From the NCBI GenBank assembly GCA_012799975.1, contig JAAZKF010000057.1, positions 1 to 33,384 of the forward strand: a DNA stretch of 33,384 nt. Reading direction: 5' to 3'. Position numbers and translations under genes: made by a program. The notes under the pieces are model-generated. The model saw nothing but the letters and a program-made list of their open reading frames with translations, was not told the DNA's origin and searched no databases. This document shows, piece after piece, positions 1 to 33,384 of this stretch. Source of the stretch: Burkholderiales bacterium (lineage in GTDB: Bacteria > Vulcanimicrobiota > Xenobia > Xenobiales > Xenobiaceae). Each line of letters begins with the position of its first letter. The first letter of the stretch is position 1.

Positions 1-1053
1 CTGGTCCTGTCGCCCCGCCTGGAGAGCGGCGCGGGTCGCCTTCAGATGACCTGGGGATGGACCAATCCCTCTTCCAAGATACTGGACCCCGAGTTCACCT
101 ACTCCAGTTTCAACGGGTCGGTCTGGACCCGCCCCAAGGCTCCCTATTTCGGGGATAATCTGGGCCGTCTGCGCAAGCTGGACATGGCTCGGGCCCGCCA
201 GGCGGTGGGTGTGATCTACCAGCGCACCCTGGACCAGGACGACCGGGCCTTCGAGATCCTCTATGCGGTGTCGGGAGATGGAGGCTGGAGTTACACCCGC
301 CCTGCCGTCGCTGACAGTTACGTACATGAGGATAGCGTAGGGACCGCGGTGGCCATGGCGGGGATCGGCGGGAGGAGGCCGACCTTCGCCCTGGGTTGGC
401 TTACCGAGGGGCAGGCCGTCCGGGTCGGGGTCTTGGACCCCTCCAACAACAGCGATCGCCCCCGAGCCAACAACCTGGGGACCCATGGCTCCCGCTCTGT
501 GCGCCTGGAACTGGCCGGAGACGGCGAGGGCGGCTTCCTCGCGGTCTGGTGTGATGGGCGCAAGCTGGAGTCCGCCAGACTCCGCCCCATCGTCGGGACG
601 CCCGAGTCCTCCGAGACCGTCTTTGCGGGTTCGGTGGGGCGGAACTTCGTGCTCACCGACTGGTCGGGGAAACGCCCCGCCCTGGTCTTCGAAGCCGATC
701 GCACCCCCACCGGGGGGGGACCTCGTCGGCAGGTGATGCGCTGGGAGGGCCGCCGCTGGCAGAAGGTAGATGTGGCGCCTCCTCCCCAAGGCGAAGCCGA
801 TGCGCCTTCTAGCCTGGAGGCGGTCCAGGATGAGGACGGCGAGTTCCACGTTCTGGCCCTGCCCCGTTCCGGGGGCGAGATCCTGTATTCACGCACCCTG
901 AAAGGCCGTTGGACCGAGCCGGAAACCGTTTTTTCGCTGAATTCCAGCCTGGGCGTCACGGGCTTCGATCTGGCCGTCCTCAAGGATCAGATCTTCGCCG
1001 TGGTGGCCCAGGGCCCCCATCTGCAGGTGGCGCGCAGGAGCCTCCAACCTTGA
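1..1053 (+). CDS. Beta-propeller/sialidase-like protein, 5'-truncated
   Basis: The reading frame is open from the first base, so the true start lies outside the window; about 350 C-terminal residues are visible. The sequence is rich in short Trp/Gly/Asp-containing strands. One motif, SGDGGWSYTRP, resembles the Asp-box (BNR) turn of sialidase-type beta-propellers, and phrases such as GEFHVLALPRSGGEILYSRT fit repeated propeller blades. No catalytic residues can be assigned, so an enzymatic role is not claimed; a secreted or periplasmic binding propeller is equally possible. Its TGA stop (1051-1053) overlaps the TTG start of the DUF523 gene, so the two are probably co-translated. The family assignment is inference from composition and one motif. 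Confidence 0.6.
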   Translation: MVLSPRLESGAGRLQMTWGWTNPSSKILDPEFTYSSFNGSVWTRPKAPYFGDNLGRLRKLDMARARQAVGVIYQRTLDQDDRAFEILYAVSGDGGWSYTRPAVADSYVHEDSVGTAVAMAGIGGRRPTFALGWLTEGQAVRVGVLDPSNNSDRPRANNLGTHGSRSVRLELAGDGEGGFLAVWCDGRKLESARLRPIVGTPESSETVFAGSVGRNFVLTDWSGKRPALVFEADRTPTGGGPRRQVMRWEGRRWQKVDVAPPPQGEADAPSSLEAVQDEDGEFHVLALPRSGGEILYSRTLKGRWTEPETVFSLNSSLGVTGFDLAVLKDQIFAVVAQGPHLQVARRSLQP

Positions 1054-1514
1054 ACGGGGAAGCCAGCCCCATCCTGGTCTCGGCCTGCCTGGTCGGCGTG
1101 CCTTGCCGCTATGACGGGCAGGAACGCCCCAGTCCCGGGGTGCGGCGCCTCTTCGAGGAGGGTCGGGCCGTGGCGGTCTGCCCCGAGGAACTCGGAGGCC
1201 TGGGAACCCCCCGACCGGCTGCGGGCCTGGAGGGTGGGGGAGGGGCGGAGGTCTGGCAGGGACGGGCCCGGGTGCTGAATCGCCTGGGGGTCGATGTCAC
1301 CGAAGCTTTCCAGAACGGGGCCCGGGAGGCCCTGCGTCAGGCTCGGGAGTGCGGCGCCCGGCGGGCCATCCTCAAACAACACAGCCCCTCCTGCGGAGTG
1401 GGCAGCGCCGGGAGCTCTGCGGGCACCCGGATCCCGGCCGATGGAGTTACCACGGCCCTACTGCGCAGCGAGGGAATCCAGGTCATCTCCGACGAGGAAT
1501 TCGAGATTTCATGA
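1050..1514 (+). CDS. DUF523 / TudS-type desulfidase-like protein
   Basis: A 154-residue protein of the DUF523 family. The visible signatures are VSACLVGVPCRYDG near the N-terminus (Cys13, Cys19), AVCPEELGG (Cys44) and ILKQHSPSCGVG (Cys115). Family members characterised as TudS bind a [4Fe-4S] cluster through three such cysteines and remove sulfur from thiouracil, and the fused RudS form acts on tRNA 4-thiouridine; the activity here is inferred. I chose the TTG at 1050 because AGGAG lies 9 nt upstream (1036-1040) and the protein then begins just before the conserved VSACL strand. An in-frame start further upstream would add over 40 residues lying inside the preceding gene. The stop overlaps the thiI ATG (ATGA), coupling it to a tRNA thiolation gene. 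Confidence 0.85.
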   Translation: MNGEASPILVSACLVGVPCRYDGQERPSPGVRRLFEEGRAVAVCPEELGGLGTPRPAAGLEGGGGAEVWQGRARVLNRLGVDVTEAFQNGAREALRQARECGARRAILKQHSPSCGVGSAGSSAGTRIPADGVTTALLRSEGIQVISDEEFEIS

Positions 1515-2746
1515 AACTGGTAATCCACTACCACGAGATAGCCTTGAAGGGGCGCAACCGCAACCTCTTCGTCCAGCGCCTGGTGCGCAACCTGCGCAGC
1601 ACCTTCCAGGATCTGGGGAGGGTTTCGGTCCGGACCTTGTTCGGTCGGCTCACCGTTACGCTGCCCGGCGAGGATGCCGAAGAGGTGCATCGCCGGATGG
1701 CGGGGGTTTTCGGCGTGGCCAACTACTCGCTGGTCGAGGAGGTCGCCCAGGATTTCTCCGAGATCGCCCAGGCCGCCTGGCGACAGGTCCAGGAGTCGCC
1801 GGCTCGCAGCTTTGCCGTGCGTTGCCGGCGCCCCGACAAGAACTTCCCCATGGGCTCGTTGGACATGGAGCGGGAGGTGGGGGCCTTCATCTGGAGGGCG
1901 GCCCGCGACGAGGGCCGCGATCTGAGGGTCGATTTGACCCGTCCCGAGCTGACGGTCCGCCTGGAGATCGTCAATGGCACCGCCCTGGTCAGCGGTTCGC
2001 GTCACCAGGGCCCGGGGGGGCTGCCGGTGGGCACCGGCGGCAGGGTCGTGGGCCTGCTCTCCTCGGGCTTCGATTCGCCTGTGGCCTGCTGGAACCTGAT
2101 GAAGAGAGGGGCGGAGGTGGTGATGTGCCATTTCCACGCCCATCCCTTCACGGACCGGGCCAGTCTGGAGAACTGTCGTCAACTGGCCGACATCCTCACC
2201 CGCTTCCAGTATCGGACCCGACTATACCTGGTGGCCTTCGCTCCGGTCCAGGAGGAGATCCTCAGCCTGACCCCCTCGGAACTCCGGATGGTCCTCTATC
2301 GGCGCTCGATGTTCCGGATCGCCCAGGCCGTGGCCCGACGCGAGCGCGCCCAGGCCCTGCTGACGGGCGAGAGCCTGGGCCAGGTGGCCTCCCAGACCCT
2401 GACCAATCTGGCCGTCATCGACCAGGCGGCCACCATGCCCGTCCTGCGCCCCCTGATCGGGGCCGACAAGGAGGAGATCATGGCCCGGGCCCGCCAGATC
2501 GGGACCTATGAGCTTTCAGCCCAACCCTACGAGGATTGCTGCTCGCTGATGGTGGCGCGCCATCCCGCTACCCGGGCCGCTCTCGAGGAGGTCCTGCGCA
2601 TCGAGGAGGCCCTGGAACTGGCGGAGGTGGAAGGCTCGGCTTTGGAGGGGGCCGAGGTGATCGACCTGAAGTGGCGTGGCCAGGCCGGCATGCTGCGGAA
2701 GGTGCTCCGGGAGCCGGTGACCCCCCGACTTCGGGGAGAGCTGTAG
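1511..2746 (+). CDS. thiI: tRNA 4-thiouridine synthase / sulfurtransferase ThiI
   Basis: A 411-residue ThiI. An N-terminal ferredoxin-like plus THUMP region (about residues 1-165, with HYHEIALKGRNR at the start) precedes the PP-loop adenylation motif LLSSGFDSPVA (about 182-192). Later blocks LLTGESLGQVASQTLTN and YEDCCSL are typical of the family. ThiI adenylates U8 of tRNA and receives persulfide sulfur to make s4U; in many bacteria it also serves thiazole synthesis. The C-terminal rhodanese domain of the enterobacterial enzyme is absent, so this is the short form. The ATG at 1511 overlaps the stop of the DUF523 gene by four bases, which argues for translational coupling. No thiamine genes are in view, so the tRNA role is favoured. 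Confidence 0.93.
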   Translation: MKLVIHYHEIALKGRNRNLFVQRLVRNLRSTFQDLGRVSVRTLFGRLTVTLPGEDAEEVHRRMAGVFGVANYSLVEEVAQDFSEIAQAAWRQVQESPARSFAVRCRRPDKNFPMGSLDMEREVGAFIWRAARDEGRDLRVDLTRPELTVRLEIVNGTALVSGSRHQGPGGLPVGTGGRVVGLLSSGFDSPVACWNLMKRGAEVVMCHFHAHPFTDRASLENCRQLADILTRFQYRTRLYLVAFAPVQEEILSLTPSELRMVLYRRSMFRIAQAVARRERAQALLTGESLGQVASQTLTNLAVIDQAATMPVLRPLIGADKEEIMARARQIGTYELSAQPYEDCCSLMVARHPATRAALEEVLRIEEALELAEVEGSALEGAEVIDLKWRGQAGMLRKVLREPVTPRLRGEL

Positions 2747-2779
2747 AGCAAACCCCGGATTCTCGCGCAGGCAGCGGAT

Positions 2780-3232
2780 TCAGGCAGGGAAGTTTCCGTC
2801 CCGGCGCACCGAGCGATCGGAGTGTTCGACCAGGTAGCGGGTCAGGAACCCCACCAGGAGGGGGTTTGCCTCCAGGCCCGGGCAGTGGGACAGGGCTTCT
2901 TCGGGCTTCCAGCCCAGAACCCGACCGGCGTGGGCCAGGACTACCGTGGCGGCCCGGAACCCGGTCTGAGAGAGTACCAGGAAGGGCCCCGGGCTGCGGG
3001 CGAATTCCCGGCGGGCTTGGTCCATGTCCTGTTCGGAAAGGGTCTCCGCCGTCAGGGGAAGGCGCACCACCTTCAAGCCCTCCGCGGGGGTCGGAGCCTC
3101 CTGGGTGGGGATCTCGGTAGACCTGCGGCAATCCAGGACCACTGCGGGGGTTTCCACCTGGTCCCTGGAGGCCACCGGAGCAGCGGTGATCTTCCTGCCG
3201 TTTACCTCAACATCCACTCGCAAGACCTGCAT
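2780..3232 (-). CDS. DSP/DUF442-like phosphatase fold with catalytic Cys replaced by Ser
   Basis: A 150-residue protein resembling the small tyrosine-phosphatase/rhodanese-like DUF442 group. It has a VVLDCRRSTE strand (31-40) where the family has 'v-i-D-l-R...E', a VVRLPLTAETLSEQDM segment, and the active-site loop LVLSQTGFRAA (85-95). The family normally has CRxGxR here; this protein has S88-Q-T-G-F-R93, so the nucleophilic Cys is lost. The trailing GWKPEEAL also fits the family. The ATG at 3232 was chosen because AGGAGG sits just upstream (3235-3240), though spacing is short; a TTG three codons in would space better. It is the last gene of an ATPase-MscS-phosphatase-like set, 79 nt after the MscS stop. 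It is probably a binding or regulatory pseudoenzyme. Confidence 0.7.
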   Translation of the reverse strand: MQVLRVDVEVNGRKITAAPVASRDQVETPAVVLDCRRSTEIPTQEAPTPAEGLKVVRLPLTAETLSEQDMDQARREFARSPGPFLVLSQTGFRAATVVLAHAGRVLGWKPEEALSHCPGLEANPLLVGFLTRYLVEHSDRSVRRDGNFPA

Positions 3233-3311
3233 ATCCTCCTGAAGGCTCGAAACCTTCCCGCAGGGGTGCAGGTCTCCTGCCGTTCTTGGGAGGACGTTTT
3301 CACCGGCCGGG

Positions 3312-4091
3312 TCAGGCCTCCTGGAGCACACCGCGGCGGCGGAGTTCCTGTTTGACCCGGATGGTCATGTCGTTCATCATGGCTGACATTTGTCGGTGCT
3401 CGTACACGTAGGCCTTGATCCGCAGCAAGGTCCAGGGGGTCGCACCCATATGGTCGGTGACCAGGACGACCACCGGCTTGGAGAGGAGGGTGTAGGGGCT
3501 GCACCAGGCGGCTTCCCAGCCGATGGTCTCCAGGAGGCGGGGGTCTGAGCTGAGCGGCAGATACAGGCTGGTTACCACCAGGCAGTCGGGGACCCCCGAG
3601 TTGTAGTTCCACACGTCGCGGGAGGCTACCAGGCTGTTGGGCAGGGTGATCACGGTGTCTTCGGGGGTGATCACCCGTGTGGTCAGCAGACCGATGTGGA
3701 TGACTTCTCCTTGGGCTTCGCCGACGCCGATCTGGTCGCCCAACTGGAAGGGTTTGTCGAAGAGGATGACCATCCCGCCCACCAGGTTGCGCACCAGTTC
3801 CTGCCCGCCCAGACCCAGGGCCAGGCCGAAGGTCGTCAGGGTGGCCAGTTTGACCTCCCGGGTGGGGGCCACCAGTTCCAGGCCCAGGGCCAAGGCCAGC
3901 ATCATGACCAGGAAACGGATTATCGAGGCCGCCCTCTTCAGGGCGAAGCGCGAGCGGGGATTCCGTCGGCCCAGCCTGTCCAGGAAGGCTTCCACCAGGC
4001 GGTTGATCCCCAGCGCCACCCCCGCCAGTGCAAGGAGCAACAAGAGGTTGTGCGGGGTCAGCAGGTCCAAGAGTCCGATTCCGGTTTCCAT
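3312..4091 (-). CDS. Small-conductance mechanosensitive channel, MscS family (short form)
   Basis: A 259-residue integral membrane protein. Two hydrophobic spans (about residues 12-30 and 55-75) precede the pore-lining helix and beta-domain hallmark ALGLGGQELVRNLVGG (91-106), then VILFDKPFQLGDQI and VITLPNSLVASRDVWNY. This is the conserved MscS core: it opens under membrane tension to release solutes. The C-terminal alpha-beta domain is present, and the length is close to minimal MscS. The ATG at 4091 is preceded by GGAGG with 5-nt spacing. It starts 16 nt after the stop of the large ATPase and is followed by the phosphatase-like gene, so the three look like one transcription unit. Gating by those partners would be inference. 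Confidence 0.92.
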   Translation of the reverse strand: METGIGLLDLLTPHNLLLLLALAGVALGINRLVEAFLDRLGRRNPRSRFALKRAASIIRFLVMMLALALGLELVAPTREVKLATLTTFGLALGLGGQELVRNLVGGMVILFDKPFQLGDQIGVGEAQGEVIHIGLLTTRVITPEDTVITLPNSLVASRDVWNYNSGVPDCLVVTSLYLPLSSDPRLLETIGWEAAWCSPYTLLSKPVVVLVTDHMGATPWTLLRIKAYVYEHRQMSAMMNDMTIRVKQELRRRGVLQEA

Positions 4092-4107
4092 CGGGGCCTC
4101 CGTCCTC

Positions 4108-6804
4108 CTACAACAGGTTGAGCCGGTACAGGACCTGCCTGACCGGCGAGCGGGCCTCAGGCCGCACGCGGAATCCGGGGTGGTCGGGATCGTCCTCCAG
4201 GAGCCGCCGGCCGACCAGGTCCAGCAGGTGGGCCTGACTGGCCGGAAGCGACAGGTCGAAGACCTCGGCGTGTTCGGCAGGGGTCAGGCTGCCGTGCTGG
4301 AGGACCGCCACCAGGGTGTAGTAGATTTCCAGGGGCAGGTCCTCCACGGCGTCGGTCCGGATCGACTGGGCCAGGGGCTTGACGGTCAGCGTCCCCCGTT
4401 CGGCCGGCTCGATCGAGTCCAGCCAGATCTCCAGCGCGCTGCGGAAGACTCCACCCGAATGCTTGTGAAGCGTGCTGAAGAAATGCGACTCGGGATCGTC
4501 GGAACTGTTGGCCCCGCCAGACCAGCGGAGCCGCGTCGACTGGTCGGTGGTGCCGTCCAGGAAGCGTAGCCGCAGTCCGGAAAGGCGGTGGCGGACCATG
4601 ATCGCCTCGCGCAACTCGGCGGGTCCGACCGTCTCGGCGTGCAGTCGGTGGGTGAAGTTGGTCTCGAATCCGCAGGCCGCGTTCAGGAGCCTGGCGGCAT
4701 ACAGGTTCAGCACGACGATCCAGAGGGCCTCCGGTTGGGTGCGCTGGATGGTCTGCAACAGGCCCTTGATGGCCTGGAATCCACCGATCCGGCGCAGATA
4801 GAGCCGCTCAGCCTCCTCCAGGATTATCACCTGCCGGGTCCCTTCCAATGGCTGGGTCTGCAGCCACTCCTGCAGCCCATCCTCGCTGTAGATCCGGGTC
4901 GGCGGCTGCATCCGGACGACGGGCAGCCCCTCCAGGACCCCCTTTGCAGCGCAGTTCAGCAGGCTGGTCTTGCCGCTGCCCCGGGCCCCCCGGATCATCA
5001 CCGCGGTCGGTCGGCCGGCCTCCCACGAGGCGCGGGCGGCTCCGATGGCCTCCAGTTCCAGGTTGCGGCCCACCAGGAACCGGGGGTCATTGACGGGGAG
5101 GGGGCGGAAGAGGCGCCGGTAGGTGACCGGCAGCTCCATTCGCGCCAGGGTCGAGACCTCATCCCCCGGCATGGCAGGTCTCAGCTCGACCTGGGGGCGG
5201 TTTTCGGTGGCTGCCGGGATCCAGCCCAGGCGGACCAGGGTCAGCTGGGATTCGTTCTTCAAGAACTGCCAGGAACGGCGCAACCCGGCCTGGGCCGTGG
5301 TCTGGGCCAGGGCCTCCAGGCGGTCGTTCAGGCGGTTGGCCCCCAGGCGCAGGCGGAAATCCGCCGCCATGCGCGGGCAGCGATCCAAGACCAGGCGGAC
5401 CTCCCAGATGACCTCGGTCAGCAGTCTCGCGGCCAGGGGAGAAAGGAAGCTGCGCACCGGGGGCAGGGAGGCTTCCTGCCGCTCCAGGTTCAGGGCCTGG
5501 GCCTGCAGGGCTTCGCGGGCCAGCCCCACCTCCTGCTGGAAGTCTTCCGAGTCCCGGCTGTATTCCAGAAGCTCGCGGGCCCTCTGGGACTCGCAACTCA
5601 GCTCTTCGAGTCGGGCCTCCAGGTTCTCCAGGGCTTCCTTCAGCCGCGGGCGGGCGCCCACCTCGAAGGCCCGCAGGAAAACGCGGGTCGGAGCCGAGCG
5701 GAAGGGCAGGGGACGTCGCCCTGCCGTGGCCCGGACCAGGTCTTCCGGGGCCTTCTGAGCGAAGGCCGTCACCTTCCGGGTCAGGTTCTCCAGGTGGCGG
5801 ACCGATCCGGTCAGCAGCGAGACCGGGACCGTCAGATCCTGGTCGACTCCGTGCTCGGCGGCCATCTGGAGGACCTCCGTCAGTTCGCGCACCTCACGCC
5901 GACAGGCAGTGTCCTCCCGCTCCTCCACGGCGAGCAGGCCCGCCAGGAGGCCCTCCAGGCCATCCCAGAGCCGCTCGATGTGGGCTTCCAGGGCCACTTC
6001 GGTGGCGGCCACCTCCATGGCGTCGCGCAGGCGTTGTCGGGAGGCCTTGGAGGGAGCATGCCCGGTTCGGTTGGCCAGCAGGGCCCGGCGCAGGCCGGCC
6101 GGGAATCTCTCTTCCAGCTCGTGGATCAGGCGGAGCAGGCCCTTCAGGGGATCCCGGGGGGACTGCGCTCGCATCGAGCGCCGGGCGGCCCGGACCATCA
6201 GGGGGGGCAGGAGGGCCCGGTCCTGGGCCAGGCAGTCTCTTCGCCAGTCCTGCAGGCCCTTCAAGGCCCGGAGGTCCAGGCGGACCACGACCTCTCGGGC
6301 CTGCCGGTCCAGACGCTCCAGGATCACCGCAACCTGAAAACGGGCCACGTTCCGGGCTGCCAGGGGACGCGCCTTGGACCGCTCCCGGATCGGACCGCCG
6401 GGAAGGCCTTCCAGGCAAGAGTTGGTCCGCGGGAGCTGCTCCGGGATCCGTTCCACGGCCCGTTCCAGGGTGCGCGTCATCCGTTCCAGGGTCAACCATA
6501 TCCGTCGCCCCGGGGGAACCCGCTCCAACGAGCGCAGGGCGGGCTGGAGGCGTTCCTGGCGCAGGGCCCGGTGCTTTTCGGCCAGCTCAGTAAGCCCCAC
6601 CTGAGGTATTCCGCCCCGGGGGAGGATCTGCTCGGTCCGCTCGGGGAAGGCGGTCTCGAGGGCTTCGAGATCGGCGCGGGCCGCCTCGGAAAGGCGCTGG
6701 AGCCCGGAGGCGAGCTCGCCGAGCAGGGCCGACCAGGAGAAGGTCGATGCGGGTTCTCCTGTCGGCGGTTCGGCCAGAAAATTTCCTTCTACCGTGCGCT
6801 GCAT
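4108..6804 (-). CDS. Large coiled-coil protein with C-terminal AAA-type ATPase domain
   Basis: An 898-residue protein. The first ~570 residues are Arg/Leu/Glu-rich helices, with long heptad-like stretches of E, L, R and A, and no recognisable catalytic motif. A nucleotide-binding domain follows: Walker A GARGSGKTS at 606-614 and a Walker B-like hydrophobic strand QVIILEEAERLYLRR about 50 residues later. A C-terminal helical or winged-helix-like segment (about 750-898) ends in VRQVLYRLNLL. I start at 6804 because GGGAGG precedes that ATG by 6 nt; an upstream in-frame extension of 61 residues runs into the divergent control region. The family is not recognised beyond AAA/STAND-like P-loop. It leads the unit containing MscS (16-nt gap), which suggests an ATP-dependent regulator or scaffold for the channel. 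Confidence 0.75.
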   Translation of the reverse strand: MQRTVEGNFLAEPPTGEPASTFSWSALLGELASGLQRLSEAARADLEALETAFPERTEQILPRGGIPQVGLTELAEKHRALRQERLQPALRSLERVPPGRRIWLTLERMTRTLERAVERIPEQLPRTNSCLEGLPGGPIRERSKARPLAARNVARFQVAVILERLDRQAREVVVRLDLRALKGLQDWRRDCLAQDRALLPPLMVRAARRSMRAQSPRDPLKGLLRLIHELEERFPAGLRRALLANRTGHAPSKASRQRLRDAMEVAATEVALEAHIERLWDGLEGLLAGLLAVEEREDTACRREVRELTEVLQMAAEHGVDQDLTVPVSLLTGSVRHLENLTRKVTAFAQKAPEDLVRATAGRRPLPFRSAPTRVFLRAFEVGARPRLKEALENLEARLEELSCESQRARELLEYSRDSEDFQQEVGLAREALQAQALNLERQEASLPPVRSFLSPLAARLLTEVIWEVRLVLDRCPRMAADFRLRLGANRLNDRLEALAQTTAQAGLRRSWQFLKNESQLTLVRLGWIPAATENRPQVELRPAMPGDEVSTLARMELPVTYRRLFRPLPVNDPRFLVGRNLELEAIGAARASWEAGRPTAVMIRGARGSGKTSLLNCAAKGVLEGLPVVRMQPPTRIYSEDGLQEWLQTQPLEGTRQVIILEEAERLYLRRIGGFQAIKGLLQTIQRTQPEALWIVVLNLYAARLLNAACGFETNFTHRLHAETVGPAELREAIMVRHRLSGLRLRFLDGTTDQSTRLRWSGGANSSDDPESHFFSTLHKHSGGVFRSALEIWLDSIEPAERGTLTVKPLAQSIRTDAVEDLPLEIYYTLVAVLQHGSLTPAEHAEVFDLSLPASQAHLLDLVGRRLLEDDPDHPGFRVRPEARSPVRQVLYRLNLL

Positions 6805-7155
6805 CGGCAGCCTCCCACGAATCCCGGCGGCGCCGGTCGGGAGGGGCCCGCACTCGACTACCCGGGGGTCTACCCCGGGCAGCTTTTCCACCCCCACCGG
6901 TTGCCTTCCTCCGATTAACCTCTTTCGCTGCCAGATCTGGACCTTCCGGGGGAAGACGGAGGTCCCTGGAAGATCTGGAACGGGCATGGTTTGAGGCCAG
7001 ACGCAGGGTTCACCCCCCGGCCGTCTAATAGGGCGCCGCCGCCTGCCTCCAGCAGCCGGTGTTTCGGGCTATTCCCGGAACACGCGCCAAATCCACACGG
7101 GTTTCCGGCCTTCTGGCGCTCTTTACCATGCCGGACCCGGATTGTGCAGGTCTCG
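6805..7155. promoter_or_regulatory. Divergent control region between ATPase unit and second MscS gene
   Basis: A 351-bp non-coding stretch between two genes read outward. It holds a GC-rich stem-loop (6861-6879), a perfect 10-bp palindrome CCAGATCTGG (6931-6940), and a second copy of AGATCTGGA at 6971-6979 that repeats 6933-6941 in direct orientation. A dyad at about 6939-6965 (GGACC...GGTCC with an inner CTTCC/GGAAG) lies between the copies. No convincing -35/-10 pair stands out. Open frames crossing this region have poor composition and no ribosome site, so I treat it as regulatory. The operator role is inference. Confidence 0.5.
6861..6879. other. GC-rich stem-loop in ATPase leader
   Basis: CCCGGGG (6861-6867), a 5-nt loop, then CCCCGGG (6873-6879): a perfect 7-bp stem. 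It lies 57 bp upstream of the ATPase ATG in the minus-strand leader. No U-run follows on the minus strand; on the plus strand a short TTTT follows after four bases, too weak to call a terminator. Confidence 0.45.
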
Positions 7156-8859
7156 ATGTCCCCCTGGACCAGGCCCTTACTCTTGCTTTGCCTCATCCTG
7201 GCCCTGTTCGGAACTCCGGCCCGGGCGCAGTTGCCCATGCCGGCCCCGGCGCCTGCTTCCCCTTCCGAAGCCTCGCCGGAGGTTCCCGCTCCGCCCGAGC
7301 ACCTCTCTTCACCGCGCCGAACCCTGCAGACCTTCATGGAGGCCGTGCCCCAGGCTTCGCCGCTGCGTCCGGATCTGGAGACACAGGTCCGCTCCACCCT
7401 GGACCTGGAGGCCCTGAACCCCGTGACCCGCAACGAGCGGGGGGCGGAGGTGGCCCGGCGTCTCCATTCGGTGCTGCAGGTCCTGGAGGTCTCCCCCTCG
7501 GAATTGCCCGAGACCTCGCAGGAGGAGACGGTGGTCGTCGCGCGTGCGCCTTCCGGAGAGATGACCATGACCCGCCGGCCCGACGGCTCGTGGGTCTTCA
7601 GCCGCCATACGGTGGAGGTCATCCCTGCGATCTACGCCGAGCTGGTCTCGCAGGGGAAGATCTCGTCGCCGGGGCAGGACATGCCCACCATGCTGCGCAG
7701 CTCGTTTCTGGGGCTGATCGCCTGGCAGTGGCTGACCCTGGTCTTCCTGGTCCTGATAACGGCGGTCCTGAATCGGGTGCTGGTGGCCCTGCTCCAGCGC
7801 CTGGGCAACCGCTGGCTGCAACGCCATCAGTTTCAGGCCGACGAGCGCGTGCTGCATCAGGTCGTCCGCCCCGTGGGCTGGCTGGTCGCCTGTCTGGTGT
7901 GGATGGCCATCCTCCCGATGCTGCAACTCCCCGAGACTCTGTTGGTGGTCCTGCTCTTTGCGACTCGCTTCCTGGCTGCCTCGGCCTGGGTGCTGACGGC
8001 CTATTACAGCATCGATCTCTTCTCGCTGTATTTCGCCCGCCTGGCCGACCGGAAGGATTCCAGGATGGACGAGATGCTGGTCCCCCTGCTCCGGCGCACG
8101 CTGAAGGTGACCATAGTGGTCCTGGGTTTGATCTTCGTGGCCCAGAACCTCAACATCAACGTCTGGAGCCTCTTCGCCGGGTTCAGCATCGTGGGTGCGG
8201 CCGTGGCCCTGGCGGGTCAGGATACGGTGAAGAACCTCTTCGGTTCGATAACCGTGCTTCTGGACCGGCCCTTCCAGGTGGGTGACTGGGTGAATATCGG
8301 TGGGGTGGATGGTATAGTCGAGGACCTGGGTTTCCGGAGCACCCGCATCCGCACCTTCTACAGTTCGCTCATCACCCTGCCCAACGCCCAGTTGCTGACG
8401 GCCAGCGTCGACAACTACGGCCAGCGACAGTTCCGTCGCTACAAGACCACCATCTGCGTCCAGTATTCCACGCCGCCCGAGAAGCTGGAGGCCTTCTGTG
8501 AGGGGATCCGGGAATTGGTGCGCCAGCATCCCCACACCCGAAAGGACGAATTCTACGTTTACGTCAACGAAATGGGGGTCTCGTCCATCGACATCCTGCT
8601 GAACATCTTCTTCGCCTGCCCCGATTTGAGCACCGAGCTGCGCGGGCGTCATCGGCTGATCATGGAAATCCTGCGCCTGGCCGCCGAGTTGGAGGTCGAG
8701 TTCGCCTACCCGACCAGTACGGTGCATCTCCCCAAGGAAGAGAAGGCCTTGCCCCGGCCCGCTGGTCTGACGGCCAAGGAAATGACGGCCCACGAGGAGT
8801 TGGGGCGGCAGGCGGCTCGTCGGGTCGCGATCCTTTCCGACCAGGCTTCCCCTTCCTGA
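7156..8859 (+). CDS. MscS-family mechanosensitive channel with periplasmic N-terminal domain
   Basis: A 567-residue protein. The ATG at 7156 opens a clear signal peptide (RPLLLLCLILALFGTPARAQ); a longer in-frame start at 6991 would bury it, so it is rejected. A ~150-residue soluble, likely periplasmic, region follows. Then come four hydrophobic spans (from about residue 182) and the MscS core FAGFSIVGAAVALAGQDTVK, LLDRPFQVGDWVNIGG and SSLITLPNAQLL. The alpha-beta C-terminal domain and a charged tail complete it. It is a tension-gated or osmotic-stress channel of the larger MscS class. It is divergent from the ATPase/short-MscS unit, so two MscS paralogues sit within 5 kb. The ribosome site is weak (AGG at 7148-7150). 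It is followed after 75 bp by the metal ABC genes. Confidence 0.9.
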   Translation: MSPWTRPLLLLCLILALFGTPARAQLPMPAPAPASPSEASPEVPAPPEHLSSPRRTLQTFMEAVPQASPLRPDLETQVRSTLDLEALNPVTRNERGAEVARRLHSVLQVLEVSPSELPETSQEETVVVARAPSGEMTMTRRPDGSWVFSRHTVEVIPAIYAELVSQGKISSPGQDMPTMLRSSFLGLIAWQWLTLVFLVLITAVLNRVLVALLQRLGNRWLQRHQFQADERVLHQVVRPVGWLVACLVWMAILPMLQLPETLLVVLLFATRFLAASAWVLTAYYSIDLFSLYFARLADRKDSRMDEMLVPLLRRTLKVTIVVLGLIFVAQNLNINVWSLFAGFSIVGAAVALAGQDTVKNLFGSITVLLDRPFQVGDWVNIGGVDGIVEDLGFRSTRIRTFYSSLITLPNAQLLTASVDNYGQRQFRRYKTTICVQYSTPPEKLEAFCEGIRELVRQHPHTRKDEFYVYVNEMGVSSIDILLNIFFACPDLSTELRGRHRLIMEILRLAAELEVEFAYPTSTVHLPKEEKALPRPAGLTAKEMTAHEELGRQAARRVAILSDQASPS

Positions 8860-8934
8860 GGGAGGCGATCGGGACGGGTCCAGGACCTGTTCTCGATCAT
8901 TTACCGACAATCAGATCTCAGTAAGGTTCTTGCC

Positions 8935-9804
8935 GTGAATCCGCATAGTTCCATTACCATGTTGCGTCTCCCCCTCCTGGGGGCCCTGCTCTCCTTCCTG
9001 GTCCTGTTGGGTGCGGGCCTGGGCTGCTCTGCGCCGCCCCCACCGCAGCGTCCGGTGGTCTTGTGCTCGGTACTGCCCCAGGCCTGGTTCGTCGAGCGCC
9101 TGGCGGGGGAGCGGGTCCAGGTCGAGGTCATGATCCCGCCGGGGGCCAGCCCGGCCACCTACGAGCCCACGGTCCAGCAGATGCAGGCGGCCTCCCGGGC
9201 CTCGCTGTACATCAAGGTGGGGCATCCCGCCTTCCCCTTCGAGGCCACCTGGCTCGAGCCGTTGCTCAAACAAGGCCAGGGGCTACGGCAGGTCGATTCC
9301 TCGGCGGGCCTGGAGCGCCTGGAGGGAGACCCGCATGTGTGGGTCTCTCCGGGGTGCGTTCGGATCATGGCCCGCAACATCGCCCAGGCCCTGGAAGAGT
9401 TGTTGCCTGCGGAACGCGAGGTGTTGAAAGCCAATCTCCAGGCTTTGCTGGCGGAGATCGACGCGGTGGACCGGGAACTGCAGGAGAGCCTGAAGGACTT
9501 GCGCGGAACCCGCTTCTATGCCTTCCATCCGGCCTGGGGCTATCTGGCCCGGGAGTATGGTCTGGAACAGGTGGCCATCGAGGAAGAGGGACAGGAACCC
9601 TCCGCCGGGCGGCTTTCGGAGATCCTGGAACAGGCCCGCCGCGACGGGGTCCGGGTCCTCTTCGTCCAGCCCCAGTTCTCGGAGGCCAGCGCCCGGGTTC
9701 TGGCCGAGGACCTGGGCGCCCGGGTCGTTCCCTTGGATCCCCTGGCCCGGGATTGGCCCACAACCATGCGTCAGGTGGCCACAGCCTTCCGGGAATCCCT
9801 ATGA
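8935..9804 (+). CDS. Zinc/manganese-type ABC transporter substrate-binding protein (cluster A-I)
   Basis: A 289-residue ZnuA-like periplasmic binding protein. The N-terminus has a hydrophobic segment ending LLGAGLGCSAPPPP; Cys31 could be a lipidation site although the -3 residue is Gly rather than Leu. Conserved blocks are GASPATYEPTVQQM (70-83), VGHPAFPFEATW (95-106), DPHVWVSP (132-139) and YAFHPAWGYLAREYGL (195-210). Likely metal ligands are His97, His134 and His198 plus a late acidic or Gln residue. The His that E. coli ZnuA carries in its GAS-x-H motif is Ala73 here. The GTG start at 8935 has AAGG about 9 nt upstream; an ATG at 8959 has none. The stop overlaps the ATPase ATG (ATGA). The metal (Zn, Mn or other) is not decided. 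Confidence 0.87.
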   Translation: MNPHSSITMLRLPLLGALLSFLVLLGAGLGCSAPPPPQRPVVLCSVLPQAWFVERLAGERVQVEVMIPPGASPATYEPTVQQMQAASRASLYIKVGHPAFPFEATWLEPLLKQGQGLRQVDSSAGLERLEGDPHVWVSPGCVRIMARNIAQALEELLPAEREVLKANLQALLAEIDAVDRELQESLKDLRGTRFYAFHPAWGYLAREYGLEQVAIEEEGQEPSAGRLSEILEQARRDGVRVLFVQPQFSEASARVLAEDLGARVVPLDPLARDWPTTMRQVATAFRESL

Positions 9805-10562
9805 ACCCGCCGGTAGTAGAGTTGGAGGGGGTGGGCCTTTCCCTGCAGGGCCAGACCATCCTGCAGGATATCCACCTGCGCGTCGAGCCCGGGGATTTCC
9901 TGGGGATCCTGGGACCCAACGGCGGCGGCAAGTCGATGTTGATCAAGATCATGCTGGGACTGGTCGCTCCGGACCGGGGCAGAGTGCGCCTCTTCGGTCG
10001 GCCTCCCCAGCAGACCCGGGGGCGCGTGGGTTATGTCCCCCAATTCGCCGGCTTCGACCGGCAGTATCCGATCTCGGTGTTGGATACGGTGCTCATGGGG
10101 CGCTTGGGGCGGCGGGGTGCCTTCCGCTCCCTGGGGGCAGAGGACAAGGACCTGGCCCGGCGCTGTCTGGACCGCCTGGGCCTGACCGATCTGGCCGACC
10201 GGCAGATCGGCCGGCTCTCGCTGGGACAGCTCCAGCGGGTGCTGGTGGCCCGGGCCTTGGCAGTCGAGCCCGAGATGCTGGTCCTGGACGAGCCCACCGC
10301 CAGCCTGGACCCGGGCGGGGGAGCAGACGTCTATCGGATCCTGGAGGAGCTCTCCGAAGAGATGACCATCCTGCTGGTCTCGCACGACCTGGGGGTGGTC
10401 TCTACCATGGTTTCGTCGATAGCCTGCGTGAACCAGAAGCTCTACTACCACCCCGAGTCCACCATCTCGCGTGAGGTCTTCGACGAAGCCTATGGCTGCC
10501 CGCTGGGTTTTGTGACCCACCAGCATACCCACTTCATCCTGGATGATCACAAGGATGATTGA
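9801..10562 (+). CDS. Metal ABC transporter ATPase (ZnuC/MntB-like)
   Basis: A 253-residue ABC ATPase. Walker A GPNGGGKS is at 38-45, the signature is LSLGQ (139-143) in place of LSGGQ, Walker B is MLVLDEP (159-165) with the D-loop SLD, and the H-loop is LLVSHDLG. FDRQYPISVLDTVLMGRLG (85-103) is typical of zinc/manganese importers. A His-containing tail (THQHTHF) lies near the C-terminus. The ATG at 9801 shares four bases with the binding-protein stop, and the 3' end overlaps the permease start. It energises import with the flanking genes. The single Gly-to-Leu change in the signature is tolerated in some importers, so I do not treat it as inactivating. Confidence 0.93.
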   Translation: MNPPVVELEGVGLSLQGQTILQDIHLRVEPGDFLGILGPNGGGKSMLIKIMLGLVAPDRGRVRLFGRPPQQTRGRVGYVPQFAGFDRQYPISVLDTVLMGRLGRRGAFRSLGAEDKDLARRCLDRLGLTDLADRQIGRLSLGQLQRVLVARALAVEPEMLVLDEPTASLDPGGGADVYRILEELSEEMTILLVSHDLGVVSTMVSSIACVNQKLYYHPESTISREVFDEAYGCPLGFVTHQHTHFILDDHKDD

Positions 10563-11382
10563 GGCCCTGGACTATCCCTTCTTCCAGCGCGCCCTGGCGG
10601 CCGGCCTGCTGGCCAGTCTGGCCTGCGGGGTCGTGGGCACCTTCGTGGTGGTCCGGAGGATGGCCTCGCTCTCGGGCGGGATCGCCCACGCGGCCTTCGC
10701 CGGGGTGGGGCTGGGCTATCTGTTGGGCTTCGACCCGTTGCTGGGGGCGGCGGGGGTAGCCCTCCTGGCCGGTCTGGGACTCAGCGCCCTGTCGCGACGG
10801 CTCCAGGCAGCTCCGGATACGCTGATGGCGGCCTTGTGGTCCTTGGGCATGGCCTTGGGGATCCTCTTCGTCTCGCTGACCCCGGGGTATGCCCCCGACC
10901 TGATGAGCTACCTCTTCGGCAGCATCCTGCTGGTCACGCCCCTGCACGTCGGCTTCCTGGGGGTCCTGGACGGGGTGATCCTGCTGGGGACCTTCTTCTT
11001 CTTCCGAGAGCTGCGGGCGGTGACCTTCGACGAGGAGTTCTCGCGCTTGATGGGCCTGCCCGTGGATGCCCTCAGCAACGGCCTGCTGGCCCTGGTCTCG
11101 CTGGCGGTGGTGGTCCTGATCCGCGTGGTGGGCGTGATCCTGGTGCTGGCGCTGCTGACCATCCCGGCCCTGGTGGCGCGCCAGTGGACCGATCGCCTGG
11201 CCTCCATGATGGCCCTGGCCACCCTGGTGGGCGCGGTCTGCACGGTGTCGGGGCTCTTCCTCTCCTATGGACTTTCCGATACCTGGGGCTTGAACGTGCC
11301 CACCGGTCCCCTGGTGGTGCTGCTGGCTGCCCTGGTCTTCGCGCTCTCGACCCTGACCCGGCGGATCATCGAGAAGAGGTAG
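10543..11382 (+). CDS. Metal ABC transporter permease (ABC-3 family)
   Basis: A 279-residue polytopic protein with about eight hydrophobic spans. It opens YPFFQRALAAGLLASLACGV and carries VVRRMASLSGGIAHAAFAGVG, the typical cytoplasmic-loop motif of the ZnuB/MntC (ABC-3) family, then LFGSILLVTP and VVGVILVLALLTIPALVA. It forms the inner-membrane channel of the importer with the two preceding genes. The start is ambiguous: ATG at 10543 overlaps the ATPase gene by 20 bases, and a second ATG at 10555 also overlaps it. Neither has a well-spaced ribosome site, which fits translational coupling. It ends the plus-strand operon; a convergent gene ends 88 bp downstream with no clear terminator between. 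Confidence 0.92.
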   Translation: MITRMIEALDYPFFQRALAAGLLASLACGVVGTFVVVRRMASLSGGIAHAAFAGVGLGYLLGFDPLLGAAGVALLAGLGLSALSRRLQAAPDTLMAALWSLGMALGILFVSLTPGYAPDLMSYLFGSILLVTPLHVGFLGVLDGVILLGTFFFFRELRAVTFDEEFSRLMGLPVDALSNGLLALVSLAVVVLIRVVGVILVLALLTIPALVARQWTDRLASMMALATLVGAVCTVSGLFLSYGLSDTWGLNVPTGPLVVLLAALVFALSTLTRRIIEKR

Positions 11383-11470
11383 CCCGGAAGGCGGACGTGA
11401 CGGTCCTTGTCCCTACCGTGCTGGTCCCGAAACAGCCTACAGCGGAGGAAGAACGCGCTCGAGGCACTGC

Positions 11471-13369
11471 CTACCCTTCGGCCGAGGCACCTCCAGATTG
11501 GCGGGGGTGCCATGAAGAATTGGCGCGGCGCAACTGTGCGCGCAGGTGGCAGGAAGTCGGGGCATCGTCAATGCTCAGGTGTGTGGGGCCAGACATTTGT
11601 AGCCGGTCGGTGCGAGGGAACGGCATCGGGCCCTCGGCTGCGTCGAAGAAGGTCAGGATGTAGTCTCCCTCCTGCAGGCGATTGGGCGCAATGACCCGGC
11701 CGCGAAGGTGCAGATACAGGCACAGAGAGTTCAAGAACTCCTCGTTGATGTTGTGTGTTGAGTAGGTGACACGATCCCTGGGGATTCGGGTATCAATTCC
11801 GTACAGAACGCTGATGCGGGCACCGGGGGGAATCTGGTCCAGGATCCGGGGCTCGCCCGTCTGGATGTCGGCCAAGGGCAGATAGGTCCACAAAGCAGCC
11901 TCCAGTTGCGGGGATTCCAGCAACAGACTTAGCGGAGCCACTGGAACAGGTAAGCCGCGGACGCGGGAACCATCGATGTACAACCATCCGCCGGTCTGGA
12001 CCCACAGCATTCCCAGCAGGAATAACATCGCCCCGACGAAGGTCGTCCTCCAGCGGGCTGCCCAGAGGAAACCCAGAGTCAGGGCCATGGGAAGGATTAC
12101 ACTGAAGTATTTGAGGATTGGGGGGTTCATTATGGCCATCGACAAGATGATGCCGGCCCCGGTAAAGGCCAGTTTGAGCCCCAACCCTCGGAAGGTCGGC
12201 CAGGCGCAAAGGGCCAACAGCCCCACCACCAGCCAGACCAATCCAAGCCACTCGAAGGTGTGGAGGATGCGGATCAAAGTCCATGTAGAGGCCAGAAGTT
12301 CCTGAATTGGCTGTTCGACGAAGACCATGTGCCCTTTGATCAGTTCCGTCTGCATATCCAACCGGCTCATGTAATAGGGGGCACTCAGCAGACCTGCAAT
12401 GGCGGTCGTCATCGCCAGCCCTGTGCCGGTATTCCAGCCCTTCCACCTGGAGCAGAGCCAGGCTGTCGCCAGTAGCCCCGCCAGTAGGGCCATGGTTGCC
12501 CAGGTCACCACTGGGCCATTCCCTTCCAAATGTGTCGGGTCACCTCGGAGATGCCAGTCCATCAGCAGGTGAATGGTCTGTACCACCAGCAGGGTCAGGA
12601 ATCCCATGAGGAGCGAAGCCCGGGTCTTGAATATCTCCGGGATCACCAAGGCGACCAGCCAGGGAGCAGCCATGAAGATCATCTGTTGGCCGAACAGAAG
12701 CCCGATCCCTAGGGTCAGACCGACCCAGACACAAGCCACCGGGCGTGTGAGGTTCTTCGAGGGGTGAGCAGAGACCATGGCAGCCGCCAGCATCATCAGC
12801 ACACCCGGTACGTAGTTGAAGTACCTCTGCCACTGAGTCACCCAAGGCGAGGCGGCCGTGGCCAGACCCAAGAGCAAGGCACCCCGCAGTCCAGCCAACT
12901 GCCACCCATGGTAGGCCATCAGGGCCACGAAGGCCAGCAGAAGCAGGTTTGATGCGGTCTGGGCAGCAGAAGGTTCCGGGCCGAAGCAGGCCAGACCAGC
13001 GGAGCCTACCAGGAAGATGAGGGGGGGATAAATCTGGGTTTGGGGTTGGAGCTTGCCACTGGAGGCATCAGGAAGAGTGGCGAATCGCCATTCCCAGGAG
13101 TCCTGTTTGAAGAGGCTAGCGGTCTGGGTCTCGTCCACGACCCAGGTCGGCCAGGCTGGAACGCTTCCTTGCGACGCTTCTCGGGACTCATCCAGGGCCA
13201 GTTTGACCGAGGCGGTTGGCCCCAGATAGTTGGGATCATGCCATTGCAGGCTGAAGATCGGACGGCTGGAAGCAGCCTCCCATATGACATGGTTCCCCGT
13301 CAACCATATCAGCCAGGTGAGGGTCAGTATTCCGGCCCAACGAGCCTTCCAATTGCAACGACTGATCAT
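11471..13369 (-). CDS. Polytopic membrane protein of unknown function, possibly GT-C glycosyltransferase-like
   Basis: A 632-residue protein with roughly ten or more hydrophobic helices. An N-terminal span (about 12-30) is followed by a ~80-residue soluble loop, a run of paired helices, then a soluble C-terminal region of ~130 residues (from about 500). This plan resembles GT-C lipid-linked sugar transferases, and WHDPNYLGPTASVK in the first loop sits where such enzymes carry catalytic acids, but no family motif is clear. It stands alone between the convergent metal ABC operon and the restriction locus. The ATG at 13369 lacks a good ribosome site. Base composition is less GC-rich than in neighbours. 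Function is unknown; the glycosyltransferase idea is a weak inference. Confidence 0.65.
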   Translation of the reverse strand: MISRCNWKARWAGILTLTWLIWLTGNHVIWEAASSRPIFSLQWHDPNYLGPTASVKLALDESREASQGSVPAWPTWVVDETQTASLFKQDSWEWRFATLPDASSGKLQPQTQIYPPLIFLVGSAGLACFGPEPSAAQTASNLLLLAFVALMAYHGWQLAGLRGALLLGLATAASPWVTQWQRYFNYVPGVLMMLAAAMVSAHPSKNLTRPVACVWVGLTLGIGLLFGQQMIFMAAPWLVALVIPEIFKTRASLLMGFLTLLVVQTIHLLMDWHLRGDPTHLEGNGPVVTWATMALLAGLLATAWLCSRWKGWNTGTGLAMTTAIAGLLSAPYYMSRLDMQTELIKGHMVFVEQPIQELLASTWTLIRILHTFEWLGLVWLVVGLLALCAWPTFRGLGLKLAFTGAGIILSMAIMNPPILKYFSVILPMALTLGFLWAARWRTTFVGAMLFLLGMLWVQTGGWLYIDGSRVRGLPVPVAPLSLLLESPQLEAALWTYLPLADIQTGEPRILDQIPPGARISVLYGIDTRIPRDRVTYSTHNINEEFLNSLCLYLHLRGRVIAPNRLQEGDYILTFFDAAEGPMPFPRTDRLQMSGPTHLSIDDAPTSCHLRAQLRRANSSWHPRQSGGASAEG

Positions 13370-13430
13370 GTGCTGTGCGGCGATCCAATTGGTGGTGCTG
13401 TCTGGACCTGGAGTGGCAAGGCCCTTCCAG

Positions 13431-13455
13431 TATTTATTAAATCAGTTTATATTGA
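13431..13455 (-). promoter_or_regulatory. AT-rich tract, candidate promoter for the membrane-protein gene
   Basis: The 124-bp gap between hsdS and the membrane-protein gene contains a strikingly AT-rich stretch (TATTTATTAA then TTTATATTGA) in an otherwise GC-rich window. Read on the minus strand it offers TATAAA- and AATAAA-like -10 candidates 60-80 bp before the 13369 start. No strong -35 is seen. The tract could equally be a boundary of transferred DNA. Confidence 0.3.
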
Positions 13456-13493
13456 GTTCCAGGCATTTCGCGATCGCCGGGGGAGTCTCCTGG

Positions 13494-15014
13494 CTACCTG
13501 GCCTTCCGGGCACGCTTCTTGTTGCCGGCCTTCCCGGCTTTTTCGGCGGCTGCGCGCTCCTTCCGGATACGCTCCAGCAGCACCGAGGCGGGCTCGTCTT
13601 CCGGGTCCTGGGGCACCAGCTCGCCGCGGAAGGCTTTGGCCAGGAGGGCTTGGTGGAGGGTGGTGAGGGACTGATGAGCCCGACTGACGTCATCCTCTAG
13701 GGCCAGAGAGGTAGCATTCATGGTTTCCAATATTTCTAAAATCGTCAACTGTTCCTGGGGAGGTGGAATCGGGGCCGAGAAATTCTTCAACAGCGCTTGA
13801 CTGATGTTGGGCTGCGCTCCACCTTGTCCCAGACGTCGCAAGTTACCGCGTTGCGCATAGATATACCAGAACAAGAATTTTCGATGCACGGGACTATTGT
13901 CGTCGGGCAGTAAGGCTGCGCAGGCTTGGTTCGTCGCGGCAGGCTCGACAAGCATTCCTAATTTACCGATTGTTGCACCGTACATGGCGACAAGAAGTGT
14001 TCCCGGAGGGCACACCTCGGCATTACTGTTTTGAATCCCTTCATGAGTAAGGGTCTCTTCAATGTTGAGAATCGGGCCATCCGTGAGATCGCCAGTTTTG
14101 ACCCACGGTATATGACCTCCGAAGTAGAAATCAACGTTTCGTGCTGGAGTGCCCCCTGTCCGCCATAGCCCGGCTTCACCCATTCGAATCCATACCCACC
14201 CCTCCGGCAACTCCGGCAGGCCCTCGGCGTTTACACTCTCCGGCTCGACGTATCTGGCCTTCCAGCGGTCGTCGCGGGGCACTTTGCCTTTGGCCCGCAT
14301 CTTCGCTAGTTCGGCTTCTTCCCAAAGCCGGCGGCGCTCGGCCCGGATGCGCTTGAGCAGCTCGCTGGCCGGCTCGACGTCCGGGTTCCGGGCGCGCCAT
14401 TCGGCGGTCAGGTCGCCCCGGAAGGCGGCGGCCAGGACGGACTGGCGGAAGCGCTCCAACAGCGGTGGGATGGCCTCCAGGGCGGCCCGGGCGGCCTTGG
14501 TGCGGGCGCTCAGCTCCTCCAGGCGGGCCACGATGCGGCGCTGCTCGTTGAGGGGGGGGAGGGGAATACTCTGAGCCAAGACATCAGCATCCCGAACCGC
14601 AGGGTACATAGTCCCGTCCATGGAGGCGCTGACTGATCGGATGAATTCCTCTCGAACAACTGATTGAAAGAGGAACCCTGTGTCAATCGCTGCGCTCGAC
14701 CGAAGCACACAGATGCCGGTCGAGGTCAGTTCCCCGGCCAGTTCTTCGGGAACTTTGGCGATGTTCTTGAGGTAGGGCCGGACAGTGGAGAACAAGACGT
14801 CACTTGCTTGAACGATGCGTCGTGCCCTGGATGGCGCTTCGGCGCCGAGGAAGGCCTTTGCCTCTCCAATTCGGTGAGATTGGTTGTCGATCGAGCCGAT
14901 GTCGATATACTTGAATGACTTGGTGGGAGTGGCTCGAGGGTCGGTTGACTCGCAGCGATCCACAACCTCGCCCAGTGTAGTCCAAATCCACCCCTCCGGC
15001 AGCTCACCCTCCAT
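13494..15014 (-). CDS. hsdS: Type I restriction-modification specificity subunit HsdS
   Basis: A 506-residue S subunit that sets the DNA target of the RM complex. It has the usual two-fold plan. Each half opens with an LPEGW-type phrase (ELPEGWIWTTLGE near residue 4 and ELPEGWVWIRMGE near 280). Each target-recognition domain is followed by a helical spacer: PPLNEQRRIVARLEEL...AAAFRGDL in the first half and PPPQEQLTILEIL...AKAFRGEL in the second. The tail is Lys/Arg-rich. The ATG at 15014 shares one base with the hsdM TGA. An in-frame extension to 15455 lies inside hsdM and is rejected. The recognition-domain DNA (about 13730-14180 and 14570-14990) is visibly more AT-rich than the spacers, as expected of exchanged domains. 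Confidence 0.95.
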   Translation of the reverse strand: MEGELPEGWIWTTLGEVVDRCESTDPRATPTKSFKYIDIGSIDNQSHRIGEAKAFLGAEAPSRARRIVQASDVLFSTVRPYLKNIAKVPEELAGELTSTGICVLRSSAAIDTGFLFQSVVREEFIRSVSASMDGTMYPAVRDADVLAQSIPLPPLNEQRRIVARLEELSARTKAARAALEAIPPLLERFRQSVLAAAFRGDLTAEWRARNPDVEPASELLKRIRAERRRLWEEAELAKMRAKGKVPRDDRWKARYVEPESVNAEGLPELPEGWVWIRMGEAGLWRTGGTPARNVDFYFGGHIPWVKTGDLTDGPILNIEETLTHEGIQNSNAEVCPPGTLLVAMYGATIGKLGMLVEPAATNQACAALLPDDNSPVHRKFLFWYIYAQRGNLRRLGQGGAQPNISQALLKNFSAPIPPPQEQLTILEILETMNATSLALEDDVSRAHQSLTTLHQALLAKAFRGELVPQDPEDEPASVLLERIRKERAAAEKAGKAGNKKRARKAR

Positions 15015-16438
15015 CACTCCCCACCCTCCAGCATCTCCAGCAGGGCCCGCATCTCTTCCAGCGCGGTCTCCAGGTGGCCCATGATCTCCCCGGCGATCTC
15101 TTCGGGTTCGGGCAGGTCTTCGGCGTGGCCGGATTTCTCGTCGCGCAGCCAGGTGATGTCCAGGTTGTCGCCCCGGTCTCGGATCTGCTCGCGGGTGAAA
15201 GAGCGCCAGCGGCCGCTCTCGCCCTCGGCGACCCGGGGTGAGGCGCCGTAGGCCTCCACGAAGGGGGCGAAGTGCTCGTGGGTCAAGGGCGTGCGCTTGC
15301 CGAAGCTCGGCATGTTGGTGCGCATGTCGTAGATCCAGACGGCTTGCGTGTTGCCCTTCTCGGTCTGGCCGCGGGTGAAGAAAAGCACGTTGGTCTTCAC
15401 TCCCTGGGCATAGAAGATGCCGGTGGGCAGGCGCAGCAGGGTGTGCAGGTCGCACTTGTCCATCAGGTCGGCCCGGATGCGGGTGCCGGTATTCTCTTCG
15501 AAGAGGACGTTGTCCGGCAGGACCACGGCGGCCCGACCGCCCTTCACCAGGCCCCGGTAGATGTGCTGCAGGAAGGCCAGTTGCTTGTTGGAGGTGGGGA
15601 AGGTGAAGTCGTCCCGGGTCGGCAGCCCGCCCCCCTTCTTGGTGCCGAAGGGCGGGTTGGTCAGGATCACGTCCGCCTTGGGCAGCGCGGCGCCGGCGGG
15701 GGAGAGGGTATCCGCCTGCAGCAGTTCCCCCTCGATGTCGTGCAGCATCAGGTTCATCAGGGCCAGGCGGTGCACGTCGGGGACCAGCTCCACCCCCTGG
15801 AAGGCCTCCCGGCGCTGGAAGTGCTGCTCGGCTTCGCTAAGGTCGAAGTAGTCGTCGGTAGCGGCGCGGACGTGCCGGTCGGCGGCCACCAGGAAGCCGG
15901 CGGTCCCGGCGGCGGGGTCCTGGACGCGCTCGCCCGGCCGGGGGTCCACCAGGCGCACCATGGTGTCGATGAGGGGGCGGGGGGTGAAGTACTGGCCGGC
16001 GCCGGACTTCACCTCGTTGGCGTTCTTCTCCAGCAGGCCCTCGTACATCTCGCCCAGGCCCTCTTCGCGGGCGCTGTACCAGTCCAGCCCGTCGAGGGCG
16101 TCGGTCAGGGCCTTCAGGTTCCTGGCCTGGCGCAGCGCGGTGTTGGCGTTGGCGAAGATGGCCTGCACCCGCGGCGAGGAGTGCCCTCCCAACTCGATGA
16201 GTTGCGTGCGGTAGAAGTCGAGCTGCTCGATCCCCTCCCGCCGGGCCAGGTCGTCCCAGCGCCAACCCTCGGGCAGCCGGCTCTCCCGCTCCTCGCCCAG
16301 CTCCTTCATCATCTTCAGGAAGAGCAGGTAGGTAAGCTCGGTCACGTACTGGTGGTAGGTGATGCCATCGTCCCGCAGGATGTGGCACAAACTCCACAGG
16401 CGGGCGACTATGTCGCTGGTTCGGCTGCTCAGGCTCAC
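15014..16438 (-). CDS. hsdM: Type I restriction-modification DNA methyltransferase HsdM
   Basis: A 474-residue N6-adenine methyltransferase. The N-terminal HsdM helical domain contains HILRDDGITYHQYVTELTYL and GQYFTPRPLID (148-158). The SAM-binding motif I is DPAAGTAGFL (174-183) and the catalytic motif IV is NPPF (261-264). It methylates adenine in the HsdS-specified site and is required in the restriction complex. The GTG start at 16438 has GAGGT 6 nt upstream. It lies 37 nt after hsdR, and its stop overlaps the hsdS start, so the order is hsdR-hsdM-hsdS in one unit. No frameshift or missing motif is seen, so the subunit looks active. Confidence 0.96.
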   Translation of the reverse strand: MSLSSRTSDIVARLWSLCHILRDDGITYHQYVTELTYLLFLKMMKELGEERESRLPEGWRWDDLARREGIEQLDFYRTQLIELGGHSSPRVQAIFANANTALRQARNLKALTDALDGLDWYSAREEGLGEMYEGLLEKNANEVKSGAGQYFTPRPLIDTMVRLVDPRPGERVQDPAAGTAGFLVAADRHVRAATDDYFDLSEAEQHFQRREAFQGVELVPDVHRLALMNLMLHDIEGELLQADTLSPAGAALPKADVILTNPPFGTKKGGGLPTRDDFTFPTSNKQLAFLQHIYRGLVKGGRAAVVLPDNVLFEENTGTRIRADLMDKCDLHTLLRLPTGIFYAQGVKTNVLFFTRGQTEKGNTQAVWIYDMRTNMPSFGKRTPLTHEHFAPFVEAYGASPRVAEGESGRWRSFTREQIRDRGDNLDITWLRDEKSGHAEDLPEPEEIAGEIMGHLETALEEMRALLEMLEGGE

Positions 16439-16475
16439 GGGCTTACCTCAATGTCTGGTTTTCTCGGGCTCAGGG

Positions 16476-19400
16476 TCAGGCGGTCTGGCGGTCATCCCAG
16501 GCCGCTTCGTGCAGGTCGCCCAGGACCTGCGCCAGCCGGCCTTCGAAGAGCCGGTCCAGGCGCCGGAAGCCGCCCCTACGGGCGAATTCGCCGGCGTCCA
16601 GGGCGGCCCGGTCGACGATGGTCTCGGCCTTCATCTGGGCGGCGATCCGCTCCAGCCATTTGCGTTGCTGCGGGTCCCAACCGGCGCGGCCCAGGATCCG
16701 CTGCAGGGCCTTTTCCACCCGCTCGGCGTAGGGGACCAGGGGGGAGCCCAGGGCCGCCTGCCGGATGAAGCCGATCACCGAGGCCGCCACCTCCTGGTCG
16801 GTGGTCTCGCGCCAGGCGCTTTCCAGTTCCGTCTCGCGGAAGTGGTGGCGGTCCAGTTCCAGCTTCAGCTCGCGCAGTTGTTGGCGGGTCAGGTCCCGCG
16901 GGCGCTGCAGCACCACCTGCAGGGCGGTGATCTCGTTGAGGTTCTCCCGGATGAAGCGGCGGAAGGACTCCAGATAGTCGGCCGGCCTTTGTTGCCCCTC
17001 GCCATAGCCCTGCTCTACCCGGCGCAGCTCGTCTTCGTGGTGGGATACCATGAACACGGTGCCGTCCCCGGCAACCCGGTCCAGGAGGTCGGCCATCTCG
17101 CCCCGGCCCTGCAGCCAGGCCGCGGCCTGGTCGGGGTCCATCTCCTTCAGGGTCCGGGCCAGTTCCTGCGGGGTCAGGCCTACGATGGCCGTGAACTGCT
17201 CCAGGTCCGCGCCCTTCACCTTGCCCTTCTTCCGCTGCAGCCTGGCCAGGAACTGCTCGATGATGGCATGACGGGCGGGGGAGTCCTGGACCTGCTCGAG
17301 TTCGTCCACCAGTTGGCGGAAGGTGATCTTCGGGTTGGCCACCACCGGCTTCATGTTGGAGTAGGGTTCCATCCCGGCATAGAGGTCCACGGCATCGTAG
17401 ATCCGGAAGCACTCCTTGCCGATGGCGTCGCAAAGGCGGGTGGCCCGGCCCAGCATCTGCTCGTAGAGGATGCGGCTTTTGACCCGGCGCAGGAAGACCA
17501 GGTTGACGATCTCGGGGACGTCGATGCCGGTGGTCAGCAGGTCCACCGTGACGGCCACGTTGGGGTACTTCTCGTTCTTGAAGTGGCGGATCTTCTCCAG
17601 GCAGCGGTCGGCAGCGCCGGTGATCTTCATGACGGCGTCGTCGTCCACCCCGCCATAGCGCTCGTCCAGGGCCTCCTTCAGGAGGCGGACCACCATGTCC
17701 GCGTGGGTGTCGTTCACGCAGAAGACCAGGGTCTTGCCGTCGTCCTCGGGGTCGATGTGCTGGGCCAGGACCCGGCAGACGGTCCGGTTGAAGCTCTCGG
17801 TAAGGACCTTGCGGTTGAAGGTCTCCAGCTCCAGGGTGACCTCGTCCTCCAGGTGGAAGAGGTCGAGTTGCTGGTTCTTGACCCGATAGAGTTCCACGGA
17901 TTCGCCGGCCTGCCAGGTGATGCCGTCCTCGGCCAGGGCGGTCACGATCCGGAAGGGCGGCTCATGGTCCACCAGATAGCCGTCCAGCACGGCCTGGCGA
18001 TAACCATACTCATAGACGGGGTCGCCGAAGATGGCGCTGGTGTGCAGGGCGGGGGTGGCGGTCAGGCCCACCTTCACCGCATCGAAGTGGTCCAGGACCC
18101 GGCGGTACTTCGAGATATAGTCCAGCTCGTTGCGGAAGGTAAGCTCGGCTTCGCTCAGGTCGCGGTCCAGGCTATAGCCCCGGTGGCACTCGTCCACCAC
18201 GATGCAGTCATACTGGTCGACCGGGATGGCCAGAGCCTCTTCCTCCCGGAAGAGGAGGCGCCGCATCATCCCCTGGATCGTGGCCAGGTGCAGTCGGGTG
18301 GTGGGCCCCGGGGACGAGTCCGTCAGACCTTTGACCTCGTAGATGTCGGGGAAGGCCTGCATTCGCTCGAGTTTGAAGCCCTGCAGCGCGTTCAGGGCCT
18401 GCTCGCCCAGGGCGGTGCGGTCCACCAGGAAGAGGACTCGCTGGAAGAGTTCGGCCTTCAGCAGCCTGTAGAGCAACCCGATGCAGGTCCGGGTCTTGCC
18501 CGTGCCGGTGGCCATGGCCACCATCACTTCGCGACGCCCGGCCTCCAGGGCGGCCTCCACGGCCGCGATGGCCTCCCGCTGATAGTAGCGCAGGTCCAGA
18601 TAGTCGGCGGGTTCCTGGCGCAGGGCCTGGTGGGCAGCCTCGACGTCCTGGGCCAGCAGCTTCTTCAGGCCCGTCGGGGTATACCAGCCGTTCAGGGCGC
18701 GGGGGTGGTTGGTGGGGTTGCGGGCGTCCAGGAACCAGGTCCCGCTCATCTCGGGGAGTTGCCTCAAGAAGGCCCGGCCGTTGCTCGAGAACAGGAAGGG
18801 AACGCGGTACTCCCCCCACGGCCCGCCGGGGTCCTTCAGTCCGCCCTGGATGGCGAATCCCCGGCTGTAGCGCTTGGCCTGTTCGATGGCGGAGGCCGCG
18901 TTCTTGTTGTTCCGCTTGGCCTCCACCACGGCCACGGGGACTTGGTCCACGAAGAGCACGTAGTCCGCCGGTCCCTTTTCGGTGGGCCACTCGGCGATGG
19001 CCATGCTCCGGCCCTTCAGCGGGCGGGCGCCTGAGCCCCAGGTCAGGGCCTGGCTATCTACCTCCCAGCCGGCCTCCCGGAGCTGCTGGTCGATGAGGTG
19101 GCGGGTGTCCGCCTCGCTCAGGCTCAGCGGGGTGGTGGCCAGGGCCTCCGGCGCCGTCTCGACCACCCCGGCCTCTTCGGCTTCCTTCTGGGCCTCGGCC
19201 AGATCCGCCTGGAGTTGCAGGAGCTCCGAGGTCAGTTCCTGCTCCCGTTGCCTGGCCGTGGACTGCCAGAAGGCGGCCTCTTCCGCCCGTTGGGCCGCCA
19301 GGGCCTCGGCGTCGGCGCGGCGGATGGCCTCGGCCCGGGCACGCTCCTGGAGGTCTGCGGATTCCGCCCGGGCCGCCACCAGCTCCTCGCGCAGCCGGCG

Positions 19401-19859
19401 CAGATCGGCCCGCAAGGCCTCGGAGGCCTTGCGGGGGTCGGGAGGCGGGACGAAAGGAGGTGCCTGGAAGTTCCTGTCGGCCACCAGGCGCACGTACCAC
19501 TGGCCCAGGGCCCGGGCCATCCGGATCTGCTGCAGGGCGGTCCGGCCGTCACCGACCATCTCGTGGGCGGCCGCATTGCCGGCCCGGCGCAGCTCGTGCA
19601 AGAGGCCCAGGACGTCCTGGTTCAATCCCATGCCGCGCAACCGGGCCAGCAGGCTGGCCTGGTTCTCTTGGGGTGAGGTCCAGGCCCCGTAGCGGGCGGC
19701 TACCTTCTGGGCCAGCACCTCGCCGAAGTGGCGCAGTTTGACCAGGGTGCTGCAGGGGTCCTCGGCATACAGCCTCTCGGCCAGGAAGCCCAGGCGAGCC
19801 AGGGGCTCGTAGGGCTCCAAGAAGGCGAAGTTCGAGTTCCGGGGCTCTGCTGCAGACAC
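16476..19859 (-). CDS. hsdR: Type I restriction endonuclease subunit HsdR with DUF4145-like N-terminus
   Basis: A 1127-residue motor/nuclease subunit. Residues ~1-130 (FAFLEPYEPLARLGFLAERL, then a conserved LRHFGEVLAQKV helix) look like the DUF4145 domain found in some R subunits. An Ala/Glu/Arg-rich coiled coil (~140-230) follows. The PD-(D/E)XK nuclease has Asp299 and the EAKR motif (313-316). The helicase has Walker A TGTGKT (451-456), DECH box (556-559) and GLTATPAL. It cuts DNA remotely after ATP-driven translocation. I chose GTG at 19859: AAAGGAG lies 10 nt upstream and the protein then begins at the conserved domain. The frame extends 40 codons further but has no domain content there. 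A 12-bp hairpin covers this start (see separate entry). Confidence 0.94.
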   Translation of the reverse strand: MSAAEPRNSNFAFLEPYEPLARLGFLAERLYAEDPCSTLVKLRHFGEVLAQKVAARYGAWTSPQENQASLLARLRGMGLNQDVLGLLHELRRAGNAAAHEMVGDGRTALQQIRMARALGQWYVRLVADRNFQAPPFVPPPDPRKASEALRADLRRLREELVAARAESADLQERARAEAIRRADAEALAAQRAEEAAFWQSTARQREQELTSELLQLQADLAEAQKEAEEAGVVETAPEALATTPLSLSEADTRHLIDQQLREAGWEVDSQALTWGSGARPLKGRSMAIAEWPTEKGPADYVLFVDQVPVAVVEAKRNNKNAASAIEQAKRYSRGFAIQGGLKDPGGPWGEYRVPFLFSSNGRAFLRQLPEMSGTWFLDARNPTNHPRALNGWYTPTGLKKLLAQDVEAAHQALRQEPADYLDLRYYQREAIAAVEAALEAGRREVMVAMATGTGKTRTCIGLLYRLLKAELFQRVLFLVDRTALGEQALNALQGFKLERMQAFPDIYEVKGLTDSSPGPTTRLHLATIQGMMRRLLFREEEALAIPVDQYDCIVVDECHRGYSLDRDLSEAELTFRNELDYISKYRRVLDHFDAVKVGLTATPALHTSAIFGDPVYEYGYRQAVLDGYLVDHEPPFRIVTALAEDGITWQAGESVELYRVKNQQLDLFHLEDEVTLELETFNRKVLTESFNRTVCRVLAQHIDPEDDGKTLVFCVNDTHADMVVRLLKEALDERYGGVDDDAVMKITGAADRCLEKIRHFKNEKYPNVAVTVDLLTTGIDVPEIVNLVFLRRVKSRILYEQMLGRATRLCDAIGKECFRIYDAVDLYAGMEPYSNMKPVVANPKITFRQLVDELEQVQDSPARHAIIEQFLARLQRKKGKVKGADLEQFTAIVGLTPQELARTLKEMDPDQAAAWLQGRGEMADLLDRVAGDGTVFMVSHHEDELRRVEQGYGEGQQRPADYLESFRRFIRENLNEITALQVVLQRPRDLTRQQLRELKLELDRHHFRETELESAWRETTDQEVAASVIGFIRQAALGSPLVPYAERVEKALQRILGRAGWDPQQRKWLERIAAQMKAETIVDRAALDAGEFARRGGFRRLDRLFEGRLAQVLGDLHEAAWDDRQTA

Positions 19860-19892
19860 GAAAGTCCGGCTCCTTTGCGGCCGGACTTTCGT
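19858..19892 (-). promoter_or_regulatory. Perfect 12-bp hairpin presenting the hsdR ribosome site in its loop
   Basis: On the minus strand ACGAAAGTCCGG and CCGGACTTTCGT form a perfect 12-bp inverted repeat around an 11-nt loop, CCGCAAAGGAG. The loop holds the only good Shine-Dalgarno for hsdR, and the last two stem bases are the first two of the GTG start. No U-run follows, so it is not a standard terminator, though it also sits 33 bp after the DUF2950 stop. As DNA it would be a symmetric operator; as RNA it could control hsdR translation. Both roles are inference. Confidence 0.6.
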
Positions 19893-19924
19893 AAGGGCCC
19901 CGAAGAGGTCCTGCGGCTTTGCCC

Positions 19925-20845
19925 CTACTTCACCAGGGTCCAGGTCTGGTCCGGGTTGTAGGTGGTCATGGCCCGGCACTGCGTGTCGGTATCGGGCCCC
20001 AGGTCCTTCTGCCAGACCAGGCCGTTGGTGTTGACCAGGAAGGTGGTGATCCCGCTGAGGCCGTACTCGGCCGGCCAGGCTACCACCGCGAAGCCGCCCA
20101 CCATGTGGCCGTTGGCCAGGTAGCTGTAGGCGCCCCCGCTGGCCTCGGGCCCCTGCTCGGTCAGGATCCGATAGAAGTAGCCGTGATAGGGCTCTCCTTG
20201 CTTGGAGTACCCCTCCTGTTGGGCCTGGGCGAAGAGGGGACCCAAGGGGCTGGGGGTCTCTCCCGGTTCCGCAGGCCAGTACAGGCCGTCCCGCTTACCT
20301 TCGGAAGAGACGATCCGGGCCGCGTATTCGACGACCTCGTCCTGATCGAAGTCCTGTCTGTAGTAGTCCTGTTGGGCCTCGGTCAGGGCTGTCAGGGCCT
20401 CCAGGGCAGCCAGTTCGTTGCGCCCGATCCGGCGGTTCAGCATCTCTTCGAGGCCGGCTGCCGCGTCGAAGTGCCAGGCATTCCCCGTCTTGACCAGGGG
20501 CACCGGCATCGGCCAGTTGTTGAAGCCGACGTTGATGGTCACCTGGTCCTGGCCGTGGGGTTGGTAGAAGACCCTGTCCTTTATGGCGGCCAGGAAGTTC
20601 TGGAGGGCCTGCTGGTCGGCGACCGGGTCGCCCGAGCGGATGATCGGATGGCTTTCCCGGCCCAGCACGGCGATCATGCGGTCTTCATCCCCGGACCGGA
20701 CGGCTTTCACGAAGGCCTCCAGGGCGGCCTGGGGCGTCGGCCAGGTGGGGGGAGGCTGGTCGGCTCGGGCCGGCAGGACGCCCGTCAGGACCAGGAGCAG
20801 GGCCAGCCATGTGGCCAGCCGGGGGAACCGAATCACTTGTCTCAT
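19925..20845 (-). CDS. DUF2950 family secreted protein
   Basis: A 306-residue protein with an N-terminal signal peptide (RLATWLALLLVLTGVLPARA, cut near residue 28). The mature part matches the DUF2950 pattern: an early FVKAVRSGDEDRMIAVLG helix, a middle VKTGNAWHFDAAAGLEEMLNRR block, YGYFYRILTEQG-like phrasing (HGYFYRILTEQG) and an ending VYQKDLGPDT-like strand (VWQKDLGPDTD). The biochemical role of the family is not known; export to the periplasm is the only firm inference. DUF2950 genes are commonly next to DUF3300 genes, as here (28-nt gap after the DUF3300 stop). AGGAGG stands 6 nt before the ATG at 20845. The hsdR hairpin begins shortly after its stop. Confidence 0.88.
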   Translation of the reverse strand: MRQVIRFPRLATWLALLLVLTGVLPARADQPPPTWPTPQAALEAFVKAVRSGDEDRMIAVLGRESHPIIRSGDPVADQQALQNFLAAIKDRVFYQPHGQDQVTINVGFNNWPMPVPLVKTGNAWHFDAAAGLEEMLNRRIGRNELAALEALTALTEAQQDYYRQDFDQDEVVEYAARIVSSEGKRDGLYWPAEPGETPSPLGPLFAQAQQEGYSKQGEPYHGYFYRILTEQGPEASGGAYSYLANGHMVGGFAVVAWPAEYGLSGITTFLVNTNGLVWQKDLGPDTDTQCRAMTTYNPDQTWTLVK

Positions 20846-20873
20846 GAAGTGCCTCCTTCTGGGAGCCAGGATC

Positions 20874-22232
20874 CTAGCGCCGCCGTCCGCCGGAACTGCT
20901 CGAGCGGGGCGCCTGCGGCCGCGCGGAGGGTTTCGAGACCCGGGACTGCGCGGAGCGCGATTGTTGCCCCCTCTGGGCTTCCTGTCGGGTCCGGCTTCCT
21001 GATCCTACGTCCAGGCCGTGTGTGGGGCGGTTTTGCGGTCGGGAGGCATTGGGTGTGGGTCGGTTTCCCGGCTTGGTTGGTCGGGCGTCAGGTCGCTTGT
21101 CCCCGCCCGGCCGGACATCGGGTCGGTTCTCTGGCCTGGTTGGTCGGGCGTCGGGTCGCTTGTCCCCGCCCGGCCGGACGTCGGGTCGGTTTCCCGGCTT
21201 GGTTGGTCGGGCGTCAGGTCGCTTGTCCCCGCCCGGCCGGACATCGGGTCGGTTCTCTGGCCTGGTTGGTCGGGCGTCAGGTCGCTTGTCCCCGCCCGGC
21301 CGGACATCGGGTCGGTTCTCTGGCCTGGTTGGTCGGGCGTCGGGTCGCTTGTCCCCGCCCGGCCGGGGTCGCACCTGGGAGTCGGGCTGTGGATAGCCGT
21401 CCCTGCCGTGCCAGTGATGGGGGCCGGGGCGGGTGCCGGGTTTCCAGTTCGTGTTCCCGTTGTGGATGTTGTTGTGGATGTTGTTGCGGATGTTGATGTT
21501 GACGTTGTTGCCACCCCAGGGGTTCACACGGCCGTTGTAGTAGCCGCAGTGGCCGTATCCCGGGCCCACGTAGATGTGGTGGCCGTGCCAGTCCCAGCAC
21601 GAACCGTAGAAAAGTTCGTTCAGGACCGCCACCGTGCCCCAGGCCAGGGCCGTGGTGGCTACCACCCGGCCGGGACGCCAGCCATAGACCACGGCGGGGT
21701 CGTAGGTCGGCACATGGACGACCTGGGGGTTCGCAGAGCCGATCATGATGTAACCGGAGTCGTCGGTCTGCACGACGACCTCGCCGCTGCTCTTCAGCGC
21801 TCCGGTGGATTGGGCCTGGGCGCGCAGGCGCTGGATCGAGTCATAGACGTCGTTGGTCTGGTCCACGAAGGCCTGGCCCAGGGTGTTGGTCCAGTTCATG
21901 TCGTTGGCCATCGTGCCCAGCACGTCGGGCAGGCTGCACAGAGCCTTGACGCTCTGGTCCCAGTTGAAAGCATCCAGGGCCGAGGATAGAGCCGACGGGT
22001 CGGCGGAGGGGTAGGCCTTGACGTATTGGTTGGCGGTCACGACCTGGTCGGGGTAGGTGGAGGCGACCAGGACCAGGCCCAGCAGCGAGTCGGGATACAG
22101 GGCGATGGGCGCCAGGGTCTGGTCCAACCCTTCGTCGCTCAGGAACTCGGCCCGGGCCGCTGTCGGGAGCAGGAGGATGGTCAGCAGCAGGGCTGCGGCC
22201 AGGAGCCGCAACCGGTCTTTCACAGTCAACAC
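20874..22232 (-). CDS. DUF3300 family secreted protein with repetitive basic/Pro-rich tail
   Basis: A 452-residue protein. A signal peptide (LLAAALLLTILLLPTAARA) is followed by the DUF3300 domain (about 30-210): TLAPIALYPDSLLGLVLVAS, the DWDQSVKALC-like FNWDQSVKALCSLPDVL, and VHVPTYDPAVVYGW. After a Gly/Trp/His segment comes an Asn-rich stretch (NVNINIRNNIHNNIHNGN), then five 21-residue repeats (290-394), then a Ser/Arg/Gln tail ending GGRRR. The function of the family is unknown; the low-complexity basic tail suggests wall, nucleic-acid or polymer binding outside the cytoplasm. The GTG at 22232 has AAGGAGG 5 nt upstream. It forms a unit with the DUF2950 gene. Confidence 0.88.
   Translation of the reverse strand: MLTVKDRLRLLAAALLLTILLLPTAARAEFLSDEGLDQTLAPIALYPDSLLGLVLVASTYPDQVVTANQYVKAYPSADPSALSSALDAFNWDQSVKALCSLPDVLGTMANDMNWTNTLGQAFVDQTNDVYDSIQRLRAQAQSTGALKSSGEVVVQTDDSGYIMIGSANPQVVHVPTYDPAVVYGWRPGRVVATTALAWGTVAVLNELFYGSCWDWHGHHIYVGPGYGHCGYYNGRVNPWGGNNVNINIRNNIHNNIHNGNTNWKPGTRPGPHHWHGRDGYPQPDSQVRPRPGGDKRPDARPTRPENRPDVRPGGDKRPDARPTRPENRPDVRPGGDKRPDARPTKPGNRPDVRPGGDKRPDARPTRPENRPDVRPGGDKRPDARPTKPGNRPTPNASRPQNRPTHGLDVGSGSRTRQEAQRGQQSRSAQSRVSKPSARPQAPRSSSSGGRRR
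21051..21365 (-). repeat. Five in-frame 63-bp tandem repeats in the DUF3300 gene
   Basis: Five head-to-tail copies of a 63-bp unit code for a 21-residue motif, RPGGDKRPDARPT followed by RPEN or KPGN and RPDV. From the N-terminus the variant order is RPEN, RPEN, KPGN, RPEN, KPGN. The period is exact (the same TCGCTT hexamer falls at 21093, 21156, 21219, 21282 and 21345). Near-identity of the copies indicates recent duplication or homogenisation, so copy number may vary between strains. Long open frames on the plus strand here are by-products of the repeat. Confidence 0.95.
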
Positions 22233-22295
22233 GTGGGCCTCCTTGCCTTGTGTCTAGAGCGGGAAGGCACGGTCAACCGCGCCTCCTGCCATGCG

Positions 22296-22307
22296 GGGAA
22301 ATTTCCC
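22296..22307. promoter_or_regulatory. Perfect palindrome GGGAAATTTCCC upstream of DUF3300
   Basis: A 12-bp perfect palindrome lies 64 bp before the DUF3300 GTG, in the 154-bp gap after the thioesterase gene. It is a candidate dimeric repressor/activator site. A small GC stem (CTCCGC/GCGGAG, 22347-22362) is also in the gap. No intrinsic terminator with a U-run is visible. Confidence 0.35.
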
Positions 22308-22386
22308 GGAGGCCTTGCCGATCCCTCCAGACGACCTTCGGCAGAACTCCGCCGCCGCGGAGGTGGGTCTGGCGAAGTCCTCAGCC

Positions 22387-22833
22387 CTATAAGGTGCGCG
22401 GTGGCATGAAACGGGCCTCGGCGCTGGCTAGGACCCGGTCCTCCCAGATTATCTCGGCCTCCAGGCGGAACAGGGAGGGGCGCATCGAGCGGGGGTGGGC
22501 CCTGACCAGCAGGGGCACCTTCAGCGGCACCGCCTCCTTGAAGCGAATGTCCAACGCCGCGGTCACCGCGTGCACTCCGTGGTGGAAGAGGCAGTGAGTC
22601 ATCGCCGCGTCCAACAACGAGGCAATCACACCTCCGTGCAGGATTCCCTCGTAGCCCTGGAGGCGCTCGTGGCCTCGGAAGGTGGTCTGGACCGACCCGT
22701 CCGGGTCCGCCTGGAACTCCAGGCCCAGGGACCAGGGGTTATGGGGCCCGCACAGGACGCAGCGCGGGTGCAGGCAGTTGACGATTTCTCGGGTCTGGCC
22801 GGGGGGCAGGAGGGCAGTGGATTTCGAGCTCAT
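22387..22833 (-). CDS. PaaI-type hotdog-fold thioesterase
   Basis: A 148-residue single hotdog domain. The family motif is GYEGILHGGVIASLLDAAMTH, containing the HGG turn (66-68) and Asp75 on the central helix, followed by AVTAALDIRFKEAVPLKVPL. An N-terminal CLHPRCVLCGPHNP stretch is His/Cys-containing, as in many proteins of this PaaI_thioesterase subgroup. It would hydrolyse an acyl-CoA; the substrate cannot be predicted. The ATG at 22833 has AAAGGTGG 4 nt upstream. It follows the zinc ABC permease by 54 nt on the same strand and may be carried on that transcript, although no functional link to metal import is evident. Confidence 0.9.
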   Translation of the reverse strand: MSSKSTALLPPGQTREIVNCLHPRCVLCGPHNPWSLGLEFQADPDGSVQTTFRGHERLQGYEGILHGGVIASLLDAAMTHCLFHHGVHAVTAALDIRFKEAVPLKVPLLVRAHPRSMRPSLFRLEAEIIWEDRVLASAEARFMPPRTL

Positions 22834-22887
22834 GGGACCACCTTTCCAGGGTTTCGCGTACAGGCCGTGGGCAGGCGCTGTAGGTCT

Positions 22888-23688
22888 TCAGTCGGGCCGG
22901 ATGCTTCTCAGGAGGCTGGCCAGCAGGAAACCGAGGAAGGCCACAGCCACGATGGCTGGCCCCGTCGGCAGGTCCCAGCGCAGCGAGGCCCAGACCCCCA
23001 GGCCCACCGAGCCCAGGGCGGCGCCTGCCGAGACCAGGCAGGCCCCTGCCCAGCGTCGCGAAGCCAGCAGGCCGATCATGGGCGGGAAGACCAGCATCGC
23101 GAAGACCAGCAGCACTCCGGCTGCGCGGATGGCCACGGCGATGGCTCCGCCCAGGGTCAGGAAGAACAGGAAGTTCCAGGCACCCACGCGATAACCCAGG
23201 GTCCGGGCCATCTCGGGGTCGAAGGCCAGCAGTTGGAATTCCTTGGCAAAGGCCACGTGGATCGCCGCCACCACGGCGAAGGCACCGGCCAGCAAGGCGA
23301 TGTCGTCGGGCGTGACGCCCAGGATATTGCCGAAGAGCAGGTCCAGCATGTGGGTCTCGCCGTGTGGGGCGAAGGCCAGGAAGAGGACGGCCGCCGCCCC
23401 GGCCGCGGCCCAGGCGGCCCCCACGATGGCCTCAGCGGGCAGACGTCGGTGGCCCGGTTCGTGAGCGAAGACGCCGACCCCCAGCAGGATGGCTAGGCCC
23501 GCCCCCAGAGCGGGAGGCCAGTGTGCCAGCGCGCTCAGGGCCACTCCCGCCGAGGCCGCCTGGGCCAGCGAGGCCCCCACGAAGACGATCCGCCGCAAGA
23601 CCACGAACATGCCCAGATACGAGCAGACCAGTCCCACCAGGGCCCCCGAGGCCAGGGCCATGGTGGTGAAGTCGTCGGAGATCAGCAT
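22888..23688 (-). CDS. Metal ABC transporter permease (second system, ZnuB-like)
   Basis: A 266-residue ABC-3 permease with about eight membrane spans. The motif VVLRRIVFVGASLAQAASAGVALSAL matches the family loop, later followed by LDLLFGNILGVTPDD and AGVLLVFAMLVFPPMIG. It forms the inner-membrane pore for the ATPase and binding protein upstream. The start ATG at 23688 overlaps the end of the ATPase gene (stop at 23682) by seven bases, a sign of translational coupling. It differs clearly from the permease at 10543, so the two importers are not a recent duplication. Confidence 0.92.
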   Translation of the reverse strand: MLISDDFTTMALASGALVGLVCSYLGMFVVLRRIVFVGASLAQAASAGVALSALAHWPPALGAGLAILLGVGVFAHEPGHRRLPAEAIVGAAWAAAGAAAVLFLAFAPHGETHMLDLLFGNILGVTPDDIALLAGAFAVVAAIHVAFAKEFQLLAFDPEMARTLGYRVGAWNFLFFLTLGGAIAVAIRAAGVLLVFAMLVFPPMIGLLASRRWAGACLVSAGAALGSVGLGVWASLRWDLPTGPAIVAVAFLGFLLASLLRSIRPD

Positions 23689-24467
23689 GCGGTCGCCTCC
23701 CCTCCGCAGCCCGCACTCTGCAGGGGAGACCCGGTGACGATCCGCCGCCCCCCGACTTCGAGGACCTTGACGGGACGGCCATACAGCGCCGAGAGGCGCT
23801 CGTCGTTGAGAATCCGGGCCACCGGTCCCAACGTCAAGCCGCGATTCAGGATGCCCACGGTGGGAGCGTGGTTGGCCACCAGGTTGAGCAGGTGGGTCAC
23901 CATAACGACCGTCATGCCTTGCTCGTGCAGGCCGTCGATCAGGTGCAGGGTGTCCTCCTCCGAGGCCAGGTCCATCCCCGTGGTCGGCTCGTCCAGAAGC
24001 AGGATCTCGGGTTCTCCGGCCAGGGCCCGGGCCATGAGGACCCGCTGTTTCTGGCCTCCCGAAAGATCGCGCAGGGACCGGTGGCGATTATCGGCCATCC
24101 CCACGCGCTCCAGGCAGTGACGGGCGAAGTCCCGGTCGGAGCGGGTGGGCCGACGGCCCAGACCCATCCGGGGATAGCGCCCCATGAGGGTCACATCCTC
24201 AACCGAGAAGGGGAAGGCCTCGTCCACCCCCTCCCGTTGCGGGACGTAACCGAAGCGCGGACGCTTCCCCCCCGGATAGAGGATCTCTCCTTCCAAGGCC
24301 CGCAGGTTTCCCAGCAGGGCGCGCAGCAGGGTGGTCTTCCCCGCTCCGTTCGGGCCGACCAGGCCGAGGTAGTCCCCGCGGACCAGGCAGAGATCCAGGT
24401 CGCTAAGGACGGTGTGCGCTCCGTAGCCCAGTCGGACTCCGCGAAATTCGACCAGGGTCTCATTCAT
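23682..24467 (-). CDS. Metal ABC transporter ATPase (second system, ZnuC-like)
   Basis: A 261-residue ABC ATPase. Walker A GPNGAGKT is at 38-45, the signature LSGGQ at 135-139 is canonical, Walker B ILLLDEP is at about 155-161, and the H-loop is MVTHLL. The block EAFPFSVEDVTLMGRYPR is typical of zinc/manganese importers. A C-terminal extension of ~40 residues (KVLEVGGRRIVTG, then Ser/Gly/Cys) may be a regulatory or metal-sensing tail, since it ends CGGEATAC; that is speculative. The ATG at 24467 overlaps the binding-protein stop (ATGA). Confidence 0.93.
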   Translation of the reverse strand: MNETLVEFRGVRLGYGAHTVLSDLDLCLVRGDYLGLVGPNGAGKTTLLRALLGNLRALEGEILYPGGKRPRFGYVPQREGVDEAFPFSVEDVTLMGRYPRMGLGRRPTRSDRDFARHCLERVGMADNRHRSLRDLSGGQKQRVLMARALAGEPEILLLDEPTTGMDLASEEDTLHLIDGLHEQGMTVVMVTHLLNLVANHAPTVGILNRGLTLGPVARILNDERLSALYGRPVKVLEVGGRRIVTGSPLQSAGCGGEATAC

Positions 24468-25375
24468 CGGAGGGCCTCGACCAGATTCGAGACGACGTGA
24501 TCCATCATCTGGACGTAGCTTTCCGCGCCGGGGACCCCGCCGGGCAGGACCGGGAGCTTGAGCACTCGGGCCCCGGTCTGACGGGCGACGGCCTGGGCTA
24601 TATTCTCGGGGAACCAGGTCTCCATCAAGATGACCCGGACCTTTTTCTCCTTAATCAGGGCGCTCAGGCGGTTGAGGTGGGCGGGCGAGGGGGAGATCCC
24701 GGGCTGGGGTTCGATGTGGCCGACCACCTGCAGACCGAAGTGACTTGCGAAGTAGGGCCAGGTGCTGTGCCAGGTCACGATGGGGACTCCCCGGAAGGGG
24801 GCCATCTGGGCCTTCCAGCGCCGGTCGGCGGTATCCAGGGCAGTCCAATAGGAACGATAGCCTGCGTCGTAGGTGGCCGCTCCGGCTGGGTCCAGCCGCT
24901 TGAGGAATCCGGTGACGTTGCGGGCCACGATTTTCATGTTGGTGGGGTCCATCGTGTAGTGGGGATTGCCCATGGGGTGGACATCACCCATGGTGCGGTC
25001 GACCGGGCCGCGAGGGACCTCCAGAACCCGGATGCCACTACTCGCATCCAGGAATCCCGCCCCCCCCGCCATGATGCGCTGGTTCCTGGAACCACGCAGC
25101 AGTTCGGGAACCCAGGCAACCTCCAGGTCCAGGCCGGTCTGGATGAAGGCGTCTGCCCGGGCCAGCGTGCGCAGGTAGCTGGGCCGGGTCTCCACCTGGT
25201 GGGGGTTCTGGTAGCCCACGCACAGGCTCTGGACCCGGACGCGTGAACCGCCCACCCCGCGGACGGCATCGGCCAGGTCGGGGGTGGTGGTCACGACCTC
25301 CAGGACCTCGGCCCGGACGGGGAGGGCGCTGCACAAGAGCAGGATTATGGCCAGAAAGGCTCGGCGGAAAGACAT
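24464..25375 (-). CDS. Zinc-type ABC transporter substrate-binding protein (second system)
   Basis: A 303-residue periplasmic binding protein with a signal peptide (FLAIILLLCSALPVRAEV). Ligand candidates follow the cluster A-I pattern: NPHQVE (His59), DVHPMGNPHYTMDP (His133/His139), TWHSTWPYFASHFGL (His203) and METWFPE (Glu252). There is no long His-rich loop like that of some ZnuA proteins. Start at 25375: GAGGAGG lies 5 nt upstream; an upstream extension of 69 codons is Ser/Pro-rich and lies inside the preceding gene. It follows the outer-membrane protein after 10 nt and overlaps the ATPase gene, so the genes are one operon. It should deliver Zn or a similar divalent ion to the permease. 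Confidence 0.9.
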   Translation of the reverse strand: MSFRRAFLAIILLLCSALPVRAEVLEVVTTTPDLADAVRGVGGSRVRVQSLCVGYQNPHQVETRPSYLRTLARADAFIQTGLDLEVAWVPELLRGSRNQRIMAGGAGFLDASSGIRVLEVPRGPVDRTMGDVHPMGNPHYTMDPTNMKIVARNVTGFLKRLDPAGAATYDAGYRSYWTALDTADRRWKAQMAPFRGVPIVTWHSTWPYFASHFGLQVVGHIEPQPGISPSPAHLNRLSALIKEKKVRVILMETWFPENIAQAVARQTGARVLKLPVLPGGVPGAESYVQMMDHVVSNLVEALR

Positions 25376-25385
25376 CGGGGCCTCC

Positions 25386-26765
25386 TCAGTACTTGTGGGC
25401 CCCGTGGGGGCCGATGGTGAGGTTCCACTGGATCTGGAACTCGTCGAAGGGACGCGAGAAGGTGGGGTTATAACGGCTGTATTGGAAGCGCAGGGCGCTC
25501 CACTCGCTGTTGAGGAACTCGAGAAGGGCGCTGGCGCGGCGCTGGCGTTCGCCCGGATGCATGGGCAGGTCGGTCTCGTCATAGCGCACCCCGGCCCGCC
25601 AGTTCCGGTTGAAGCGGTAGTTCAGGAAGCTGTACCAGCCGTCGAAGTCCCGGGCTTCCTCCCTCTGATCCATGGGCTTCTGGCGCCCGACCAGGTATTC
25701 GGTCTGCCAGACCAGGTTCCGATAGGGGTTGTCCAAGGGACTCCACTTCAGGGTCAGGTCGGCCCCACCGATCCGGGAGCTCTCCAGGTGATGGTTATGG
25801 ATCGTGGAGGTCGCACCCGAAAGCCCCAGCATCAGGGTGGTGTCCTGGTTCAGCTCGGCCATGTTCTCGAGGCGAGCCACCCACAAAGGCCTGGTATTTC
25901 CATCGCTGGGGAAGAGTTCGAAGGCGTGGTGCGCCTCGTCGTGTCCTTCCTCTCCGTGCTCGTGGGCGTGCTCATGGGCGTGGCCGTAGCGGCTGCCCAT
26001 CTGCACCGTGGCTTTGGAATACCAGGGAACCGGGGCCAGCCAGGACAGTTCGATTCCGGGTGAGCGCAAGCCGCAGTGTCCGAAGAACTCTTCAGCGGGC
26101 AGGGGGCGATCGATCTGGGGCAGGGCGTGGGTATGGACGGTGTTGATCCGTCCCACCTCGTTGAGGAAGAGCCCGGCCCTGGCCTGCAGGCCACCCGGAA
26201 GGCCGGTATAGGTGGCGTAGGCTTCCTCCACCTCGGGGGTTTCGCCGCTATGGAATCCGATGAAGGCGTCCAGTCGGGTCTTGGGGTCCACGGGAGCCTG
26301 GAGCGCCAGTTCCACCTCCTCGACGAAGAAGGTGTTCCGCTGGGCGTCCTCGGGGCGCCCTCCCTTTTGTCCTCCCAAAAGGGCCGAGACCGAGATATTG
26401 GGGTTCATGGAGGGTTGGGAGCCGGTAGCCGAGGAGTTTAGATCGGTCTGGACGGCGCTGGCCGGCGGCGGTTCGGGGCCCGGATCCTGGGCGTGCTCGC
26501 CCTCGGGGGCGGGAGTCGGGATGGTGGGGTCTGCCTGGGTAGAGGGTTCCGCCTGGGCTGAGGGCCGCAGGAGTCCCTCCAGGGTCTGACGGAGCTGATC
26601 GATTTGGGATTGCTGTTCTTCGAGGCGCTGGCGCAGCTCGCGGATCTCGCGATCGCGGGGATCCTCTGGCGTGGTGGGCTGGGCCGGGACGGGGGCAGCC
26701 AGGCACGTCAGGAAAAGCGTGCATAGGGCCAGCGTCCGTTTCAGGGACGGGTATGACCAGGACAT
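25386..26765 (-). CDS. Outer-membrane beta-barrel-type protein with His-rich loop, linked to zinc importer
   Basis: A 459-residue protein. A signal peptide (ends PAPVPAQ-like, about residue 29) is followed by a short coiled coil (REIRELRQRLEEQQSQIDQLRQ trimmed region 38-60), a Pro/Glu/Thr linker, then alternating amphipathic strands (from ~120) typical of a barrel: for example LTLKWSPL and WRAGVRYDE. A loop at 262-280 carries His, Glu and Asp in high density (HAHEHAHEHGEE). This layout resembles porin-like proteins encoded with metal ABC importers. It is immediately upstream of the binding protein (10-nt gap), so it probably admits or captures zinc at the outer membrane. AGGAGG lies 9 nt before the ATG. 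The C-terminus is Tyr, not the classic Phe. Confidence 0.8.
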   Translation of the reverse strand: MSWSYPSLKRTLALCTLFLTCLAAPVPAQPTTPEDPRDREIRELRQRLEEQQSQIDQLRQTLEGLLRPSAQAEPSTQADPTIPTPAPEGEHAQDPGPEPPPASAVQTDLNSSATGSQPSMNPNISVSALLGGQKGGRPEDAQRNTFFVEEVELALQAPVDPKTRLDAFIGFHSGETPEVEEAYATYTGLPGGLQARAGLFLNEVGRINTVHTHALPQIDRPLPAEEFFGHCGLRSPGIELSWLAPVPWYSKATVQMGSRYGHAHEHAHEHGEEGHDEAHHAFELFPSDGNTRPLWVARLENMAELNQDTTLMLGLSGATSTIHNHHLESSRIGGADLTLKWSPLDNPYRNLVWQTEYLVGRQKPMDQREEARDFDGWYSFLNYRFNRNWRAGVRYDETDLPMHPGERQRRASALLEFLNSEWSALRFQYSRYNPTFSRPFDEFQIQWNLTIGPHGAHKY

Positions 26766-26935
26766 GGGGTGAAACCTCCTGATGTATCGGGGGAGAAAGG
26801 CGATTCAGTCCGTGGAACGGTCTGGGAGCCCGGTCGGGTTCCCAGGGATGGCCTGGAGCCGCGACCGGGGTCGGCTCGCGAGAATCGCTGCAGGACCCTC
26901 TCAAGAATGAGAGGGCCAGCTGGCCGGCTGCAGTT
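26766..26935 (-). promoter_or_regulatory. Leader of the outer-membrane protein gene with two hairpins
   Basis: A 170-bp gap between the small secreted protein and the outer-membrane protein gene. It holds a perfect 8-bp stem with a 4-nt loop (CCCTCTCA/TGAGAGGG, 26896-26915) and an 11-bp stem with one mismatch (CTGGGAGCCCG/CGGGTTCCCAG, 26822-26845). Neither is followed by a U-run. They could be mRNA processing or attenuation elements. I saw no clear Zur/Fur-type AT-rich palindrome. Confidence 0.4.
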
Positions 26936-27295
26936 TCAGGAGGTCGGCGGTGAGCGCCCGGGCTGGCCCAGGTAAAGGAGGTGGGCCGGGGGGAGGTCCC
27001 GGAGGGCGGGGCGGCTCTCCAGGAATCTGTTCGGGTCCGGAGGGGAAGCCGGCGTCGCGCAGCCGGGTGGATCGCCCAGGAGGGCGCATAGCAGGCAGAA
27101 ACCGGATTCGGCGCTGCCCTCCTCGAGGTGGGCAGAACCGTCTGGCGGGTGGCTGGATGCCGGGCCTCGGCATCCAGGTGGGCCCTGGTGCCTACCGTGG
27201 CAGTGGGAATGTGATGCACCCAGCCCATGGGTGACCAGTAGGGCCAGGGCCATGAGCAGCGTCAGGACGCGGTTTCGGGTGCAGTAGGGGACCAT
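26936..27295 (-). CDS. Small secreted His/Cys-rich protein (DUF2946-like)
   Basis: A 119-residue protein. A signal peptide (RVLTLLMALALLVTHGLG) is followed by a His/Cys cluster (SHSHCHGRH at 28-36) and a CLLC motif (67-70), then a Pro-rich tail. This pattern is like DUF2946-type small envelope proteins found beside metal transport genes, but the match is by pattern only. The ATG at 27295 has no close ribosome site; GGAGG stands too far upstream (about 37 nt). It begins 30 bp after the nhaA stop and precedes the outer-membrane protein gene, so it may be the first gene of the zinc operon or follow nhaA. A metal-chaperone role is inference. Confidence 0.5.
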   Translation of the reverse strand: MVPYCTRNRVLTLLMALALLVTHGLGASHSHCHGRHQGPPGCRGPASSHPPDGSAHLEEGSAESGFCLLCALLGDPPGCATPASPPDPNRFLESRPALRDLPPAHLLYLGQPGRSPPTS

Positions 27296-27325
27296 CAGAA
27301 GGCTCAGGGTTTGCTGCCGGATTCT

Positions 27326-28669
27326 CTATTCCTCCAGTTTGACCGGAGGCATCCGGCGCAGGAACAGGAACCCCGCGAAGCCAGCCAGCGCCGAGGAACT
27401 CAGGATGGCCAGGCGGGCGGTATCCAGCCGGGCCCCCTCTCCGAAGGCCAGACCGGCGATGAACAAGGCCATCGTGAAGCCCACCCCGCCCAGCATTCCG
27501 ACGCCCACGAGGTGCTTCCAGGAGGTGTTGCGGGGAAGGCTGGCCAGGCCGAAGCGGACCACCAGCCACGATCCCAGGGTGATGCCCACGGGCTTGCCCA
27601 CCAGGAGGCCCAGCGCGATCCCCAAGGCCAGGGGATCACCCAAGCCGGAGCCGGCCTGGGCCAGATAGACTCCGGAGTTGGCCATGGCGAAGATCGGCAT
27701 GATGAGCATGGCCACCCAGGGGGCCAGGTCGTGTTCGAGCCGATGCAGCGAGGGCTGCAGTCGCGTGCAGGCTGAGCGCAGGTTCGTCACCCGGGACAGC
27801 AGGTCTTCGTCGGCCAGGACGGTTCCCGTGGGATCGCCGTGTTCTTTGAGCTCCCGGGTGGTCTCCTCCAGGTGCTGTCGGAACCGGGGCAGATCGATCC
27901 GCGACCAGGCCGGCATGGCCATGGCCAGAAGGACTCCTGCGATGGTGGCGTGTACGCCCGAATTGAAGACCGCCAGCCAAAGCAGCAGGCCAAATACGCC
28001 GTACCAGCTCAGCCAGCGGATTCCCGCCCAGTTGGAGAGCAGCAGGACCAGGAAGATTAGTACGGAGGCGCCCAGGGCCGAGAATTGCAGCGATTCGGTA
28101 TAGAAAATGGCGATGACCAGGACCGCGCCCAGGTCGTCGGCGATGGCCAGGGCCGCCAGGAAGACCTTCACTCCCGTGGGGACGCGCCGTCCCAGCAAGG
28201 CCAGGACTCCCAGGGCGAAGGCGATGTCGGTGGCCATGGGAATCCCCCAACCCCGGGCCGAGTCGGTGCCTATGTTCAGGCTCAGATAGCACAAGGCGGG
28301 GACCACCATGCCACCCAGGGCGGCGGCGATCGGAAGAAGGGCCTTGCGGGGCGAGGAGAGTTCTCCGACCAGGAGCTCGCGCTTGATCTCCATCCCCACC
28401 AGCAGGAAGAAGATGACCATCAGGCCGTCGTTGACCCAGTCGCGCAGGGAAAGCTCCATCACGGCGGCCCCCAGACGGAAGCTGGCCCGGGTATCCCAGG
28501 TGCTGTTGTAGCTTTCCGGCGCCAGGTTGGCCCAGATAAGCGCGATGACCGTGCTGGCCAGAAGCACCAGTCCACTAGAGCTCTCGGTCTTGATGAACTG
28601 CTGGATGGGTCTCAGAACTCGGCGGATGGGGGGTTTGAGATCAGTGCTGGTGGTGGATCCTGCAGTCAT
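27326..28669 (-). CDS. nhaA: Na+/H+ antiporter NhaA
   Basis: A 447-residue antiporter with about twelve membrane helices. The motif MATDIAFALGVLALLG holds Asp148, and AIADDLGAVLVIAIFY holds Asp178-Asp179, the ion-binding pair; FFLLVGMEIKRELLVGEL is the family's N-terminal signature. It exchanges cytoplasmic Na+ or Li+ for protons at the inner membrane. I start at the ATG 28669, which gives a normal NhaA N-terminus (RPIQQFIKTESSSG). The frame is open for another 218 codons upstream but with non-protein-like composition. No close Shine-Dalgarno is seen; AAAGGAG stands about 20 nt further out. The gene is preceded by a 653-bp non-coding region. Confidence 0.93.
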   Translation of the reverse strand: MTAGSTTSTDLKPPIRRVLRPIQQFIKTESSSGLVLLASTVIALIWANLAPESYNSTWDTRASFRLGAAVMELSLRDWVNDGLMVIFFLLVGMEIKRELLVGELSSPRKALLPIAAALGGMVVPALCYLSLNIGTDSARGWGIPMATDIAFALGVLALLGRRVPTGVKVFLAALAIADDLGAVLVIAIFYTESLQFSALGASVLIFLVLLLSNWAGIRWLSWYGVFGLLLWLAVFNSGVHATIAGVLLAMAMPAWSRIDLPRFRQHLEETTRELKEHGDPTGTVLADEDLLSRVTNLRSACTRLQPSLHRLEHDLAPWVAMLIMPIFAMANSGVYLAQAGSGLGDPLALGIALGLLVGKPVGITLGSWLVVRFGLASLPRNTSWKHLVGVGMLGGVGFTMALFIAGLAFGEGARLDTARLAILSSSALAGFAGFLFLRRMPPVKLEE

Positions 28670-29322
28670 CAATCGTCGGTCGGTTCGGAGTGACCGGCTC
28701 CTTTCAGGGTTGGCTCGGCGTCTGGTGTGTGCCGATCCCGGTTCGCTTGTCGATTCGGCGCCCTCCCGGGGTCGCCAGGATCTGTTGGCCGGGCTGCGGG
28801 CCTGGCGTTCCATGCACGTCGTCGGTGTGCCGGAGGCGGATCCGCCGGGTTCGTGCTTCTGGCACGAGCGGACCGGCGGTCCTGGTATGTCCATTCCTGG
28901 GTTCCAGGGTCCCCGCGATGCCGGCCATTCTACCATGACCCTCCCGATTCCCCCAGACCGGTGCAAACCCCTGAATCCTCCTATGGCATAACCCTCTCCG
29001 TCCAGATGGAGCGGATGCTGCCCCCCTGAAAACCTGGCTGGACCTGTGCTGACAGTTTTCCAGACCGCTTGCGCACCGTCCCCGACCACTTGCAGAAGTG
29101 TGGAGACTAGACAGAAAGGGCTGCCCGGGATTCCGAGTTTGCCATCGCGGGTGGGGCGGGCCTGGCGCAGGACCTGGACGGCTGAAGGAGCCGGTTCCGC
29201 TATGGAAGAAGGGGTCGACAGGACGGAGCCGTCTGGATCGAGGGGGATCGGCGGCGCCCTGTTGAGCTCCCCGGGAAGAGTTGTCACGCGGAGAGCGTCC
29301 TTGAAAAGGAGAACCGCGTTCA
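28670..29322. promoter_or_regulatory. Long divergent intergenic region between nhaA and mqnE
   Basis: A 653-bp stretch without a credible gene. Frames that stay open here on either strand are rich in Arg, Pro, Ser and Cys and have no ribosome site or family motif. Small dyads are present, for example GACG/CGTC at 29222-29233 and CACTT/AAGTG near 29090. The last 20 bases hold the mqnE ribosome site. The nhaA side could hold a structured leader, but I cannot recognise a known riboswitch by eye. Confidence 0.45.
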
Positions 29323-30444
29323 ATGGACAGTGGAGATCTGCGCCGCACCCTCACCGCCAAGGTCCAGACCGGGCAGCGCCTGACCTTGGAAGAAGGTCTG
29401 GCCCTCTATGCCGAACCCGACCTGACCTGGCTGGGTGAGCTGGCCAACCTCCGCCGCGAGCGGGCTTTCGGCAATCGGACCACCTACGTGGTCAATCTCC
29501 ATCTCAACTACACCAACCTCTGCGTGGGCTCTTGCCTCTTTTGCGCCTTCGCTCGTAAGCCGGGCGAACCCGGAGGCTACGAGATGACGGTCGAGGAGAT
29601 GGTGGAGCGGATCCGACCCCTGCGCGGCGTCCCGGGCGCCGAGGTCCACATCGTCGGCGGGTTGCACCCCGGGCACCCCTACCGCTTCTACCCCGACCTT
29701 CTCGAGGCCTTGCATCGCGCCGCTCCCGGCCTGCACCTGAAGGCCTTCACCGCCGTGGAGATCGAGCACTTCTCCAGGCTTGCCGGGCGTAGTATCGAGT
29801 GGGTCCTGCAGGATCTCAAGGCTCATGGCCTGGGTTCCATGCCTGGAGGGGGAGCCGAGGTCCTGGTCGAGCGCGTCCAGCGCAAGCTGCACCCGGCCAA
29901 GACCACTCCGGAGCGTTGGCTGGAGATCCACGGCTGCGCCCATCGTCTGGGGATCCCCACCAGCGCCACCATGTTGGTGGGACACATCGAGAAGCCGGCC
30001 GAGCGCCTCGAGCACATGGACCGGCTGCGCCGGGCCCAGGAGCGTAGCGGAGGTTTCCTGGCCTTCATCCCGCTCCGTTTTCATCCCGCCAATACCCGGC
30101 TTTCCGGGCTTCCCCTGATGAGCGACGAAGGGATGCTTCGCGACCTGGCCATCAGCCGGCTGATGCTGGACAACATCCCTCACATCAAGGCCTATTGGGT
30201 GATGGCGGGTCTCGAGGTGGCGGCGCGGGCTCAGTGGTTCGGGGCCGATGATCTCGACGGCACCGTCGTCGAAGAGCGGATCACCCACATGGCCGGCTGC
30301 CTCTCGCCCGCAGGCCTGGCGGAGGAGAACCTGCGTGGAATGATTCTCGAGACCGGGCGCGAGCCGGTCCGCCGAGACGCCTTGTACCGGCCCCTGGAAA
30401 AGCTCCCGCTGGAGGTCGACGCTTCGTGCGCCTTTTCGTCCTAG
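29323..30444 (+). CDS. mqnE: Aminofutalosine synthase MqnE (radical SAM)
   Basis: A 373-residue radical SAM enzyme. The cluster motif is C67-VGS-C71-LF-C74 (CxxxCxxC), after NLHLNYTN. Diagnostic blocks are GAEVHIVGGLHPGHPY, the RKLHPAKTTPERWLEIH segment, ATMLVGHIEKPAERLEH and GGFLAFIPLRFHPANTRL; the FIPL-FHP form and the GHIE motif point to MqnE rather than MqnC. It joins 3-(1-carboxyvinyloxy)benzoate to SAM to make aminodeoxyfutalosine, the first radical step of the futalosine menaquinone pathway. The ATG at 29323 has AAAGGAG 11 nt upstream. The next gene begins inside its last codons (19-base overlap). No other mqn gene is in the window. Confidence 0.93.
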   Translation: MDSGDLRRTLTAKVQTGQRLTLEEGLALYAEPDLTWLGELANLRRERAFGNRTTYVVNLHLNYTNLCVGSCLFCAFARKPGEPGGYEMTVEEMVERIRPLRGVPGAEVHIVGGLHPGHPYRFYPDLLEALHRAAPGLHLKAFTAVEIEHFSRLAGRSIEWVLQDLKAHGLGSMPGGGAEVLVERVQRKLHPAKTTPERWLEIHGCAHRLGIPTSATMLVGHIEKPAERLEHMDRLRRAQERSGGFLAFIPLRFHPANTRLSGLPLMSDEGMLRDLAISRLMLDNIPHIKAYWVMAGLEVAARAQWFGADDLDGTVVEERITHMAGCLSPAGLAEENLRGMILETGREPVRRDALYRPLEKLPLEVDASCAFSS

Positions 30445-31229
30445 GTTCGGGGGTCCTCGAACCCACCCGGCGCCGCGGAGCCTCAGCCTATGCCCTGGAA
30501 GCAGGGGAGGATCTCCTGCTCTTGGAAATGGGCCCGGGAGCCCTGCGCTCCGCCCTGCTGTACGGGCTTGACCCTCGACGGGCCAGGCATGTCTTTCTCA
30601 GCCATTTCCACCCCGATCACACGGCGGAACTCATCGCCTTCCTCTTTGCCTGCAACTACAGCGAAGCCTGGAGGCCGGTCGATTCGCTGCATTTTTACGG
30701 GCCTTCTGGTCTGGGCAGGTTCCTGGAGGATTTGGAGACCCCCTTTCGCTGGTTGCGCCCCCGGGGCTGGCAACGTCAGATTCACGAGGAAGACGGCTCC
30801 TGGTTTCAGGGGAGGGGATGGAGGGCTCGAGCCTTCCCGGTTCGGCACGGGTCGGAGCCGGCCCTGGCCTGGAGATTCGAGTCGGCCGGTCGGGTGTTGT
30901 GCTATTCGGGGGACTCGGCCGAATGCGGAGGATTGGCTGCGGCTGCGGCTGGGGCGGACCTGCTGTTGTGCGAGTGCACGAGGGATGGCGATTCGCCCCC
31001 TCTGGAAGGCCATCTGGGCCCGGAGGAGGTCGGACGCCTGGCTTCCCAGGCCGGCGTCGCGCGGGTGGTCCTGACCCATCTGGCCCCGATCACGGAAATG
31101 GTGGATCTTCCCGGGCAGGTGCAACGGACCTGTTCATGCCCGGTGGAACGAGCCGAGGATGGCATGGTCTGGGACCTTTCCGCTGGTCCGGAGTCTGGAG
31201 GAATTTCGCTTCGAACTACGGAATTTTGA
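30426..31229 (+). CDS. RNase Z-like metallo-beta-lactamase fold hydrolase
   Basis: A 267-residue MBL-fold protein. Metal ligands are visible as SHFHPDH (His60, His62, Asp64, His65), PVRHGSEPALAWRFE (His in the RNase Z/ElaC-type motif), YSGDSAECGGL (Asp) and VVLTHLAPI (His). An EGHLGPEEVG block supplies a further His typical of the RNase Z-like group. The substrate is unknown: cyclic phosphodiesters or tRNA 3' ends are known for relatives, while single-domain forms are varied. The GTG at 30426 is preceded by GGAGG with ~10-nt spacing and lies 19 bases inside mqnE, so translation is coupled to menaquinone synthesis. A direct role in that pathway is not established. Confidence 0.88.
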   Translation: MRLFVLGSGVLEPTRRRGASAYALEAGEDLLLLEMGPGALRSALLYGLDPRRARHVFLSHFHPDHTAELIAFLFACNYSEAWRPVDSLHFYGPSGLGRFLEDLETPFRWLRPRGWQRQIHEEDGSWFQGRGWRARAFPVRHGSEPALAWRFESAGRVLCYSGDSAECGGLAAAAAGADLLLCECTRDGDSPPLEGHLGPEEVGRLASQAGVARVVLTHLAPITEMVDLPGQVQRTCSCPVERAEDGMVWDLSAGPESGGISLRTTEF

Positions 31230-31261
31230 CGTTGACGGGAACCGGGCCTTCGGAATTTTGA
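31219..31261 (+). repeat. Direct repeat CGGAATTTTGA flanking a TTGACG element
   Basis: CGGAATTTTGA occurs at 31219-31229 (its TGA is the stop of the MBL gene) and again at 31251-31261, 32 bp apart, about three helical turns. Between them are overlapping TTGACG hexamers (31226 and 31232) resembling a -35 box. The -10 match downstream (AATTTT) is poor. The element precedes the RING-finger gene by 48 bp and may be its promoter or operator. Confidence 0.3.
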
Positions 31262-31309
31262 GAACAACGAATCCTACGCCCGAGGGCACTTCCCTCCTGG
31301 AAGGGTCAG

Positions 31310-33384
31310 ATGGCTGAGAATTCTCGTCTTTGTCCGGTCTGTGCCAAGCCTCTGGAGGGGCAGGCCAGGCGCACTGCGTGCCTTCGTTGCCAGAACTTAT
31401 ACCACCAGGAATGCTGGGAAGGTCTGACCCGGTGCCTGGCCTTCGGGTGTGTCGGGACCCCCGAGGAGGTTCTTCAAGACCTGGGGGAACCCGTCCAGGC
31501 AAAGCCTTGTCCGTCCTGCAAAGCCGAGAGTCCGGCCAACGTGGCGCTGTGCCTCTCGTGCGGTACGGATATCTTCGAAAAACCTCCCCGCGCGGTCTTC
31601 ACGTCTTTTGCCGGTTGGCAGGCCGCCACTCCCGAGGACCTGGTCCTGGAATTGGACCGCCATTGGGAGAACGCCATCCAACACCTCTATAACGGTGATC
31701 TGGAGTTCTGGTTCAGCGAGAATGGGCGCCTGGATCTGGCCGAGGCGGCCCGGACGGCGCGGCGCAACCATGAACAGCGCTCTGTCGGGCTGGAGTCCTT
31801 CCTGCTGGCCAGCAATCTGGTCGACCCACCCCGGATGGAGGTAGTCCCGGCGACACTGGAGCTGGAGGGCCCTGGGCCCACCTTGACCAGCGCTTTGGAG
31901 ATCCGGAATTCGGGTCGTGGCTACCTGTCTGGAATCCTGTTGGCCGAGGTCTCCTGGCTGACTTTGGAACCCACCGAGTTTGCGGGGAACCGCACGCGGA
32001 TCGCGGTCACCGCCGACCTCGGCAGTCTTCCCGACGGCGCGGTTCCCGGGGTGATCCGCATCCAGGCTCCAGCCCAATCCCTGGAGGTCCACGTGACCGC
32101 CCGGCGCCTCTCGATTGCCGCAGGGGTGGCGCTGTACCGGGACGGGCAGACCTCCAAAGCACGAGTCCTGTGCCGAAAGTTGCTCGATGTCCAGGCCGCG
32201 CACGCCGATGCGGTGGTCCTGCTGACGGCCTGTTATCTCAAGGAGGAGAATCCCACGGCAGCCGTTCAGGCCTTGCGCAACCTGTCCGGAGCCTGTCAGG
32301 AATTACCCTCGGATCTGATCGAATTCGTCTTCCGTTGGTTGAGCCAGAACGACCCGGCAGCTTCTGGCCTCGAACGCGTCGAGATCTATGAAGCGCTGAT
32401 CCCTTGTGCGGAGGGCCCTCTGGGCAATGAACTCCGGCGAGCCCTGGGCCAGGTCGCCATGGAACGGGCTCGCCTGGCCACCGAGGCTTTTCAGGAAAAC
32501 AACACCTCGTTGTGGCAAGGGAGGACGGCGACTACCCAGGACGTGATCGAGTTGTTGCAGATCGCGGCGGCCTACGATCCCACGCTGGCCGAAGAGGCAG
32601 CCGGTCTGCAGAAGCAACTCCGTCGGAAGGTCAGCCGGGGGAAAATGGCCTTCAATCTGACCGCCGTCCTGGTCCTCATCGCGGTGCTGGCGGCTGCCAG
32701 CAGTTCCTGGTTGTGGACCTGGAAGCAGTCCCGGGATCTCCAGCAATCCGCAGCCCAGGCCCTTCAAGCCGGCAAATTTGAGAAAGCGATCCAGGAATAC
32801 CGGATCCTGCTGAACTCCAACGTCGACAACACGGATTATCGTTCCAACCTGGTGCGGGCGCTCTTCATGCAGTCACGCGCGGCCGAGGAAGGCGGGGATT
32901 CCCCGCGCAGCAGGGCTGCACTCATCCAGGCCATCGACCTGTGCATCGGCCGCCCCCAGATGCAACAGGCGGCAGCCGCCATGCTTCTGGACTGGGCCAA
33001 GGAACTGGAGACCAAGGGACAACCGGGGGAGGCTCGGGTCCGACTGGAAAGGGCCACCCGATTGGATGAGCAGAATCCCGAGGTCCAGACCTCGCTGCGG
33101 CGACTGGCCAGTGACACCGATCTGTATTGGAAGGTTCACCAGGTGGTCGAAGGGCCCATGGGCAGCTATCCCGTAGAGAACTACAAGGAAATGGGGGCTG
33201 TGGCGGCGGGTGTTCGTGAGCTGGTCACCCGTGGTATGGTCCCTTACGAGTCCAGGATGATGGTCGCTTTGGCGGACGTCACAGGCGATGGAATCAAGGA
33301 ACTTCTGGTCGCGGGAACCCATAAGAAGGATCCGCAGCCTGAAGGCCGTTATGCCATCTATCGCGTGAACAAGTCCAGGCTGGA
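31310..33384 (+). CDS. RING-like finger / zinc ribbon / single-span membrane protein with FG-GAP-like motif, 3'-truncated
   Basis: The frame runs from ATG 31310 (AAGG with ~6-nt spacing) to the window end without a stop: at least 691 residues. The N-terminus has eight ordered ligands, C8-x2-C11-x12-C24-x2-C27-x4-H32-x2-C35-x6-C42-x4-C47, matching the prokaryotic RING finger type. A zinc ribbon C67-x2-C70-x10-C81-x2-C84 follows. Residues ~170-280 look beta-rich (Ig-like); ~285-440 are helical, TPR-like. One hydrophobic span lies at ~450-468 with flanking Lys/Arg, then more TPR-like helices (AAQALQAGKFEKAIQEYRIL). Near the end, ADVTGDGIKELLV (from Asp656) is an FG-GAP/VCBS calcium-type turn, which normally repeats. 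The finger should be cytoplasmic and the FG-GAP part external. No function is assigned. Confidence 0.85.
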   Translation, partial: MAENSRLCPVCAKPLEGQARRTACLRCQNLYHQECWEGLTRCLAFGCVGTPEEVLQDLGEPVQAKPCPSCKAESPANVALCLSCGTDIFEKPPRAVFTSFAGWQAATPEDLVLELDRHWENAIQHLYNGDLEFWFSENGRLDLAEAARTARRNHEQRSVGLESFLLASNLVDPPRMEVVPATLELEGPGPTLTSALEIRNSGRGYLSGILLAEVSWLTLEPTEFAGNRTRIAVTADLGSLPDGAVPGVIRIQAPAQSLEVHVTARRLSIAAGVALYRDGQTSKARVLCRKLLDVQAAHADAVVLLTACYLKEENPTAAVQALRNLSGACQELPSDLIEFVFRWLSQNDPAASGLERVEIYEALIPCAEGPLGNELRRALGQVAMERARLATEAFQENNTSLWQGRTATTQDVIELLQIAAAYDPTLAEEAAGLQKQLRRKVSRGKMAFNLTAVLVLIAVLAAASSSWLWTWKQSRDLQQSAAQALQAGKFEKAIQEYRILLNSNVDNTDYRSNLVRALFMQSRAAEEGGDSPRSRAALIQAIDLCIGRPQMQQAAAAMLLDWAKELETKGQPGEARVRLERATRLDEQNPEVQTSLRRLASDTDLYWKVHQVVEGPMGSYPVENYKEMGAVAAGVRELVTRGMVPYESRMMVALADVTGDGIKELLVAGTHKKDPQPEGRYAIYRVNKSRL

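Follow-up and report, generated by a model that had tools for sequence, protein, structure and literature searches.

The last gene of the window, a stretch of 33,384 nucleotides analyzed at its full length (contig C249), encodes a single-span membrane protein. It joins a RING/PHD-like zinc finger and a zinc ribbon, most likely inside the cell, to a TPR region and a partial FG-GAP-like domain outside. We give a slightly better than even chance to the reading that this protein is a single-pass, envelope-spanning scaffold or receptor, in which the finger would serve protein interaction rather than ubiquitin transfer. The anatomy reported in an earlier note on this DNA was confirmed: it is real, more extensive than described and recurrent in relatives, and the earlier note had missed a helical and an Ig-like domain (residues 96–168 and 171–266).

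Gene and domain architecture

The open reading frame was still open at the window end, and the gene therefore runs off the contig. Contig C332 of the same genome (3.65 Mb, 452 contigs) carries, on its minus strand, a sequence identical to the last 127 bases of the window, which completes the protein. The joined protein had the same length, without gaps, as those of three congeners (74–86% identity), and the overall dN/dS against these congeners (0.19–0.30) indicated purifying selection. From the N- to the C-terminus, the order of domains was finger, zinc ribbon, helical domain, Ig-like domain, TPR, span, TPR, and a C-terminal domain with two loops (Table 1).

Table 1. The gene and its parts, with nucleotide positions in the window
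Feature	Position	Strand	Basis or remark
Gene, 854-aa single-span membrane protein	31310..33384	+	Residues 1–691 within the window; remainder on contig C332
Binuclear treble-clef finger C4HC3, Prok-RING_1, residues 7–50 (predicted)	31328..31459	+	Ligands C8 C11 C24 C27 H32 C35 C42 C47; Pfam, alignment, PDB profile
Four-Cys zinc ribbon, residues 66–86	31505..31567	+	Ligands C67 C70 C81 C84; Pfam, alignment
Helical domain, residues 96–168	31595..31813	+	HLYxGDxExW core, invariant in family members
Ig-like domain, residues 171–266	31820..32107	+	DUF5717_N over cut-off
Cytoplasmic TPR, residues 276–325	32135..32284	+	TPR_19, E=1.6e-8
Single transmembrane span, residues 446–464	32645..32701	+	Positive-inside, N-terminus cytoplasmic
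Extracytoplasmic TPR region, residues 484–593	32759..33088	+	Pfam; TPRs at 484–527 and 558–593
First FG-GAP-type loop, DVTGDGIKEL, residues 656–665	33275..33304	+	Sequence
Second FG-GAP-type loop, DRNRDGRAEV, residues 761–770	Beyond the window, contig C332

In all eight orthologues, the 15 residues preceding the span held 3–7 K/R and the 15 following it held 1–3. By the positive-inside rule, this excess points to an N-terminus inside the cell, so that the finger and ribbon most likely lie in the cytoplasm and the C-terminal domain outside, as the earlier note had placed them around one span. Its TPR-like helices, all assigned to the outside, are divided: the two TPRs behind the span would be external, but the one at residues 276–325 is internal.

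The FG-GAP turn seen previously proved to be real, and the sequence past position 33,384 added the second loop. Both DxxxDG loops, each followed by a hydrophobic strand, were kept in most homologues, and two clear loops suggest a putative domain of few propeller blades. FG-GAP stayed below the cut-off for this protein itself; FG-GAP_3 was also below the Pfam cut-off in an orthologue (L037, E=0.24) and in G004 (E=0.0017), and exceeded it (E=1.9e-7) only in the homologous C-terminal domain of a relative from another family (G020). AlphaFold models were of low confidence, both for the full protein, C-terminal domain region included (mean pLDDT 43.5), and for residues 1–92 with three close sequences (mean pLDDT 51.8). 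The full-length protein gave no sequence match in the PDB, no NCBIfam match over cut-off and no PADLOC match; no relatives were found on plasmids, and the papers searched held nothing on DUF5717.

The finger and the ubiquitin question

All 12 zinc ligands (eight in the finger, four in the ribbon) were invariant in an alignment of nine proteins, which bears out the separate ribbon noticed earlier. Prok-RING_1 scored 22.9 bits on this protein (E=8.6e-5), below its curated cut-off of 29.1 bits; it reached 29.1 bits in a six-frame search of the genome, 34.2 bits in the G005 orthologue and 40–41 bits in a shorter relative (L035). Of the models proposed in the earlier note, TPR matched here (TPR_19), Prok-RING_1 was borderline and FG-GAP_3 stayed below its cut-off. 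The locus of the shorter relative (G020:C62) consists of two adjoining genes (195 and 357 aa), each encoding a Prok-RING_1 finger, a zinc ribbon and two predicted spans.

The finger has the eight-ligand spacing of Prok-RING_1, and one aligned protein over the cut-off is spaced identically; the C4HC3 pattern is therefore normal for this family. What stands of the RING-type finger claimed previously is the set of eight ordered ligands, but their order, C-C-C-C-H-C-C-C, is C4HC3 and not the canonical C3HC4 or C3H2C3 of RING domains. C4HC3 is the ligand order of PHD fingers and also of RINGv E3s, so ligand order alone does not exclude an E3. A profile of the nine N-termini matched C1, PHD and RING chains in the PDB (E 0.002–0.02), the two best matches being one C1 and one PHD-type domain, and its zinc-ribbon part matched eL40 and RNF31 chains (E 0.006–0.03). 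The low-confidence model of residues 1–92 had a strand-strand-helix order in the finger; a fold search with it returned nothing significant, and RING, U-box and other zinc-finger chains made up most of its list. Judged by its sequence, the finger is a binuclear treble clef of RING/PHD-like type.

The strongest reading in the earlier note, that the protein is a membrane-spanning RING E3 ligase within a ubiquitin-like system of prokaryotes, is in our judgment extremely improbable. The finger does match Prok-RING_1, a family that reportedly includes members linked to ubiquitin-like systems, and RING E3s were among the PDB profile matches (E 0.005–0.02), but the C4HC3 order and the C1 and PHD-type best matches argue against it. 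UQ_con and Prok-E2_B had no match in any genome searched; the controls of both models were silent too, so these searches are inconclusive alone and do not show the absence of E2. No E1, E2 or Ub-like domains were found among the examined neighbors, nor was any ubiquitin-pathway gene recognized nearby. The only JAB gene in the vicinity, a Prok-JAB gene that two congeners carry about 4 kb downstream, was considered as a ubiquitin partner and rejected, as it stands beside DsrE and behind ispG, in a sulfur-relay cluster. The ubiquitin reading of the finger, and with it the link drawn previously, lacks support. An interaction scaffold or receptor is more likely than a ubiquitin ligase because nothing found ties the protein to the ubiquitin system.

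Distribution and gene neighborhood

Among the 149 genomes of the phylum that we searched, the eight of the family all had full-length matches and the other 141 had none. Close relatives of the host are UBP9_UBA1432 and UBP9_UBA6111, and the family falls in Eremiobacterota, UBP9; in the literature, UBP9 ranks as an order or class within Candidatus Eremiobacterota (PMC6664022). In three genomes from another family of the class, the core was present from the Ig-like domain onward (Ig-like, TPR, span, C-terminal domain) and fingers were absent; the C-terminal end was not recognizable in one of them (G015). Since these relatives keep the core, the finger seems to have been either added to or lost from a core able to work without it. 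A 625-aa protein of a further family (G020:C117; L118 3267–5141) combines one span and TPR with a RING-like finger and with an FG-GAP domain that passes its cut-off, so the layout is recurrent. The central claim of the earlier note, a RING-like finger joined through one span to an external TPR/FG-GAP-like part, thus holds across the eight family genomes and, in this shorter form, in another family.

In this genome, 14 bp separate the stop codon from the start of the downstream gene; the gap is also 14 bp in another genus (G006), and the gene is adjacent in three congeners as well (the G001 copy is cut by the contig end). It encodes an FtsH_ext-like membrane protein with two C-terminal zinc ribbons in this genus and none in G006. 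Compared with FtsH N-termini of the phylum, it gave an hhalign probability of 92% (97% with stand-alone homologues added); the Pfam FtsH_ext match was below cut-off (E=0.01 in G006, 0.28 in this genome). The gene was not found in the family genomes G004, G005 and G007, whose assemblies are fragmented, and is therefore not obligatory. The partner genes sought in the earlier note were of the E1/E2/Ub-like kind; a tightly linked partner exists, but it is this one. Stand-alone span-FtsH_ext-span proteins also occur in sister families. In one of these, f2 (L084 6772–7293, L085 6608–7141, L086 6301–6849, L087 6016–6549), each of their genes immediately follows a large gene that resembles a sugar-phosphate nucleotidyltransferase at its start.

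Upstream, nhaA lies in divergent orientation in four genera; in this genus, an MqnC-type radical SAM gene and an MBL-fold gene stand between it and the finger-protein gene. Elsewhere in the window (24464–26765, minus strand), a ZnuA-type zinc uptake gene neighbors an ORF of 459 residues that had no match in Pfam. On contig C332 (L004 219–572), three genes downstream and on the opposite strand, a small protein with the treble-clef domains zf_Tbcl and zf_Tbcl_2 is encoded.

Proposed role and comparison with known systems

The gene, its domains, the topology signal, the conservation and the close gene pairing are observed; from here on we infer ligand binding, partner interaction and the process served. 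The extracytoplasmic TPR and partial FG-GAP-like domain would bind something outside, the finger, zinc ribbon, helical, Ig-like and TPR modules in the cytoplasm would recruit partners there through peptide or protein binding, and the span would couple the two sides. The protein probably works with the FtsH_ext-like membrane protein encoded downstream. A scaffold or receptor is supported by the family-wide domain order, the invariant zinc ligands, purifying selection and the conserved 14-bp gene pair; counting against it are the three genomes in which the partner gene was not found, the low-confidence models and the FG-GAP matches below cut-off.

Two contexts outside the earlier note matter more than those within it: the linked FtsH-N-like gene and the Ig-like domain shared with kinases. 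The latter raises the alternative that the protein is an adaptor of membrane Ser/Thr kinase signaling, either docking with kinases or acting as their kinase-less counterpart, because in the kinases of the phylum this domain is the module between the kinase domain and the spans. Profile and protein searches found the Ig-like region in many proteins, and all seven that were read were kinase-like with this arrangement, one of them (L021, G007) from the same family; among six scanned with Pfam, Pkinase passed its cut-off in five and fell short of it in the sixth, and four matched DUF5717_N. However, proteins with a domain in common do not necessarily act in one pathway, the finger-protein gene had no kinase gene in view beside it, and the kinases match the DUF5717_N model over about 10–119, whereas this protein matches about 136–288. 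We consider this adaptor role unlikely.

The linked gene gives weak, indirect support to the quality-control receptor suggested in the earlier note, through its FtsH-like N-terminal region. A further alternative is that the protein is an accessory of FtsH-type membrane proteolysis: the FtsH_ext-like protein would mix with FtsH or with partners of FtsH, and delivering or sensing substrates would fall to the scaffold. Two genera keep the neighboring gene at a short distance, which fits such a role, as does its FtsH-N homology, but the Pfam match is weak, the sister-family counterparts follow the nucleotidyltransferase-like gene instead of a finger-protein gene, and the partner was not found in three family genomes; we find this quite unlikely. 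Bolder and decidedly improbable is an undescribed class of envelope receptor, FG-GAP-like outside, with a RING/PHD finger and kinase-associated Ig-like domain inside, that would steer membrane protein turnover with a protease-less FtsH-like subunit.

The scaffold or receptor that we favor bears on roles of the RING/PHD fold beyond ubiquitin transfer, namely plain protein interaction at the membrane. Here a RING-like finger is conserved in a bacterial protein that spans the membrane and has an FG-GAP-like part outside; the searches found no ubiquitin system in this lineage, and the paired protease-less FtsH-like gene offers a direct, testable partner.

Among known systems, Prok-RING_1 (PF14446) is described as comprising prokaryotic RING fingers (Burroughs, Iyer and Aravind 2011, as cited in PMC4678705). 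Its member L035 (41 bits) has an identical eight-ligand spacing and also combines a finger and a zinc ribbon with membrane spans; the present protein differs from that family in its borderline score, its added Ig-like, TPR and FG-GAP-like parts and its lack of ubiquitin neighbors. The G020:C117 protein of the same phylum shares the N-terminal RING-like finger, the single span, TPR and a homologous FG-GAP-like C-terminus, but lacks the zinc ribbon, helical and Ig-like domains, and its gene immediately precedes a type III-A CRISPR operon. There, in a single instance (L118 3267–9708), the gene ends about 10 bp before the operon (Cas10, Csm3, Csm4 and Csm2 by PADLOC), and a gene for a GAF-HD protein lies upstream of it. 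The downstream partner resembles the FtsH N-terminal region (PF06480) in having an extracytoplasmic domain of some 75 residues between two spans, but is without the AAA or protease domain of FtsH and has zinc ribbons in this genus. In the Ig-like membrane Ser/Thr kinases of the phylum, a kinase domain replaces the finger and ribbon and the FG-GAP-like part was absent in those read, yet the Ig-like domain likewise lies between the N-terminal part and the membrane.
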